This document shows positions 1 through 64,000 of a DNA stretch of 64,000 nt, piece after piece. Under the pieces are notes generated by a model, which saw nothing but the letters and a program-made list of their open reading frames with translations, did not search any database and was not told the DNA's origin. The stretch covers positions 1 through 64,000 of the forward strand of contig NZ_BCRM01000016.1 in assembly GCF_001552595.1 (NCBI RefSeq), in the 5' to 3' direction. The stretch comes from Rhodococcus erythropolis NBRC 15567. GTDB lineage: Bacteria > Actinomycetota > Actinomycetes > Mycobacteriales > Mycobacteriaceae. The first letter of the stretch is position 1, and the number at the start of each line of letters is the position of its first letter. Made by a program: the position numbers and the translations under genes.

Positions 1-225
1 TTAGGGGGCCCGCCAAAAGTATGAACTTGAGCCGACCGTATCCCACTTGACCTGCGGCTAAACAAACCAACTGGTTCCGTTATTAAACCGTGATGAAATT
101 TGCATAGGCAAATCGCGGGACATTCTTTACTGTAAGCAACATTCGAGGTTTACAGTCGTCTCGCAGGAGATTCCCAGGCTTTCGGTGTGGGTTGATGCGA
201 TCTCTTCGGTGTTGGAAGGTTCTGC

Positions 226-521
226 GTGCCTGAGATTTTCGATGTTTCTGTTGCATCTGCCGCGTTCGTGAAGAACCTGGCCGGCTGGTCCCAGACTGCT
301 TCGTGGGGTGCCGGCGGTACGGATCTGGGGTTTCCTGTGCGTTTGCGGGACGGCCGTTTCGGGTTCTTATTCGGCGACACCTTCGAAATCCCGCGAGCCG
401 GGAGGTCCTGGGTGGCCCAGTCCGGTCATGTTGCGTTCGACGACAACAAATCTGAACCAGGGAATCGTCTTCGACTCCGGCGGCTATGCGAAGGAAATCC
501 TGCCGAATGCACACGAAACTG
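226..521 (+). pseudogene. DUF4185 protein remnant, frameshifted and truncated
   Basis: Two overlapping frames together give a recognisable piece of a DUF4185 protein. The first frame, from a GTG at 226, reads GGTDLGFPVRLRDGRFGFLFGDTFE. The +1 frame then continues with WPSPVMLRSTTTNLNQGIVF and a GGYAKEI motif. The switch falls between about 381 and 415, so a frameshift is the simplest reading. An in-frame stop at 193-195 blocks extension upstream, and the second frame loses similarity by about 520. A full DUF4185 domain is several hundred residues, so most of it is missing. Bases 1-225 hold no gene I can support, only a small inverted repeat at 98-113. The area is less GC-rich than the core. 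A sequencing error at the junction would not restore the missing parts. Confidence 0.6.
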
Positions 522-640
522 ATTGCGTTGGCAAATCAAATCGTCGAGAGCGAAAGATTCTAAGAAAGAATCTGGTCCGATATTTTGAAGACTGCAATTT
601 ACTCGAAAATTCACCGGGTAAGTCCATAGAAAGGGAAGTC

Positions 641-1045
641 ATGAGTACGAAATCCAATCCCACATCCAGATCCGGTCGCGGCTTGACCACCTCACCTGTT
701 CGTTCTTTGCTCCGCTTCGGTACTGCGGTTGTCTTTGCTGCCGGATTGGCGGTGGTTTCCGTCGCACCAGCGAATGCGTACCTCAGTCTTTACGACCACG
801 CCAATTACCAGGGAGGCTCTTGGGTTACTTCGTCTTCGAGTTCGGTGAGCTCTTACAACGGAAGATATTTCAACAATAGCTACAGACTCTGGGATGCAGT
901 ATCGTCTATCAAGAACTACAATGGTGGCTGGAACAACTTTCACGATAACATAAACTATGGTGGAGATTATCTTCACGTTCCGGCATCGTCGGAGTTCAGC
1001 TACGTCGGAAATTTTTACAACGACAAGTTCTCCTCCCACTACTGA
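641..1045 (+). CDS. Small secreted protein, peptidase inhibitor I36 / crystallin-like
   Basis: A 134-residue secreted protein. Residues 1-47 are an Arg-rich n-region, a hydrophobic core (TAVVFAAGLAVVSVAP) and an ANA cleavage site. The mature part, about 87 residues, is rich in Tyr, Asn, Ser and Gly and starts YLSLYDHANYQGG. It contains two crystallin-like Greek-key signatures ('LYDHANYQGG' and 'NINYGGDYL'). This is the pattern of the I36 inhibitor family (Streptomyces SMPI type), whose members inhibit metalloproteases. It has no cysteine in the mature part, unlike SMPI, so inhibition is only inferred. The ATG at 641 was chosen because an AGAAAGGGA ribosome site precedes it and the signal peptide begins there. 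An open frame continues upstream but is the pseudogene tail. AT-rich codon use suggests transfer. Confidence 0.65.
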   Translation: MSTKSNPTSRSGRGLTTSPVRSLLRFGTAVVFAAGLAVVSVAPANAYLSLYDHANYQGGSWVTSSSSSVSSYNGRYFNNSYRLWDAVSSIKNYNGGWNNFHDNINYGGDYLHVPASSEFSYVGNFYNDKFSSHY

Positions 1046-1104
1046 ACCGTTGAGGTTTCGTCTCATTTTGTATCGGGCATGATGTCTGTGGAAAGAAACT
1101 CACT

Positions 1105-2046
1105 ATGAATCGAAGTTGGTACCGCTCGACCGGCCTGCAGGTTCTCGCAGCCGTGTCCATTGTCGTGGGCATGGGAGCGTGCGGTTCGGATTCGGGTGTG
1201 GATACAGGTGAGCCCGCCTTGGGTCCGCGCGTCGAGCCTGGTGATATGCGTAATTTCGCGCTCCCGTTAGATGCCTATGTCAATGCTCCAGTGGTGGCAG
1301 TGCTCCAGGCAGAGAATGTCCTGGTCCAACGGTGTATGGCCGAATTCGGGTTTACAGGTGAGTACATAGGTACCGATTCGCCGGAGTCGGGCCCGCCCCC
1401 CAATGAGCGAAGATACTGGTTGGTGAGCAGTTCGGACGCCTCAACCTTGGGGTACCACTCGCGATGGGCAGATGCGGCAAAGGCGAAATCCGACTCGACC
1501 ATCGAGTGGTCACCGGTGGAGGCCGCATTGCTCACCGGTCGAGGTCCAAGCATGCAGGAAGGCCGCGAGATCCCCGCAGGGGGTTGCGTCGGCGAAGCGC
1601 GCAGGAGGCTGGCGGACGGCGTTCCTGAGCTGCCAACGATGGAGGGCGCCCCGGTTTTCGTGGATGGTTCAGGCGCGAGCGTTTCGGCGATCGCGGAACA
1701 TCTGGCCTCGGGAAGCTACCAGCGGATGGTGAACGACTCGCGGGTGATGAAGTCGTTTGCAGAGTGGCGCACGTGCATGGAGGGCAAGGGGTTCCACTAC
1801 GCCAGCCCTCAGAATGCGAATGACGATCCGAGGTGGTCTGGAGATGTGGCAAGTGAAGAAGAAATCGCCACGGCTACCGCAGATGTGGCGTGCAAGCAGC
1901 AGACCGATTTGGTGAGCACGATGGCCACAGTGGAGACCGCGTATCAGCAGCGCGAGTTGGAGGCGAACGCGGAGGTTCTGGCCAAGGTCAAGGACGCCAT
2001 TGACATCAAGATCAAGAACGCCCAGTCCGTGCTGGCGGGTGGCTGA
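1105..2046 (+). CDS. Lipoprotein of unknown function, first gene of an exporter operon
   Basis: A 313-residue predicted lipoprotein. The n-region MNRSWYRSTG is followed by a hydrophobic stretch and the lipobox VVGMGAC, placing the lipidated Cys near residue 27. The mature protein has paired cysteines (VQRCMAEFGF, GGCVGEARR, WRTCMEGKGF, DVACKQQ) that could form disulfides outside the membrane. The last 60 residues look helical. I recognise no enzymatic motif. It lies 22 bases ahead of a membrane-fusion protein and an ABC transporter in the same direction, so it is probably an accessory or substrate-capture component of that exporter. Similar lipoproteins with the 'C-M-x-x-x-G-F' pattern occur beside such ABC genes in actinobacteria, but the role is inferred. 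Confidence 0.7.
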   Translation: MNRSWYRSTGLQVLAAVSIVVGMGACGSDSGVDTGEPALGPRVEPGDMRNFALPLDAYVNAPVVAVLQAENVLVQRCMAEFGFTGEYIGTDSPESGPPPNERRYWLVSSSDASTLGYHSRWADAAKAKSDSTIEWSPVEAALLTGRGPSMQEGREIPAGGCVGEARRRLADGVPELPTMEGAPVFVDGSGASVSAIAEHLASGSYQRMVNDSRVMKSFAEWRTCMEGKGFHYASPQNANDDPRWSGDVASEEEIATATADVACKQQTDLVSTMATVETAYQQRELEANAEVLAKVKDAIDIKIKNAQSVLAGG

Positions 2047-2068
2047 TTACCAGCAGGGGTGATCTGAC

Positions 2069-3553
2069 GTGAGCGATGTCGACGCCGAGATTTCAGAGCC
2101 CACGGTAGTTGGAACCCGGCGACGATTTCTGCTTCTCCTTGTCCTCGCTTCACTGGTGAGTTCCGGAATAGGTTGGGCGGCGAGCACTCTCATTCAGTCC
2201 CCGGAACAGGCATTGGTCGAAGCGGACGGCCCTGGTGAGACGGCGCTGTATGTCCCCGTCGAGCGCAAGATCATCGGTCAATCTGTTGTGGTGCGCGGAT
2301 CAGCGGTTTCGACCGGTGCCGTGGACATCGAGGTCAACCCCGGGACGGCGGGGAAGTCCATCCTCACTCAGGTGTGGAGACCACAAGGAGCGCAGGTCTC
2401 CTCCGGAGAGGCGATCGTCGAGGTGTCCGGGCGCCCGCTGATCGCTCTACAGGGCGCGATCCCTGGTTACCGGGACATCAGTCCAGGTATGCGGGGCAAC
2501 GACGTCTACCAATTACAGCAGGCGCTGGGAGCCGCCGGATATCTCGACGGTGAGGCCACCGGGTTCTTCGGTGAAGAGACCAAACAGGGTCTCCTCGCTC
2601 TGTATGCGGCGCTCGACTACGACGTTCCGCTTGCCGGCGCTGCGGGGCAGCCGCGCGAGGCGGAACGTGCTGCTGAAGATGCCGTGCGGGCCGAGGCAGA
2701 CGCCCGAGACAAGCTGGCCGCTCTTGAGTCCGGGTCAGCCGGTGCGGAGGACACACAGCAGGCTCCATCCTATGAGAGGGCACTGTCCGACGCGAGGCGA
2801 GTTCTCTCGCGTGCCGTGGAAGATGCCGTAGCCGCTCGCGAACATGCAGCGCATGTGGCAGCGAGCACTGGACCGGTGCTACCGCTCACCGAGTTCGCGT
2901 TCGTCCCGACGTTGCCTGCCACCGTGGTGACGATCGGGTTGGCGGTCGGCCAAGAGATCGGGTCGGCATCGCGAGCGTCCGCAGTGCCGGAGAATTCGCA
3001 AGTGCCCGCTGATACATCCGGCGGAGAAGGTGCAGGCGCTGTCGTTGGCAGCTCTGCGCTCATCACACTGGCTACAGGACAGCCGATGATCGAAGCGAAA
3101 CTCGCCGCGGCCCAATCACAAATGATCCGTGCGGGGATGAAGGTTCGGATCGATTCGGAAACGAGCGGGCGCTCCGCGACCGGAACGGTAGAGTCTGTCG
3201 GCCCGCCAATCCCTGCCGCAAACGGCGCTCGCGGCACCGAATACCCTGTTCGCATCATGCCGTCGGAGTCCTTGGATTCAGGATTCTCTGGCGACGTGCG
3301 CGTCACCATCACAGCCGCGTCGTCTGAATCTGCAGTGTTGGCCGTTCCGGTCTCGGCGGTCTATTTGGGTGCCGACGGGCAGAACAGTATCCGCAAGAGG
3401 GGTGCCGACGGCACCGAGGTGACCGTACGGGTCAACGTCGGAATGACCGGTGATGGGTATGTGGAGGTCGCCGCGAGCGCCGCAGGGTCCCCGACGGAGA
3501 CGCTCAGCGAAGGCGACCAGGTCCTCGTCGGCACCAGATCGGGCGGGAAGTGA
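2069..3553 (+). CDS. Membrane-fusion (HlyD-like) protein with peptidoglycan-binding domain
   Basis: A 494-residue adaptor protein for an efflux system. It has one N-terminal membrane helix (about residues 18-40, LLLLVLASLVSSGIGWAA), a biotinyl-lipoyl-like segment, and then a peptidoglycan-binding type 1 domain around residues 132-185 (PGMRGNDVYQLQQALGAAGY). An Ala/Glu-rich coiled-coil hairpin follows (about 195-265). The C-terminal half carries the beta-barrel and membrane-proximal domains, with 'VPVSAVYLGADGQ' typical of adaptor proteins. In Gram-positives such proteins replace the periplasmic adaptor and can hold an exporter to the wall. The GTG start is used. The stop overlaps the next start by 4 bases, so translation is coupled. 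Confidence 0.8.
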   Translation: MSDVDAEISEPTVVGTRRRFLLLLVLASLVSSGIGWAASTLIQSPEQALVEADGPGETALYVPVERKIIGQSVVVRGSAVSTGAVDIEVNPGTAGKSILTQVWRPQGAQVSSGEAIVEVSGRPLIALQGAIPGYRDISPGMRGNDVYQLQQALGAAGYLDGEATGFFGEETKQGLLALYAALDYDVPLAGAAGQPREAERAAEDAVRAEADARDKLAALESGSAGAEDTQQAPSYERALSDARRVLSRAVEDAVAAREHAAHVAASTGPVLPLTEFAFVPTLPATVVTIGLAVGQEIGSASRASAVPENSQVPADTSGGEGAGAVVGSSALITLATGQPMIEAKLAAAQSQMIRAGMKVRIDSETSGRSATGTVESVGPPIPAANGARGTEYPVRIMPSESLDSGFSGDVRVTITAASSESAVLAVPVSAVYLGADGQNSIRKRGADGTEVTVRVNVGMTGDGYVEVAASAAGSPTETLSEGDQVLVGTRSGGK

Positions 3554-4227
3554 ACGCGCTCATCGCGATTACGGACCTCGGATTCGTCTATCCGGGCCCG
3601 CCCCCGGTAGAGGCGCTGATCTCGGTCAACCTGACAGTAGCGACTGGAGAATATGTCGCGCTCGTCGGACCGTCCGGCTCCGGCAAGTCGACCATGCTGA
3701 ACGTGCTCGGACTACTGGACCGACATACCTCGGGCGATTATCTGCTCGCGGGTTCCGACGTGTTGTCGATGCGCGACGCCGAGCGAACCGAGTTGCGCAG
3801 CCACAGCATTGGGTTCGTATTCCAAGCATTCCACCTCATGCCGCACAGAACTGCGTGGGAGAACGTCAGTCTGGCCTTGATGTATCGCAAAGGAATCTCA
3901 CCCTCAGTCCGCCGTGAGCGGGCGGTGGCTGCACTAGAACGGGTTGGATTGAGAGACAAGGTGAATGCCTACCCAACCCAGTTGTCGGGCGGACAACGCC
4001 AACGAGTCGCCATCGCGCGAGCGTGTGTCGGCGATCCAGCACTATTACTGTGCGACGAACCGACAGGCAACCTCGACTCGGAGACGGCGACGCGGGTACT
4101 TGAGATGATCGAAGAGTTGCACGCGCAAGGTCAGACGGTGGTCGTCATCACACACGACGAGGCTGTCGCCGCCCGTGCACACCGGCGCATCCGGGTACGG
4201 GACGGTCGAACCGAGGAGATCGATTGA
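3550..4227 (+). CDS. ABC transporter ATP-binding protein, MacB/LolD type
   Basis: A 225-residue ATPase of the MacB/LolD/FtsE class. It shows Walker [10 protein letters not shown] (about residues 39-47), a Q-loop ([10 protein letters not shown]), the ABC signature [14 protein letters not shown], Walker [13 protein letters not shown] and the switch histidine in VVITHDEAV. The length is normal for a stand-alone nucleotide-binding subunit. It starts with GTG overlapping the stop of the adaptor gene and ends overlapping the TTG start of the permease, so the three genes are one translationally coupled unit. It should power a mechanotransmission-type transporter rather than classic substrate translocation through the membrane core. 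Confidence 0.92.
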
Positions 4228-5438
4228 CTTCGCACCTGCATTTTCGGGACCTATTCGGCGAAGCTGCCGCCGGCGTGGTGCAGCGGCCTGGACGTTCGGC
4301 GCTCACCATGCTCGGAACAGTCCTCGGTGTCGGCGTCTTCGTAGGCGTGCTCGGCCTGACCGCAACGGCAGGCAATCAGATCAGTCAACGATTCACCGAA
4401 CTGGCGGCAACCGAGGTCTACGTCCAGGATGTCGGCAATACAAGCTATGACTTCCCGGCCTCGTCGTTCCCCTCCGACGCGGACGACAAGGCCGCTCGGC
4501 TCGACGGGGTCCGCAGCGCCGGAGTCTGGTGGCCGCTCGCCAACGATGTGCTCGAGACCGTGGCGGCAGGTCCAGGGGCCGACTCCGCCGCCCGCTCCGC
4601 CATCTCCGTGTTCGCCGCTTCCCCCGGCCTTCTGGGCGCGATCCGACCCGAAGTTCAGGAAGGCAGGCTCTACGACGACTTCCACGAAACAGCCGGTCAA
4701 CGCGTCGCAGTACTCGGCAAGGGAGCAGCGTCCGCGCTCGGGATCGGCAGCCTCGCTCAACGCCCCGCCATCATGATCAGTTCCATGGCCTTCACCGTGA
4801 TCGGCGTCGTGTCCGATGTCGAGCGTGAGCCCGGACTGTTAAACGCCGTCCTCCTCCCACGCACGACCGCCGAACAGTTGTGGGGGCAAGCCGAACCCGA
4901 CCGCGGAGCGAAAATGCTGGTCGATGCCGACCCCGGTGCAGCGCCGATAGTCGCCACACAAATCGCGATCGCGCTTCGGCCGGACAAGCCCGACGCGTTC
5001 AAGGTGACCCCACCGCCGAACCCTCGCGATCTACGTGAGGCCGTTGCTGCGGACCTTTCCGGTCTGTTTTTCGTCCTCGCCGGAATCTGTCTGGTCGTTG
5101 GTGCAATCGGAATCGCGAACACAACCCTGGTCGCCGTCCTGGAAAGAGTCCCCGAGATCGGCCTGCGGCGTGCGGTGGGTGCTCGGCCCCGACACATCGC
5201 CGCACAGTTCCTCACCGAGGCCGGCCTCCTGGGCACGATCGGGGGGTGTGTGGGCGCATCGATCGGGATCATTGCGGTCGTCGTCATCGCTGCCGTCAAC
5301 CAATGGACCCCAGTGATGGACCCGGCCCTGCTTCTGCCATCGCCTCTGCTGGGGACGGTCGTCGGCATCGTGTCCGGCGTCTACCCCGCGTTGCGCGCGG
5401 CTCGCATCGAACCAATGGACGCGCTCCGAGTCGGATAG
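4224..5438 (+). CDS. ABC transporter permease, MacB/FtsX family
   Basis: A 404-residue permease. It has an N-terminal membrane helix (about residues 28-50, MLGTVLGVGVFVGVLGLTA), a large extracytoplasmic MacB-type domain (about 55-270), and three C-terminal helices of the FtsX domain. These include FFVLAGICLVVGAIGIANTTLVAVLERVPEIGLRRAVGA split over helix and loop, the hallmark 'R-E-IGLRRA-GA'-like motif. The start is TTG within TTGA, overlapping the ATPase stop. With the adaptor and ATPase it forms a tripartite-like exporter for peptides, lipids or antimicrobials. The substrate cannot be read from sequence. The secreted I36-like protein and the lipoprotein upstream are possible partners. Confidence 0.88.
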   Translation: MTSHLHFRDLFGEAAAGVVQRPGRSALTMLGTVLGVGVFVGVLGLTATAGNQISQRFTELAATEVYVQDVGNTSYDFPASSFPSDADDKAARLDGVRSAGVWWPLANDVLETVAAGPGADSAARSAISVFAASPGLLGAIRPEVQEGRLYDDFHETAGQRVAVLGKGAASALGIGSLAQRPAIMISSMAFTVIGVVSDVEREPGLLNAVLLPRTTAEQLWGQAEPDRGAKMLVDADPGAAPIVATQIAIALRPDKPDAFKVTPPPNPRDLREAVAADLSGLFFVLAGICLVVGAIGIANTTLVAVLERVPEIGLRRAVGARPRHIAAQFLTEAGLLGTIGGCVGASIGIIAVVVIAAVNQWTPVMDPALLLPSPLLGTVVGIVSGVYPALRAARIEPMDALRVG

Positions 5439-5787
5439 TGGCTGGTCTCAACGAGGTCAACGCATCAGTACTGGTGAGATGATGCGTGATCGTGGAGTAT
5501 GTCCGAGCATGCGTGGAGAGGCTCCCGCGCACGATAATTCGATCCCGTCGCCGCAAAATCCTTCAGCTCGGGTATGCGCTCGACCATCGCCAGACCCGCC
5601 CGCTCCTCAGTTGCCAGCCGCTAGATCACTGTGGGATCGCTGGGTGGAACGTATCGAGGCCTTCTCGCCGCGTTGAGGTGTGCCCTCCCGATTCGCTCTG
5701 GGGCGCCGAACAATTCCTCTGCGCGACGACTGCTGAGAAACATGCCAATCAGCTGCCAAAATTCATCGTCCATCCATCCCACTGGGA
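5439..5787 (+). other. Gene-poor gap between exporter operon and integrative element
   Basis: This stretch of 349 bases holds no gene I can support. It begins with an inverted repeat (5460-5487) that may end the exporter operon. Short frames exist on both strands. The most protein-like is a 50-residue minus-strand frame from an ATG at 5773 to 5621 (begins MDDEFWQLIGMFLSSRR), with no ribosome site and no clear relative. The left edge of the integrative element should lie in or left of this gap. I found no copy of the tRNA-Arg 3' end here. The ATPase downstream lacks the N-terminal part usual for its family, so some of this DNA may be decayed coding sequence. Confidence 0.5.
5460..5487 (+). terminator. 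Possible terminator of the exporter operon
   Basis: Arms ACGCATCA (5460-5467) and TGATGCGT (5480-5487) pair perfectly around a 12-base loop, 21 bases after the permease stop. No T-run follows, so it may be a weak or Rho-assisted terminator, or an operator at the element border. Confidence 0.35.
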
Positions 5788-7239
5788 GTGTCCGAAGTCG
5801 CCGTCCTGACCGGATGGCCGATCTCCGACAGCGACGAACCGTTCCCTGGCCAGCCGCCACGCCATCCAAAGCCGCTGCGCCCCAGCGCGGCCGTGCAGTC
5901 CGGTGAGCGCGTCGTAGCCACCGCCACTGCCCCGGGGAGTGGCGAGGCCACGATCGGCTACAACGTCTCCGACGCACTTCGGCACAGCTGGATCGTCGGG
6001 CCGAATGGGGTCGGTAAGAGCACGTTGCTGCTCAATCTCATCGTGCAGGATCTCGAAGCCGGACGTCCGGTGGTCGTGATCGAGCCGAAGGATCTGGTCA
6101 ACGACGTCCTCGCGCGCATCCCGGACAGTCGCCGCGATGACGTCGTCGTGCTCGATCCGCTCGACGGCGCACCCGTCGGGCTGAACCCGATGGCGCGCTC
6201 GACCGACAAATCGTCTGCCGCACGGAGTCCCGAGCTGATCGCTGATTCGATGTTCGGGACACTGAGTGCCCTTTACGGGGACAGTCTGGGGCCGCGCTCG
6301 GCCGATATTCTGCGTAACTGCCTCACGGTGCTGGCTCGCCGCGACGATGCCTCACTGGTCATGGTGCCGCTGCTGCTCAGCAATCCAGGGTTCCGGCGCT
6401 CGCTGACGCAGCACGCGATGCGCGACGATCCGTTTTCCAGTGGTCCGTTTTGGCAGTGGTTCGAGTCGCTCTCACCTGAAGCAGCGGCCACCGTAGTAGC
6501 TCCGCTCGCCAACAAATTGAGGCCACTGCTCGCCAAACAACTACGAGCCGTTCTCGCCCAGCAGGCTCCGCGTTTCGACATTCGGCAGGTGCTCACCGAA
6601 CGAAAAGTCCTCTTGGTGCCCCTGCAGAAAGGGATTCTCGGGCCGGAGGTGGCGCAACTGCTCGGGGCCTTGGTGGTCGCGAATCTTTGGGATGCCATCA
6701 GGGAGCGGGTGTCGATACCGGAAGCCGAGCGGGAGCCGGTCATGGTCTTCATCGACGAAGCACAGGAATACCTCAAATTGCCCACTGATCTCGGCGATGT
6801 TTTGGCAACCGCGCGAAGTTTGCGCTGCGGAATGCATCTGGCTCACCAGTTCCAGATGCAGCTGCCGAAACCAATGCTCGACGCCTTCCGCAACAACGCT
6901 CGTTCCCGCATCGCGTTCCAACTGGCGTCCGGCGATGCCCGTGACATGGCGGCGGGGCAATCAGCGCTGACGGCGGAAGATTTCGGTGCGCTGCCTGCCC
7001 ACCACATCTACGCCCAACTGGTTCGCGACAACTCCGTCCAGCCGTGGGCCTCGGGGGTCACTCTCCCAGCGCCTCCGATCACCAGCGATCCCGAGGAGAT
7101 ACGACAGCTCAGCCGTGCTCGATTCGGGCAACCTCTGGGCGACATCGAGGCCGGGTTTGCCGATCTTCTCGATCACGTCCACCAGCCCGCACAAGGGACA
7201 CCGACCGCTGGACATGGACGGAAAGCGAGGCGCTCATGA
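5788..7239 (+). CDS. HerA/TraG-like DNA-translocating ATPase, possibly 5'-truncated
   Basis: A 483-residue P-loop ATPase. Walker A is GPNGVGKST (residues 71-79), followed by VIEPKDLVNDVL. Walker B is VMVFIDEAQEYL (about 316-327), and a conserved 'ATARSLRCGMHLAHQFQMQLP' sensor region follows, split over two motifs. This arrangement is typical of the type IV coupling / HerA helicase group found in actinobacterial integrative elements, where the enzyme moves DNA during transfer or replication. The usual family members are longer with an extra N-terminal region. Here the only start is a GTG at 5788 that overlaps its own GGGAG, which suggests a lost or misread 5' end. The stop overlaps the next ATG (ATGA). 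Confidence 0.75.
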   Translation: MSEVAVLTGWPISDSDEPFPGQPPRHPKPLRPSAAVQSGERVVATATAPGSGEATIGYNVSDALRHSWIVGPNGVGKSTLLLNLIVQDLEAGRPVVVIEPKDLVNDVLARIPDSRRDDVVVLDPLDGAPVGLNPMARSTDKSSAARSPELIADSMFGTLSALYGDSLGPRSADILRNCLTVLARRDDASLVMVPLLLSNPGFRRSLTQHAMRDDPFSSGPFWQWFESLSPEAAATVVAPLANKLRPLLAKQLRAVLAQQAPRFDIRQVLTERKVLLVPLQKGILGPEVAQLLGALVVANLWDAIRERVSIPEAEREPVMVFIDEAQEYLKLPTDLGDVLATARSLRCGMHLAHQFQMQLPKPMLDAFRNNARSRIAFQLASGDARDMAAGQSALTAEDFGALPAHHIYAQLVRDNSVQPWASGVTLPAPPITSDPEEIRQLSRARFGQPLGDIEAGFADLLDHVHQPAQGTPTAGHGRKARRS

Positions 7240-8231
7240 CCGACACGCATCAGGAGAACCAGTCGAATGATGGTGTTGCAGTGGCTGGTTCGTTCGCGTC
7301 GACATCCACCCCGTTATCTGCGCCGGTCACAGTTGAATCCACCCCTGTACGGGACGGGACTGATGCTGCCATTCCTGGCAGCACACCAGCGCGCGACCAG
7401 CCCGCGCGGACACGGACCCGCGACCTCAGTTCGATTGCCGACCGCCTCAGCGAGCGAGACTGGGCAGTACTGAGATCCGTCGCCGCACACCGCTTCCTGA
7501 CCACTGCGCAGATCACCCGGCTGCACTTTGCCGGCCACGCCGATACCTCCGGACCAGTACTGGCTCGGCGTACCTTGGGGCGGCTGCGCTCTCGGCGACT
7601 CCTCGCCACGTTGGAGCGGCGTGTCGGCGGCGTCCGGGCGGGCAGTAGCGGATTGGTCTACCACGTCGATGTCGTCGGTGACCGGATCCTGAGGCGCGAG
7701 AGCGGCCGCACCTCGCGTCGCCGGTTCAGCATCCCGAGTCCGACCTTCCTCCGGCACACCCTGGCCATCGCCCAGACCCATATCGAGCTCCTGGAAGCGA
7801 GCAGGGCGGGCCAGTGCGAACTGGTGCGCTGTGAGATCGAACCGGCGTCGTGGCGGCGACATCTCGGGCTCGGCGGCGCGCGGTTAACGCTCAAGCCGGA
7901 CTTGTTCGCCGAGACCGCCACCGATCGCGGCAGCGCCTTCACCACCAGCTGGTTCATCGAGGTCGACCTCGGCACTGAACACCAACCGACGTTGCTACGA
8001 AAATCCCACGACTACGACGCCTACTACCGCTCCGGCACCGAACAAGCCGAGCACGGTGTCTTCCCGCTGGTGGTCTGGATCATGACTGCCAGCACCTCAA
8101 AAGCGGCCGAACGCCGCTGCACCGCACTGCGTCAGGCTATCGACAAGGACCAGCGCCTCGAGAGCGCACTGTTCCACGTCATCACACCTGACCAACTGAT
8201 CTCACTCGTACAGAACGGAGGTACCCGATGA
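7236..8231 (+). CDS. Replication-relaxation family protein
   Basis: A 331-residue protein of the replic_Relax type seen in actinobacterial plasmids and integrative elements. Residues 1-65 are a low-complexity Thr/Ser/Pro-rich leader. A winged-helix-like DNA-binding part follows (about 70-135, 'LSERDWAVLRSVAAHRFLTT' then 'QITRLHF' and 'RRTLGRLRSRRLL'). The C-terminal half has the 'FLRHTLAIAQTHIEL' and 'KPDLFAE ... WFIEVDLGTE' motifs, the latter resembling a nuclease-like D-E-x-D core. Family members are linked to plasmid replication or DNA relaxation. The ATG at 7236 overlaps the ATPase stop, and an open frame upstream of it is ignored. It ends overlapping the methyltransferase start. Confidence 0.75.
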   Translation: MTDTHQENQSNDGVAVAGSFASTSTPLSAPVTVESTPVRDGTDAAIPGSTPARDQPARTRTRDLSSIADRLSERDWAVLRSVAAHRFLTTAQITRLHFAGHADTSGPVLARRTLGRLRSRRLLATLERRVGGVRAGSSGLVYHVDVVGDRILRRESGRTSRRRFSIPSPTFLRHTLAIAQTHIELLEASRAGQCELVRCEIEPASWRRHLGLGGARLTLKPDLFAETATDRGSAFTTSWFIEVDLGTEHQPTLLRKSHDYDAYYRSGTEQAEHGVFPLVVWIMTASTSKAAERRCTALRQAIDKDQRLESALFHVITPDQLISLVQNGGTR

Positions 8232-8860
8232 TCACCAATCCCACCGAACATCACACCCTGCCAGGTGAACTCAACGATCCCGGCAAGCCGACGAAGTACC
8301 GGACCATCCTTGCCGACCCGCCATGGGACATCCAGCAAAAAGGCGGCCGTGGCGCCAGCCGCCACTACAACCTCATGGGCCTCGACCGGATAAAGAACAT
8401 GCCCATCGCCGCTTTGGCCGACGACAATGCCCACCTGTGGTTGTGGGTCACCAACGCGACCCTGCGCGACGGTTTCGACGTCATGGAAGCCTGGGGCTTC
8501 ACGCCGCGCTCGCCACTGACATGGGTCAAACCGCGCATCCAACTGGGCAACTATCTGCGCAACGCCACCGAACACCTACTGTTCGGCACGCGCGGGCGGG
8601 CACCGGTCAACTACCGCAGTCAACCGACCTGGATGTTCGCACCCTTGCAGGACCACTCGCACAAACCCGAAGAACAGTACGCCGTCATCGAACGCGTGAG
8701 CCCCGGCCCGTATCTGGAGTTGTTCGCGCGTCGAGCGCAGCCGGGCTGGGACGCGTGGGGTAACCAGATCGACTCTGCCGTCACGATTCCCGGCTATCCG
8801 GTGCCCTTGGACGTTAACACTCACACACTGAAGCCACTGCCGCACAGTCGGGTGACGTAG
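8228..8860 (+). CDS. MT-A70 family adenine methyltransferase
   Basis: A 210-residue methyltransferase. The catalytic DPPW motif is at residues 30-33, with 'YNLMGLDRIKNMPI', 'HLWLWVTNATLRDGFDVMEAWGF' and 'EHLLFGTRGR' downstream, all hallmarks of the MT-A70 (METTL3-like) family. It should transfer a methyl group from S-adenosylmethionine to the N6 of adenine. In mobile elements and phages the target is usually DNA, which protects the element or escapes host restriction. No restriction enzyme is nearby, so it is a solitary enzyme. The start overlaps the preceding stop by 4 bases. It is followed by an 83-base gap. Confidence 0.88.
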   Translation: MITNPTEHHTLPGELNDPGKPTKYRTILADPPWDIQQKGGRGASRHYNLMGLDRIKNMPIAALADDNAHLWLWVTNATLRDGFDVMEAWGFTPRSPLTWVKPRIQLGNYLRNATEHLLFGTRGRAPVNYRSQPTWMFAPLQDHSHKPEEQYAVIERVSPGPYLELFARRAQPGWDAWGNQIDSAVTIPGYPVPLDVNTHTLKPLPHSRVT

Positions 8861-8943
8861 CGCAGCGTGCCTCGTCGGTGTCATGTGGCCGTCATCGTCA
8901 GCGCATCCGCGTTGACCGGCCACACCAGCACCGAGGAGGCGCT

Positions 8944-9288
8944 ATGTCCACACCCGAGAGCGGTCTCAAAACCCTCGCCATCCGGCTCAGGCCGGACGTC
9001 CACGCGCAACTGAGCTTCGTCGCTCAGTTGCGTGGGCAGACCATCAACGACGAAGGTCTGCTCGCCATCACTGCCCACCTCGCGCAAGCGAAAACCGATC
9101 CCGCGCTCATGGCAAAAGCCGACCGAGCACGGGAGGAGATCGAACGCGACGCGGCAGTGCGGGCAGCTGCTATCGCCACCATGTTCGGCGACACCCCGCC
9201 GGACGCAGGCGACAGCGCCCGCGCCCCACGGTCACGGCGAGCGCCGAAGAGCGAGGAAAAGGGCGAGGATCCACCCGCAGCCGACTGA
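8944..9288 (+). CDS. Small element protein, possible DNA-binding (ribbon-helix-helix-like)
   Basis: A 114-residue protein. Residues 8-45 (LKTLAIRLRPDVHAQLSFVAQ, then LRGQTINDEGLLAIT) read as a beta-strand plus two helices, as in ribbon-helix-helix or Arc-like DNA-binding proteins. The rest is a helical, charged and then Pro/Ala-rich tail ending EDPPAAD. The start is the ATG at 8944 after GAGGAGG. I recognise no named family with certainty. It is in line with the methyltransferase and may regulate copy number, transfer or excision. Confidence 0.6.
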   Translation: MSTPESGLKTLAIRLRPDVHAQLSFVAQLRGQTINDEGLLAITAHLAQAKTDPALMAKADRAREEIERDAAVRAAAIATMFGDTPPDAGDSARAPRSRRAPKSEEKGEDPPAAD

Positions 9289-9476
9289 CCGTCAGCTCGG
9301 CGCACCCCAAAACCGGGCGACCGGCGGATCGAGTGGCAACCCAGCCACTCTCCGCCGGGCCGCCCGGCGCAACACCCCATTCCGCCCGCCCACAAAGCCC
9401 GCTACGCCACCGAAAGTGGTATACCCAATTCAACTGCTCCGGAACGTATTTCATGTTGTAGAAAAGGCCGAATTCA

Positions 9477-9506
9477 TTGCGTTCACGCAACGGCCAGAGT
9501 TACAAT
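9477..9506 (+). promoter_or_regulatory. Promoter of the XRE-peptidase-recombinase genes with palindromic operator
   Basis: A -35-like TTGCGT (9477-9482) and a -10 TACAAT (9501-9506) are 18 bases apart, placing transcription start about 20 bases before the XRE ATG at 9532. The -35 is one arm of a 14-base inverted repeat, TTGCGTTCACGCAA (9477-9490). An XRE repressor bound there would block its own promoter. The surrounding 9289-9476 holds no gene. Confidence 0.55.
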
Positions 9507-9531
9507 CGAATTACGAACGGAGACAACGTAA

Positions 9532-9918
9532 ATGACACCAGAACAGCTCTATCAGCTCACCAAAACGCTGCGCGAAAAACGTGAATCGCTCGGATGGTCG
9601 GCCAATGAAGTTGGTCGCCGTCTCGGCATCAGCGCCGCAACCTACTGGCGGATTGAAACCGGCCAGATCACCAGCCCGAAACCAGAGACACTCCAGGCGA
9701 TTGGCGACGTGCTCGGCATCCCTGTCGGCGACCTCTTCGCCAGCGCTGGTTGGATGCCCGAACAGGAGCTACCCAGCCTGCGCCCATACCTGCGCACCAA
9801 GTACCACCTGTCGCCAGAAGCTATGCGCGAGATCGAAGCGCACTTCGACGAAGTCGGACGCAAACACGGCATCAGCTTCAGTCCAGAAAGTGGCCCTCGG
9901 GCTGGTGAAGACGAATAA
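9532..9918 (+). CDS. XRE family transcriptional regulator
   Basis: A 128-residue regulator. A Cro/C1-type helix-turn-helix covers about residues 9-66 (LREKRESLGWSANEVGRRLG, 'ISAATYWRIETGQITSPKPETLQAIGDVLGI'). The C-terminal part (about 75-128) is probably the dimerisation or cleavage segment. It is followed 54 bases later by an ImmA/IrrE peptidase gene. In ICEBs1 the equivalent pair ImmR/ImmA controls excision and transfer: the peptidase cleaves the repressor after DNA damage. By analogy this protein should repress the element. The start follows CGGAGAC by about 9 bases. Confidence 0.85.
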   Translation: MTPEQLYQLTKTLREKRESLGWSANEVGRRLGISAATYWRIETGQITSPKPETLQAIGDVLGIPVGDLFASAGWMPEQELPSLRPYLRTKYHLSPEAMREIEAHFDEVGRKHGISFSPESGPRAGEDE

Positions 9919-9972
9919 ACAGCAGCCCCAACACAAAACAACAACCCGGCAGACGGGAGAGGAGGGAACACC

Positions 9973-10623
9973 ATGAGACCAGCACAGCAACCACAACATA
10001 CGAGCGTCCTCGCCAGTCTGCGCGCCGTCATCCCACGACGGGCCGACATCACCGTCGAAGAAACAATGCGCATCGCCGAACTCCAAGCCAACAAACTGCT
10101 CGAACAACACGGCATCACGCGCGGTGCAACGCCGACAGAAATCATCACCGAATTGCCGAAGATCGCGATCGCTTACACCAGCACTCTCGTTGCTGGAGCA
10201 AGTTACTGGGACTCAGTTCGACACATCTGGGTCATCCAGCTCTGCCGCTCAGACTCGTGGCGCAGACGGCGATTCACTCTGGCCCACGAGTACAAGCACA
10301 TCATCGACCACGGACGCACTACCGATCTTTATCGCGGTACCGAAAAGGTCTCCGCCGCAACCCATGCTGAGCGCGCGGCCGACTACTTCGCGGGCTGCCT
10401 TCTCGTCCCGAGACGGCTCCTTAAAAGAGCCTGGGGAGAAGGCATCCAGCACACCGACGCACTGGCGCACTTGTTTCAAGTCAGCGAGCAAGCAATCGGG
10501 GTGCGGTTGCGACAAATAGGACTCATCGACGACGTCGTACGACATGTGCGAATGGAATATCCAGGGCAAAACCACGAACGAACCGCATTCGCACCGCTAA
10601 CAGTAGAGGAGTTTGTACAGTGA
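9973..10623 (+). CDS. ImmA/IrrE family metallo-endopeptidase
   Basis: A 216-residue zinc peptidase. The HEXXH motif is HEYKH (about residues 105-109) in 'RRFTLAHEYKHIIDHG', with a further 'HAERAADYFAGCLLVP' helix that supplies the third ligand, as in ImmA and IrrE. A C-terminal helix-turn-helix-like segment (HLFQVSEQAIGVRLRQIGLI) is typical of the family. It should cleave a repressor, most likely the XRE protein encoded just upstream. The ATG at 9973 follows GGGAGAGGAGGG, a strong ribosome site. The stop overlaps the recombinase GTG by 4 bases, so peptidase and recombinase are made together, a simple link between repressor removal and excision. Confidence 0.85.
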   Translation: MRPAQQPQHTSVLASLRAVIPRRADITVEETMRIAELQANKLLEQHGITRGATPTEIITELPKIAIAYTSTLVAGASYWDSVRHIWVIQLCRSDSWRRRRFTLAHEYKHIIDHGRTTDLYRGTEKVSAATHAERAADYFAGCLLVPRRLLKRAWGEGIQHTDALAHLFQVSEQAIGVRLRQIGLIDDVVRHVRMEYPGQNHERTAFAPLTVEEFVQ

Positions 10624-12401
10624 ATGAGGCGAGTGCTCAAATGTCCGACAATGTCGCAGGCGACTACGGCAAGGTCGCCGTTTCGTACATCCGCGTCTCA
10701 ACGAAGGAACAAGCTGAACGTGACGGTGATCCGGAGGGGTACTCGATTCCGGCACAGCGTGAAGCGAATAGGCGCAAGGCCGCTGCAAAAGAGGCCATGA
10801 TCGTTGAGGAGTTCGTCGAACGAGGCGAGTCAGCGAAACATGCCGACTCACGCCCAGAATTACAGCGGCTTCTGCGATATCTCAAAGATCATCGAGTCGA
10901 CTACGTCATCGTTCATAAGGTTGACCGTTTGGCGCGCAATCGCCTCGACGACACGCAGATACATTGGGCGATCAAACAGGCTGGGGCTGAACTGGTTTCC
11001 GCGACCGAGAACATCGATGAGACGCCATCGGGAATGCTGTTGCACGGAATCATGAGTTCGATCGCAGAATTCTACAGTCGAAATCTTGCCTCCGAAGTCC
11101 ACAAAGGCATGGAACAGAAGGCGAAAACAGGTGGGACGCCAGGCAGAGCTCCTTTGGGTTATCTCAACGTCAGGAAAGTCAATTCGGAAGGCGTCGAAGT
11201 TCGTACTGTGGAAGTTGATCCGGCGCGGGCTGATCACATCACGTGGGCATTCAGCGCATATGCCACGGGTGCCTGGACTCTCAAGACCATGGCAGCCGAA
11301 TTGGAGCACCGAGGCCTCACCACTCGCCCGCCTCCGAAATTACCCGGCAGGCCAATCAAATACAACAGCCTGTACAGAATTCTCACCACGCCGTACTACA
11401 AGGGTGAAGTCGTCTATCGCGGCGTTTCGTACCCCGGCCGACACCGACCGCTTATCGATGAGGTGACGTGGTCGCGCGTGCAGGACGTACTCACCTCCCA
11501 TGCAACGGGGGAGAAGCAACGCGAGTTTCCGCACTACCTAAAGTCCTCAGTTTTCTGCGGCAAGTGCTCAAGCCGCCTGATAATTACCAATGCGAAGAAC
11601 CCGTCGGGCAAGATCTATCCCTACTTTGTCTGTCTCGGGCGGCACCAGAAGACCAACAACTGCCAACAGAAAGCTGTCCTCATCCGGGTTGTCGAGGAAT
11701 TAGTTGAGGATCACTACCGCACCGTGCAGCTCGACCGTCGGCTTGCGGATCAAATCGAAGCCATGGTGCATGATGATCTGCAGTCATTTCGACAAGCGGC
11801 AGACACCGAACGTCGCGCGCTGAGCACTCAGAAGGAGCGCTTGGAAAGCGAGCGAATGCGGCTACTTCAGGCTCACTACGCGGGAGCCGTGCCCGTCGAT
11901 CTGCTGAAGCAAGAGCAGGATCGGATTGCACGTAGCCTTGCTGGAATCGAGCAACGCCTCGACGCGTCGGCCATGCAATTCGATGCGTTTGACGCGTCTT
12001 TGCGGCGTGCTATTGACTACGCCGTCAACTGCTCGGTGGGCTACCGGCATGCCGGTAGCCTGCCGGGAGGTTCGCAGGTGCGTCGGCTCTTCAATCAGGC
12101 GTTTTTCGTCAAAATATTGGTCGACGAGGATACGGTTCGTGTCGAGTTGGCTGAGCCGTTCCGGACGCTACTCGGAGCCGAAGCGGCGATAGCAGCGCGA
12201 CGTCACGCCCAAGTGGCAGCAGCAGATAGTGAAGTGGATGTCGTCGACGCGGCACCCGAATCTGCCCCGTCTGCAACGGACGAAAGCGAAAACGAAAAAC
12301 CTACGACTCGTGTCGTAGGTTTGAAATTGGCTACTTTGGTGCCCCCGGCAGGATTCGAACCTGCGACCAAGAGATTAGAAGGCTCTTGCTCTATCCCCTG
12401 A
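10620..12401 (+). CDS. Large serine recombinase (integrase) ending inside tRNA-Arg
   Basis: A 593-residue large serine recombinase. The resolvase domain is at about residues 18-165, with catalytic Ser27 in YIRVSTKEQ and 'VDRLARNRLDDT'. The recombinase domain (about 180-290) has 'TPGRAPLGYLNV' and 'LYRILTTPYYKGEVVYRG'. A zinc ribbon (about 312-350) has CGKC and a later CLGRHQKTNNC. A coiled coil (about 370-445) follows. It catalyses site-specific integration and excision. The final part is not normal coding sequence. After an acidic Ala/Ser/Glu-rich stretch, the frame crosses the tRNA terminator and then the antisense of tRNA-Arg, giving FEPATKRLEGSCSIP. The natural C-terminus may be shorter or differ in the excised form. 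The start is GTG within GTGA; an internal ATG at residue 8 is an alternative. Confidence 0.88.
   Translation: MNEASAQMSDNVAGDYGKVAVSYIRVSTKEQAERDGDPEGYSIPAQREANRRKAAAKEAMIVEEFVERGESAKHADSRPELQRLLRYLKDHRVDYVIVHKVDRLARNRLDDTQIHWAIKQAGAELVSATENIDETPSGMLLHGIMSSIAEFYSRNLASEVHKGMEQKAKTGGTPGRAPLGYLNVRKVNSEGVEVRTVEVDPARADHITWAFSAYATGAWTLKTMAAELEHRGLTTRPPPKLPGRPIKYNSLYRILTTPYYKGEVVYRGVSYPGRHRPLIDEVTWSRVQDVLTSHATGEKQREFPHYLKSSVFCGKCSSRLIITNAKNPSGKIYPYFVCLGRHQKTNNCQQKAVLIRVVEELVEDHYRTVQLDRRLADQIEAMVHDDLQSFRQAADTERRALSTQKERLESERMRLLQAHYAGAVPVDLLKQEQDRIARSLAGIEQRLDASAMQFDAFDASLRRAIDYAVNCSVGYRHAGSLPGGSQVRRLFNQAFFVKILVDEDTVRVELAEPFRTLLGAEAAIAARRHAQVAAADSEVDVVDAAPESAPSATDESENEKPTTRVVGLKLATLVPPAGFEPATKRLEGSCSIP
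12297..12322 (-). terminator. Terminator of tRNA-Arg, lying inside the recombinase gene
   Basis: An 11-bp perfect stem (12297-12307 with 12312-12322) around a TCGT-type loop. On the minus strand it is followed by a T-rich stretch, as expected for a factor-independent terminator 15 bases after the tRNA 3' end. Confidence 0.75.
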
Positions 12402-12412
12402 GCTACGGAGGC
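12337..12412 (-). tRNA. tRNA-Arg (anticodon TCT)
   Basis: The minus strand folds as a full tRNA: acceptor GCCTCCG/CGGGGGC, D-arm GCTC-GAGC, anticodon loop CTTCTAA (anticodon TCT), T-arm GCAGG/CCTGC with loop TTCGAAT, discriminator A and encoded CCA. It is 73 nt plus CCA. A mismatch sits at the base pair closing the anticodon loop (C-T). It is the apparent attachment site of the integrative element, whose DNA lies at its 3' side. Confidence 0.95.
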
Positions 12413-12509
12413 GCGTGGAACATCATACTCGAGGGTTCGGGATGTGACGCGCGCCGCCCAACTCCGACGCGTTGTCGTAGTCGGTTCGCGAAGGTCCTAC
12501 CCTTGAGGT

Positions 12510-14645
12510 ATGGCTACACCCGACCTCGCGCCGACAGATTCCCCACCGGAGTCCACACAGCACAGCGGTGCACCCGCTTCTTCGACCGCGATATTCGTGG
12601 TCAGTGGACTCATCGCAGGGCTCACCGCAGCCATCGTGGTGGGATTCTCCGCGTCGCAGGCACTGACTCTTCTGGGCATCCCGGATCCAGGTCCGATCAC
12701 CACATACGGCCTCCCCGCGATGCGCGCACTGGGGGAGATCGCCGCGGTCATCGCGATCGGGTCACTGCTGCTGGCCGCGTTCTTCGTGCCGCCGCAGAAG
12801 TCGGGCGTCCTCGACGTCGACGGCTATCGAGCAGTCCGAACCGCATCGCACGCCGCGATCGTGTGGGCAATCTGTTCGTTCATGATGGTGCCCCTGACGC
12901 TCTCCGACACGTCGGGTCAGCCGTTCGCCGAAGCGATCAAACCGGCAAACCTCTGGTCGGGACTCGATCAGGTCGAGATCGCCGGCGCCTGGCGCTGGAC
13001 GGCGATCATCGCGGTTGTTCTGGCGATCCTGGCCCGACTGACACTGCGCTGGTGGTGGACACCGCTCCTGCTGCTGGTCGGTCTTCTCGGACTGATGCCG
13101 CTCGCTCTCACCGGTCACTCGTCTTCGGGCGGCTCGCATGACATCGCTACCAACAGCCTGATCCTGCACCTTGTGGCGGCTTCGCTCTGGGCCGGCGGTT
13201 TGTTCGCGCTACTGGCCCACGCGCGGCGCGGCGGCGATTACACCGACGTAGCGGCTCGACGCTTTTCGACGGTCGCATCCATCTGCTTCGTCGTCATGGG
13301 ATTCAGCGGCGTCATCAATGCGATTGTCCGTCTGCCTCTCGACGACGTGTTCACCACGACCTACGGACGATTGATCGTCGCCAAAACAGTTGCACTGATC
13401 ATCCTCGGGTTCTTCGGTTGGGCTCAGCGGAGTCGGGCGCTACCGGCGCTGGCGGAGAACCCGAAGAGTCGCTCTGCCCTGATTCGATTTGCCGGCGCCG
13501 AAACGATCGTGATGGCGGCGACCATCGGTCTCGCGATCGGCCTCGGTCGTACCCCGCCGCCTCCGCCGCTGTCGATTCCCTCGATTCCCGAGGTCGAACT
13601 CGGTTACAACCTTCCGGACCCGCCGTCGTTCATGGCGTTCGTGACGGACTGGCGATTCGACCTCATGTTCGGCACCGCCGCAATTGCTGCGGCGATTCTG
13701 TACGGCATCGGCCTGCGCAAGCTGGCCAAGCGTGGAGACTCCTGGCCCGTCGGCCGAACCATCGCCTGGATGAGCGGTTGCGCGGTGCTCCTGATCGCCA
13801 CGTCGTCCGGTGTCGGCAAGTACGCGCCGGCAGTCTTCAGCGTTCACATGGGCGCACATATGGCGCTGTCGATGTTGGGCCCAGTCCTGCTGGTTCTGGG
13901 TGCGCCGATCACTTTGGCTCTGCGGGCGCTCGATCCGGCGGGCAAGGACGGCGTGCCAGGCATTCGCGAGTGGATTCTGACCGCGCTGCACAGCCCGTTC
14001 TCACGATTCATCACCCACCCGATCGTGGCGGCAGTTCTCTTCGTCGGCGGTTTCTACGCGCTGTATCTCGGCGGAATCTACGGCGCGACCGTCGACTCGC
14101 ACAGCGCTCACCTGCTGATGAACCTGCACTTCATCCTCAGCGGCTATCTCTTCTACTGGGTGGCGATCGGAATAGACCCGTCACCACGCCAATTGCAGCC
14201 GGTGACCAAGCTGGCGATGGTCTTCGGCTCACTTCCGTTCCACGCGTTTTTCGGCGTGGCATTGATGAGCACCACCGCCGTCATGGGCGGCGCGTACTTC
14301 CGCTCGCTCGGACTCGGTTGGAACAACGACCTGATCGGCGATCAGCAGCTGGGCGGCAGCATCGCGTGGGCGACCGGCGAGATCCCACTCATGGTGGTCA
14401 TGCTCGCGCTGCTGGTTCAGTGGTCGCGCAGTGACGGAAGGACCGCGCGCCGAACGGACCGTGCGGCCGAGCGTGACCACGACGCCGACCTCGCTGCTCA
14501 CAACGCTATGTTCGCAGAATTGGCCAGGCGGGACCGCGAGGGGTGGAAACCGCGTGAGGCTGCTGACGCGGAGACTGCAAGCGAGGACTCTGCGGGCGAG
14601 ACACCCAGCGAGAAGAAATCCGACGAATCCTCCACTAGCACTTAG
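12510..14645 (+). CDS. CopD-CtaG fusion: copper transport / cytochrome oxidase assembly membrane protein
   Basis: A 711-residue polytopic membrane protein. The N-terminal half (about residues 25-350) is a CopD-like copper-resistance domain with conserved membrane histidines ('GHSSSGGSHDIATNSLILHLVAASLWAGG' region). The C-terminal half (about 370-640) is a caa3-type CtaG domain with 'FSVHMGAHMALSMLGPVLLVLGAPITLALRAL' and 'HLLMNLHFILSGYLFYW' regions, here named by their start motifs. The tail (about 650-711) is charged and cytosolic. It should move copper across the membrane for cytochrome c oxidase or resistance. The fused form is standard in Mycobacteriales. The ATG at 12510 follows TTGAGG. 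It marks the chromosomal side of the element insertion. Confidence 0.85.
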   Translation: MATPDLAPTDSPPESTQHSGAPASSTAIFVVSGLIAGLTAAIVVGFSASQALTLLGIPDPGPITTYGLPAMRALGEIAAVIAIGSLLLAAFFVPPQKSGVLDVDGYRAVRTASHAAIVWAICSFMMVPLTLSDTSGQPFAEAIKPANLWSGLDQVEIAGAWRWTAIIAVVLAILARLTLRWWWTPLLLLVGLLGLMPLALTGHSSSGGSHDIATNSLILHLVAASLWAGGLFALLAHARRGGDYTDVAARRFSTVASICFVVMGFSGVINAIVRLPLDDVFTTTYGRLIVAKTVALIILGFFGWAQRSRALPALAENPKSRSALIRFAGAETIVMAATIGLAIGLGRTPPPPPLSIPSIPEVELGYNLPDPPSFMAFVTDWRFDLMFGTAAIAAAILYGIGLRKLAKRGDSWPVGRTIAWMSGCAVLLIATSSGVGKYAPAVFSVHMGAHMALSMLGPVLLVLGAPITLALRALDPAGKDGVPGIREWILTALHSPFSRFITHPIVAAVLFVGGFYALYLGGIYGATVDSHSAHLLMNLHFILSGYLFYWVAIGIDPSPRQLQPVTKLAMVFGSLPFHAFFGVALMSTTAVMGGAYFRSLGLGWNNDLIGDQQLGGSIAWATGEIPLMVVMLALLVQWSRSDGRTARRTDRAAERDHDADLAAHNAMFAELARRDREGWKPREAADAETASEDSAGETPSEKKSDESSTST

Positions 14646-14651
14646 TTCCGA

Positions 14652-14681
14652 CACTGCCCGGGCCGTTTGGCTCGGGCAGTG
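14652..14681 (+). terminator. Terminator after the CopD-CtaG gene
   Basis: CACTGCCCGGGCC (14652-14664) pairs with GGCTCGGGCAGTG (14669-14681) around a GTTT loop, one wobble pair, followed by CTGTTTCTC. It lies just after the 14645 stop. The rest of the gap to 14826 shows nothing else. Confidence 0.7.
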
Positions 14682-14826
14682 CTGTTTCTCCACAGCTGTC
14701 CCGCCGATGCACAGGTGGAAATCGAAATCCCGAGCCAGGCGTTTGCCGTTCCACAATCGAAACTGCCGACGCAATGATCGGCCCCGCGGCAGTTGGCGGG
14801 TTCTGGAGTTCGAAGGGGGATCGGAC

Positions 14827-15240
14827 ATGTACGAAACGCATGCAACGGTTGTCGGAACCGTCATCACCAATCCGGTGAAGCGGCAGACAACCAATGGCGA
14901 AGAGGTGCTGAGCTTTCGGATGGCGAGCAACACGCGACGCAAAGACGCGGTGACCGGAGAGTGGACGGACGGAGCGACCCTCTATCTCACGGTCAGCTGC
15001 TGGCGGCGGTTGGTCACCGGCGTCGGCGCATCCATCATGAAGGGTGATCCGGTCATGGTGGCGGGGGAGTTGCGCACCAACGAGTACACGACCAAAGAGG
15101 GTGTGCCTCGTTCCGATCTCGAGCTACGGGCGACTGCGGTAGGCGCGGACCTTGCTCGTTGCATCTCGAAGATCGAGCGTCAGAGCAAGCCGACGTCGGC
15201 GGAGAATGCCGAGGACGCAGTCGACACCGTCGCTGCGTGA
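14827..15240 (+). CDS. ssb: Single-stranded DNA-binding protein, second-copy (SsbB-like) type
   Basis: A 137-residue OB-fold protein starting MYETHATVVGTVITNPVKR. 'SFRMASNTRR', 'LYLTVSCWRRLV' and 'VMVAGELRTNEY' are the usual SSB strands. It lacks the long Gly-rich linker and acidic DDDIPF tip of the main SSB. It therefore resembles the shorter paralogue (Rv2478c in M. tuberculosis by synteny), which has a role in recombination or stress rather than replication. The ATG at 14827 after GAAGGGGG was chosen. A longer open frame upstream overlaps the CopD-CtaG gene and lacks similarity. Confidence 0.88.
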   Translation: MYETHATVVGTVITNPVKRQTTNGEEVLSFRMASNTRRKDAVTGEWTDGATLYLTVSCWRRLVTGVGASIMKGDPVMVAGELRTNEYTTKEGVPRSDLELRATAVGADLARCISKIERQSKPTSAENAEDAVDTVAA

Positions 15241-15244
15241 GGAC

Positions 15245-15703
15245 TCACACCGAGGGTTTCGGGCAGTCGCGGGGCCGAGAGTCGTGCCCCGCGTCCACTC
15301 GCTCGAGAAGTTCGGTGAGAGTTGCTCGCTCCGATTCGTCGAGGTCGTCGAACACATCCGAGGATTCGCGGCGTTGAGCTTTCGCGACGTCGGCAGCGAG
15401 GGTAGCGCCGGCGTCGGTGAGCTCGAGTAACACGGCTCGCCGATCGTTCGGATCGGGAGTGCGGCGCACCCATCCGGCCTCTTCGAGGGAATCCACGACG
15501 TCGGTCGCCGACCGCGGAACGATGCGCAATCGCTCGGCAAGAAACCCGAGTCGAACCGGCTCGCCCACTCGGGTCAGTACTCGCAGCGCTCGGCTTTGCG
15601 ACGGCGAGAGACCGAATGGTTCCAGCGCTGCCACTTGGCGTCGGCGGATGAGCCGTGCCACGGACATCACTACGTCGGTGAGTTCGCGCTCTCGGGAATG
15701 CAT
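15245..15703 (-). CDS. MarR family transcriptional regulator
   Basis: A 152-residue winged-helix regulator. The core (about residues 30-100) has 'LSPSQSRALRVLTRVGEPVRLGFLAERLRI' and the wing 'EAGWVRRTPDPNDRRAVLLELTDAG', the MarR signature D-x-R. The C-terminal helix completes the dimer interface. It is divergent from the ABC exporter gene at 15795, with palindromes in the 91-base gap between them, so it probably represses both. MarR proteins usually respond to small phenolic or hydrophobic ligands. The 3' end faces ssb with a 4-base gap. Confidence 0.9.
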   Translation of the reverse strand: MHSRERELTDVVMSVARLIRRRQVAALEPFGLSPSQSRALRVLTRVGEPVRLGFLAERLRIVPRSATDVVDSLEEAGWVRRTPDPNDRRAVLLELTDAGATLAADVAKAQRRESSDVFDDLDESERATLTELLERVDAGHDSRPRDCPKPSV

Positions 15704-15731
15704 GGCGTCAGTCTAGCGTTGTTGGTGTCAG

Positions 15732-15752
15732 CCTCATAGTGAGGTAACCTCA
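15732..15752. promoter_or_regulatory. Overlapping palindromes, probable MarR operator
   Basis: Two palindromes share bases: CCTCATAGTGAGG (15732-15744) and TGAGGTAACCTCA (15740-15752). They lie between the divergent MarR and ABC exporter genes, where a MarR dimer would control both. Confidence 0.6.
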
Positions 15753-15794
15753 TCAATATGAAACTAGGGTGAGAAAGCCTCCAGGAGGTAGAAC

Positions 15795-17627
15795 GTGAAA
15801 CCAGATCACATGCGAAACATCGAACGATCCGCTGTCGAGATCACTCCGGCGGACTCCGTACCGGCAAAGCGCGTACTCGGACTGTTCGCGCCGTATCGAA
15901 CTCAGATCGCCATCGTCACCGCGGTCATCACACTCAGCGCGATCGTGGCGTTGGGCAGTCCGCTGCTCCTACGCGAAATGCTCGACAAGGCGATCCCGGA
16001 CAAGAACCTCGGACTCGTCAGCGTTCTGGCCATCGGCATGATCGCCATTGCCGTGATCACGAGCTGTCTCGGCGTGGCGCAGACTTGGATGTCCAACAGC
16101 ATCGGCCAGAAACTGATGCACCAACTGCGCGTGCGGGTCTACTCGCATCTGCAGAGTCAGTCGCTCGGATTCTTCGCTCGAACCCGAACCGGAGAAGTTC
16201 AGTCGCGCATTGCCAACGATATCGGCGGTATGCAGTCGGTGGTCACCAACACGGCAACGTCCATCGCGCAGAATGCAACGACCGTGGCAGCCACCATTGT
16301 TGCTCTGTTCCTTCTGGATTGGCGGCTTGCCATCTTCTCGCTGGCGATCTTGCCGGTGTTCATCCGTATCGCACGCAAGATCGGTGACGAGCGCCGCAAG
16401 ATCTCGGGTAAGCGGCAGAAGCTACTCAGTGATCTGTCGGTGCAGGTGGAGGAATCTCTCTCCGTCAGTGGCATTCTCCTCGGCAAGACGACCGGCGCGA
16501 AGTCGGCTCTGACGGATCGATTCACCGAGCGTTCAGCGGAAGTCGCGGACGTGGAACTCCGGGCCATGATGGCCGGCAAGTGGCGCATGGCGACCATGTC
16601 GATCACCTTCGCAGCCATGCCCGCACTGGTCTACTGGTTCGCCGGTTTCACTCTCGATCACGGCAACACCATCACCGTCGGCACCCTCGTCGCATTCACC
16701 ACACTGCAGACCCAATTGTTCCGCCCCACCATGATGCTGCTCAACACGGGCGTCGAGGTGCAGAGCTCGATGGCACTGTTCAGTCGCGTGTTCGAGTACC
16801 TGGATCTGCCGATCGACATCGCGGATCCGGAAGAGTCGAAGAGCTTCGACCGCACCAAGATGTCCGGCGAACTTCGGTTCGACCACGTCGACTTCTCGTA
16901 TCCAGGAACCGACAGCAAGACCCTCGACAACATCGACCTCACGGTCCCGGCCGGCGGAACCTTGGCGCTGGTCGGCTCCACGGGTTCGGGCAAGACCACT
17001 CTCGGATACTTGGCCGCACGTCTGTACGACCCGACTGCGGGATCGGTGAGAATCGACGACGTCGATCTGCGGGACCTCGATCTGGCGACGGTCTCCGACC
17101 TGGTAGGTGTGGTGTCGCAGGAGACGTATCTCTTCCACACGACGATTCGTGAGAACCTTCGGTTCGCGAAACCCGACGCCACGGACGCCGAGATCGAGCA
17201 GGCAGCGCGCATCGCGCAGATCCACGAGTTCATTTCCGGTCTCGACGACGGGTACGACACCATGGTCGGCGAGCGCGGCTACCGATTCTCCGGCGGTGAG
17301 AAACAGCGCATCGCGATCGCGCGCACAGTTCTGCGGAATCCGCCGATCCTGGTCCTCGACGAGGCGACGAGCGCCTTGGACAATCGCACTGAACGTGCGC
17401 TGCAGGACGCGCTCGACGAGCTGATGGTCGGACGCACCACTCTTGTTGTAGCGCACCGACTCTCCACGGTTCGAGATGCGGATCTCATCGCGGTCCTCGA
17501 CCAGGGCGTGGTTGTGGAAAAGGGCACCCACGACGAACTGGTGCAACAAGGTGGGCGATACGCACAGTTGCTTGCGGCCTCGGGTAGCGACGCCGTCGAA
17601 CTCCCGTCGGAACTGCAGACCGTGTGA
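15795..17627 (+). CDS. ABC exporter, fused membrane and ATPase domains
   Basis: A 610-residue half-transporter. Six membrane helices occupy about residues 35-320 (type IV ABC exporter fold). The nucleotide-binding domain runs from about 358 to 590 with Walker A GSTGSGKTT (near 394), Q-loop VVSQETYLF, signature FSGGEKQRIAIAR, Walker B ILVLDEATSALD and switch His in VAHRLSTV. It should work as a homodimer exporting drugs, lipids or peptides. Control by the divergent MarR gene suggests a drug or toxicant efflux role. The GTG at 15795 is preceded by AGGAGG. No partner half-transporter is adjacent. Confidence 0.9.
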   Translation: MKPDHMRNIERSAVEITPADSVPAKRVLGLFAPYRTQIAIVTAVITLSAIVALGSPLLLREMLDKAIPDKNLGLVSVLAIGMIAIAVITSCLGVAQTWMSNSIGQKLMHQLRVRVYSHLQSQSLGFFARTRTGEVQSRIANDIGGMQSVVTNTATSIAQNATTVAATIVALFLLDWRLAIFSLAILPVFIRIARKIGDERRKISGKRQKLLSDLSVQVEESLSVSGILLGKTTGAKSALTDRFTERSAEVADVELRAMMAGKWRMATMSITFAAMPALVYWFAGFTLDHGNTITVGTLVAFTTLQTQLFRPTMMLLNTGVEVQSSMALFSRVFEYLDLPIDIADPEESKSFDRTKMSGELRFDHVDFSYPGTDSKTLDNIDLTVPAGGTLALVGSTGSGKTTLGYLAARLYDPTAGSVRIDDVDLRDLDLATVSDLVGVVSQETYLFHTTIRENLRFAKPDATDAEIEQAARIAQIHEFISGLDDGYDTMVGERGYRFSGGEKQRIAIARTVLRNPPILVLDEATSALDNRTERALQDALDELMVGRTTLVVAHRLSTVRDADLIAVLDQGVVVEKGTHDELVQQGGRYAQLLAASGSDAVELPSELQTV

Positions 17628-17666
17628 GTGTAAGAAATGTCGGCCATTTCACTTCCGCAAGTTTCT

Positions 17667-17680
17667 AGAACGTGTTCTAC
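17667..17680. promoter_or_regulatory. KstR-type operator
   Basis: TAGAACGTGTTCTA is a perfect 14-base palindrome that matches the KstR consensus TnnAACnnGTTnnA at every fixed position. It is 41 bases upstream of the monooxygenase start. KstR is the TetR-family repressor of cholesterol catabolism in mycobacteria and rhodococci. Confidence 0.75.
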
Positions 17681-17721
17681 TTTAATGGTCGTTGATCGAC
17701 TATCAGTGGAGGCGGAAGATC

Positions 17722-18900
17722 ATGGGTCAGGTTCTGGACAACATCTCACAGTTCGCCGACGAGATCCGCGCAGACGGAGTCGAGGGCGACAAGCTGATGC
17801 GCTTGACGGACGGCAGCGCGAAGCGCCTGCGCGACTCCGGCGTCATCCGGATGTTGCAGCCGAAGGAATTCGGAGGCCTCGAGGCGCATCCGCGTGAATT
17901 CGCCGAGACGGCAATGGCTATCGGCGCGATGGACGGTGCCACGGGCTGGGTCAGCGGCATCGTCGGGGTTCATCCGTGGGAGCTTGCGTTCTTCGACCGC
18001 AAGGCTCAGGAAGAGGTGTGGGGAACCGATCCTGATACGTGGATGGCGTCGCCGTATGCGCCGATGGGTGTGGCGAGGCCGGTCGAGGGTGGGTACATCC
18101 TCAACGGTCGTTGGTCGTTCTCGTCCGGTACTGATCATTGTGACTGGATCATGATCGGTGCGATGGTCGGTGACGAGTCCGGTAAGCCGTTGATGCCGCC
18201 GAAGATTCTGCACGTATTGTTGCCGCGCTCCGATTACGACATCGACCAGGACAGCTGGAATGTCGTGGGCCTGCGCGGAACCGGGTCGAAGGATCTGATC
18301 GTCAAGGATGCGTTCCTGCCGACGTATCGGACTCTTGATGCGGGAAAGGTTTTCGACGGGACGGCGTGGAAGGAAGCGGGCCGTACGGAGACGTTGTACA
18401 AGTTCCCGTTCTCGTGCATTTTCCCGTTGGGGATCACTTCGTCGTTGATCGGTATTGCTGAGGGTGCGTTGGCGTGCAACATGGCGGCGCAGCGTGAGCG
18501 CGTGACGGTCAGTGGTGTTCCGATCAAGGAAGATCCGTACGTGCTGTTCGCGATCGGTGAGGCGGCGGCCGAGATCGCTGCTTCTCGGGCTGCGATCTTG
18601 GAGACGGTGGATCGTTTCTGGGACATGACCGAGAAGGGGCAGGAAGTTTCGTTCGAGCTTCGTGCGATCGGTCGGCGTACGCAGACTGCTGCTGCGTGGC
18701 GTGCGGTGCGGGCGGTGGACGAGATCTTTGCTCGTTCCGGTGGTGGCGCGTTGCAGTTGAACACGCCGATGCAGCGGTTCTGGCGTGATGCGCATGCCGG
18801 TCTCGCGCACGCGATCCATGTGCCTGGTTCCATTTTTCATTCGTCGACGCTCTCGCAGCTCGGTGGCGAGCCGAAGGGCATCCACCGGGCAATGATCTGA
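17722..18900 (+). CDS. HsaA-like flavin-dependent monooxygenase, oxygenase component
   Basis: A 392-residue protein of the acyl-CoA dehydrogenase superfamily, group D flavin monooxygenase type. Motifs shared with HsaA are 'GATGWVSGIVGVHPWELAFFD', 'QEEVWGTDP', 'YAPMGVARPVEGGYILNGRW' (each a short piece of it), 'GLRGTGSKDLIVKDAFLP', and the C-terminal 'MQRFWRDAHAG'. HsaA hydroxylates the steroid-derived phenol 3-HSA using reduced FMN from a partner reductase. No reductase or hsa gene is adjacent, so this may be a paralogue with a related substrate. A KstR-type box 41 bases upstream places it in the steroid regulon. The ATG at 17722 follows GGAGGCGGA; an upstream in-frame GTG is less likely. HsaA is about the same length. 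Confidence 0.78.
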   Translation: MGQVLDNISQFADEIRADGVEGDKLMRLTDGSAKRLRDSGVIRMLQPKEFGGLEAHPREFAETAMAIGAMDGATGWVSGIVGVHPWELAFFDRKAQEEVWGTDPDTWMASPYAPMGVARPVEGGYILNGRWSFSSGTDHCDWIMIGAMVGDESGKPLMPPKILHVLLPRSDYDIDQDSWNVVGLRGTGSKDLIVKDAFLPTYRTLDAGKVFDGTAWKEAGRTETLYKFPFSCIFPLGITSSLIGIAEGALACNMAAQRERVTVSGVPIKEDPYVLFAIGEAAAEIAASRAAILETVDRFWDMTEKGQEVSFELRAIGRRTQTAAAWRAVRAVDEIFARSGGGALQLNTPMQRFWRDAHAGLAHAIHVPGSIFHSSTLSQLGGEPKGIHRAMI

Positions 18901-18908
18901 GCCGTCCT

Positions 18909-18930
18909 GGGGACACCCGGAGGTGTCCCC
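18909..18930 (+). terminator. Terminator after the monooxygenase gene
   Basis: GGGGACAC (18909-18916) pairs with GTGTCCCC (18923-18930) around a 6-base loop, then GCGGTTTTCG. The remainder up to 19066 shows no gene. Confidence 0.65.
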
Positions 18931-19066
18931 ATCGCGGTTTTCGTGGGGGTCGATGAGCATGTCGGTGAATCTGGTCGATGACCTCGGACTGTCCGCAGAA
19001 CCCGGATCGGAGTGAGTGCCAACGCGCAATGTGGGTTATAGGACAAACACCGATAGGCTGGCGGTC

Positions 19067-20746
<1,680 letters not shown>

Positions 20747-20750
20747 TCCG

Positions 20751-21170
20751 GTGTCCGACGTATACACAGCGCAGATCCAGGTCCGGTGGGGCGATTCCGA
20801 CCGGTTGGGTCACGTCAACAACACGCGTTACGTCGAGTACATGCAGGAAGCTCGCATCCAGTTCCTGGAAGCGAAACTGGCGCCGCTCGGCGGCCGGCCG
20901 GGATACCTCGTGGTTCGAAAGATGACCATCGAGTTCCTCAAGCCGGTCACCGATCGGTCCGGTCCCTTGAACGTGGAGATCTTCACGACTCACGTCGGGA
21001 CTTCCTCGTTCACGGTTCGGCACGTCATCCGTGACAACGCGGGTGTCGAATGCGCCTTCGGCGACGCGTTGATGGTCGGATTCGACACCGTGTCCGAAAA
21101 GTCCAGACCGCTGGCGGACAGCGAACGTGCGGTGCTCGAAGCATCGCTTGTTCAGATGACGACATCGTAG
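20751..21170 (+). CDS. Acyl-CoA thioesterase, hotdog fold (4HBT-like)
   Basis: A 139-residue hotdog protein. The N-terminal 'VRWGDSDRLGHVNNTRYVEYMQEARIQFL' region, read as motif pieces, carries the 4-hydroxybenzoyl-CoA thioesterase signature D-x-D-x-x-G-H-V-N-N with the catalytic Asp. It should hydrolyse an acyl-CoA; the chain length is unknown. It starts with GTG 4 bases after ettA ends, so it is probably cotranscribed. A second, related thioesterase lies just beyond the glutamate dehydrogenase gene (26114). Confidence 0.85.
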   Translation: MSDVYTAQIQVRWGDSDRLGHVNNTRYVEYMQEARIQFLEAKLAPLGGRPGYLVVRKMTIEFLKPVTDRSGPLNVEIFTTHVGTSSFTVRHVIRDNAGVECAFGDALMVGFDTVSEKSRPLADSERAVLEASLVQMTTS

Positions 21171-21269
21171 ATTTCGTTTCTCAGTTCACCCTAGGTACTG
21201 GTTGCCGCGGCTAGTCTCGAGTCAGAGATTGGTCGCGGCGATCAGAACCCACAAGGATGTGAGCCAGGA

Positions 21270-24200
21270 ATGACAGACCGTGTACGGCAGCAGGGCACAG
21301 GCCTCGACGAAGCGACGTTGTTGACGCGTCTTCGCGAGGCCTTTTTCACGCACATCGACGAGGGTGACAGCGACGACGTCATCAACGGTCGATCGGATCG
21401 AGTCCTGCTCGCGCATCTCGCGCTCGGGAGGCAGCGGACGCCAGGCACGGCCGTATGGCGTGTGTACCGCCCGTCAGGATCCGAGGGTCTCGGCGCTGCC
21501 GTCCAGATCGTCACCGACGACATGTCGTTGCTCGTCGAGTCCGTTACCGCGATGCTCAACCGACAAGGCGTGGGAATCAGTCAATTCGCCCATCCGATCC
21601 TGACGGTTGAACGCGACAACGCGGGCAATCTGATTTCCTTGGGCGACAGCGGTATCCAAGAATCCTGGATGCACGTCCAGTTGGACTCCGAAGTCGAGGA
21701 TTCCGATCTCGACGCGATCGAAGCCCACCTCGGCAAAGTGCTCGCGGACGTCCGCCAGGTGGTTGGTGATACCCCGGACATGAAGGCACTGCAACTGCGC
21801 GTTGCCGACGAGTTGGAGAGTGCTGCAGAAACTGCCTCCGGGAGGATCACCCCCGAAGAATTCTCCGATACCGCTCGGCTGCTCCGGTGGATGGCGGACG
21901 GAAACTACGCCGTACTCGGATACCGGCGATTCGAGGGCACGAAGGACGGCTCACGCACGGTCGCCGGCAGCGGGCTCGGCGTGCTGCGCTCCGACGCGGT
22001 CACCGAAGGCCCGATGAGTTTGCCTCCAGTTGCAGATCTCCCGGATCGACCGCTTCTGGTCCTGACACAGGGATCGTTCCCCGCCACGGTGCACCGCGCT
22101 GTCTACCCGTACTTCGTGGGTGTCTCGATCCTCGACGACGAGGGAAACATCGTGGGGGAGCACAGATTCCTGGGTGTGTTCACCGTGGTCGCACTCCACG
22201 AGAACGTCCTCGCGATTCCTCTGATCGAGCGACGCGTCCGCGAAGTCATCGCGCGTGCCGGTGTCGACCTGCATTCGTACTCCGGGCAGGCGATGCTCGA
22301 GGTCATCCAGTCCTTCCCGCGCACCGAGTTGTTCTCGAGCGATGCCGAGACCTTGTTCGAGACCGTCCACGCCGTGCACAGCATCGGGCTGCGTCGACAG
22401 GTGCGACTCTTTGTCCGCGAGGACACGTTCGGACGGTTCGTATCCTGCTTGGTGTATCTGCCTCGCGACCGGTATACGACGCGGGTGCGACTGGCGATGC
22501 AAAACCTGTTGTGGCGCGAATTCGGCCCAGGCACAGTTGATTACACCGCCCGGGTTACCGAGAACGATCTTGCGCTGTTGCACGTGACGATCCGGCGCGA
22601 TCCGGACAGTGAGCCGGTTCATCTGGATGTCTCCGAGGCCAACCGCGAGCGAGTTCAGGCCCTGCTGACCGAAGTCAGTCGCAGCTGGGACGACCGCATC
22701 AACGACCTTGTTCGCGACATTCCGGGTGTGGATCCGGAACTGGTGCAACGGTATTCGCGGGTACTTCCCGATGGATACAAGGAGGACTTCGAGCCGTCAC
22801 GCGCGCTAGCCGACATCGCCAGACTCGAGGCCTTGGCGCCAGGCGCGATCGACGTACTGCTCTATCGCGCCGTGGACTCCGCGCCCGGTGCCTGGCGCTT
22901 CACGCTCTTCGTCGGCGGCGACGGTATCTCGTTGAGCCAGGTGCTACCGGTGCTGCAGTCACTCGGCGTCGAAGTTCTCGACGAGCGACCGCACGTCGTG
23001 CAGCGACTCGACGGCGTTCAGTGCTGGATCTACGATTTCGGATTGTCGGTACCGGCGGATCTTCGGGCGTCGGTCGAGATCGACCTCGATGCGCAGGTGC
23101 CACTCGAGACCAGTACCGCCCCGCTGACCGAGGTCCAGAAGCGATTCACGGCTGCATTCGGTGCAGTCTGGTTCGGCCGGGCAGAAGCTGACCGATTCAA
23201 CGAGTTGGTGCTGCGGGCCGGAATGTCCTGGCGGCAAGCCGTGGTGCTGCGTGCTTACGCAAAGTATCTGCGCCAGGCCACATTTCCGTACAGTCAGTTC
23301 CACATCGAAGGAATCGCGCTTACGCACCCGCAGACCGCGTTTGCATTGGTGCAGTTGTTCGAGGCGATGTTCGACCCCGAGAAGCAGGACGACATCCGCG
23401 TCGCCGAATTGGACGAGCAGTTGCGTGCTTCCATCGACGAGGTACTCAGCTTGGATGCCGATCGCATTCTGCGTGGAATGTTCTCCTTGGTGAAGGCGAC
23501 CTTGCGTACCAATTTCTACGTCGTCGACGCCGAAGGCCGCTCTCGCGACTACCTGTCGGTCAAGCTCGATCCCTCGCGGATCAGCGAGTTGCCCAAGCCG
23601 CGGCCGGCTTTCGAGATCTACGTGTACTCACCCGAGGTCGAAGGCGTCCACCTGCGATTCGGCGCAGTAGCGCGCGGCGGACTCCGCTGGTCCGACCGGC
23701 GCGAGGATTTCCGCACCGAGGTGCTCGGCTTGGTGAAGGCTCAGGCCGTCAAGAACGCGGTGATCGTGCCGGTCGGCGCCAAGGGCGGCTTCGTCGTGAA
23801 GAATCCGCCTCTGCCGACGGGTGATCCGGCCGCTGATCGAACGGCGACGCTGGAAACCGGCAAAGCCTGCTACACCACGTTCATCTCCGGATTGCTCGAC
23901 ATCACCGACAACGTGCACGCGGCCACCGGCGAAGTTGTGACGCCGGATCGAGTGGTGCGCAAGGACGATCAGGATCGCTACCTGGTGGTCGCCGCGGACA
24001 AGGGCACGGCGACGTTCTCGGATCTCGCGAATTCGGTTGCCGCCAAGTACGACTTCTGGCTCGGCGACGCGTTTGCCTCCGGTGGCTCCGTGGGATACGA
24101 CCACAAGGGCATGGGAATCACCGCTCGCGGCGCCTGGGAAAGCGTCAAGCGGCACTTCCGCGAACTCGGGGTCGACACGCAGACGCAGGATTTCACGACG

Positions 24201-26117
24201 GTAGGCGTCGGCGACATGAGCGGAGACGTGTTCGGCAACGGAATGCTCCTCAGTCGGCACATCCGTCTGGTGGGCGCGTTCGACCATCGACACATCTTCC
24301 TCGATCCGAACCCGGATGCAGCGAGCTCGTTCGTCGAACGTCAACGACTTTTCGAGTTGCCACGGTCGTCGTGGGCCGACTACGACAAGAGCCTGATCAG
24401 TGAAGGTGGCGGCGTCTGGGACCGCACGGTCAAGTCGGTTCCGATCGCCGAAAGCGTCAGGATCGCACTGGGTCTGGCCGAGGGGGTCACGAAGCTCTCG
24501 CCGCCGGAATTGATGCAGGCGATTCTGTCGGCACCGGTGGATCTGCTGTGGAACGGCGGAATCGGTACATACGTCAAGGCTTCGACCGAGACTAACGCGC
24601 AGGTCGGAGACAAGAGCAACGACGCGGTGCGAGTCGACGGTCAAGACCTGCGGGTCAAGGTGATCGGTGAGGGCGGCAACCTCGGCGTGACTGCTCTGGG
24701 ACGAATCGAGTTCAGCGCCAACGGCGGTCACATCAACACCGACGCCATCGACAACTCGGCCGGCGTCGACTGCTCCGATCACGAAGTGAACATCAAGATC
24801 CTTCTCGATTCGCTCGTGCGTTCGCAGTTACTGCCGACTCAGGAACGGAATCCGTTGCTGGCGTCGATGACCGACGACGTGGCGGCGCTGGTGTTGGCGG
24901 ACAACATCGCCCAGAACGCGCTGCTCGGAATCTCCCGCGTGACCGCGCCGCAGATGCTCGGTGTTCACCGCCGTCAGTTGACGGATCTGACCAAGGCACG
25001 TGGACTTGACCGCAAGCTCGAGGCGTTGCCGACCGACAAGGAGATCGAGCGTCGCCTCGAGGCCGGTGTGGGTCTGACGTCGCCGGAATTGGCGACGCTG
25101 ACGGCGCACGTGAAGCTTTCACTCAAGGACGATCTGCTCGCAACCGAGTTGCCGGACAACGATTTCTTCGCCCAGCAGATCCCGCAGTACTTCCCGACCG
25201 CTGTTCGCGATCGGTTCGAAACAGAGATCAAGGCACACCCGTTGCGGCGGCAGATCGTCGCGACGATGCTCGTGAACGAAGTGATCGACAACGGCGGAAT
25301 CACGTACGCCTACCGCCTGGCCGAGGAGACCGGAGCGAGCAGTACGGACTCGATCCGCGCGTACGCCGCTGTGCGAGAGGTCTTTGCGCTCGACGAGGTG
25401 TGGTCGCGAATCCGGTCGGCCGGCGTCAGTGCAGAGATCGAAAACGAGCTGATCGTGGAGTCATGCCGCTTGCTCGACCGCGCGTCGCGGTGGTTCCTGG
25501 CCAATCGGCCCCAGCCGATCGCGGTCGGCGCCGAAGTTGCGCGCTACTCGGCAGCGTATCGGGCGACGGCGCCGCTGGTTCCGGGGCTGCTCGCCGGCCA
25601 CCAGCTCGACGATCTGCTCGTGCGCGCTCAATCCGTGATCGATCGCGGGGCTCCGGAAGCGTTGGCGCTGGACGTGTTCCGACTGCTCGACGTCTACTGC
25701 CTGCTCGACATCGCGGATATCGCCGACATCGCAGATCACGACATCACCGAAGTCGCGGAGCTGTACTACGCCTTGGACGCGCATCTGGGAATCGACTGGC
25801 TGCTGAGCGCGGTCTCGGGACTCGAGCGCGGCGATCGCTGGCACTCGCTTGCTCGGCTCGCGTTGCGAGACGACCTCTACAGTTCGCTGCGGCAGCTGAC
25901 GATGGAGGTTCTGGCCGGCGGCGAGCCGGGGGAGTCGCCGCAGGAGAAGATCGACGAATGGGAATCGACCAACGCCTCGCGGCTGAGTCGGGCGAGGGCA
26001 GCTCTCGTCGAGATCTTCGAGTCTGGGACGCTTGACCTCGCGACGCTCTCGGTGGCGGCGCGTCAGGTTCGTAGCATGGTGCGCAGCATGGGCACCCGAT
26101 CGGAGGTAGGACGTTGA
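21270..26117 (+). CDS. gdh: NAD-dependent glutamate dehydrogenase, large (L_180) type
   Basis: A 1615-residue enzyme, the full length of the 180-kDa class. It deaminates glutamate to 2-oxoglutarate with NAD+, feeding carbon to the citric acid cycle. The N-terminal half carries ACT-like regulatory segments. The catalytic core begins near residue 790, with 'VARGGLRWSDRREDFRTEVLGL' and 'KAQAVKNAVIVPVGAKGGFV' as its recognisable motifs. The nucleotide-binding part has 'GVGDMSGDVFGNGMLLS' and 'KVIGEGGNLGVT'. The C-terminal region (about 1250-1615) is helical. It matches Rv2476c by synteny. In mycobacteria this enzyme is inhibited by unphosphorylated GarA. The ATG at 21270 follows a CAGGA site. The stop overlaps the TTG of the next gene. 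Confidence 0.95.
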   Translation: MTDRVRQQGTGLDEATLLTRLREAFFTHIDEGDSDDVINGRSDRVLLAHLALGRQRTPGTAVWRVYRPSGSEGLGAAVQIVTDDMSLLVESVTAMLNRQGVGISQFAHPILTVERDNAGNLISLGDSGIQESWMHVQLDSEVEDSDLDAIEAHLGKVLADVRQVVGDTPDMKALQLRVADELESAAETASGRITPEEFSDTARLLRWMADGNYAVLGYRRFEGTKDGSRTVAGSGLGVLRSDAVTEGPMSLPPVADLPDRPLLVLTQGSFPATVHRAVYPYFVGVSILDDEGNIVGEHRFLGVFTVVALHENVLAIPLIERRVREVIARAGVDLHSYSGQAMLEVIQSFPRTELFSSDAETLFETVHAVHSIGLRRQVRLFVREDTFGRFVSCLVYLPRDRYTTRVRLAMQNLLWREFGPGTVDYTARVTENDLALLHVTIRRDPDSEPVHLDVSEANRERVQALLTEVSRSWDDRINDLVRDIPGVDPELVQRYSRVLPDGYKEDFEPSRALADIARLEALAPGAIDVLLYRAVDSAPGAWRFTLFVGGDGISLSQVLPVLQSLGVEVLDERPHVVQRLDGVQCWIYDFGLSVPADLRASVEIDLDAQVPLETSTAPLTEVQKRFTAAFGAVWFGRAEADRFNELVLRAGMSWRQAVVLRAYAKYLRQATFPYSQFHIEGIALTHPQTAFALVQLFEAMFDPEKQDDIRVAELDEQLRASIDEVLSLDADRILRGMFSLVKATLRTNFYVVDAEGRSRDYLSVKLDPSRISELPKPRPAFEIYVYSPEVEGVHLRFGAVARGGLRWSDRREDFRTEVLGLVKAQAVKNAVIVPVGAKGGFVVKNPPLPTGDPAADRTATLETGKACYTTFISGLLDITDNVHAATGEVVTPDRVVRKDDQDRYLVVAADKGTATFSDLANSVAAKYDFWLGDAFASGGSVGYDHKGMGITARGAWESVKRHFRELGVDTQTQDFTTVGVGDMSGDVFGNGMLLSRHIRLVGAFDHRHIFLDPNPDAASSFVERQRLFELPRSSWADYDKSLISEGGGVWDRTVKSVPIAESVRIALGLAEGVTKLSPPELMQAILSAPVDLLWNGGIGTYVKASTETNAQVGDKSNDAVRVDGQDLRVKVIGEGGNLGVTALGRIEFSANGGHINTDAIDNSAGVDCSDHEVNIKILLDSLVRSQLLPTQERNPLLASMTDDVAALVLADNIAQNALLGISRVTAPQMLGVHRRQLTDLTKARGLDRKLEALPTDKEIERRLEAGVGLTSPELATLTAHVKLSLKDDLLATELPDNDFFAQQIPQYFPTAVRDRFETEIKAHPLRRQIVATMLVNEVIDNGGITYAYRLAEETGASSTDSIRAYAAVREVFALDEVWSRIRSAGVSAEIENELIVESCRLLDRASRWFLANRPQPIAVGAEVARYSAAYRATAPLVPGLLAGHQLDDLLVRAQSVIDRGAPEALALDVFRLLDVYCLLDIADIADIADHDITEVAELYYALDAHLGIDWLLSAVSGLERGDRWHSLARLALRDDLYSSLRQLTMEVLAGGEPGESPQEKIDEWESTNASRLSRARAALVEIFESGTLDLATLSVAARQVRSMVRSMGTRSEVGR

Positions 26118-26533
26118 GCGAAGGATTCCACGCCGAAGTTGTGGTTCGGTGGTCCGACATGGATGCCTTCCAGCACATCAACCACGCACGGATGGTGACG
26201 TTGCTCGAAGAGGCGCGGATTCCTTGGTTGTTCGAAGACTCGCGTCCAACGGTCACCCTGCGTGACGGGGCTGTGATTGCCGATCTCCATGTGCGGTACC
26301 GCGGGCAACTGCGGCACGACGATTCACCGCTCGATGTCTTCATGTGGGTGGAAAAGGTTCGCGCGGTGGACTTCACCATCGCGTACGAGGTTCGCCCCCG
26401 CGGCGCCGATCTCAGCGTCCCGCCGTCCATCGTGGCATCGACTCAGATCGCGGCCTTCGATATCGACACTCAACGTCTGCGCCGCCTCAGCGGGCCCGAG
26501 CGGGAGTACTTGGAGAGCTGGCAACGTGCATGA
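26114..26533 (+). CDS. Acyl-CoA thioesterase, hotdog fold (Rv2475c-like)
   Basis: A 139-residue hotdog thioesterase. 'VVRWSDMDAFQHINHARMVTLLEEARIPWL', read in pieces, holds the D-x-D-x-x-x-H-x-N motif with its catalytic Asp. 'VIADLHVRYRGQLRHDD' is the usual central strand. It begins at TTG within TTGA, coupled to the dehydrogenase stop, and ends overlapping the next gene by 8 bases. This close coupling is conserved in the mycobacterial order. The acyl substrate is unknown. Confidence 0.85.
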   Translation: MSEGFHAEVVVRWSDMDAFQHINHARMVTLLEEARIPWLFEDSRPTVTLRDGAVIADLHVRYRGQLRHDDSPLDVFMWVEKVRAVDFTIAYEVRPRGADLSVPPSIVASTQIAAFDIDTQRLRRLSGPEREYLESWQRA

Positions 26534-27212
26534 ACGTGTCCTGACCGTGCCCGAGGAGGCCGAGCGAAAGAACTTGGCCGGCTTCATCGGTCACGCCTTG
26601 CGTTTGGACGAGTCCGCGGTCATCCGAATGCGCCGACGCGGCGATGCGCACCTGAGCGTCTGGGCGTCAACGGGTTTCGACGCTCTGGCGACGCGAACCG
26701 TGGCGGGCACCATCAACCCTGACGACACGTCGGCTGCCGGCGATCAGTTGCTCTCGGCGGTGGAGCAGGCAACAAGTGAGCTGATCGATCCGGGGTTCGC
26801 CATGGATTCGGCATGGCGTGGGGCGTTGCCGCCGATGGACGGCTTCGAGCACCTGGACGACGTACCCGCCCGGGTGCTGATCGAACTGGCGCAGCGGGGC
26901 AACGCCTTGGCGCTCGAGCATGGAAGTAGTCACGGGCCGCCGGCGTCGTTGCTCGATCAGGACGTGCTCGAGGTCAGTGGTCCGTCAGGCACGGTCGGGA
27001 TCTCGATGCGAGTTATTTTTGCCTTGACCGCAATGGGATTCGTTCCGCACGCCGGATCCGAAGCGATGACTGCGGACATCGATCTCGAACAGATCGACGC
27101 GTCGGAACTGGTTCGGGTGCGGGCGAGTCGATCGTGGGTGCGCCTCGATGCACGGTTTGGTTCGATCTACCGTCACCGCGGTGGTTCGATACCGCTGATG
27201 GTTGCGCGGTAG
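26526..27212 (+). CDS. Conserved hypothetical protein (Rv2474c-like by position)
   Basis: A 228-residue soluble protein with no signal peptide or membrane segment. I recognise no catalytic motif. It starts EAERKNLAGFIGHALRLDESAV after a short leader and ends SIYRHRGGSIPLMVAR. The GTG at 26526, inside the 3' end of the thioesterase gene, was chosen because the frame upstream of it overlaps that gene entirely. By synteny it equals Rv2474c, a protein conserved in mycobacteria next to gdh and the thioesterase. It may act with them, but the function is not known. Confidence 0.75.
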   Translation: MHERVLTVPEEAERKNLAGFIGHALRLDESAVIRMRRRGDAHLSVWASTGFDALATRTVAGTINPDDTSAAGDQLLSAVEQATSELIDPGFAMDSAWRGALPPMDGFEHLDDVPARVLIELAQRGNALALEHGSSHGPPASLLDQDVLEVSGPSGTVGISMRVIFALTAMGFVPHAGSEAMTADIDLEQIDASELVRVRASRSWVRLDARFGSIYRHRGGSIPLMVAR

Positions 27213-27278
27213 GAGTTCAGGCGACGGCCACCACCACCGCGATGGGGCCGCCGCCTGACGACGTGCGAGAGTGTTCGG

Positions 27279-28877
27279 TCAGATCAGCCACGCCGCAGCG
27301 TTGACGGGCAACTGACCGTCGACGAGTGGTGCGCTGCTCAACAGCAGCTGCCCGCTCGGCAGTGCGATCGGCACCTCCGTGGTGTTGAGAGCACAGATCA
27401 GACCGCCGCGTCGACGGAAAGCGAGGCAGCCGGGGGGACTGCCGTACCAATCGATGTCGGTGCCGGAAAACTCCGGCCTGGCGCTACGAAGTTCGAGGGC
27501 GGCGCGATACAGCGAGAGCATTGAGTCGACGTCCTCGATCTGAGCCTCCACGGTGAGCGTCGACCACTCGGCCGGCATCGGCAGCCAGGTGCTCGCACCG
27601 GTGGTGAATCCGAAAGGCGGCTCGGTTCCTTCCCAGGGAAGGGGCACTCGACAGCCATCGCGTCCTCTCTCGGCATGCCCGGATCGTTCCCAGACCGGGT
27701 CCTGTAGTGCATCGTCGGGCAGGTCGACGTTCGGCAGGCCGAGTTCGGCTCCGTTGTAGATGAAGCTCGCGCCCGGAAGCGCCAACTCGACGAGGATCAT
27801 CGCCCGTGCGCGTTGCGTTCCGATCTCGCCCCCGCCGTAGCGCGTGACTTCACGTTCGACGTCGTGATTCGACAGTGTCCACGTGGGCACACCCCCGACC
27901 TCGGCGACGGCCGCGAGGGAGTTCTCCACGGCCTCTCGGACGGACTCGGCGGAGAATTCGGTTTCTGCAAGCCGGAAGTTGAATCCGAGATGCAGTTCGT
28001 CTGGCCGGATGTATTCGCCGAACTTCTGGTTGTCCTTCACCCAGATCTCGCCGACGGTCATCGCCTCCGGGAACTCGTCCATGACCTTGCGGATGCCGCG
28101 GTGGATTTCGTGAACTGCCGGATTGTTGAACCGCGGGTCGTCGTCGGAATTGCGCATGAGCTCGTTGAGCTCCCAGTCGTGGTCCGGCAAACCGTCCGGC
28201 TTGGCCATTCCGTGGGCCACGTCGATGCGGAATCCGTCGATTCCGCGCTCGAGCCAGAAGCGCAGAGTCTTGGCGAGGTCGTCGAAGACCTCGGGGTTGT
28301 CCCAGTTCAGGTCCGGCTGTTCCTTGGCGAAGATGTGCAGGTACCACTGGCCGGGTGTTCCGTCGGCTTCGCTGACGCGGGTCCATGCCGGGCCGCCGAA
28401 GATGCTCGGCCAGTTGTTCGGCGGTTCGTTGCCGTTTTCACCTTTGCCGTCTCGGAAGATGTAGCGGGATCGCTCCGCAGAACCTGGCGCCGACGCCAGG
28501 GCTGCCTTGAACCACTCGTGCTGATCACTCGTGTGGTTCGGGACCAAGTCCATGGTGACCTTGATTCCGCGCTCGTGGGCTGACGTGATCAGCGAATCCA
28601 TCGTCGCCAGATCACCGAACAGGGGATCGATGTCGCGAGGATCCGAGACGTCGTAGCCGTGGTCTGCCATCGGTGACTTCATCACCGGGCTCAACCAGAT
28701 CGCGTCGATGCCGAGCAGCTCGAGGTAGCCGAGTTTCTCCTCGACTCCGCCGAGGTCGCCGATACCGTCACTGCCCGAATCGGCAAAGGAACGCGGATAG
28801 ATCTGATAGAAGACCGCCTCGTTCCACCACGGGGCTTCGGGCCGGCTTACAGAGGACGAATCCGCGGGGGTGCTCAC
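27279..28877 (-). CDS. aglA: Alpha-glucosidase, GH13
   Basis: A 532-residue GH13 enzyme, cytosolic (no signal). Region I is 'TMDLVPNHTSD'. The nucleophile Asp is in 'DGFRIDVAHG' (near residue 218), the acid/base Glu in 'TVGEIWV' (near 276), and the third carboxylate in 'TLSNHDVER' (near 338). It releases glucose from the non-reducing ends of maltose, sucrose or maltooligosaccharides. It corresponds to Rv2471. The start is a GTG at 28877 without a clear ribosome site. An 18-base palindrome lies just upstream and could be a sugar-responsive operator. Confidence 0.92.
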   Translation of the reverse strand: MSTPADSSSVSRPEAPWWNEAVFYQIYPRSFADSGSDGIGDLGGVEEKLGYLELLGIDAIWLSPVMKSPMADHGYDVSDPRDIDPLFGDLATMDSLITSAHERGIKVTMDLVPNHTSDQHEWFKAALASAPGSAERSRYIFRDGKGENGNEPPNNWPSIFGGPAWTRVSEADGTPGQWYLHIFAKEQPDLNWDNPEVFDDLAKTLRFWLERGIDGFRIDVAHGMAKPDGLPDHDWELNELMRNSDDDPRFNNPAVHEIHRGIRKVMDEFPEAMTVGEIWVKDNQKFGEYIRPDELHLGFNFRLAETEFSAESVREAVENSLAAVAEVGGVPTWTLSNHDVEREVTRYGGGEIGTQRARAMILVELALPGASFIYNGAELGLPNVDLPDDALQDPVWERSGHAERGRDGCRVPLPWEGTEPPFGFTTGASTWLPMPAEWSTLTVEAQIEDVDSMLSLYRAALELRSARPEFSGTDIDWYGSPPGCLAFRRRGGLICALNTTEVPIALPSGQLLLSSAPLVDGQLPVNAAAWLI

Positions 28878-28887
28878 AGCAGTTCAT

Positions 28888-28907
28888 AGTGCCAAACGTC
28901 TGGCACT
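28888..28907. promoter_or_regulatory. Palindrome upstream of aglA, possible LacI-type operator
   Basis: AGTGCCA (28888-28894) and TGGCACT (28901-28907) are perfect inverted arms around AACGTC, 11 bases before the aglA start. The shape is like LacI-family operators of sugar genes; no LacI gene is in the window. Confidence 0.45.
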
Positions 28908-28983
28908 CTCACGACTTGGACACGGCAAAAGCGTGACTCTTTACCTAGCCTTGGTGTACTTTGCATTCACGCGGTGACTCCAT

Positions 28984-29475
28984 GTGGCAACTTTGGTGTT
29001 ACTGCCGGGGGAGAAGTATCGAGAATACAACCAAGGGGGCTTGGCCTTGACTTTGTCGGCAATCGAAGCGGTCAGTTTGGATCACGTACTGCTCGACGAT
29101 GATCCGATCAACCGGGACTGGATAATCTTCGGCACACCGGTTGCACGGTCGGCGCAATGGTCGGCGAGTAAAGACGGGACCACGACCACGCACGTCTGGG
29201 ATTGCACGAAGGGGCGCTTCCGCTGGTACTTCCATGCGGACGAAATCGTGCACATCATCGAAGGGTCGGTCACCGTTCAGGGCGACGGAATCGCGAAACG
29301 AACCCTGGGCGTCGGCGATGCCGCACTCTTCCGGGCGGGCAGCTGGTCGGAGTGGGAGGTCGAAGAGTACGTGCGCAAGCACGCAATCTTGAGTTCTCCG
29401 CTACATCCCACGGTGTCGTTCGGGGTACGAGCGGCCCGCCGGATCGCGCGTGTGTTCAGGCCGAAGGCGAAGTAA
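28984..29475 (+). CDS. Cupin domain protein (DUF861 / EutQ-like)
   Basis: A 163-residue protein with one cupin domain (about residues 50-140). 'GRFRWYFHADEIVHIIEGSVTV', in pieces W-Y-F-H-x-D-E and H-I-I-E-G-S-V, is the first cupin motif. 'LGVGDAALFRAGSWSEWEV' is the second. The DUF861 branch often lacks tight metal binding and acts on ureidoglycolate-like or sugar substrates; the reaction here is unknown. The GTG start was chosen; it has no strong ribosome site. It converges on glbO with a 4-base gap. It is divergent from aglA, with a shared 106-base promoter region. Confidence 0.75.
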   Translation: MATLVLLPGEKYREYNQGGLALTLSAIEAVSLDHVLLDDDPINRDWIIFGTPVARSAQWSASKDGTTTTHVWDCTKGRFRWYFHADEIVHIIEGSVTVQGDGIAKRTLGVGDAALFRAGSWSEWEVEEYVRKHAILSSPLHPTVSFGVRAARRIARVFRPKAK

Positions 29476-29479
29476 ACGG

Positions 29480-29899
29480 TCAGATGGCGGAGTTCACCAT
29501 GGACGCAGCAGCCATCTCCATGTAGTCGATCAACTGCTTGCGGTGCACCGGGCTCAGGGTCTTCTCGTCGATGGACGCGATGGCGACGTGCATGCACCTA
29601 AGCCACGCATCACGCTCGATCGGGCCGATCACGAAAGGATTGTGGCGCATCCGCAGACGCGGATGCCCACGCTCCTCCGAGTACGTGTGCGGCCCGCCCC
29701 AGTACTGCTCGAGGAACATCCGCATCCGCCGCTCTGCCGGGCCGAGATCGGCCTCGGGGTAGAGCGGGCGCACAACCTCGTCCTTCGCGACTTCTTCGTA
29801 GAATCGCGCGGTGAGCTTGTGAAACGTCTCGGCTCCGCCGACGGCGTCGTAGAAGGTCTGCTGCACGTCGTGCTGTACGTCATTCATGGCAAGTTCCAT
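29480..29899 (-). CDS. glbO: Truncated haemoglobin O (group II)
   Basis: A 139-residue group II truncated globin. '[22 protein letters not shown]' contains the CD/B-helix Tyr region, '[14 protein letters not shown]' holds the proximal His, and 'RDAWLRCM' has the conserved Trp G8. It binds O2 and reacts with NO or peroxide; in mycobacteria it is membrane-associated and helps respiration. It matches Rv2470. The annotated start gives [11 protein letters not shown]; the second Met (residue 5) is an equally good start and gives a length nearer the usual 128-135. Confidence 0.93.
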
Positions 29900-30069
29900 T
29901 GTGCCTGACGGCCGTAGTGGTCGGTTTCCGGGTCGACGACGGTTGCATCGGGTCGGAATGCGTACCCATTCACCGGAAATTCACCGGCCGTCCTGGCAAT
30001 TTTGTTCGAAATGGGAGTGCGTAACGCGATCATCCGTGGTCAACTTGGGGGCAGTCTCCCGGAGGTCGT

Positions 30070-30768
30070 ATGAAGAACCGACATGCTGCACGCAATCACC
30101 GACAACTCCAGCCCACTAGCGCGCGGAACGACCACGCGTTAGGGGCTGTTCTGGAAGTTGTTCCTGACGGGTTCGCGCACACTGCTGACCCACTCTTTTC
30201 CGAAGAGCATTCTCACCTCGAGATGTTCCCTCCCGATCGCGTTGTGCCCGAGTGGGTAAAACGTCGGGTGCTACTGCTCAACGTCACGTACGAACCGCTG
30301 ACCGCCCTTCCTGCCAGGCGCGCGGTCGTACTGATGGCCTGCGGCAAGGCCGATACCGTCCACGAGGACGAACAAGGCCCGGTAGTCCATTCTGCGGACT
30401 GGTCGGTGCAGGTTCCCTCGGTCATTCGATTGCGCACCTACGTGCGCGTTCCGTATCGCGCCCGCATCCCCATGACCCGTGCCGCACTGATGCATCGTGA
30501 CCACTTCCGATGTGCGTACTGCGGAGCCAAAGCCGAAACCATCGACCACGTCGTTCCTCGCAGCCGAGGTGGCGGGCATTCGTGGGAGAACTGCGTCGCG
30601 TGCTGTGCCCCCTGCAATCACCGCAAGGCCGACAAGATGCTCAGCGAACTCGGATGGACTCTCCGTGCGGAATTGGTTCCGCCGTCCGGACCGCATTGGC
30701 GTCTGCTCGCGGCGACCAAGGAATTGCATCCGGCGTGGATGCCGTATCTCGGCGTGGGCGCAGCCTGA
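30070..30768 (+). CDS. HNH endonuclease family protein (Rv2469c-like)
   Basis: A 232-residue protein. The C-terminal HNH domain (about residues 140-190) has 'CAYCGAKAETIDHVVPRSRGG', 'SWENCVACCAPCNHRKADK', that is paired CxxC zinc ligands, the catalytic D-H and the N-H-x-K. Residues 60-140 form the conserved N-terminal region seen in actinobacterial members ('LLLNVTYEPLTALPARRAVVLM'-type start). Such proteins are probably DNA nicking or repair enzymes; the biological role is unknown. The ATG at 30070 follows CGGAGG. Its stop lies inside a 22-base direct repeat. Confidence 0.82.
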   Translation: MKNRHAARNHRQLQPTSARNDHALGAVLEVVPDGFAHTADPLFSEEHSHLEMFPPDRVVPEWVKRRVLLLNVTYEPLTALPARRAVVLMACGKADTVHEDEQGPVVHSADWSVQVPSVIRLRTYVRVPYRARIPMTRAALMHRDHFRCAYCGAKAETIDHVVPRSRGGGHSWENCVACCAPCNHRKADKMLSELGWTLRAELVPPSGPHWRLLAATKELHPAWMPYLGVGAA

Positions 30769-30798
30769 GCTATGTGTCGGCGTGGGCGCAGCCTGAGC
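30749..30798. repeat. 22-bp direct repeat spanning the HNH gene stop
   Basis: TCGGCGTGGGCGCAGCCTGA followed by GC occurs at 30749-30770 and again at 30777-30798, 28 bases apart. The first copy encodes the last codons and stop of the HNH gene; the second is non-coding. It looks like a recent slip duplication. Confidence 0.8.
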
Positions 30799-30886
30799 GG
30801 CGTTCTGTCGTCGCCGAAACGAAATTGCCCGAGAATTTGTGGCCCTGACGCTTTCCTTCCTGGCGTTCTGGGCTACGTTATCTGGT

Positions 30887-31150
30887 GTGAGCATTCTCGA
30901 GGTAGTACTGATATACGTTGGGATTCCGGCCTTGATCACCGCGTTCTTCGCGGCTGCGTCCTTCCTCGGGAAGAAGACGCCGGGACCGGTTCCGCCGGCG
31001 TTCCATCTCGGTGAGTCGTGGGATCACGCTCCCGTGCTGTGGAGTGCTGTCGACGAAGTCACCGTTCGCGGTGGCCATCACGGCAGTGCACACGCAATCG
31101 AAGCCGGTTCGGCTGATCTGATCGGAGGGTCCGCAAGTGGCAAGTGGTGA
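30887..31150 (+). CDS. Small membrane protein, conserved beside the DUF5130 gene
   Basis: An 87-residue protein. Residues 3-27 (ILEVVLIYVGIPALITAFFA) form one membrane helix. 'FLGKKTPGPVPPAFHLGESWDHAPVLW', in pieces, is the cytosolic part; the tail is Gly/His/Ala-rich. The GTG at 30887 was preferred over an upstream in-frame start at 30839, because it gives a normal membrane N-terminus. The 3' end overlaps the DUF5130 gene by 14 bases, so they are coupled. Function unknown. Similar short membrane proteins accompany the DUF5130 gene in Mycobacteriales. Confidence 0.65.
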   Translation: MSILEVVLIYVGIPALITAFFAAASFLGKKTPGPVPPAFHLGESWDHAPVLWSAVDEVTVRGGHHGSAHAIEAGSADLIGGSASGKW

Positions 31151-31616
31151 TCATTCGACCGCGCTCGCAGTAGCGCCCGAGGACCTGCCCGTCGGCAGCG
31201 TCGTCACGTCCAGCGGACGCGTTTCCGGTGTGCACCGCATAGGCGAGCCGTTCACCGACGATCTTCCGTTCGAGACCATGGACCTGGTCGCGCTCGACGT
31301 CGCGATGACCGAAGCGACGCGGGCCACCAAGGTGCGATTCAACGCCTACATCGGTGATCTCGGTTCTGATCCGGCAGCGGGTGCCGACGCACTGTTCCCG
31401 ACCACGCCCGAAGCCGAGCGTTCCGTGCTGATCGCCGTCTCGCCCAACCAGCGCACCGTCGAGGTACGCAGCGGGCGGGCAATCGCCGATCGGGTCACTG
31501 ATCGCGTTACCCAGCTCGGAGCAACGGCAGCTGTTGCATCCTTCAGTGAAGGCAACCTGATCGACGGACTGATCAGTGCCATCCGCGTTATGGCAGCCGC
31601 AATTTCAGCGCCGTAA
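31137..31616 (+). CDS. DUF5130 family protein (Rv2468c-like)
   Basis: A 159-residue protein matching the DUF5130 family in length and in the 'VSPNQRTVEVRSGRAIADRV' and 'FSEGNLIDGLISAIRVM' motifs, which resemble a shortened TPM (Psb32/MOLO-1) fold. There is no signal peptide, so with its coupled membrane partner it may act at the inner face of the membrane. The GTG start overlaps the preceding gene. A long hairpin follows the stop and separates it from pepN. Function unknown. Confidence 0.78.
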   Translation: MASGDHSTALAVAPEDLPVGSVVTSSGRVSGVHRIGEPFTDDLPFETMDLVALDVAMTEATRATKVRFNAYIGDLGSDPAAGADALFPTTPEAERSVLIAVSPNQRTVEVRSGRAIADRVTDRVTQLGATAAVASFSEGNLIDGLISAIRVMAAAISAP

Positions 31617-31631
31617 CTGTTTGTCAGACGC

Positions 31632-31679
31632 AGGCCGGTGCCCGCGTCGATTCGTGAGAATCGACGCGGGCACCGGCCT
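31632..31679. terminator. Bidirectional terminator between DUF5130 gene and pepN
   Basis: A perfect 21-bp stem (31632-31652 with 31659-31679) around a CGTGAG loop, placed between two convergent stops and flanked by T-rich ends. Confidence 0.88.
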
Positions 31680-31687
31680 TTCGCATG

Positions 31688-34267
31688 TCAGCTCGCGTCG
31701 AACTTTCGTGCTGCCAGTGAACGAACCACACCGGCCTGGCCTTCGACGACCAGACGACGTAACGCGGGAGGGATGTCGCCCTCGAGGAATCGGTCTGCCG
31801 CCGCGACGGATTCTGCGGAGATCGACCACGCCGGGTACAGCCCGATGACGACGGTCTGTGCCACTTCGCTCGAGCGTCGTTCCCACACCGCCGCGATGTC
31901 GGCGAAGTAACGGGAGACGAAGGGTTCGAGCAATTCGTCCTGGCCTTCGCGAGCGAACCCGCCGATGATCGATCGTGCGGTGATGTTGGGCACCGAGTCG
32001 TCGCCGACGACCTTCGCCCAGACCTCTTCCTTGACAGCAGCCTGCGGACGTCCGGCCGCGGCCGCCGCGGCTTGACGAGCGCCCGCAGCGGTCGGGTCAC
32101 GATGGGCTTCGGCGTCGATGAACGGAGTTGCGGTTCCTTCGGCGTCGATCTCACCGGCAGCTGCCAGTGCCCCGACGATGCGCCAGCGCAGGTCCGTGTC
32201 GACGATCAGGCCGTCGAGCCCAACGGTGGAGGGATCGGCGTCGAGCAATTCGCGCAGTACCTCGGTGTGCCACGGGGAGAGTGCTGCACCGGTGAGTGCG
32301 TTGACGAATGCCAGCTGGTGGTCGGACCCGGCCTCTGCCTCACGTGCGAGTTCGAGCAACCGATTGGCGAAGCTCGCCGCACCTTCGGCCTCGGCCCAGG
32401 CCGGATCTGCGTAGGAGCCGATGGCGGTTTGGGCTTGGAGCAAGAGACGTTGCACCACACCGACTTCGGTCTCCGAACTGATGCCGCGCTCGACCAGCGC
32501 GACGAAGTCGCGTGCCTTCAGTTCGGCCTGACGGGTCATTTCCCACGCCGCCGACCAGACCAGGGTGCGGGGGAGTGAGTCGGTGATGTCGCCGACCCGC
32601 TCGATCGCCGTCGCCAAAGATTCGGGATCGAGTCGCACGGAGCCGTAGGTGAGATCGTCGTCGTTGACCAACACGAGTGCACCGCGGGCGACGCCGACAA
32701 GTTCGGGGACATCCGTGCTTTCCACAGCATCGAGGTCGAGTTCGACGCGATGGCTTCGCACCAACTTGCCGTCGACGTCGTCGTAGATGCCGATGGCGAT
32801 CCGGTGGATTCGCCGCTCGCCGGCGCCTGGTGCCGCACCGTCCTGCAGGACGGCGAAGCGGGTGAACTTTCCGTCTGCGTCGACATCGAAGTCGGGGCGC
32901 AGGATGTTCAAACCGGTGGTCTTGAGCCACTGTCGACCCCAGTCGGAAAGGTCACGGCCCGAGGACTTTTCGAGTGAGCCCAGCAGATCGTCGAATGTTG
33001 CGTTTCCGAATGCATGCTCACGGAAGTACTCACGCAGTCCGGCGAGGAACGGCTCGAGTCCGACGTATGCGACCAACTGCTTGAGGACGCTGGCGCCCTT
33101 CGCGTAGGTGATGCCGTCGAAGTTGACCTCGACGGCAGCCAGGTCCGGAATGTCCGCGGCAATCGGGTGCGTCGACGGCAACTGATCCTGGCGGTATGCC
33201 CACGACTTCTCGACGTTGGCGAACGTCGTCCAGGCGTTCGTGTACTCCGTGGCCTCGGTCTGGCACAGGACCGAAGCGAAGGTCGCGAACGACTCGTTGA
33301 GCCACAGGTCGTCCCACCACGCCATCGTGACGAGGTCGCCGAACCACATGTGCGCCATTTCGTGCAGCACCGTCTCGGCACGACGCTCGTACGAGTAGCG
33401 GGTCACCTTGGAGCGGAAGACGTAGTCCTCGAGGAAGGTCACGGCGCCGGCATTCTCCATCGCGCCCGCATTGAATTCGGGGACGAAGAGCTGGTCGTAC
33501 TTGCCGAAGGCATAGGGAACACCGAAGTTGCGGTGGTAGAAGTCGAATCCCTGCTTGGTCTCGGTGAAAAGCCGCTCCTCGTCCATGAACTCGGCCAGCG
33601 AAGCGCGGCAGAAGATTCCGAGCGGGATGTCGCCGTGCTCGTCGGAGTAGTTGTCGGTCCACTGCGCGTAGGGACCGGCGATGAGCGCCACCAGGTACGT
33701 GCTCATCTTCGGGGTGGTCCGGAAAACGTGCTTGCCGGGATCGGCGGCGAGGGTCTCGACGACCGCGGAGTTGGAGATGACCTTCCACGACGTGGGAGCG
33801 GTGACGCGGACGTCGAACGTCGCCTTCAGATCGGGCTGATCGAAGCACGCGAACATGCGCTTGGCGTCAGCCGTCTCGAACTGTGAGTAGAGGTAGACGG
33901 CGTCATCGGTCGGGTCGACGAATCGGTGCAGCCCCTCGCCGGTGTGGGAGTAGATGCAATCGGCCTCGATGACCAACTCGTTGTCGGCAGCGAGGTCGGG
34001 AAGGCTGATGCCCGTCGACTCGTCGTAGTCGGAGACGTCGAGTGCGGTGCCGTTGAGGACCGCGGAATGGACTCGGGCCGCGACGATGTCGATGAAGCTG
34101 CTTGCTCCGGCCGTAGCCGTGAACGTGACGGTGGTCTTCGAAGAGAACGTCTCCTCGCCGGGTGCGTCGTTGCCGTCGGTGAGATCGAGTTCGATCAGAT
34201 AGTTCTCGACGGTCAGGATTGCTGACCGTTGCGCTGCGGTTTCGCGTGTCAGGTTCGGTGCGACCAC
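31688..34267 (-). CDS. pepN: Aminopeptidase N (M1 family)
   Basis: An 859-residue M1 metallopeptidase of standard length. The exopeptidase motif GAMENAG is near residue 269. The zinc site HEMAHMWFGD is near 304, with the third ligand Glu in 'LNESFA' about 20 residues on. The C-terminal ERAP1-like helical domain starts near 530. It removes N-terminal residues from peptides in the cytosol, acting after Clp or proteasome digestion. It corresponds to Rv2467. The start is a GTG at 34267 after GAGGAGATC. It is well separated from the flavoprotein gene upstream (65 bases). Confidence 0.95.
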   Translation of the reverse strand: MVAPNLTRETAAQRSAILTVENYLIELDLTDGNDAPGEETFSSKTTVTFTATAGASSFIDIVAARVHSAVLNGTALDVSDYDESTGISLPDLAADNELVIEADCIYSHTGEGLHRFVDPTDDAVYLYSQFETADAKRMFACFDQPDLKATFDVRVTAPTSWKVISNSAVVETLAADPGKHVFRTTPKMSTYLVALIAGPYAQWTDNYSDEHGDIPLGIFCRASLAEFMDEERLFTETKQGFDFYHRNFGVPYAFGKYDQLFVPEFNAGAMENAGAVTFLEDYVFRSKVTRYSYERRAETVLHEMAHMWFGDLVTMAWWDDLWLNESFATFASVLCQTEATEYTNAWTTFANVEKSWAYRQDQLPSTHPIAADIPDLAAVEVNFDGITYAKGASVLKQLVAYVGLEPFLAGLREYFREHAFGNATFDDLLGSLEKSSGRDLSDWGRQWLKTTGLNILRPDFDVDADGKFTRFAVLQDGAAPGAGERRIHRIAIGIYDDVDGKLVRSHRVELDLDAVESTDVPELVGVARGALVLVNDDDLTYGSVRLDPESLATAIERVGDITDSLPRTLVWSAAWEMTRQAELKARDFVALVERGISSETEVGVVQRLLLQAQTAIGSYADPAWAEAEGAASFANRLLELAREAEAGSDHQLAFVNALTGAALSPWHTEVLRELLDADPSTVGLDGLIVDTDLRWRIVGALAAAGEIDAEGTATPFIDAEAHRDPTAAGARQAAAAAAGRPQAAVKEEVWAKVVGDDSVPNITARSIIGGFAREGQDELLEPFVSRYFADIAAVWERRSSEVAQTVVIGLYPAWSISAESVAAADRFLEGDIPPALRRLVVEGQAGVVRSLAARKFDAS

Positions 34268-34332
34268 AAAGATCTCCTCGTAGATGGTGCGGATCTATTA
34301 CGTCCATCCCATCACGAAGAGAACGGCTCTAC

Positions 34333-35568
34333 TCAAGCGGACACTTCTGCCAACGGAATCTCCGGATCGGCCAGCCGCTCCGGATCGACAGGACGCGAAG
34401 AGGCGACCAATTCCTTGATGGCGTCACCGGCATCCCAGATGTTCACGTTCATGCCGGCGAGCACCTTGTTCGCGGAATCGAGCCAGAAGGCCAGGAACTC
34501 GCGCTTGTCGACATCGCCGCGAGTGACGACACGGGAGTAGCCGCCGTGCGGCGCGTGACCCACGTATTCCATCCCGAGGTCGTACTGATCGGTGAAGAAA
34601 TACGGCATGCGCACGTACTCGGCGGGCCGACCCAACATGGTGTCTGCGGCGGTCTCGGGTTGGTTGAGTGCGTTTGCCCAGTGCTCCACCCGAATTCGTG
34701 CATTCAGAATCGGATGCTGTGCGGCCGCGATGTCGCCTACTGCAACGACGTCGGGGTCGCTGCTCTGCAGACCGGCGTCGACGAGAACTCCGTTGTCGAC
34801 GTCGATACCCGCCTCCGACGCCAACTCGGTGTTCGGCAACGCGCCGACAGCAATCAACACGGCGTCGGCCGGAATCACGGTGCCGTCGCTCAAAGTGACG
34901 CCGGCGGCGTGATCGCCGTCGACAGAGATTGCGCTGACGTCCGTGCCAGTGCGCAAGTCGACGCCGTTCTGGCGGTGCAGAGCGGCGAAGACCTCACCCA
35001 TTTCCGGGCCCAGGGTCGATTCGAGCGGAAGGCCGGCATGCTCGAGCACGGTGACATCGACGTCGAAACCGCGAGCCGACGCGGCAATTTCGAGACCGAT
35101 CCAGCCGGCACCGATCACGACGAGCTTCTTGTCGGCGGCCAGGGTGCGCAGTAGCGCAGCGGCTTGATCGACTGTTCGCACGTAGTGAACGCCCTCGGCG
35201 TCGGACCCCGGGATGTCGAGGCGCCGCGAACGTGAGCCGGTGGCCAAGGCGAGCTTGTCGTAGCTGATCGTGGAACCGTCCGGAAGTGACACGGTGTGCG
35301 CAGCGGGGTCGATGGCCGTTGCCGTCGTTCCCGGACGAAGATCGATGTGATGGTCGCGGAACCACTCGCCGTCGTGGACGGTGAATTCGGGGAGTGTCTT
35401 CTTGCCTGCGAAGAACTCTTTCGACAGCGGCGGCCGCTCGTACGGAAGGTGGTCTTCTTCGCTCAATACGGTGATCTCACCGTCGAAATCTCTGTCACGC
35501 AGGGCTTCTGCGATCTTTGCGCCCGCGAGCCCGCCGCCGACGATCACGAATCTCCGGTTGGTGCTCAT
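34333..35568 (-). CDS. FAD-dependent NAD(P)H oxidoreductase, ferredoxin/rubredoxin reductase type
   Basis: A 411-residue flavoprotein. It has an N-terminal FAD motif VIVGGGLAGAKIAEAL, an NAD(P)H motif VVIGAGWIGLEIA (about residues 145-160), and the second FAD motif VVAVGDIA (about 270). The C-terminal reductase domain begins near 320. This layout fits the ferredoxin reductases that serve Rieske oxygenases and P450s (BphA4, CamA type). No partner oxygenase is adjacent. The start at 35568 (MSTNRRFVIVGGG) was chosen; the frame stays open for 149 codons upstream, but that part is the antisense of the divergent disulfide reductase gene. Confidence 0.88.
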   Translation of the reverse strand: MSTNRRFVIVGGGLAGAKIAEALRDRDFDGEITVLSEEDHLPYERPPLSKEFFAGKKTLPEFTVHDGEWFRDHHIDLRPGTTATAIDPAAHTVSLPDGSTISYDKLALATGSRSRRLDIPGSDAEGVHYVRTVDQAAALLRTLAADKKLVVIGAGWIGLEIAASARGFDVDVTVLEHAGLPLESTLGPEMGEVFAALHRQNGVDLRTGTDVSAISVDGDHAAGVTLSDGTVIPADAVLIAVGALPNTELASEAGIDVDNGVLVDAGLQSSDPDVVAVGDIAAAQHPILNARIRVEHWANALNQPETAADTMLGRPAEYVRMPYFFTDQYDLGMEYVGHAPHGGYSRVVTRGDVDKREFLAFWLDSANKVLAGMNVNIWDAGDAIKELVASSRPVDPERLADPEIPLAEVSA

Positions 35569-35734
35569 TACTGAACCACTCCTTCGTACTCGTTTCTTTT
35601 CGACACTACTGCGATCGGAAGGTGGTTCGGGGGAAAGCGCGGGAAGGATTACGGGTTCATGATTGTTGGCAGAACGGGAGTATGTCCCCGAACTGACAGA
35701 ACCTGACCGACAAGAACTGATAGGGAGTTTCTTC

Positions 35735-36358
35735 GTGAGCGCAACCTCGAGTAAGACCACGGACACTGCTGACTTCTGGTTCGACCCGCTCTGCCCGTGG
35801 TGCTGGATCACCTCGCGCTGGATTCTCGAGGCCCAGCAGGTACGCGACATCGAGGCCAAGTTCCACGTGATGAGCCTTGCGGTTCTCAACGAGGGCCGCG
35901 ACCTCCCCGACGAGTACCGCGAGATGATGACCAAGGCCTGGGGCCCGGTCCGCGTCGCTATCGCTGCAGCGCAGCTGAAGGGTGACGAGATCCTGCTGCC
36001 GCTGTACACGGCCATGGGTACGAAGATTCACAACGAGGGCAACAAGGACTTCGCCGACGTCATCAAGTCGTCGCTCGCCGAGGTCGGACTGCCGCCCGAA
36101 CTGGCCGAGGCTGCCGACACCGACAAGTACGACGAGGCACTGCGTGAGAGCCACCACAAGGGCATGGACGCCGTCGGACCCGACGTCGGAACCCCGACGA
36201 TCCATGTCAACGGCGTGGCGTTCTTCGGTCCCGTGCTGTCACGTATCCCGCGCGGCGAGGATGCAGGCAAGGTGTGGGACGGCGCCGTCGCGCTGGCCGG
36301 CTACCCGCACTTCTTCGAGCTCAAGCGGACCCGCAACGAGGATCCTCAGTTCGACTGA
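35735..36358 (+). CDS. Mycothiol-dependent disulfide reductase, DsbA-like (Rv2466c-like)
   Basis: A 207-residue DsbA-superfamily protein. The active site CPWC is at residues 20-23 in '[17 protein letters not shown]'. The helical insertion (about 60-150) and the cis-Pro 'GTPTIHV' complete the fold. In M. tuberculosis Rv2466c is a mycothiol-dependent reductase of the oxidative stress response that also activates thienopyrimidine prodrugs. The GTG at 35735 was preferred: it follows TAGGGAG and yields the family N-terminus, whereas an upstream start at 35663 adds an unconserved leader. The 3' end overlaps the convergent peptidase gene by 13 bases. Confidence 0.9.
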
Positions 36359-37224
36359 GCGGTAGTGAGCGCCGGATTTCGGTAGAGCTGACCGGGCCGG
36401 AAGAACAGATGTCCTGAGTGCGTGCGGTTGCGAAGCGCGGCCGCACGCCAGGTCAGCACCGGATGCGACGACAAGATGTTGACGAACCACGGGAAGAAAC
36501 CGGATTCGAGTGTCGCGCGATCGGCGAGTTCGTCGAACCCGACCAGACCCACGAGATACTTTCCGGCGCCGAGGACACCCATTGCGCCCGGTGCGCCCTG
36601 TGGGCGCATGTGAAAACCGAAGTTGTCTGCCGTGTACTCCATGGAACGCGACAGCGAAGACCCGATCACCGGAATGTAGTTCGACGCGAACTGTCCCCAC
36701 TGGCGCCAGTACGACGCATGCCCAGCAGCGATGTGGCCGACCTCGTGACCGATGATGAATGCGAGCGCATCGGGCTCGCGGGCCTGCCCACCGACCTCGA
36801 ACAGGTCGCTGTAGACGACGACGAAACGCCGAAATCCGTGCCCTGACGCAAATGCGTTGATCCGTCCGTTCCCCAGTACGACGTAGGCATCCGGCGGAGT
36901 TTTCATGCCGAACCGTGCCGCGGCCTCGGCAACCAGCAGATACCCTTCCGGAAATTGCGAAGGCGTCATCTTGATTCCGTTGACCTGCTGCGATCCGTAC
37001 AGCTGACCTCGCGCGAGGAACAGCAGGATCGGAGCCGCGAGCACCACGAGGATCCACGTCGACAGATCACCCGCAGCGATCAGAACGATCGCCACCACAT
37101 AGGTGACGACTGTCGTCAGAACGGCGAGCACGAGTAGCGGGATTTCCCACGGGTGGCGAACCGCGTCACTGCCTGGTGACACACGAACGGCGGGTGCAGC
37201 GGCCTGGCCGTTGACGGGGTACAT
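36346..37224 (-). CDS. M48 family metallopeptidase, membrane-bound
   Basis: A 292-residue protein. Two membrane helices are near residues 28-75 ('[25 protein letters not shown]' region and the next). The zinc motif HEVGH is at about residues 157-161 in '[15 protein letters not shown]', and the third ligand Glu is in '[11 protein letters not shown]'. This is the HtpX/Ste24 layout, which degrades damaged membrane proteins. Start set at the ATG giving [10 protein letters not shown], since the 52 codons upstream lack similarity and overlap the rpiB promoter. It is convergent with the disulfide reductase gene and divergent from rpiB. Confidence 0.85.
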
Positions 37225-37324
37225 GGGCACCACGATAGGTGCGCTCGCGCGGCGATGCGTGTTCCTGAAAGTGTGACGTCGACCCGGGTGCGCCCGGCTG
37301 GTCGGGCCTGAGAGAATTGTCGCC

Positions 37325-37798
37325 ATGCGCGTATACCTGGGTGCCGACCATGCCGGATTCGAACGTAAGAACGAGATCATCGAACACCTGAAAGCGAACG
37401 GCCACGAGGCTATCGACTGTGGTGCTCACGAGTACGACGCCGTGGACGACTACCCGGCATTCTGCATCGAAGCCGCAAAGCGTGTCGTTGCCGACGAGGG
37501 CAGCCTGGGAATCGTCCTGGGTGGCAGTGGCAACGGTGAGCAGATCGCCGCGAACAAGGTTCCCGGCGCACGGTGCGCTCTCGCTTGGAGCGTCGAAACG
37601 GCGAAGCTGGCCCGCGAGCACAACAACGCTCAGCTGATCGGCATCGGTGGACGTATGCATTCCCTCGAGGAATCGCTCGCCATCGTCGACGCTTTCCTCG
37701 CCACCGCATGGTCGGGTGAAGAGCGTCATCAGCGTCGTATCGACATCTTGTCCGAGTACGAGAAGACCGGCGTCGCACCGGCTCTGCCGCAGGCCTGA
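37325..37798 (+). CDS. rpiB: Ribose-5-phosphate isomerase B
   Basis: A 157-residue RpiB/LacAB enzyme. 'VYLGADHAGFERKNEI' is the phosphate-binding N-terminus, and 'DCGAHEYDAVDDYP' and 'GGSGNGEQIAANKVPGARC', read as motifs, surround the active site. The Glu in GNGEQ serves as base in actinobacterial RpiB, where the usual Cys is replaced. It interconverts ribose-5-phosphate and ribulose-5-phosphate in the pentose phosphate pathway. It corresponds to Rv2465c. It lies 15 bases ahead of the glycosylase gene in the same direction. Confidence 0.95.
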   Translation: MRVYLGADHAGFERKNEIIEHLKANGHEAIDCGAHEYDAVDDYPAFCIEAAKRVVADEGSLGIVLGGSGNGEQIAANKVPGARCALAWSVETAKLAREHNNAQLIGIGGRMHSLEESLAIVDAFLATAWSGEERHQRRIDILSEYEKTGVAPALPQA

Positions 37799-37813
37799 TC
37801 CGAAAGTTGTTCC

Positions 37814-38611
37814 GTGCCTGAAGGTCATACCCTGCATCGACTGGCACGGTTGCATGCCCGCAAGTTCGTCGGTTCACCGGTCCGCGTCCTCAGCCCGCAA
37901 GGCAGATTCGCCGAGGACGCGCGTCTGGTGGACGGACATGTACTCACGTCCTCGGATGCCTGGGGGAAGCACCTCTGGCACACCTACGACAACGGATTGA
38001 CAGTTCACGTACACCTCGGGCTGTACGGAAAGTTCACCGACTCCGCCCTGCCGATGGAAGAACCGGTAGGCCAGGTCCGGATGCGAATGGTCGGTGCCGA
38101 TTTCGGCACCGACCTTCGTGGTCCCACCGCCTGCGAAGTCCTACTGCCGCCTCAGGTCGCCGCGATCGAGGCCAGACTCGGGCCGGACCCACTGCGCCGC
38201 GGCGCGGATCCACACCAGGCATGGGTGCGAATCTCCAAGTCCAAGAAGGCGATCGGCGCGCTGCTCATGGATCAAGCGGTCCTGGCGGGTGTCGGCAACG
38301 TCTATCGCGCCGAACTTCTCTTTCGTCACGGAATCAGCCCTGAACGACCGGGGAATCTCATCTCTCACGACGAATGGACTGCCATGTGGGCAGATCTTGT
38401 CGAATTGATGAAGGTTGGTGTCAGGCGCGGGAAGATGCACGTCGTTCGCGCCGAGCACGACAACGGTGATCCGGCGTACGCGAAGGATCGTCCGCGGACT
38501 TACGTTTACCGAAGAGCAGGATCGCCGTGCCGCGTGTGCGGCACACCGATCCTGCATTCCGTCATGGAGGCGCGAAACCTGTTCTGGTGCCCGGTGTGCC
38601 AGCCGGCTTAG
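37814..38611 (+). CDS. Fpg/Nei family DNA glycosylase-AP lyase
   Basis: A 265-residue base-excision repair enzyme. After Met removal, Pro2 and Glu3 (MPEGHTLHRLA) are the catalytic pair. The conserved Lys is in 'SDAWGKHLWHTY'. The helix-two-turn-helix has 'VLAGVGNVYRAELLF', and a C-terminal zinc finger has CRVC and CPVC. It removes oxidised pyrimidines or purines and nicks the abasic site. By synteny it equals Rv2464c, a Nei-type enzyme. The start is GTG. The stop overlaps the convergent DUF1542-like gene by 4 bases. Confidence 0.92.
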   Translation: MPEGHTLHRLARLHARKFVGSPVRVLSPQGRFAEDARLVDGHVLTSSDAWGKHLWHTYDNGLTVHVHLGLYGKFTDSALPMEEPVGQVRMRMVGADFGTDLRGPTACEVLLPPQVAAIEARLGPDPLRRGADPHQAWVRISKSKKAIGALLMDQAVLAGVGNVYRAELLFRHGISPERPGNLISHDEWTAMWADLVELMKVGVRRGKMHVVRAEHDNGDPAYAKDRPRTYVYRRAGSPCRVCGTPILHSVMEARNLFWCPVCQPA

Positions 38612-39456
38612 AAGTCGAAGCCGCCGAAGTCTCCGCCGCCGAAATCGCCGCCTCCGAAGTCCCCGTAGTCGTTGCCTCCACCGTCTGCGGTGAAATCGGT
38701 GTTGTCGACACTTCCTTGTTCCGCGCCGGAGTCACCGGCGTCCATACCCTGATCTCCCGAGTCGCCCTGATCTCCCGAGTCACCCTGGTCTCCCGAGTCG
38801 CCGGCTCCCGTATCGCCACCCTGCGCGAAAGCTTCTGCGCCGTAAGGAACCCCGGCCATGCCGGAAAACATGGTCGAGAACAGCATCATCGAACCCAGAC
38901 CCCAGGCGCCGGCGACGAGGGCAGGCTTCCACCAGGGTTCGGAGTACCAGCCGGCCGGGACCGGGCGTCCGGCGACTCGGCCACCGGGGTAGTAGTTGGG
39001 TGTGTGCGACGACGGATTGGGTGATGCCGCGACCTTGCGGCCCTCGAATTCGACCTCACGGTCTTCGGTGACCGAACCCGCAGCCTTCTGTCCGTCGATG
39101 GAAGGAACTTCCGGTCCCGGATCCATGCCCATTGCCACCCGCGCCGCGCGGATGTAGTAAAGCCCTTCCAGCGCAGTCTGTTTCGCGAGACGTGCCTGAA
39201 CCGGCGTTGCTGCCTGATCGATCTGCGAGCCTGCGGCGTTGTACCGTTCGGCCGCGTCGGCGAGGGCTTGGCGCGACGCGTCGTCACTGCCGGTCAGGTT
39301 GTAGACCTGACCGCCGAGGCGTTCGATCGCCTGCCTGGCATCGGCTTTCGCGTCGTCGAGTTGTGTTGCGCTGTGGCCGGAACCGCGTTGCTGGCTTTTC
39401 ATGACCAGAAATACGACTACGGCCAGAACGACGAGTATGAGAAGAATCGTGGTCAC
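38608..39456 (-). CDS. Membrane-anchored protein with GDSGDQ repeats (DUF1542-like)
   Basis: A 282-residue protein. Residues 2-20 (TTILLILVVLAVVVFLVM) are one membrane helix. Residues 25-120 form a helical region of the DUF1542-like kind ('QLDDAKADARQAIERLGGQV', 'AAERYNAAGSQIDQA'). A Trp-rich segment ('GWYSEPWWKPALVAGAWGL') may re-enter the membrane. The C-terminal 70 residues are low-complexity: three GDSGDQ units, then GGGDFGGGDFGGFDF. Such glycine/acidic tails occur in actinobacterial envelope proteins of unknown function. The GTG at 39456 was chosen over a longer frame because it begins the membrane helix. Confidence 0.7.
   Translation of the reverse strand: MTTILLILVVLAVVVFLVMKSQQRGSGHSATQLDDAKADARQAIERLGGQVYNLTGSDDASRQALADAAERYNAAGSQIDQAATPVQARLAKQTALEGLYYIRAARVAMGMDPGPEVPSIDGQKAAGSVTEDREVEFEGRKVAASPNPSSHTPNYYPGGRVAGRPVPAGWYSEPWWKPALVAGAWGLGSMMLFSTMFSGMAGVPYGAEAFAQGGDTGAGDSGDQGDSGDQGDSGDQGMDAGDSGAEQGSVDNTDFTADGGGNDYGDFGGGDFGGGDFGGFDF
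38749..38802 (-). repeat. Three 18-bp tandem units encoding GDSGDQ
   Basis: Units at 38749-38766, 38767-38784 and 38785-38802 differ by one or two bases each. In the minus-strand gene they encode GDSGDQ three times, a likely site of copy-number change between strains. Confidence 0.85.
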
Positions 39457-39542
39457 GAGTGGCCTCCCGAGCAGAATCGATCCGGACAACTCCAGGATAC
39501 GGACCACAGGGGAGTGGCCTGAGTGCACAAAGTCTGAACACA

Positions 39543-39577
39543 AAAAATCCGCACCGGCCAGGCCGATGCGGATTTTT
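39543..39577 (-). terminator. Terminator of tRNA-Gly
   Basis: An 11-bp stem (39543-39553 with 39567-39577) whose outer part is A-run/T-run, placed just after the minus-strand tRNA 3' end. Confidence 0.8.
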
Positions 39578-39595
39578 GTGGAGTTTCCCTCCTTA

Positions 39596-39669
39596 TGGAG
39601 GGGATGACGGGAATCGAACCCGCGTGATCAGTTTGGAAGACTGAGGCTCTACCATTGAGCTACATCCCC
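39596..39669 (-). tRNA. tRNA-Gly (anticodon TCC)
   Basis: On the minus strand: acceptor GGGGATG/CATCCCC, D-arm with GCTCAATGGTAGAGC, anticodon loop CTTCCAA (anticodon TCC), T-arm CGGGTTCGATTCCCG, discriminator T and encoded CCA. It is 71 nt plus CCA. Confidence 0.95.
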
Positions 39670-40068
39670 GTGCATACGACAACTCGGGATCGCCGTGTTC
39701 GTCGTCTGCGATACGAAACTGTACCCAATGCCCCACCGGATTTCATAATCGGGGGGTTGGAGAAGTTCGATACCGTCGTTCACCTGGGGAATTGCCGAAA
39801 TGCCCGGCGAGTCGGGGTGTCTTGCCTTGCGGCCCGGCTTCTGATTCCGGCTGTCATCACGTTTCGTTCAGCCAAGGCTGTATGTGGCGGCGGTCGGATG
39901 ACATACTGACGGGGTCGGACAGGCGGGCCGTGTACAAACGACGGTCGGGTTCGTGAGAGAGTAGTGAGCGCGATAGGGTTGTGCGCGGTCACCGATGGTG
40001 GCTGCCTTTGTGGCCCGCTGTCTTTGTGGCCTCGGATGGCCGTATCGTGTGTTTCATGTGATCGGAAA
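39670..40068. other. Gene-free gap between tRNA-Gly and tRNA-Pro
   Basis: These 399 bases hold no supported gene. Frames present on both strands are short and Arg/Pro-rich, as expected by chance. The gap must hold the divergent promoters of both tRNA genes. 'TTGTGGCC' is repeated around 40008-40030 (GGCTGCCTTTGTGGCC, then TGTCTTTGTGGCC). Confidence 0.7.
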
Positions 40069-40142
40069 CGGGATGTAGCGCAGCTTGGTAGCGCATCCGC
40101 TTTGGGAGCGGAGGGTCGCAGGTTCAAATCCTGTCATCCCGA
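40069..40142 (+). tRNA. tRNA-Pro (anticodon TGG)
   Basis: Acceptor CGGGATG/CATCCCG, D-arm GCGC-GCGC with AGCTTGGTA loop, anticodon loop TTTGGGA (anticodon TGG), T-arm GCAGGTTCAAATCCTGT, discriminator A. CCA is not encoded. It is 74 nt. Confidence 0.95.
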
Positions 40143-40155
40143 CAAGTACGTACAT

Positions 40156-40192
40156 GGCACTTCACCTCCAGTAAGTCCGGGAGTGAAGTGCC
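40156..40192 (+). terminator. Hairpin after tRNA-Pro
   Basis: GGCACTTCAC (40156-40165) pairs with GTGAAGTGCC (40183-40192) around a 17-base loop. No T-run follows, so it may instead be a processing or leader structure ahead of tig. Confidence 0.5.
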
Positions 40193-40202
40193 GCGCCAGA
40201 CA

Positions 40203-40248
40203 GCAGTACCGAACACCTGCAGTACCGAACACACAGCAGTACCGATTC
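40203..40248 (+). repeat. Three tandem GCAGTACCGA units upstream of tig
   Basis: GCAGTACCGAACAC occurs at 40203-40216 and 40219-40232, with a third, shorter copy GCAGTACCGATTC at 40236-40248. Spacing is 16-17 bases. The array sits 43 bases before the tig start. Confidence 0.8.
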
Positions 40249-40290
40249 AACACAAGTTGTGAGCAAGACCAGACGAAGGAGCGAAGTTTC

Positions 40291-41664
40291 GTGAAGAGCA
40301 CCGTCGAGCAGCTCAGCCCGACGCGAGTCCGTATCAACGTTGAGGTGCCCTTCGCGGAACTCAAGTCTGATTTCGACAAGGCCTACAAGGCCCTCGCGCA
40401 GCAGATTCGTCTCCCCGGCTTCCGTCCCGGCAAGGCTCCGGCTCGCCTCCTCGAAGCACGTGTCGGTCGCGGCGCTGTGCTCGAGCAGGTCGTCAACGAC
40501 GCTCTGCCGTCGCGTTACTCCGAGGCTGTCACCAGCGTCGGCGTGAAGGCCATCGGCCAGCCCGAGATCGAGGTCACCAAGATCGAAGACGGCGAGCTCC
40601 TCGAGTTCACCGCCGAGGTCGACGTGCGCCCCGAGATCGAGCTCCCTGACTTCAGCTCCATCAACGTCGAGGTCGATCCGATCGAGATCACCGACGAAGC
40701 CATCGAAGAGCAGTTGCTTTCGCTGCGTCAGCGTTTCGGCACCCTCACCGGCGTCGACCGCGCAGTCGAGGACGGCGACTTCGTCTCCATCGACCTGTCG
40801 GCCACCGTCGACGGCGAGAACGTTGCCGAGGCAACCGCTAGCGGACTGTCGCACGAGGTCGGATCGGGCCAGCTCATCGAGGGCCTCGACGACGCCATCA
40901 TCGGCCTCAAGGCGGGGGAGTCCAAGGACTTCACGTCGACGCTGGTCGCCGGCGAGTACGCGGGCAAGGAAGCTGTTGTCACCGTGACCGTGCAGACGGT
41001 CAAGGAGCGCGAGCTTCCGGCTGAGGACGACGAGTTCGCTCAGCTCGCCAGCGAGTTCGACACCCTGGAAGAACTGAAGGCTGACCTCCGCGAGCGCGTC
41101 GCACGCGTCCGCAAGGTCGAGCAGGCCGGTCAGATCCGCGACAAGGTTCTCGAGCAGCTGCTCGAGACCGTCGAGGTTCCGTTGCCGGAAGCCGTCGTCA
41201 AGGCTGAGGTCGATGCTGCACTGCACGACGCCGTTCACGGTCTCGATCACGACGAAGAGGCACTGAACAAGCTCCTCGAAGAGCAGGGCAGCAGCCGCGA
41301 AGAGTTCGACAAGGATGCCCAGGAAGCCGCTGAGCGCTCCGTCAAGACGCAGCTCTTGCTCGACTCGATCGCCGATGCGGGCAACGTCACCGTCGGTCAG
41401 GACGAGCTCACCGAGCGCATCCTGTTCCAGGCGCAGCGTTACGGCATGGCTCCTGAGCAGTTCATCCAGCAGATCCAGCAGGCCAACCAGCTCGGCGCCG
41501 TCTTCGCAGACGTCCGTCGTGGCAAGGCTCTCGCGTCCGTCGTCGAGTCGGCCGGTGTCAAGGACACCTCCGGCGCCGTTGTCGACACCGCTGAACTGTT
41601 CGGCAGCAGCGAGGACGAAACCGAAGCGGATGCGTCTGATTCCGCCGAGAGCGAAGACAAGTAA
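40291..41664 (+). CDS. tig: Trigger factor, ribosome-associated chaperone and prolyl isomerase
   Basis: A 457-residue trigger factor. The ribosome-binding domain (about residues 1-115) includes the signature GFRPGKAP. The FKBP-type isomerase domain follows (about 150-240, '[17 protein letters not shown]'), and the helical C-terminal domain ends in an acidic tail. It meets nascent chains at the exit tunnel. It corresponds to Rv2462c. The GTG at 40291 ([19 protein letters not shown]) is the family N-terminus; a 109-codon upstream extension runs across tRNA-Pro and is rejected. It leads into the clp genes after a terminator. Confidence 0.95.
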
Positions 41665-41723
41665 AAACGCAGGCGGACGGGTGTTTTCACCACGATCGAC
41701 TGCACTGAGTTTTCCGCTTTGAG

Positions 41724-41765
41724 CGAAGTAGGGCGGCACCGGGACTCCGGTGCCGCCCTACTTCG
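41724..41765 (+). terminator. Terminator between tig and clpP1
   Basis: A perfect 19-bp stem (41724-41742 with 41747-41765) around a GACT loop, then TTACTGT. clpP1 therefore has its own promoter in 41766-41841. Confidence 0.9.
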
Positions 41766-41841
41766 TTACTGTCTGTGTCAGTAGAAGTGTTTCGCATAGA
41801 CGATCCACCGCACAAGTAGATCCACATAGAAGGCAGGTACC

Positions 41842-42468
41842 GTGACTTCCAATCACCTGGAGACTTTGCAGAGTCCCGCCATGACTTCAGCGACCGCTGG
41901 GTTGAACCTCAGCGACTCGGTGTACGAGCGCTTGCTGCGAGAGCGCATCATTTTTCTCGGTACCCAGGTCGACGACGACATCGCCAACAAGCTGTGCGCG
42001 CAGATCCTGCTGCTCTCGGCCGAGGACCCGACGCGAGACATCTCGCTCTACATCAACTCGCCCGGTGGATCTGTCACCGCAGGTATGGCGATCTTCGACA
42101 CGATGCAGTTCGCCGAGTGCGACATCGCCACCTTCGGTATGGGCCTTGCGGCGTCGATGGGTCAGTTCCTGCTCTCGGCAGGCACCAAGGGCAAGCGTTA
42201 CGCACTGCCTCACGCCCGCATCATGATGCACCAGCCGTCCGCCGGTATCGGTGGTTCCGCCAGTGACATCGCGATCATGGCCGAGCAGTTCAAGCACACC
42301 AAGCGCGAAATGGCCGAGCTGATCGCTCAGCACACCGGCCAGACGGTCGAGCAGATCACCGCGGACTCCGACCGTGACCGTTGGTTCACGGCGAGGGAAG
42401 CTCTCGAGTACGGCTTCGTCGACCACGTCGTCTCCCGTGCGAATCAGGCCGGCGGCACCGGCAACTGA
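41842..42468 (+). CDS. clpP1: ATP-dependent Clp protease proteolytic subunit 1
   Basis: A 208-residue ClpP subunit. Catalytic Ser is in '[11 protein letters not shown]', His in 'MMHQPSAG', and Asp in the '[15 protein letters not shown]' region. '[14 protein letters not shown]' is the substrate strand. In actinobacteria ClpP1 and ClpP2 form mixed double rings and are essential; ClpX or ClpC1 feeds substrates. The GTG at 41842 was used; an ATG at 41881 (before the conserved region) is possible and the first residues are probably a cleaved propeptide. It is 48 bases ahead of clpP2. Confidence 0.95.
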
Positions 42469-42516
42469 GCCGGTTCGTCCATCCTTTCGCTGCCCAATTC
42501 ATACTTTGGAGAACTG

Positions 42517-43179
42517 ATGACCAATCTTTTCGGAGCTAACTCGCTGGGCGGCCAGGCGCCGTCGGGCCCCCAATCGCGTTACATCCTGCCCCAGTTCACG
42601 GAGCAGACCAGCTACGGCGTCAAGACGTCCGACCCGTACAACAAGCTGTTCGAGGAGCGCATCATCTTCCTCGGCTCGCAGGTCGACGACGTCTCCGCCA
42701 ACGACCTCATGGCACAGTTGCTGGTTCTCGAATCGCAGGATCCGGACCGCGACATCACCATGTACATCAACTCGCCCGGTGGTTCGTTCACCGCGCTGAT
42801 GGCGATCTACGACACGATGCAGTACGTCCGTGCCGACATCTCCACCGTCTGCCTCGGTCAGGCTGCTTCGGCAGCTGCTGTCCTTCTCGCCGGTGGTACG
42901 CCGGGCAAGCGCTTCGCGCTCCCCAACTCGCGCATTCTGATTCACCAGCCGGCCACGGGCGGCATCCAGGGTCAGGTTTCCGATCTGGAGATCCAGGCTG
43001 CGGAAATCGAGCGTATGCGTCGACTCATGGAGAGCACGCTGTCGCTGCACACTGGCAAGGATCCGGAGACCATCCGCGTCGACACCGATCGCGACAAGAT
43101 CCTCACGGCCGAGCAGGCCAAGGAGTACGGCATCATCGACGACGTGCTGGCTTACCGGAAGCTCAGCGCACAGAAGTAG
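42517..43179 (+). CDS. clpP2: ATP-dependent Clp protease proteolytic subunit 2
   Basis: A 220-residue ClpP subunit. The catalytic Ser is in '[11 protein letters not shown]', His in 'LIHQPATGG', and Asp in '[16 protein letters not shown]'. The N-terminal 30 residues ('[20 protein letters not shown]') form the propeptide and axial loop typical of ClpP2, the ring that docks the ATPase. It corresponds to Rv2460c. The ATG at 42517 follows TTTGGAGAA. A hairpin after the stop ends the clpP1-clpP2 operon. Confidence 0.95.
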
Positions 43180-43185
43180 TCGATT

Positions 43186-43233
43186 TCCGCCTCGTGTCGA
43201 GGATCTGTATTCCGATTCCCGACACGAGGCGGA
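43186..43233. terminator. Terminator after clpP2
   Basis: TCCGCCTCGTGTCG (43186-43199) pairs perfectly with CGACACGAGGCGGA (43220-43233) around a 20-base loop, seven bases after the clpP2 stop. Confidence 0.75.
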
Positions 43234-43407
43234 CACGTCGAGAAGTGCCTGGTGGAGCGCTCGCCAGGCTGAAATCTCGACTCTTTTCTTTTTTATCCGC
43301 AGGCGAAACGCCGAGAACAGGTCGACCCCGTTCGGGATCTGCGGGTACCGTCACTTCACGGGCTGGTTCTCGACCGGCGTTCTGCGATTGTTCGACCAGA
43401 TTTGTTC

Positions 43408-43472
43408 GATCAGTTTGTTGATCAGTTTGTCTGATCCGACAACTTCTGATCTGACAACTTCTGATCTGATAC
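43408..43472. repeat. Short tandem repeats upstream of clpX
   Basis: GATCAGTTTGT(T/C) is repeated at 43408-43419 and 43420-43431. Then CTGATC(C/T)GACAACTT is repeated at 43431-43445 and 43446-43460, with a partial third copy to 43472. The two sets are roughly inverted relative to each other (GATCAG and CTGATC), so the array can fold or bind a protein cooperatively. Confidence 0.8.
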
Positions 43473-43548
43473 CGAGTACTGCGGAGCGTCTCGACCGATC
43501 GAGTGGCGGCGAGTGCACGTACATGATGGAAAGTAGGGACCTCACGAG

Positions 43549-44829
43549 ATGGCACGCATCGGCGACGGCGGGGATCTGCTCAAGTGCTCTTTCTGCGGCA
43601 AGAGTCAGAAGCAGGTCAAAAAGCTCATTGCAGGACCCGGGGTGTACATCTGCGACGAGTGCATCGACCTCTGCAACGAGATCATCGAAGAGGAATTGGC
43701 CGAATCGAGCGAGGTCAAGCTCGACGAGCTTCCCAAGCCTGCGGAGATCCGAGAATTCCTCGAGAACTACGTCATCGGTCAGGATTCCGCCAAGCGGACG
43801 CTGGCCGTGGCCGTCTACAACCACTACAAGCGCATTCAGGCCGGAGACAAGGGCCGTGATGCGCGGGGTGAGACGGTTGAGCTCGCAAAATCCAACATCT
43901 TGATGCTCGGCCCCACCGGCTGTGGCAAGACGTACCTCGCTCAGACTCTCGCGAAGATGCTCAACGTCCCGTTCGCCATCGCCGATGCGACGGCGTTGAC
44001 CGAGGCCGGCTACGTCGGTGAGGACGTCGAGAACATTCTGCTCAAGCTGATTCAGGCTGCCGACTATGACGTCAAGCGCGCCGAGACCGGAATCATCTAC
44101 ATCGACGAGGTCGACAAGATCGCTCGCAAGAGCGAGAACCCGTCGATCACGCGTGACGTCTCCGGCGAAGGTGTTCAGCAGGCGTTGCTGAAGATCCTCG
44201 AAGGTACGCAGGCGAGCGTCCCGCCGCAGGGTGGTCGCAAGCATCCGCACCAGGAATTCATTCAGATCGACACCACGAACGTGCTGTTCATCGTCGCGGG
44301 CGCTTTCGCTGGTCTCGAGCGGATCGTCTCCGATCGTGTCGGCAAGCGCGGTATCGGTTTCGGCGCCGAGGTTCGGTCGAAGGCCGAACTGGATACGGTC
44401 GATCGTTTCGCCGAGGTCATGCCGGAGGATTTGATCAAGTTCGGTCTGATTCCCGAGTTCATCGGCCGTTTGCCGATGATCGCGTCGGTGACCAACCTCG
44501 ACAAGGAATCGCTCGTTCAGATCTTGTCGGAGCCCAAGAACGCTCTCGTCAAGCAGTACCGTCGTCTCTTCGACATGGACGGCGTCGAACTCGAGTTCAC
44601 CGAAGAAGCGCTCGACGCTATTGCCGATCAGGCGATCTTGCGTGGAACCGGCGCTCGTGGCCTGCGCGCCATCATGGAAGAGGTTCTTCTTCCGGTGATG
44701 TACGACATCCCCAGCCGTGACGACGTCGAAAAGGTGGTCGTCACCGCGGAGACCGTCAACGACAACGTACTTCCGACCATCGTTCCGCGTAAGCCGGAGC
44801 GTGGCGAGCGTCGCGACAAGACGGCGTAG
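43549..44829 (+). CDS. clpX: ATP-dependent Clp protease ATP-binding subunit ClpX
   Basis: A 426-residue AAA+ unfoldase. The N-terminal zinc-binding domain has CSFCGKSQ and CDECIDLC (four Cys). Walker A is GPTGCGKT (about residues 123-130), Walker B '[11 protein letters not shown]', and the pore loop GYVGEDVEN. 'RGIGFGAEV' is the IGF loop that docks on ClpP. It unfolds tagged substrates for ClpP1P2. It corresponds to Rv2457c. ATG at 43549 with GGGACC upstream. A perfect palindrome follows the stop. Confidence 0.96.
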
Positions 44830-44838
44830 AAACTTCAA

Positions 44839-44888
44839 AACGACTGTGGCCCGGTATCTCTCGCGAGAGATACCGGGCCACAGTCGTT
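44839..44888. terminator. Perfect 50-bp palindrome, bidirectional terminator
   Basis: Bases 44839-44863 are the exact reverse complement of 44864-44888, with no central spacer. It sits between the convergent stops of clpX and the MFS gene. Confidence 0.88.
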
Positions 44889-44931
44889 CGTGCAACACAG
44901 TGGTTCGTGCAGGGTGTCTGGGGGTGTTCGG

Positions 44932-46275
44932 CTAGATCGGGTTGCCGAGTTCCTTGAGGGGAGTGCGGAACGTCTCCTTGGCGGTGAACGCGGAGATCGC
45001 GCAGATGACGCAGGCCACCGATGTCAGAATGGCAACGGGCATCCAGTGTGTCTTGTCCCCGCCCATGAGGGCGTTGCCGATGGCGGGCGCAAAGCCTGCG
45101 AGGGCGAAGCCGACCTGGGTGCCGATCGCGATGCCGGAGTAGCGGACCTTGGTGTTGAACATTTCGGAGTAGAACGACGGCCAGATGGCATTGGGGGCAG
45201 CGTAGAAGACGGACATCAATCCGATTGCGGCCAGGAAGATCAGCGGGACGTTGCCGCTGGCGATTGCGCCGAAGTACACGTAGATGAACACCGCGCTACC
45301 GAGGGCGCCACCGATGAACAGCGGCCTGCGACCGATCCGGTCGGAGAGAATCGCCCAGGCGGGCTGGCTGAGCAAGGCCACGGCGTTGGCTGCGATAGCC
45401 ACCCAGAGCATGGTCGACTTCGGGATCCCCACTTCCTCGGTGGTCGCGAAGGCGAGTCCGAAGACGGAGAAGATGGTCGAGACGACGGCGATGAAAGCGC
45501 AGCAGATCACGCGAATCAGATTTGCGCTGTGGGTGCGAAGGAGATCGGCAACAGGCAATTTGGCGACGGCCTTCGACTCCTGCTGCTCGGTGAACTCTTC
45601 CGGCTCTTCGAGCTTGAGACGCATGATGTATGCAGCCACGAGAACGATCAGGCTGCCCCAGAACGGGATTCGCCAGCCCCACGTGTAGAGGATGTCGTCG
45701 GGGAGTGCGGCGATGGGCAGGAAGACGAGGCTGGCGAGGATGAAGCCGGCCTGGGTGCCGTTGAGGGTCCAGCTGCAGAAGAATGCCCGTCGACCTTCGG
45801 GAGCATGTTCGAGAGTCAGTGAGCTGGCGCCACTCTGTTCACCAGCGGCGGAGATGCCCTGAGCGATTCTCATCAGGACCAGCAGTATCGGTGCAAGAAC
45901 TCCGATCGAATCCGCGCTGGGAATACATCCGATGAGGAATGTTGCTGCGCCCATCATGATGAGCGTGAGCAGCATGATCTTCTTGCGGCCGACGCGGTCA
46001 CCGAAATGGCCGAGGACTACAGCGCCGAGGGGACGCGCGACGTACGCGACACCGAAGGTGGCCAGCGAAAGCAGTGCCGCATGTCCGCTGTCCGGGAAGA
46101 ACACGGTGGGGAAGATGAGTGCAGCGGCGGATGCGTAGATGTAGAAGTCGTAGTACTCGAGCATGCTGCCGAGAAACGACGACGTTGCGGCGCGCTTGAC
46201 CTTGGTCGTGTCCGGCCTGGCCAAGGATCCCGCCTCGGGGCCGGACGGTGTAACCGTGCTAGCTGACATGCTCAT
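44932..46275 (-). CDS. MFS transporter, metabolite:H+ symporter (shikimate/quinate type)
   Basis: A 447-residue MFS protein with 12 predicted helices and the MHS subfamily signs: 'FLGSMLEYYDFYIYASAAALIF' at the first helix, 'RPLGAVVLGHFGDRVGRKKIM' as the loop 2-3 motif (G-D-R-x-G-R-K), and 'RIAQGISAAGEQSGA' at helix 4. This subfamily imports organic acids such as shikimate, citrate or alpha-ketoglutarate. The nearby dehydroquinase, shikimate dehydrogenase and dehydroshikimate dehydratase genes make quinate, shikimate or dehydroshikimate the likely substrate. A homologue sits here in M. tuberculosis (Rv2456c). Its promoter (46276-46472) contains TAGTTCA, a half-site also found near aroQ. Confidence 0.85.
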   Translation of the reverse strand: MSMSASTVTPSGPEAGSLARPDTTKVKRAATSSFLGSMLEYYDFYIYASAAALIFPTVFFPDSGHAALLSLATFGVAYVARPLGAVVLGHFGDRVGRKKIMLLTLIMMGAATFLIGCIPSADSIGVLAPILLVLMRIAQGISAAGEQSGASSLTLEHAPEGRRAFFCSWTLNGTQAGFILASLVFLPIAALPDDILYTWGWRIPFWGSLIVLVAAYIMRLKLEEPEEFTEQQESKAVAKLPVADLLRTHSANLIRVICCAFIAVVSTIFSVFGLAFATTEEVGIPKSTMLWVAIAANAVALLSQPAWAILSDRIGRRPLFIGGALGSAVFIYVYFGAIASGNVPLIFLAAIGLMSVFYAAPNAIWPSFYSEMFNTKVRYSGIAIGTQVGFALAGFAPAIGNALMGGDKTHWMPVAILTSVACVICAISAFTAKETFRTPLKELGNPI

Positions 46276-46472
46276 CTCCTGGGTGGAAGCGTCGTGGAGG
46301 CTCTACATCCGCCGATGATGTTCGTCGAGGGTGTTCGTATCGAGAACGTCTGTGCGGAGAGCGATACAAGGAATGTAACCGACGCCACAGCGACTACACA
46401 AGATTATTAACCAAATAGTTCATAAAAATCTACCGGCGGACTCTTCGCACGTCGAAACCGCAGTTCAGGCGG

Positions 46473-48695
46473 TCAGGAGCCTGGCTGCGCGGCGGCCGCC
46501 ACCAACTGCGCCACCTGTTCCTCGGTGATGCCGAGGCCGAAGGTGGCGAGTTTCCCGAGCGGCATCGAGCCTGCGAGTGCCATCATCTCGGGGCTGACCG
46601 CCTGTGCGCCGTCGCCCGCTGCGGCAGCCATGGCGGCGCCGAGAACTGCGCTGCCGACGGGATGGGCGAGCCATTCGCCGATGGTCGACATGGCGTCGAG
46701 CGTGCCGACGCCGACGTTCCCGGCCAGGGTGATCGTGTCGGTGGTTGCGATGTCCCGAGACGAGAAGCCGACGCGGATCTCGTAGTCGCCAGGTTCGATC
46801 GCCCAGTCCTGCGCCGCGACGGACCAATAGGCGAATGCCCTGGTGTCGAGCGTGATGGTCACAGTCGCGGATTCGTCGGGGTCGAGGTGGACCTTGGCAA
46901 AGCCCTTCAATTCCTGCGCGGGTCGATCGATGCTTGCCGAGGCGTCGTGGACGTAGACCTGAACGACGGTGCTGCCCGATCGGTCGCCGCTGTTGCGCAC
47001 GGTGACGGTCACTTCGGCGGAGTTCTCACCGGCCTCGACGGAGGTATCGGTGATGTCGAAGGTGGTGTAGCTCAGCCCGAACCCGAACGGGTACGCCACT
47101 TCGCGCAGCGCGGAGTCGTAGTAGCGGTATCCCACGTACAGGCCTTCGCCGTAGCGGACGTGCTGCTGTGATCCCGGGAAATGCAGATACGACGGATTGT
47201 CTTGGAGGCGAAGCGGAATGGTCTCCGTGAGGCGGCCGGACGGATTCGTGATGCCGAACAGAAGATCGGCAATCGCCGAGCCGCCCGCCTGGCCGAGTAG
47301 CCAACCCTCGAGGATTGCGGCGGCATGATCCTTCCAAGGCTCGGTCGAAACCACACCGCCGTTGGCGAGCACGACGACCGTGTTCGGGTTCGCGCCGTGG
47401 ACCGCTTCCAGCAGGGCGATCTGGTCAGCCGGCAGTTCGATGTCGGTTCGGTCGAATCCTTCGGATTCTGTGGCGGACGGTAGTCCGAGGAACAGCACCG
47501 CGACGTCAGCGCGGCGTGCGGCGTCGACAGCCTCGGTGACCATGTCGTCGTTCGGAGTGCCGTCGAAGGTGAAGCCCGGTGCGAAAGTGACGCGGTCGGC
47601 GCCTTCTAGGTCGAGGATCGCGTCCAAGGCATTGTCGAGCTTGGTGGGAACCACCTGTGAACTGCCGGCCCCCTGGTACCGCGGGCTGCACGCGAATTCG
47701 CCGATCACCGCGACAGTTTGCCCGCCGGGGGTCAGCGGCAGTAGTTCTCCGTCGTTGGCCAGCAAGACAGCGGACTCCGCTGCAGCGGTCCGTGCCAGTT
47801 CGTGGTGACGCTCGACGTCGTACGTGTGGCCCTCGGTGCGCGCGGCGGCGGTGCGTTTCACCAGCGTAGACAGGCGCTCGGCGGCAGTGGTGAGCACTGA
47901 TTCGTCCAGGTCGCCGCCGCGCACGGCGTCGACGATCTGGGTATCGGTTCCGGTCGGCGGCATTTCCAGGTCGAGGCCCGCGGCGAGTGCCGCCACGCGG
48001 TCGTTGACCGCTCCCCAGTCCGAAACGACGAGGCCGTCGAAGCCCCACTGTTCGCGGAGTACCTCGGTGAGCAGCCAATGGTTCTGGCTCGAGTACACAC
48101 CGTTGATCTTGTTGTACGAGCACATGACCGTCGTCGGGGCCGCGGTCTTGACGGCGTATTCGAAGCCGGCCAGATAGATCTCGCGCAGCGTCCGTTCGTC
48201 GACGTCGGCACTGACTCTCATCCGGTCGTGTTCTTGGTTGTTGGCAGCGAAGTGCTTGAGCGAGGTTCCGACGCCGCGAGACTGGATGCCGGTGATCAGC
48301 GCTGCCGCGACGCGGCCGGAGAGGAATGGGTCCTCGGAGACGTATTCGAAATTCCTGCCACACAAGGGTGACCGTTTGATGTTGATGCCTGGGCCGAGGA
48401 GGACCGAGACCTGTTCGGCTTTGGCTTCGTCGCCCAGAGCCTCACCGACCTGGCGGATGAGGTCGAGGTTCCACGACGAGCCCACCCCGACCGCCGGTGG
48501 GAAACATGTCGCTGGAATGCTGTGGCCGAGTCCGAGTGCGTCGCCGCCCTCGGGTTGTTTCCGGACTCCGTGCGGACCGTCGGTCAGGAGTATCGATTCG
48601 ATTCCGGCAACGGACTGGCTGTGCCAGAAATCCGAGCCGGACGTCAACGACGCCTTCTCCTCGAGTGAAAGCCCGTCTACGTAATTCTCGGTCAC
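46473..48695 (-). CDS. Beta-glucosidase, GH3 family
   Basis: A 740-residue GH3 enzyme without signal peptide. The N-terminal barrel has 'LTDGPHGVRKQ', 'SLKHFAANNQEHDRMR' (K-H-F motif) and the nucleophile Asp in 'DGLVVSDWGAVND' (near residue 225). The second domain has 'VLFLGLPSATESEGFDRTD' (its start) with the acid/base region. A fibronectin III-like domain lies near 560-640. An extra C-terminal segment (about 660-740) is Ala/Met-rich. It cleaves beta-glucosides, perhaps plant glucosides imported whole. The GTG at 48695 was chosen because GGGAGGAA precedes it; a longer frame begins at 48728. It follows the TetR gene on the same strand. Confidence 0.88.
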   Translation of the reverse strand: MTENYVDGLSLEEKASLTSGSDFWHSQSVAGIESILLTDGPHGVRKQPEGGDALGLGHSIPATCFPPAVGVGSSWNLDLIRQVGEALGDEAKAEQVSVLLGPGINIKRSPLCGRNFEYVSEDPFLSGRVAAALITGIQSRGVGTSLKHFAANNQEHDRMRVSADVDERTLREIYLAGFEYAVKTAAPTTVMCSYNKINGVYSSQNHWLLTEVLREQWGFDGLVVSDWGAVNDRVAALAAGLDLEMPPTGTDTQIVDAVRGGDLDESVLTTAAERLSTLVKRTAAARTEGHTYDVERHHELARTAAAESAVLLANDGELLPLTPGGQTVAVIGEFACSPRYQGAGSSQVVPTKLDNALDAILDLEGADRVTFAPGFTFDGTPNDDMVTEAVDAARRADVAVLFLGLPSATESEGFDRTDIELPADQIALLEAVHGANPNTVVVLANGGVVSTEPWKDHAAAILEGWLLGQAGGSAIADLLFGITNPSGRLTETIPLRLQDNPSYLHFPGSQQHVRYGEGLYVGYRYYDSALREVAYPFGFGLSYTTFDITDTSVEAGENSAEVTVTVRNSGDRSGSTVVQVYVHDASASIDRPAQELKGFAKVHLDPDESATVTITLDTRAFAYWSVAAQDWAIEPGDYEIRVGFSSRDIATTDTITLAGNVGVGTLDAMSTIGEWLAHPVGSAVLGAAMAAAAGDGAQAVSPEMMALAGSMPLGKLATFGLGITEEQVAQLVAAAAQPGS

Positions 48696-48766
48696 GTCAT
48701 TCCTCCCGGTGGCAGCTGTGAGTTCCACTCACCACCGTAGGGGGATTTTTCGGACTTCGGGGTAGG

Positions 48767-49441
48767 TCAGGACGGCGCCTTCGAGGTCAGGAACGCAACA
48801 ACCATGTCGCCGAGCATTGTTCGAAGATGCTCACGATGCGTCGAGTCGGTCAGATCGCGGTCGAAGAGCGCTTTGAAGGTGTACCGATTGGCGATACGAA
48901 AGACGCAGTAACTGCTGATCAACATGTGAATATCGAGAGCATCGACGTCGGAGCGGAATGCCCCAGACTGCTGCCCGTCGTGCAGGATCTGCGAGACCAG
49001 GTCGGCGGCAGGGGCGCCGAGGCCGCTGAGTAACTCGGATTTCTCGATGTGCTCGCCGCGGAGCATGTTCTCGTTGGCCACGAGCCGAATGAAATTCGGG
49101 TGCTGTTCGTGGTGGTCGAAGGTGAGTTCGGCCAAAGCGCGGACTGCTGCCGTGGGGTTCAATCCCTCGAGGTCGAGTTCACGTTCCTGCGCACGAATGA
49201 CGCTGTACGCATGCTCGAGTACCGACTTGTACAGCCCTTCCTTGTCGGTGAAGTAGTAGTAGATCATGCGCTTGGTGGTATGCGTCTTGGTTGCGATCTC
49301 GTCGACCCGGGCGCCGGCGAAGCCTTTGTCGGCAAACTCCTCGGTCGCGACGGCGATGATGTTCACCCTGGTCAGATCGCTGTTTCGGCGTCGTTTCTCC
49401 GGCTTCGACACCACAGAGTTCACTGACTGCTCGGAAACCAT
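48767..49441 (-). CDS. TetR family transcriptional regulator of the quinate/shikimate genes (inferred)
   Basis: A 224-residue TetR regulator. The helix-turn-helix spans about residues 24-70 ('IIAVATEEFADKGFAGARVDEIA', 'TKRMIYYYFTDKEGLYKSVL'). The C-terminal ligand domain has 'LTFDHHEQHPNFIRLVANEN', typical of one TetR branch in aromatic and hydroaromatic clusters. It is divergent from aroQ-aroE-qsuB with a 127-base gap that carries an inverted repeat. It probably represses those genes and perhaps the transporter, with shikimate, quinate or dehydroshikimate as inducer. In Corynebacterium the qsu genes use a LysR regulator instead, so this would be a different control. Confidence 0.85.
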   Translation of the reverse strand: MVSEQSVNSVVSKPEKRRRNSDLTRVNIIAVATEEFADKGFAGARVDEIATKTHTTKRMIYYYFTDKEGLYKSVLEHAYSVIRAQERELDLEGLNPTAAVRALAELTFDHHEQHPNFIRLVANENMLRGEHIEKSELLSGLGAPAADLVSQILHDGQQSGAFRSDVDALDIHMLISSYCVFRIANRYTFKALFDRDLTDSTHREHLRTMLGDMVVAFLTSKAPS

Positions 49442-49512
49442 GTGCTCACTCTATCTGCCAGCAGTTTGTCGACTTTGCTTGTCGAGTTCACGTCGGGGGA
49501 GTAACGTCCAGT

Positions 49513-49530
49513 GAACTAACTCACTAGTTC
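49513..49530. promoter_or_regulatory. Candidate TetR operator upstream of aroQ
   Basis: GAACTAACTCACTAGTTC has 6-base inverted arms (GAACTA, TAGTTC). The half-site TGAACTA (49512-49518) also appears, inverted as TAGTTCA, at 46416-46422 in the MFS promoter. Confidence 0.5.
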
Positions 49531-49568
49531 GTACATTAGTTTCGAGCGTCAACCCCGAGGTGCCCCTG

Positions 49569-50018
49569 ATGACTCCATCTCTACCGGTTCTGGTCCTCAA
49601 CGGACCCAACTTGAATTTGTTGGGCCAGCGCCAACCGGAGTTCTACGGGAGAGACACCCTGGACGACGTCGTTTCCCGCTGTGAAGCGGCGGCCGAGAAG
49701 TTCGGAGTGGTGGTCGAGGCAAAGCAGTCGAACCACGAGGGCCAACTGATCGATTGGGTCCACGAGGCCAGGGGAAATGTCGCGGGCATCGTCATCAATC
49801 CGGGTGGGTACTCGCACACCTCCGTTGCGTTGCGCGACGCTCTGGTCACACTCGATGCCCCCGTCGTGGAGGTGCACATCAGCAACATCCACAGTCGCGA
49901 AGAATTCCGTCACCACTCGTATGTCTCCGGCATCGCCGACGCCGTCATCTGTGGATTGGGAATCGACGGATACAGCGCCGCAGTCGAATTCGTCTGCATC
50001 CGAGAAGGGAAGAACTGA
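49569..50018 (+). CDS. aroQ: 3-Dehydroquinate dehydratase, type II
   Basis: A 149-residue type II dehydroquinase. '[23 protein letters not shown]' (in pieces) holds the catalytic Tyr in the mobile loop (FYGR), and '[17 protein letters not shown]' the conserved His and Arg. It converts 3-dehydroquinate to 3-dehydroshikimate. The ATG at 49569 was chosen, 8 bases after GAGG; a GTG at 49560 adds three residues. In this cluster it acts in catabolism, as QsuC does, alongside the biosynthetic copy expected elsewhere. Overlaps the next gene by one base. Confidence 0.93.
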
Positions 50019-50896
50019 TGAGTGATTCGATCCTCTGCGGTCTGATCGGCACCGGAATCGGAGCCTCCTTGACTCCGATCATGCACGAGGAAGAAGGGCG
50101 CAGACAGGGCCTGCCTTACGTCTACCGCATCCTCGATCTCGACGTGATGGGAATGGCGCCGTCGGACATCGGTGAACTTCTCACCTATGCAAGACGTTTC
50201 GGCTTCCGCGGCCTCAACATCACTCACCCGTGCAAGCAGTTGGTGATCGAACACCTCGACGAGCTCTCGCCGGATGCGAGCCGGCTCGGAGCGGTGAACA
50301 CGGTCCTCTTCGACTCCGGCAAGGCGATCGGACACAACACTGATTGGTCGGGCTTCGGCCGCAACTTCGACGACGGACTTCCCGGAGCACAGCTCGATCG
50401 CGTCGTGCAGCTCGGTGCCGGCGGAGCCGGTGCGGCGGTTGCCTATGCAGCGCTCACCCGCGGTGTCGGGACACTGACGTTGGTCGATTCGAGCCTGCCT
50501 CGCGCGGAGGAACTTGCACAAACCTTCGCGCAGCAGTTTCCGGCGCAGGTTGTCGAGGCGCGGCACACGAGCGACCTCGCCGAAGTGCTCGGCAACGCAA
50601 ACGGATTGATCCACGCGACTCCGATGGGAATGGCGGCTCATCCCGGAATGGCATTCTCGCCAGATCTGCTCCGTCCAGATCTGTGGGTAGCGGAAATCGT
50701 CTACCGCCCGCTCGAGACCGAGCTGTTGCGTCAAGCGAGGTTGATCGGAGCCCCGACGCTCAGCGGAGGCGGAATGACTGTCTTTCAGGCCGTCGACGCG
50801 TTCCGGATCTTCACGGGCATCGAGCCCGACAGTAAGCGGATGCTCGCGCACATGACGGAACTCGTGCACGGCGAACAGACTGCGGCAGCGCTGTGA
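50018..50896 (+). CDS. Quinate/shikimate dehydrogenase
   Basis: A 292-residue AroE-family enzyme. 'LGAVNTV' and 'NITHPCKQ' carry the substrate-binding residues and catalytic Lys; 'QLGAGGAGAAVAYA' is the nucleotide motif, and 'THPMG'-like 'HATPMGM' completes the site. The form here (GTGIGASLTP at the N-terminus, where typical AroE has S-x-S-P) matches the catabolic quinate/shikimate dehydrogenases such as QsuD, which use NAD and oxidise quinate or shikimate. The ATG at 50018 overlaps the aroQ stop (TGATG). It is followed by the dehydratase fusion in a GTGA overlap. Confidence 0.88.
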   Translation: MSDSILCGLIGTGIGASLTPIMHEEEGRRQGLPYVYRILDLDVMGMAPSDIGELLTYARRFGFRGLNITHPCKQLVIEHLDELSPDASRLGAVNTVLFDSGKAIGHNTDWSGFGRNFDDGLPGAQLDRVVQLGAGGAGAAVAYAALTRGVGTLTLVDSSLPRAEELAQTFAQQFPAQVVEARHTSDLAEVLGNANGLIHATPMGMAAHPGMAFSPDLLRPDLWVAEIVYRPLETELLRQARLIGAPTLSGGGMTVFQAVDAFRIFTGIEPDSKRMLAHMTELVHGEQTAAAL

Positions 50897-52806
50897 GTGC
50901 CCCGGTCCGGACGTCGATCGCGACGGTATCGCTCAGTGGGACTCTCGAGGAGAAGCTCGACGCCATCGCTGCTGCCGGCTTCGACGGCTTCGAGGTGTTC
51001 GAGCCGGATTTTGTTGCTTCGCCGTGGTCCCCGAAGGAATTGCGAACGCGGGCTGCGGATCTGGGCTTGACCCTCGATCTGTATCAGCCATTCCGTGACT
51101 TCGACACGGTGGACGAGGCCCAATTTGCTCGGAATCTTGTTCGAGTGGAACGCAAATTCGAGCTCATGGATCAACTGGGGTGCGAGACGCTCCTGGTGTG
51201 CTCCTCGCCCCTGCCGACCGCAAGTCACGATGACGGTCAGTTGACAGAGCAATTCGGAGCTCTCGCCGAACTGGCGTCCGAGCACGGCAAGAAGGTTGCC
51301 TACGAGGCGCTCGCATGGGGTGCCCACGTCAATACGTACGGCCATGCGTGGCAGATCGTCGAGGGCGTCGACCATCCTTCGCTCGGTACCTGTCTGGACA
51401 GCTTTCACATCCTCTCGCGCGGTGACGATCCCGCCGGAATTCGCGAGATTCCCGGCGAGAAGATCTTCTTCCTCCAGTTGGCGGACGCTCCGTTCTTGGC
51501 GATGGACATCCTCCAGTGGAGCCGGCATCACCGAAACTTTCCGGGGCAGGGCAGCTTCGATCTCAGTGCGTTCGCTCAGCATGTCTACGCCACCGGTTAC
51601 GACGGACCGTGGTCGCTCGAGATCTTCAACGACGTATTCCGCCGCGCGGACACCCAGCGGACGGCAATCGACGCTCATCGGTCGCTCCTCCATCTGGAAG
51701 AACAGGTCGCCGCCGCGAACCCTGCCGCCGGTGGACCCACGCTGTTCACCGCCCCGGAGCGCACCCCGCTCGAAGGGATCGTGTCTCTGCGAATCGCTGC
51801 GGGTCCGGCTAAACAGGACCAGGTGCACTCGATGCTCTCTCGCGTCGGTTTTCATCTGGTCGGACGGCACCACGATCACGACTTGCAGTTGTGGCGGCAC
51901 GGACCGCTCACCGTTGCCGTCGACGCGACAGCGGGCACGGTGTGGACGGCGCCCGGGCTGCCCGCGGATCTGCCGGTTCTCACTCAGATCGGCATCAGGG
52001 CAACCGAACCCGAAGTGTGGGGAGAGCGCGCTCTGGCTCTCGAAGTACCGGCGACGCGCGTGCAGTTGCCCGGTTCGAGCGACGAGAACTCCGAGGTACC
52101 GGACGTCGTACGCTTGAAGGTCACCGATGCGACATCGATCGACCTTCGTGGCCCCGGCAGCGCTGCAGCGTGGGAATCGGCATTCGAGATCTACCCGCTG
52201 CCCGCCGAGCGCAATCGTGAACAGGGCGCAGTGTTCACCGGGATCGACCACGTGGCACTGGCAGTTCCGGCCGAGAGTTGGGACGGCATCATGCTGCTCC
52301 TGCGGTCCGTGTTCGAGATGCAACCGCACGAGGGGCAGGACGTCACCGATTCGGTCGGACTCATGCGGAGCCAGGCACTTACGCTCGTTCAGGACGGTGA
52401 CGGACATACCCTGCGGATCTCACTGAACATGGTGGAGGGCAGTCGAAGCGGGCTGCCGACGGTCCGTCGCGGCGGCGTCAGCCACGTCGCTTTCGCGTGT
52501 GAGAACATCTTCGGTGCCGCTGCGTCCATGCAGGACTGGGGCTTCGCTCCGCTACCCATTTCCCCGAACTACTACGACGATCTGGACGCACGTTTCGGCC
52601 TGAATTCAGAACTGCTCGACCGGATGCGCAGCGCCGGAATCCTTTACGACGCTGACGCCCGCGGTGAGTTCTTCCACCTGTTCACCCCGACGGTCGGGGG
52701 AGACCTGTTCTTCGAGGTCGTGCAGCGAGTGGGTGGATACGAGGGCTACGGGGAGGTCAACTCCGCTGTGCGACTGTCGGCTCAGTTGCGCGCGAATCAG
52801 ACGTGA
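50893..52806 (+). CDS. qsuB: 3-Dehydroshikimate dehydratase fused to HPPD-like domain (QsuB-like)
   Basis: A 637-residue two-domain protein. Residues 1-280 are a TIM barrel of the sugar-phosphate isomerase type ('[23 protein letters not shown]' at the start, '[19 protein letters not shown]', '[14 protein letters not shown]'), the 3-dehydroshikimate dehydratase. Residues 300-630 hold two vicinal-oxygen-chelate repeats of the 4-hydroxyphenylpyruvate dioxygenase type ('IDHVALAVP', '[11 protein letters not shown]', '[19 protein letters not shown]'). The same fusion and length are known from Corynebacterium QsuB. It makes protocatechuate. What the second domain does is unsettled. Starts at GTG coupled to the dehydrogenase. 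The 3' end overlaps fdhD by 50 bases. Confidence 0.88.
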
Positions 52807-53626
52807 CCTCGACTCGGTGCGGGTGCGAGTAGATATTCATCGAATCGCCGCGGATGAAACCGGCGAGGGTCAACCCCGATTCCTGTGCCAACTCCACGGC
52901 CAATGACGACGGCGCGGAGACTGCGCCCAGAATCGGAATGCCCGCCATGACGGCCTTCTGGACGAGTTCGAACGACGCCCGCCCACTGACGATCAGGATC
53001 GTGTCGTAGAGCGGCACTCGGCCGTCGGTGATTGCCCAACCGATCACCTTGTCGACTGCGTTGTGCCGGCCGACGTCCTCGCGCAGCGCCAGGAGTTCGC
53101 CGGTGGCGGTGAACAATCCGGCTGCGTGCAGGCCTCCGGTGCGCTCGAAGATCCGTTGGCTCTCCCGAAGCGTGACCGGCATGGCCGACAGGACGGTGGC
53201 GGTGACGGAAGTCGTGTCACCGACCAGGGGATGCCGCGTGGTGGTTCGGACGGCATCGAGTGACGTCTTGCCGCACACGCCGCACGCGGAACTGACGACG
53301 GTGTTGCGATCGGTGGTGTGATCGGGCAACGGCACTCCGGGAGCGAGCGCGATGTCGAGGACGTTGTAGGTGTTCGCGCCGGTTTCGTCGACGCCGTCGC
53401 AGTACCGGACGACGCTCACGTCGTCGCGGGTACCGATGACGCCTTCGCTGAGAAGGAATCCGTGGACGAGGTCGACGTCGTTGCCTGGTGTTCGCATCGT
53501 CACGGCCAGCACCTGACCGCCAACCCTCATTTCGAGTGGTTCTTCGACGGCCAGCGTGTCGGGGCGCGTGACGACCCGATCACCCGAGATTCGAACGACC
53601 GGTGTTCGTGCGGTGACCCGTCCCAT
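52757..53626 (-). CDS. fdhD: Formate dehydrogenase accessory sulfurtransferase FdhD
   Basis: A 289-residue FdhD. The hallmark '[13 protein letters not shown]' has the two functional Cys; '[10 protein letters not shown]' and '[14 protein letters not shown]' are family motifs. It transfers sulfur from IscS to the molybdenum cofactor of formate-dehydrogenase-type enzymes. The start was set at the ATG giving [13 protein letters not shown], one base after the stop of the molybdoenzyme gene; 87 upstream codons in frame are antisense-like Ser/Arg-rich sequence. Its last 16 codons overlap the convergent qsuB 3' end. Confidence 0.93.
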
Positions 53627-53627
53627 C

Positions 53628-55937
53628 TCAGGCGCCTGATGCTTCGAGTCGAACAGTGACGGCCTTCGAGACCGGCGTGTTCGACTTGGCTGCAACGTGT
53701 TCGAGGGGAACGAGCGGATTTGTCTCGGGGTAGTACGCCGCCGCATTGCCGCGGGGGGTGTCGTAGGAGACGATGCGGAATTCCGTGACCCGACGCTCTT
53801 CGAGTGTTCCGTCTGGTGTTGTCCACTCGGACACGATGTCGACGAGATCGCCGTCGCGGAATCCGAGTGCAGTGATGTCTTCGGCATTGACGAGGATGAC
53901 CTTGCGTCCGCCCTTGATACCGCGGTATCTGTCGTCGAGGCCGTAGATCGTGGTGTTGTACTGGTCGTGGCTGCGCATGGTCTGCAGAATCAGGCGCCCG
54001 CTCGGAGTGGGTATCCAGTGCAGTTCGTTCACGCCGAAGTTGGCTTTGCCGGTGTGCGTGCGGAACTCACGCGAGTCACGCGGTGGGTGTGGGAGCTGGA
54101 ATCCATCCGGCTGGCGAACCCGGGTGTTGTAGTTTTCGCATCCGGGCACCACTCGTGAGATGGAGTCGCGAATCAGGTCGTAGTTGCCCTCGAAGGCCGA
54201 CCAGCGGACGGAGTGATCGCTGCCGAGTAGTTCGCGGGCGAGTTGGCAGATGATGGCGACTTCGCTACGTAGGTAGGGGCTGACCGGCGTGAGGCGTCCG
54301 CGCGACAGGTGCACCATGGACATCGAATCTTCCACGGAGACAAGCTGCTTTCCGCCGGCCTGGACGTCGAGGTCGGTGCGTCCGAGGGTGGGGAGGATGA
54401 TTGCGGTCTGCCCGTGAACGACGTGGCTTCGGTTCAGTTTGGTGGAAACCTGAACGGTGAGTTCGCATTGGCGCAGCGCGGTTTCGGTGGCTGCGGTGTC
54501 CGGGCTGGCCTGGATGAAGTTGCCGCCCATCGCCATGAAGAAGCTTGCCTTGCCGGCATTCATCGCGCGGATCGCGTCCACGGTGTCCCACCCGTGCTTG
54601 CGAGGGCTCGAGATCGAGAACTCGGTGTCGAGCGCGGACAGGAACTCTTCCGGCATCTTCTCCCAGATGCCCATCGTGCGGTCACCCTGGACATTGGAGT
54701 GTCCTCGCACCGGACAGACCCCGGCACCGGGTTTGCCCATCATTCCACGCATGAGCAGCAGGTTGACCGCTTCTTCGATGGTGGCGACTCCGTGTGTGTG
54801 CTGAGTGATGCCCATGGCCCAGCAGGTGACGGTTCGCTCGGATCGGGCAAGCGCGGCAGCCGTTTCCTCGAGCTGCGCCATCGACAGGCCCGTCGCCTCG
54901 AGTACCGTGTCGAGATCGACCGCGCGGATGTGCTTCTCGTATTCGTCCCAACTGGCGCAGTAGCGGTCGACGAATGCGCGATCGACCACCGTGCCGGGAG
55001 CGCGATCTTCCTGCTCGAGCAGCAGCTTCCCCAAGCCTTGGAACAGCGCCATGTCGCCGCCCAGCCGGATCTGCAGGAACTCGTCCGCGATGTCGACTCC
55101 GTGCCCGATCACGCCGGAGACTTTCTGCGGATCCTTGAACCGCCGCAATCCCGCCTCGGGGAGGGGATTGATGGCAATGATCTTGGCGCCGTTGCCCTTT
55201 GCCTTCTCGAGTGTCGAGAGCATTCGTGGGTGGTTGGTGCCGGGATTCTGTCCGGCGATGAGGATGAGATCGGCGTTCTCGAGGTCGGGAACCGTCACCG
55301 AGCCTTTGCCGATGCCGATGGATTCGGTCAGTGCGCTTCCGGACGACTCGTGACACATGTTGGAACAGTCGGGCATGTTGTTGGTGCCGTAGCTACGAAT
55401 CATCAACTGGTAGAGAAACGCTGCTTCGTTGGACGTGCGACCGGAGGTGTAGAACACTGCTTCGTCCGGCGACGCGAGGCCGTTCAGATGTTCGGCGATC
55501 AGTGCGTACGCGCCATCCCAGTCGATCGGCTGGTAATGGGTTGCTCCCGGGGTCAGGACCATCGGGTGCGTCAGTCGGCCCTGTTGGCCGAGCCAGTAAT
55601 CGGTCTTGCCTTCGAGGTCGGCGATCGAGTGCTCCGCGAAGAATTCAGGCGTGACCGTGCGAAGCGTTGCTTCCTCGGCAACGGCCTTCGCTCCGTTCTC
55701 GCAGAACTCGGCGGGCTTGCGATGTCCGGGAGTCTCCGGCCACGCACACCCCGGGCAGTCGAAGCCGTGACGCTGGTTGAGCCTGGTGAGCGTTCGGGCG
55801 GTCCGCAAGGCTCCCATCTGCTCGATTCCTCGTTGCAGCGACACCAGAACGGCCGGCACTCCGGCGGCGTAGTCCTTGGGGTGCGTGACTTCGAGATCCG
55901 ATTCGTCGATGTCTTTCGAGGGGCCCTGGCGCGTCAT
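53628..55937 (-). CDS. FdhF/YdeP-type molybdopterin oxidoreductase
   Basis: A 769-residue molybdopterin enzyme. It has an N-terminal CPGC pair ('[11 protein letters not shown]'), and '[20 protein letters not shown]', '[13 protein letters not shown]' and '[12 protein letters not shown]' in the cofactor domains. '[19 protein letters not shown]' marks the YdeP branch. There is no selenocysteine codon context. The YdeP group is related to formate dehydrogenase, but its substrate is unknown; E. coli YdeP is tied to acid resistance. The ATG at 55937 ([13 protein letters not shown]) was preferred to one 12 codons upstream. It is operonic with fdhD. Confidence 0.85.
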
Positions 55938-56010
55938 GTCTCCATACTGGCCCGAACGGCGCGGTACTGCCATCGAATGGGACGGTCGAACTCACCGGAA
56001 TGCGACATTC

Positions 56011-56029
56011 ATCGGCTAGCCTTACCTAC
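56011..56029. promoter_or_regulatory. IdeR/DtxR-like iron box
   Basis: ATCGGCTAGCCTTACCTAC matches about 14 of 19 positions of the IdeR/DtxR consensus (TTAGGTTAGCCTAACCTAA). It is 28 bases upstream of the siderophore-binding gene and 73 bases upstream of the divergent molybdoenzyme gene. Confidence 0.65.
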
Positions 56030-56057
56030 CGAACGAGCGGACTTAAGGGGTAAGAGC

Positions 56058-57065
56058 ATGGATCGAACGGACGCAGGTCGGCTGACCCGGCGCGGATTTC
56101 TGATCGGCACGTCGGGAGCGTTGCTGGCATTCGCCGCAGCCTGCTCCAGTTCGAACGACGAGGACACGCCCCCCAGCGGTGACTCTGCGGGATCGATCAC
56201 CCACAAATTTGGGGCTACCGAGCTGCCCAAGGATCCGCAGCGGATCGTCAGTGTCGGATACAACGATCAAGATGCGATCCTCGCCCTCGGTGGGACTTTG
56301 GTCGGAACCTTCGACTGGTACGGCGATTACCCCTACGGTGTGTGGCCATGGGCGCAGCCGTTGTTGAACGGGGCGACTCCCGAGATCATCGGAACCGCGG
56401 GCACCACCATTCAGATGGAGAAGGTCGCTGCCACGACACCCGACCTGATTGTCGGCACCTACTCCGGGCTCACTCAGGCGCAGTACGACAAACTCAGTGC
56501 CATTGCGCCGACGGTGGCGCAGCCGAAGGAGTTCGCGGATTACGGAATCCCCTGGCAGAACCAGACGACCATCATCGGCGAAGCGCTGGGGCAGCAAGGA
56601 AAGGCCACCGAGCTGATCGCCGGCGTCGACAAGAAGTTCGCCGACGTGAAGACGGCCAATCCGGCGTTTGCCGGCAAGACCGTTCTGGTCGGCGCGTTGA
56701 AGGGGCCGGGGCAATTCGGGGTCTACGGACCGGAAGACCCCAAGGTGAGGTTCTTCACTGAACTCGGATTCGTGAATCCGCCTGTCACCGATCAGATCAC
56801 GGGTAACTTCGCCGAGATCAGCACCGAGCAACTCTCGCTTGCGGACGTCGACGTACTCGTCTGGTACGCCGGTGGTGGCTACGGCGACAAGCTTCGGGCG
56901 GAATTGGACAAGACCCCGATCTACCAGGAACTCGACGTCGTGAAGGACGGCCGCGCGATCATTCTGGAAGACGCTGCTGCCGAAGCCATGACGTGGAGCA
57001 CCGTACTGAGCTTGCCGTATGCGCTCGAACAGATTCCGCCGCGGATTGCGGGCTTGCTCGTCTGA
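56058..57065 (+). CDS. Iron-siderophore ABC transporter substrate-binding lipoprotein
   Basis: A 335-residue FecB/FepB-type binding protein. The signal has both a twin-arginine motif (LTRRGFLIG) and a lipobox (FAAAC, Cys near residue 32), so it is likely exported folded and lipidated. The mature part has 'PQRIVSVGYNDQDAILALGGTLVG' (start) and 'EKVAATTPDLIVGTYSGLTQ', the type III helical-backbone fold. No permease or ATPase lies next to it, so the partners are elsewhere. An IdeR-like box upstream predicts induction by iron limitation. The ATG at 56058 follows AAGGGG; a huge open frame upstream is antisense to the molybdoenzyme. Confidence 0.9.
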   Translation: MDRTDAGRLTRRGFLIGTSGALLAFAAACSSSNDEDTPPSGDSAGSITHKFGATELPKDPQRIVSVGYNDQDAILALGGTLVGTFDWYGDYPYGVWPWAQPLLNGATPEIIGTAGTTIQMEKVAATTPDLIVGTYSGLTQAQYDKLSAIAPTVAQPKEFADYGIPWQNQTTIIGEALGQQGKATELIAGVDKKFADVKTANPAFAGKTVLVGALKGPGQFGVYGPEDPKVRFFTELGFVNPPVTDQITGNFAEISTEQLSLADVDVLVWYAGGGYGDKLRAELDKTPIYQELDVVKDGRAIILEDAAAEAMTWSTVLSLPYALEQIPPRIAGLLV

Positions 57066-57128
57066 TCGGTTCAAGGACAGCGCTGTTCAAAGTCCAGGGA
57101 TTCGGACAGTCGGCGGTACTCTCGCCTC

Positions 57129-57743
57129 ATGGGTGTACACGTGCGGCCGGCTGTCCGATCCGATATTCCGGCGCTGTCGGCGGTGTTGGCCGAGGCGTTC
57201 GAAGATGATCCTTTGATGGCCTGGATGTTGCCGGACGAGGACTCCAGGGCTGAGCGCCTGACGAAACTGTTTGCCGCAGAAGCTCGTTACCACCACTTCG
57301 CCGGTGGCGGTGTCGAGGTGGCCACCGATGACAACGGCGTGATCGGCGGGGCAACTCTGTGGGATCCGCCGGGGCGGTGGAAGCAGTCGTGGATTTCCGG
57401 GCTCGTGAGCCTGCCCGCAATGGTGCGTGTCTTCGGCAGGGGGCTACGACACGCGGCCGAGGTCAGCTCCGTTCTCGAAGGAGCACATCCGAATTCGCCG
57501 CACTGGTATCTCGCGACGGTCGGGACCGGCAGCGCGGCGCGCGGTGGGGGATACGGCAAAGCACTACTGAACTCCCGGTTGGAGCGTTGCGATCGTGAAC
57601 ACGTCGACGCTTACCTCGAGAGCAGCAAGGAATCGAACATCCCGTACTACAACCGCTTCGGTTTCGAAGTGACCCGTGACATCGTCATGCCAGGCGGCGG
57701 GCCGACGATCTACGCAATGATGCGTCAACCGCGGGGCGCGTGA
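57129..57743 (+). CDS. GNAT family N-acetyltransferase
   Basis: A 204-residue acetyltransferase. Motif A is in 'WYLATVGTGSAARGGGYGKALL', where the acetyl-CoA pyrophosphate loop (R-x-x-G-x-G/A type, here R-G-G-G-Y-G-K) is visible. 'EHVDAYLESSKESNIPYYNRFGFEV' is the usual C-terminal part. The substrate is unknown. It starts at an ATG and ends 9 bases before the S9 peptidase gene, with which it may be cotranscribed. Confidence 0.85.
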   Translation: MGVHVRPAVRSDIPALSAVLAEAFEDDPLMAWMLPDEDSRAERLTKLFAAEARYHHFAGGGVEVATDDNGVIGGATLWDPPGRWKQSWISGLVSLPAMVRVFGRGLRHAAEVSSVLEGAHPNSPHWYLATVGTGSAARGGGYGKALLNSRLERCDREHVDAYLESSKESNIPYYNRFGFEVTRDIVMPGGGPTIYAMMRQPRGA

Positions 57744-57752
57744 TACCAACTA

Positions 57753-59789
57753 GTGGTGACCCAGATTCCCGAGCTCCACGCAGGCACACCGTTCGACGAA
57801 CTCGACGACTACATCGCCTTGGCCAGGTTGTCCGGCCTGTTGTTGTCACCCGACGGCTCGCTGCTGATCTGCGCGCGCGCCGTTCTCGACGACAAGAGCG
57901 CCGAATACGTGTCCTCGTTGTGGGAGATCGACCCGGAAGGTCGGCGTCCGGCGCGTCGGTTGACCTGGGGCTCGACCAGCGAGTCGGGTGCTGCCTTCGC
58001 GTTCGACGGCGACGTGCTCTTCACCGCCACGCGAGCCGTGCCGGGCGAGAGTGATCCGCAACCCGCACTCTGGCGCTTGCCCGCGGCGGGCGGAGAAGCT
58101 CAGCTGTTGATCTCACGTCCCGGTGGTGTCTCGTCGGTATCAGCGGCCAAGGCGGCGCCGACGTTCGTGGCCCAGACGTCGGTCATGGCTTCGGCGATCA
58201 GCCTCGACCAGGACGATCAGGTGCGATCGGCGCGCAAGGACAAGAAGGTCACGGCGATGCTGCACACCGGATATCCGGTGCGCCACTGGGACCACGACCT
58301 GGGCCCCGATCATCCGCATCTGGTTGTCGCCGAGACGGATTCGAAGGAATCCGTCGAGTTGCGGGACATCACACCAACTGCAGGCGCGGCGCTGCGAGAG
58401 ACGTCGACCACGATTTCCGACGACGGTCTCTTCGTCGTGACCACGTGGGCTGTCGGCGCGGCTAGTGCCGCCCGCCGATCGACGTTGGTTCGGATCGACA
58501 CGGTGACCGGCGACCGAACCACCCTTGTCGACGAGGCCGACGCGGACGTCTACAACCCGGTGCTCTCGCCGGACGGAACCAAGCTCGCGTTAATCCGGGA
58601 GACTCTCACCACGCCGGAGTCCGCACCGCGAATGACTCTGCAGCTCTACGACTTCGGATCCTGTGCCGTGACCGGCGTGGCCGACGGCTGGGATCGCTGG
58701 CCTACCTCACTTGCCTGGCTACCCGACGGATCCGGGCTGGTGGTCACCGCTGACGACGGCGGCCGAGGGCCGATCTTCACCATCGACCTGTGGGGTCAGC
58801 CGGTGCGCCTGACAGCCGACGACGCGGCGTACACCGATGTTCGAGTGGCGCCGGACGGCGAGTCGATCTACGCGTTGCGAGCCTCGTACGAAGCGCCCCC
58901 GCACGTGGTGCGGGTGGATCTGGGATCCGGTGAGATCACCGCACTTCGTGGACCCGACGCATTGCCGGAGCTGCCGGGAACACTGACCGAGATCACCGCT
59001 CGCGCCGAGGACGGTTCGACAATCCGGAGTTGGTTGGCACTGCCGACCGGCGCCGCACCGCACGCGCCGGTGCCGTTGCTCCTCTGGGTCCACGGCGGCC
59101 CACTCGGTTCGTGGAACACCTGGTCCTGGCGGTGGAACCCGTGGCTGCTCGTCGCCAAGGGCTATGCCGTACTGCTGCCCGATCCCGCACTCTCGACCGG
59201 ATACGGGCAGGATTTCGTCCAGCGCGGGTGGGGTCAGTGGGGCAAGGCGCCCTTCACCGATCTGATGGCGATCACCGATGCTGCCGTCGCGCAGCCCGAG
59301 ATCGACCCCAAGCGAACCGGCGCGATGGGTGGTTCGTTCGGCGGTTACATGGCCAACTGGATCGCCGGCCATACCAACCGTTTCGACGCGATCGTCACCC
59401 ACGCAAGCCTCTGGGCACTCGATCAATTCGGCCCGACGACGGACGCGGCCTGGTACTGGCAACGCGAGATGTCGCCGGAGATGGCCGTCGAGAACTCGCC
59501 ACACCTGTACGTCGCGGACATCACGACTCCGATGCTGGTCATCCATGGCGACAAGGACTACCGGGTTCCGATCGGTGAGGGCTTGCGACTCTGGTACGAA
59601 CTGCTCGCCGAGTCAGGTCTGCCCGCCGACGACGACGGGAAAACGGACCATCGCTTCCTGTACTTCCCCGACGAGAATCACTGGGTGCTCAAGCCGCAGC
59701 ACACCAAGATCTGGTACGAGGTGGTCACCGCGTTCCTCTCCGAGCACGTTCTCGGCGAAGATGTCGCGCTGCCGGAGATTCTGGGCTGA
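57753..59789 (+). CDS. Prolyl oligopeptidase family serine peptidase (S9)
   Basis: A 678-residue S9 peptidase. The N-terminal part (about residues 20-400) is a seven-bladed propeller made of WD-like repeats ('LLSPDGSLLICAR', 'VLSPDGTKLALIRE', 'RVAPDGESIYALR'). The hydrolase domain has the catalytic Ser in GGSFGGYM (near 527), Asp in 'HGDKDYRVP' (near 602) and His in 'DENHWVLKP' (near 643). It cleaves short peptides, perhaps acylaminoacyl type, in the cytosol. The start is GTG at 57753 or the next GTG codon. A clear terminator follows. Confidence 0.9.
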   Translation: MVTQIPELHAGTPFDELDDYIALARLSGLLLSPDGSLLICARAVLDDKSAEYVSSLWEIDPEGRRPARRLTWGSTSESGAAFAFDGDVLFTATRAVPGESDPQPALWRLPAAGGEAQLLISRPGGVSSVSAAKAAPTFVAQTSVMASAISLDQDDQVRSARKDKKVTAMLHTGYPVRHWDHDLGPDHPHLVVAETDSKESVELRDITPTAGAALRETSTTISDDGLFVVTTWAVGAASAARRSTLVRIDTVTGDRTTLVDEADADVYNPVLSPDGTKLALIRETLTTPESAPRMTLQLYDFGSCAVTGVADGWDRWPTSLAWLPDGSGLVVTADDGGRGPIFTIDLWGQPVRLTADDAAYTDVRVAPDGESIYALRASYEAPPHVVRVDLGSGEITALRGPDALPELPGTLTEITARAEDGSTIRSWLALPTGAAPHAPVPLLLWVHGGPLGSWNTWSWRWNPWLLVAKGYAVLLPDPALSTGYGQDFVQRGWGQWGKAPFTDLMAITDAAVAQPEIDPKRTGAMGGSFGGYMANWIAGHTNRFDAIVTHASLWALDQFGPTTDAAWYWQREMSPEMAVENSPHLYVADITTPMLVIHGDKDYRVPIGEGLRLWYELLAESGLPADDDGKTDHRFLYFPDENHWVLKPQHTKIWYEVVTAFLSEHVLGEDVALPEILG

Positions 59790-59799
59790 ACGCGCGCAT

Positions 59800-59830
59800 G
59801 CCTCGTTCGGCTGAAGCAGCCGAACGAGGC
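59800..59830. terminator. Terminator after the S9 peptidase gene
   Basis: GCCTCGTTCGGCT (59800-59812) pairs with AGCCGAACGAGGC (59818-59830) around GAAGC, between convergent stops. Confidence 0.85.
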
Positions 59831-59861
59831 ACGATCGTCTTCGCGCGGATCCGGACCGGAC

Positions 59862-60563
59862 TCAGGCGCCGGGGCAACGAACGGTGTACGACCACTCGGT
59901 GTGGTCAGGGCCCGTGACGCGAACCAGAACGGACGACGCCCCACCGGCGGGCACGTTGACGACAGCTGAACCAGTTCCCTCGTTGATGTTGTCGCCGATG
60001 TATCCGGTGCTGTGGATCAACCGACCTTCGTAGTACACCTCGATCAGGTCCGGGACGTTTTCGGTCTCGTAGCCGAGTACGAACGACGTCGGTCCGCCGC
60101 GGCCGAGCTCGTGCTTGGTGCTGGTGATTCCTGCGCCGCCGGAGACCGTCGAGGCGTCACACCGTTGCGTCGGAGCAAACGATCCGCCGCCGCCGCTGCC
60201 GCTGGCCAGCCCACTGAGAATGTCCCTGACATTGCCACTGGCCAGGCCGTTGACGATGTCCGTCGCGCTGGTCGAGCCGGCGTTCAGGCCGCCGAGGACG
60301 TCGTTGAGGTTCCCAGTGGCAATCCCGCCGACGATGTCGCCCACGCTGCCGCTGGCGATGCCGTTTGCGATGTCGTTCCCGATATCGCCGACGCTTCCGT
60401 TGATCGTGGCGCTGCCACTGTCGATGCTTCCTTGCACACTTTCTTCGATGCCGGGGGCAGCGGACGCAGTCGCCGGAAGCACGAGGGCAACCGCCGCTCC
60501 GATCGTCGCGGCCGCCGCCAAGGTTCGAACGCCGGGACGGCGAGAACTCCAGTTGTTCAACAT
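59862..60563 (-). CDS. Secreted protein with degenerate Gly/Ser repeats
   Basis: A 233-residue secreted protein. Signal peptide residues 1-35 end in ASA before APG. Residues 45-130 are degenerate repeats of about 12 residues built on 'DI-x-G-I/L-A-S-G-S/N-V' ('NGIASGSVGDIVGGIATG', 'NGLASGNVRDILSGLASG'). Residues 140-233 form a globular beta-rich domain with two Cys (QRCDAS and TVRCPGA at the very end) that could pair. The repeats read as an amphipathic stalk or surface-binding region. Family not recognised; similar proteins occur in the envelope of mycolate-containing bacteria. Confidence 0.7.
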   Translation of the reverse strand: MLNNWSSRRPGVRTLAAAATIGAAVALVLPATASAAPGIEESVQGSIDSGSATINGSVGDIGNDIANGIASGSVGDIVGGIATGNLNDVLGGLNAGSTSATDIVNGLASGNVRDILSGLASGSGGGGSFAPTQRCDASTVSGGAGITSTKHELGRGGPTSFVLGYETENVPDLIEVYYEGRLIHSTGYIGDNINEGTGSAVVNVPAGGASSVLVRVTGPDHTEWSYTVRCPGA

Positions 60564-60732
60564 ATTTGCTCCACAGGTAGTTGGTCGGTCGTCCTTCAGA
60601 GCGATCCTGTCAGCGGAGCGGATCGGTGAATATCGTTTGTTCGGCTGACCCCGGACTGCGGGACAGTCGTTCGTGTGCGCCGCGGCGGCCGACGGGCGAA
60701 TTCGTTCACGACGGGGGAGTCATTAGGATCAA

Positions 60733-63417
60733 GTGGTGACCAGTGCAGCTCCAGAGAACCCCCAGACCCCCGCCGACGCCCTACCCAAGAGCTGGGACCC
60801 CAGCGCTGTAGAGGCCGATCTGTATCAAGGCTGGGTAGACGCCGGGTACTTCCAGGCCGACGCGACCAGCGACAAGCCCGGCTACTCCATCGTGCTGCCG
60901 CCCCCGAACGTCACGGGCAGCTTGCACATGGGCCATGCCCTGGATCACACCCTCATGGACGTGCTCAGCCGTCGCAAGCGGATGCAGGGCTACGAGGTGC
61001 TGTGGCTACCTGGCATGGATCACGCCGGTATCGCCACGCAGTCCGTCGTCGAGAAGCAGCTCGCTGCCGACGGCAAGACAAAGGAAGATTTCGGCCGCGA
61101 GCTCTTCATCGACAAGGTCTGGGACTGGAAGCGCGAATCCGGTGGAACCATCGGGGGCCAGATGCGGCGCATCGGTGACGGTGTCGACTGGAGTCGCGAT
61201 CGTTTCACGATGGACGAGGGCCTCTCGCGTGCCGTTCAGACCGTCTTCAAGCGCATGTTCGACGAGGGTCTGATCTACCGCGCCGAGCGTCTCGTGAACT
61301 GGTCGCCGGTGCTGCAGACCGCGATCTCCGACATCGAGGTGAAGTTCGAGGACGTCGAGGGTGAGCTGGTTTCCCTGCGCTACGGCTCGCTCGACGACAA
61401 CGAGCCGCACGTCATCGTCGCGACCACTCGCGTCGAGACGATGCTCGGTGATACCGCAGTGGCGGTCCATCCCGAAGACGAGCGCTACAAGCACCTCATC
61501 GGAACCACTCTCGATCATCCGTTCACCGGGCGTCAGATTCCGATCATCGCGGACGACTACGTCGACCCCGAGTTCGGAACCGGCGCAGTGAAGATCACGC
61601 CGGCTCACGACCCCAACGACTTCGAGATGGGCCTGCGGCACAACCTGCCGATGCCCACCATCATGGACAAGACCGGCAAGATCGCCGACACGGGAACCGA
61701 ATTCGACGGTATGGACCGCTTCGAGGCTCGCGTCAAGGTTCGCGAAGCTCTCGCCGAGCAGGGCCGCGTCGTCGCCGAGAAGCGCCCGTACCTGCACAGC
61801 GTCGGGCACTCCGAGCGCAGTGGCGAGGCCATCGAGCCTCGTCTCTCGTTGCAGTGGTGGGTCAAGGTCGAGACGCTCGCCAAGGCTGCGGGTGACGCGG
61901 TTCGCAACGGGGACACCGTCATTCACCCGGCGAGCCAGGAACCGCGATGGTTCGACTGGGTCGACAACATGCACGACTGGTGCATTTCCCGCCAACTCTG
62001 GTGGGGTCACCGCATTCCGGTCTGGTACGGCCCCGAGGGTGAAGTTGCGTGCTTCGGTCCCGACGAAACGGCACCGGAAGGCTGGGTCCAGGATCCCGAC
62101 GTCCTCGACACCTGGTTCTCCTCGGGACTGTGGCCCTTCTCGACGATGGGCTGGCCCGACAACACGCCCGAACTCGAAAAGTTCTATCCCACCAGCGTTC
62201 TCGTCACCGGCTACGACATCCTGTTCTTCTGGGTCGCCCGCATGATGATGTTCGGCACCTACGTGTCCGAGGACGAGTCGATCACCGCCGGTCCGGGTAA
62301 GTCCGGCGCGCAGATGCCGTTCAAGGACGTGTTCCTGCACGGACTGGTCCGCGATCAGTACGGCAAGAAGATGTCGAAGTCTCGCGGCAACGGTATCGAC
62401 CCACTCGACTGGGTCGATCGTTTCGGCGCCGACGCCCTGCGATTCACACTCGCACGCGGCGCCAACCCGGGCAGTGACCTGTCCGTCGGTGAGGATTCGG
62501 CGCAGTCCTCGCGCAACTTCGCGACCAAGTTGTTCAACGCGACCAAGTTCGCTCTGATGAACGGCGCTGCGCCCGCGCCGCTGCCCGCTCGAAGCGAACT
62601 GACCGACGCCGATCGTTGGATCCTCGACCGTCTCGGCACGGTCCAGGCCGAGGCGGACGCCGCATTCGATCGCTACGAGTTCAGCAAGGCGTGCGAAGGC
62701 TTGTTCCACTTCGCGTGGGACGAGGTCTGTGACTGGTACCTCGAACTCGCCAAGGTGCAGTTCGCCGCCGACGAGGCTGTCGCCGCGAACACCCGCGCCG
62801 TGCTCGGCAACGTTCTCGATGCACTGCTCCGCCTCCTGCACCCCGTCATTCCGTTCGTGACCGAAACCCTGTGGAAGGTGCTCACCGGTGGCGAATCCGT
62901 CGTCGTCGCCGACTGGCCGACGTTGTCCGGTGTGGCAGTCGACACCCAGGCCGCCACCAGGATCGAAGACACCCAGAAGCTGATCACCGAGGTGCGACGT
63001 TTCCGAAACGATCAGGGGCTCAAGCCTTCCCAGAAGGTTCCGGCTCGTGCGTCCGGGCTCTCGGAGGCAGGCATGGACGGCCAGTTCGCCTACGTGGCGG
63101 CGCTTGCCAAGCTGACCGAACCCGAAGAGGGATTCACCGCGTCGATCTCCGTCGAGGTGCGTCTGAGCCAGGGCACCGTCACGGTCGACATCGACACCTC
63201 GGGCACCATCGACCTCGGCGCGGAGAAGAAGCGGCTCGAAAAGGACCTCGCGGCAGCGCAGAAGGAGCTCGTCACCGCTGACAACAAGCTGGCGAACGAG
63301 GCCTTCCTGGCGAAGGCGCCCGACGCCGTCGTCGACAAGATCAAGACACGTCGCCAGATCGCCGTCGAAGAGATCGAGCGCATCACAGGACGTCTGAAGG
63401 AGTTGGCCGACAAGTGA
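60733..63417 (+). CDS. valS: Valyl-tRNA synthetase
   Basis: An 894-residue class I synthetase. The HIGH motif appears as HMGH in '[15 protein letters not shown]' (near residue 60-73) and KMSKS is near 547. The editing domain (about 190-330) has '[19 protein letters not shown]'. The C-terminal coiled coil begins near 830 ('[16 protein letters not shown]'). It charges tRNA-Val. It matches Rv2448c by synteny and family length. The start is GTG at 60733 or the following GTG. The stop overlaps folC by 4 bases. Confidence 0.96.
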
Positions 63418-64000
63418 GTTCGTACGAGCCGTCCCAATTCGACGCTCAGAGTCCGGTTCCGACCCCGGTCGACATCGCCGAACTGGCGCTGGTGGAAGCA
63501 GAACTCGACAAGCGTTGGCCAGAGACCAAGATCGAGCCGTCACTGACTCGTATCGAGGCGCTCATGGATGTCCTGGGCTCACCGCAGCACAACTATCCGT
63601 CGGTGCACGTCACGGGAACCAACGGCAAGACGTCGGTGACCCGCATGATCGACTCCTTGATGAGCGCTCTGCATCGTCGTACCGGCCGAACCACCAGCCC
63701 TCATCTGCAGATCGCGACCGAGCGGATCAGCATCGACGGTCATCCGATCTCCCCGCGGCTCTACGTGGACACGTTCCGCGAGATCGAGCCGTACGTGCAG
63801 ATGATCGACGCACAGTCGCAGGAAGCCGGGGGACCGGCGATGAGCAAGTTCGAAGTGCTCACTGCGATGGCCTATGCGGCATTCGCGGAGGCTCCGGTGG
63901 ACGTCGCCGTGGTCGAGGTCGGCCTCGGCGGACGCTGGGACGCCACGAACGTGATCGACGGACAGGTCGCGGTGATCACGCCGATCAGCCTCGATCACGC
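63414..64000 (+). CDS. folC: Bifunctional folylpolyglutamate/dihydrofolate synthase, 5' part
   Basis: The gene runs off the right edge; 195 codons are visible. The ATP loop '[16 protein letters not shown]' is near residues 63-78, and '[17 protein letters not shown]' and '[15 protein letters not shown]' are the FolC signatures. It adds glutamate to folates and makes dihydrofolate. It starts with GTG overlapping the valS stop (GTGA), the same arrangement as Rv2448c-Rv2447c in M. tuberculosis. Confidence 0.93.

Follow-up and report, generated by a model that had tools for sequence, protein, structure and literature searches.

A serine integrase gene apparently split by its own insertion at the CCA end of a tRNA-Arg gene in Rhodococcus erythropolis

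SSV viruses classically integrate at tRNA genes. Their tyrosine integrases, also called "suicidal", have attP within the integrase gene, and integration leaves N- and C-terminal parts of the gene flanking the element; the review that describes them terms this type exclusively archaeal (PMC8371274). Phage Mx8 likewise carries attP within its integrase coding sequence, and its integration supplies a new 3′ end and a changed, though not inactive, enzyme (PMC6070905; PMC4383910). That enzyme is by implication of the tyrosine type, the word "integrase" being kept for tyrosine enzymes in PMC4383910. Serine recombinases at tRNA genes are represented in PMC3218068 by phiRSM1 (tRNA-Ser) and by eight Mycobacterium AICE recombinases (tRNA-Leu). 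For large serine integrases, the zinc-ribbon motif is described as shifted 5 bp outward in attP relative to attB (PMC3783163). Self-splitting integrases are thus known from archaeal tyrosine enzymes and from Mx8, and our literature search found no report of one of the serine type; the enzyme considered here is a large serine recombinase.

The window analysed is a stretch of 64,000 nucleotides from R. erythropolis NBRC 15567 (contig NZ_BCRM01000016.1, positions 1 to 64,000), the features of which are listed in Table 1. Our overall reading, to which we give a probability of about 0.88, is that an element has inserted at the CCA end of a tRNA-Arg gene, that its integrase gene is split at attP and would be rejoined in the inferred circle, that the T-loop serves in targeting, and that the split may act as a switch.

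A large serine recombinase frame of 593 amino acids (10620-12401, forward strand), read from the window sequence, continues past the tRNA 3′ end and terminates within the tRNA, its final codons being LVPPAGFEPATKRLEGSCSIP; the open reading frame and the ARAGORN call here agree with a preliminary description of the locus. Pfam matches to Resolvase (3.6e-34), Recombinase (1.2e-8) and Zn_ribbon_recom (2.1e-8), all above cut-off, follow one another in the order typical of integrase-type large serine recombinases. All three domains lie in the N-terminal part, Pfam recognizes only serine recombinase domains and none of the tyrosine type, and phmmer returns matches to the TP901-1 and A118 integrases. 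The hairpin within the integrase codons is a probable terminator for the tRNA supplied by the element; hairpins of this kind reach z < -2 (simple shuffles) in 16 of 31 family right ends, and are thus not universal. Of the neighboring genes, the IrrE/M78 peptidase is presumably ImmA-like. Set against the gene complement of AICEs, the match to Replic_Relax is strong, that of the transfer ATPase (TrwB-like) is weak, and no FtsK model is among the Pfam matches; a mobilisable element and an AICE are equally possible.

Table 1. Coordinates of features in the window and of the far copy of the core
Feature	Position	Strand	Basis or remark
Putative DNA-transfer ATPase	5788..7239	+	weak TrwB_AAD_bind match
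Replication-relaxation protein (Replic_Relax)	7044..8231	+	Pfam, strong
MT-A70 DNA methyltransferase of element	8228..8860	+	Pfam
HTH regulator (Cro/CI type)	9532..9918	+	Pfam
IrrE/M78 peptidase, end overlapping integrase GTG start	9973..10623	+	Pfam
Element-encoded integrase part, 574 codons (resolvase, recombinase and zinc-ribbon domains plus linker)	10620..12341	+	Pfam; boundary from attR/attL/attB comparison
Hairpin followed by T-run on tRNA strand, within integrase codons	12297..12322	-	sequence; MFE -15.9, z -3.9
Integrase-side attP arm GTTTGA	12319..12324	+	right-end comparison
attR core TGGTGC, common to attR, attL and attB (G014)	12337-12342	+	attL copy at L064:1813-1818 = C33:27894-27899
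tRNA-Arg(TCT), integration target	12337..12412	-	ARAGORN, which still calls the whole gene after insertion
Host-encoded tail PPAGFEPATKRLEGSCSIP plus stop, antisense through tRNA-Arg	12342..12401	+	first base = shared core; same DNA at G014 empty site
T-loop antisense TTCGAAC, proposed zinc-ribbon motif of attB	12354..12360	+	TCGAAC 16 nt after core GTG

The crossover was placed by comparison with an empty tRNA-Arg(TCT) site in a related genome (G014), the kind of site that the preliminary description had suggested looking for. At this site, sequence matching the window flank (96.2% over 1944 bp) ends at the core and adjoins sequence matching contig C33 of the window's own genome (95%, query 1-313), which starts at the core. 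The other end of the element is thus found outside the window, on C33 from 27894 on; the two ends are on two contigs of the assembly, contiguity and gap size being unproven for this copy of the element. The crossover falls within six bases, TGGTGC, at the CCA end of the tRNA; this core is a short sequence common to attP and attB, as is usual for large serine recombinases (seen here in attB of G014, attL and attR), and its centre dinucleotide is not fixable. The integrase frame enters the core with the codons ..A-T-L-V, and its last 19 residues are host DNA, because the crossover lies at this point. Earlier claims that a tRNA 3′ end is the target and that the protein tail is host DNA are therefore borne out, and both element ends map here, not away from the tRNA. 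A search of the same genome for a displaced 23-bp tRNA end found only whole tRNAs, since just 6 bp are displaced. An alternative crossover point within the tRNA, marked by an acceptor-stem wobble, was considered and dropped (23 tRNA-Arg(TCT) genes read in the genus have the same 3′ end), and a search for the longest common string (minimum 7), which missed the 6-bp core and gave many off-site matches, was replaced by the empty-site comparison.

From the core on, C33 contains 152 open codons in the integrase phase. Because the far end continues the integrase frame from the core, we infer that attP lies inside the integrase gene and that integration splits it, 574 codons being kept and 152 orphaned. 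The 152-residue piece is HTH-like, with all Pfam HTH matches below cut-off. Its predicted structure (whole-model pLDDT 71.4) comprises two trihelical repeats, each a three-helix HTH (pLDDT mostly 80-87 in blocks 51-140, one block 70). Foldseek matches to the piece are weak (best E 0.0088, to Cbp1, followed by the Mos1/Tc3 and Pax bipartite DNA-binding domains) and point to no function. Between the window genome and G016, the C-terminal piece differs by 22 synonymous and 11 nonsynonymous codons of 153. Elsewhere, the HTH pieces G197b and G173_C18b are broken, and the integrase remnants beside the G159 piece lie in three frames.

In the excised circle the two ends would meet, making the integrase one gene of 574 + 152 = 726 codons that contains attP; its predicted product is a large serine recombinase ending in a tandem-HTH domain. 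Recombining with the tRNA would cut this gene. The resident enzyme would retain the whole recombinase core, with 19 tRNA-encoded residues in place of the HTH domain; the codons for that domain would stay behind at the opposite end of the element, and excision would re-form the full gene. The C-terminus must then differ between the circular and integrated states, as the preliminary description proposed. The exchange of a tail that it envisaged stands; what changes is more than a short tail, since a 152-residue tandem-HTH domain would also be cut off.

Gene splitting appears to be a trait of the family, relatives doing likewise at other tRNAs. All 31 related right ends tested cross the same tRNA point in the same phase without a preceding stop, and no homologous frame among them ends upstream of the tRNA, which argues that the running of the frame into the tRNA is more than chance (binomial p nominally 1.6e-15 for an expectation of 1/3, which relatedness among the sequences keeps from being a true probability). 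These right ends, which enter tRNA genes for eight amino acids, comprise 24 of the 30 loci from the integrase survey and 7 fetched otherwise; of the six survey loci not among them, three have no tRNA (L028, L030, L034) and three have one (L032, L033, L035).

The HTH piece (E<=1e-8) was detected in 23 of 36 integrase genomes (integrase match at about E<=1e-20), compared with 18 of 165 others (Fisher p 1.2e-10). Where integrase and HTH piece share a contig, 20 of 23 pairs are on the same strand, with the HTH piece 0.4-54 kb to the 5′ side of the integrase. In one of these 20 (G057 at 3571377) the HTH piece is of another kind, leaving 19 that fit the reading; G136#1 and G183 do not fit, and a further fitting pair, 26 kb apart on the same contig, occurs in a Micrococcales metagenome-assembled genome (MAG). 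No HTH piece is present on the same contig for 24 of 47 integrase matches, and none at E<=1e-8 in 13 of the 36 integrase genomes, including G033, G068, G138, G143 and G149, which have strong integrase matches. Among the 18 genomes with the HTH profile and no strong integrase match, G043, G108 and G182 have weaker integrase matches and G123 holds an unsplit junction.

Such unsplit, in-frame integrase-HTH junctions were found in G166, G123 and G137. G166 encodes a single 733-amino-acid ORF in which Resolvase, Recombinase, Zn ribbon and HTH_23 all score above cut-off. In G123 and G137, integrase C-termini align as far as the codon immediately preceding the core, then continue in frame into the HTH piece. 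Twenty-nine of 34 left ends have no integrase sequence beside them, and of 397 genomes of the order searched with the G166 junction, 25 gave matches, with the whole query in one frame solely in G166. A second candidate, G166:C21, with a stop before the core, was rejected when its upstream frame proved to encode a membrane protein, and sequences before the G148 and G197 pieces that by eye resemble integrase ends were not upheld by tblastn and are not counted.

Genes for HTH proteins, both regulators and directionality factors, frequently lie near integrases, and most pieces have in their core a GTG that could serve as a start codon. The HTH piece might then be a separate gene beside the integrase in the circle, starting at the core GTG or at an internal codon, with the continuity of frame incidental. 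We consider this unlikely, given that every one of the 31 integrase frames reaches the core without a stop, that the three unsplit copies are continuous across it, and that the DNA just upstream of the GTG in the integrated state is host-derived and variable among pieces, so that no conserved ribosome site would be available there.

The mechanism of the preliminary description, in which the short host-read tail alone alters enzyme activity, is very unlikely. The tail does vary with the tRNA (PPAGFEPATKRLEGSCSIP here versus PSAGFEPATLPLGEECSIP at tRNA-Arg(CCT)), and a swapped C-terminus changes the behaviour of the Mx8 integrase (PMC6070905). The frame after the core, however, ranges from 1 codon (G057#3) to 474 codons (the Micrococcales MAG) according to the stop in the tRNA or flank, so tail length at least is unconserved, and the phase is accounted for by a frame that has to run on into the HTH domain.

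How one such enzyme family could use many tRNA genes is suggested by the attachment-site motifs. The integrase-side arm is exactly GTTYGA at the equivalent place in 22 of 31 right ends and has one mismatch in 7 more. A TCGAAC-like motif follows the core by 16 nt in tRNAs versus 21 nt in orphan HTH pieces, as the 5-bp attB/attP rule predicts if TCGAAC is taken as the zinc-ribbon motif, a correspondence that concerns the tRNA/HTH half-site only. Across 26 pieces the motif at offset 21 has on average 5.04 of its 6 bases matching, where the background is 1.53 (sd 0.54) and the runner-up offset reaches 2.54; this score is not independent, as the pieces had been aligned visually by means of a protein motif. 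When left ends are scanned on DNA alone for GTG-N18-TCGAAC, the best match coincides with the by-eye site in 24 of 33, all 24 in the HTH phase; 4 other picks are out of phase, and 5 are in phase at a different place. The zinc-ribbon module probably reads the TTCGAAC of the T-loop, which is conserved in tRNA genes. This would explain both the motifs G-L-[K/N] and S-N that flank the core and the presence of near-identical enzymes in different tRNA genes, such as the G022 and G050 integrases (97.4% identical over 534 amino acids) at tRNA-Leu(CAA) and tRNA-Arg(TCT). It suggests how a single serine integrase fold could be redirected from one tRNA gene to another, through recognition of the conserved T-loop motif.

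That the C33 HTH frame is unrelated, the 6-bp match coincidental and the ORF into the tRNA meaningless, an idea already disfavoured, is scarcely credible for all the shortness of the core and the involvement of two contigs, in view of the empty site with both flanks, the 20 of 23 co-located pairs, the offset-21 motif and the unsplit copies.

Control of direction in serine integrases is usually ascribed to a single enzyme together with a separate directionality factor. By rewriting its own gene as it integrates, an enzyme would have a second, hard-wired way of marking its state, and a bias toward integration or excision, as first proposed for this locus, is plausible. The least certain step of our reading is that splitting acts as a switch, in which the full-length form may favour integration or repress its own operon, and the truncated form may either do nothing or serve solely in excision, aided by a helper protein. 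A family-wide version, which we hold tentatively and at somewhat less than even odds, is that this widespread bacterial serine integrase family targets the near-universal tRNA T-loop and has a built-in two-state switch, in which the full-length tandem-HTH enzyme, made only in the circle, would drive integration, cutting of the gene would remove the HTH domain, the truncated form could not re-integrate or would just excise with a helper, and splitting would replace or supplement the directionality factor. Integrated copies of these integrases are without the C-terminal domain, so tools and annotations derived from them would test the truncated form only.

The integrase has matches in 388 phage records and 270 plasmid records, every one of them below 60% identity at its best place. 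The junction query had no match at E<=1e-8 among phage and plasmid records, the HTH piece alone gave no phage match and one weak plasmid match, and no relative of the window integrase was found among viral contigs. L179, a prophage-like viral contig matching the G166 junction query (82% over 111 residues), was set aside: it has no tRNA in 8.3 kb and an unconvincing HTH match (E 0.0015), and its frame stops at the arm.

The integrase resembles the LI/A118 enzyme (PMC3783163; PDB 4kis) in domain order and in that its proposed zinc-ribbon motif sits 5 bp further out in attP than in attB; neither a within-gene attP nor a tandem HTH at the C-terminus is part of the description there. Serine recombinases are uncommon at tRNA genes, as the preliminary description stated, yet in print, and the locus shares this placement with phiRSM1 and with the AICEs, which are also found in actinobacterial hosts, whereas gene splitting and a C-terminal HTH are not mentioned in the account of those systems (PMC3218068). 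Like the Mx8 integrase, this enzyme is bacterial, and it would have attP in its gene and exchange its C-terminus for host-coded residues; unlike Mx8 as described (PMC6070905; PMC4383910), it is a serine enzyme with a recognisable separate domain, from a clade spread across tRNA genes for eight amino acids. With the SSV type it shares an attP inside the integrase gene, which would be split on integration from the inferred circular form. SSV integrases, however, are tyrosine enzymes with the catalytic part in the C fragment (PMC8371274), whereas here a bacterial large serine recombinase would keep its recombinase core and lose an added tandem-HTH domain instead of a catalytic one.

The integrase of the window, a 593-amino-acid open reading frame, carries Resolvase, Recombinase and zinc-ribbon domains, as large serine recombinases do, and its frame enters a tRNA-Arg(TCT) gene on the opposite strand and stops within it, as the preliminary description had noticed. 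Together with the same-strand genes upstream, it is the right part of an integrated, probably transmissible element (see table), whose other end lies outside the window, since contig C16, one of 67 in the assembly, starts where the window does. The contig start (1-1045) is lower in GC, 0.515 in its first kilobase, and the break between C16 and C33, the contig bearing the far end, may hide a repeat. The peptidase overlaps the integrase start (GTGA), and the regulator-peptidase pair resembles the ImmR/ImmA pair adjoining int in ICEBs1. The left part of the element carries a predicted Thoeris-like anti-phage defence locus, made up of genes for a ThsB-type TIR protein (PF08937) and a caspase-domain protein (PF00656) and of a 184-amino-acid ORF that appears SLOG-like by eye and had no Pfam or PADLOC match.

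Features of the element and its attachment sites (unprefixed positions, window; C33, L064 and L065, another contig of the same genome and loci on it; G014, genome with the empty site; core between hyphens)
Feature	Location	Strand	Remark
IrrE/M78 peptidase	5' of integrase, overlapping its start; within 9532-10623	+	
HTH regulator	5' of integrase; within 9532-10623	+	
MT-A70 methylase	5' of integrase	+	
Replic_Relax protein	5' of integrase	+	
Putative transfer ATPase	5' of integrase	+	
MacB/FtsX-type transporter	5' of integrase	+	
Integrase	10620-12401	+	
Hairpin and T-run	12297-12322	tRNA strand	within integrase codons
tRNA-Arg(TCT)	12337-12412	-	
attR	12337-12342	antisense to tRNA	..ACTT-TGGTGC-CCCC..
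attL	L064:1813-1818	antisense to tRNA	..CTTG-TGGTGC-TCCT..
attB	G014	antisense to tRNA	..CTTG-TGGTGC-CCCC..
Host flank	C33:27582-27889		95% match to G014
TIR, caspase-domain and 184-amino-acid ORFs	L065:8843-10702 = C33:28842-30701	-	

The tRNA-Arg(TCT) gene is present in 23 of 28 genomes of the genus, the window's own among them. An empty site, which the preliminary description had proposed seeking in related genomes, was found with both flanks in G014, where the host DNA following the tRNA has its counterpart on C33; a 1944-bp match (96.2%) between the window flank and G014 ends at the tRNA 3' end. Comparison of attB, attR and attL therefore confines the crossover to six bases at the tRNA's CCA end; all window DNA beyond this core is thus host DNA. 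The integrase tail was indeed, as had been suggested, partly host-derived: 19 residues, PPAGFEPATKRLEGSCSIP, are read from beyond the core. The hairpin preceding the core seems to be a tRNA terminator brought by the element itself. In another genome, G025, the 3' end of tRNA-Arg recurs as a 37-bp near-copy (L060:7817-7853) 4.3 kb from tRNA-Arg(TCT), and this copy probably marks a different island that uses the tRNA through a longer repeat.

From the core onward, C33 holds 152 open codons in the integrase phase and then a stop. This piece matches HTH families weakly, below cut-off, and its predicted structure contains two three-helix repeats (pLDDT mostly 80-87 there, 71.4 overall; pTM 0.37). 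In the excised circle both pieces would be joined as one gene of 574 + 152 codons, and we infer such an integrase-HTH gene for the window's element. Between the window's genome and its relative G016, 22 of the 153 codons of the HTH piece differ synonymously and 11 nonsynonymously, with 23, 8 and 4 changes at codon positions 3, 1 and 2; coding constraint thus acts on the piece, or did so until recently.

Of 201 genomes, 53, including the window's own, hold relatives of the integrase (E<=1e-10), and a tRNA was present in 27 of 30 fetched loci, usually directly beyond the integrase. Homologue C-termini, whose comparison had been recommended, were compared at 31 right ends (24 of those loci and 7 others), at tRNAs for Arg (three anticodons), Ser (three), Leu (two), Ala (two), Val, Lys, His and Met; in all 31 the frame is open up to the core in the same phase, and hairpins with z below -2 occur in 16. 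Tails after the core span 1 to 474 codons, and many integrases end in GFEPAT-like residues because the frame crosses the core in one phase. On our reading, this phase would depend on the position of the core and on what has to come next in attP, the junction in the circle, and not on the tail. One genome, G057 (L013, L165, L098), carries integrases of this clade at tRNA-Leu and tRNA-His; a third, near 3571033-3572771, is in two pieces and has beside it, near 3569333, a recombinase-like C-terminus joined to one HTH.

The window's HTH piece finds a match (E<=0.001) in 17 of 30 integrase-bearing genomes. A profile of 23 such pieces gave matches at E<=1e-8 in 41 of the 201 genomes: 23 of 36 with an integrase (down to about E 1e-20) versus 18 of 165 others (Fisher p 1.2e-10, which, like all p-values in these family comparisons, ignores shared ancestry). 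The piece lies on the same contig for 23 of 47 integrase matches; in 20 of the 23 the nearest one shares the strand of the integrase and lies 0.4 to 54 kb off on its 5' side, as expected of an element length. In one of the 20 (G057 at 3571377) the piece is a recombinase-like C-terminus bearing only one HTH, hence 19 fit the split layout; in G166 the piece is fused directly downstream, and the pairs in G136#1 and G183 do not fit. For the remaining 24 matches the contig lacked an HTH piece, several being fragments or in broken assemblies, and the profile found none in the single-contig genome G138. Outside the order, a Micrococcales MAG has the same layout, 26 kb apart. At tRNA-Arg(CCT) in G016, a 7.5-kb remnant element (L178, G016:C33:366500-379000) matches only the last 114 integrase residues, and its far-end HTH piece is still open and 93% identical.

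Unsplit copies occur naturally. G166 has a single uninterrupted frame of 733 residues, with three recombinase domains and HTH_23 above cut-off; a split relative occupies tRNA-Lys 48 kb away on that contig, an arrangement such as a tandem array would leave. In G123 and G137, integrase C-terminal parts (159 and 56 query residues) align as far as the final codon ahead of the core and continue in frame into the HTH piece; in G159 integrase remnants adjoin it in three frames. Integrase sequence was not found in the examined stretch beside 29 of 34 left ends.

In the tRNAs, TCGAAC on the antisense of the T-loop lies 16 nt past the core GTG. A similar hexamer occurs at an offset of 21 nt in 26 left-end pieces, with a mean of 5.04 of 6 matches against 1.53 (sd 0.54) over all offsets and 2.54 at the next best; since a protein motif guided their alignment by eye and several pieces are near-identical, the score is not independent. 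Searching the DNA alone for GTG-N18-TCGAAC placed the best site in the HTH phase in 29 of 33 left ends; the pick was the eye-read site in 24, all in phase, with five in-phase picks elsewhere and four out of phase. On the integrase side, GTTYGA lies 20 nt before GTG, exact in 22 of 31 right ends and with one mismatch in 7 more; in the Micrococcales MAG the arms are TTTCTG and CAGAAA, altered together. For LI integrase, the attB site has its zinc-ribbon motif 5 bp closer to the centre than the attP site does (Rutherford et al. 2013; PMC3783163), the same shift as 16 versus 21 nt; the T-loop is therefore probably the zinc-ribbon motif of attB, which the zinc ribbon would recognize. The S-N and G-L-(K/N) codons are probably conserved because they would double as attP arms. 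Integrases of G022 and G050 are 97.4% identical over 534 residues, at tRNA-Leu(CAA) and tRNA-Arg(TCT), respectively.

The full-length enzyme would be expressed from the circle, and its HTH part may promote integration, act as a repressor of the operon or protect against excision. Since the truncated enzyme keeps all three domains of a normal serine integrase, it is not expected to be dead, unlike archaeal split enzymes. Serine recombinases at tRNA genes, which the preliminary description called seldom described, are rare according to one source (PMC3218068) and not known according to another (PMC4383910). SSV-type tyrosine integrases carry attP in their own gene, and self-disrupting enzymes have been called exclusively archaeal (PMC8371274); the bacterial Mx8 of Myxococcus also has attP in its integrase gene, which gains a new 3' end once integrated (PMC6070905 and PMC4383910). 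The literature searched, which covered few subscription papers, describes no serine integrase that carries attP within the gene encoding it. Given this and the known tyrosine cases, we class the present enzyme as a variant that works like a self-splitting integrase, yet lies outside the SSV and Mx8 families.
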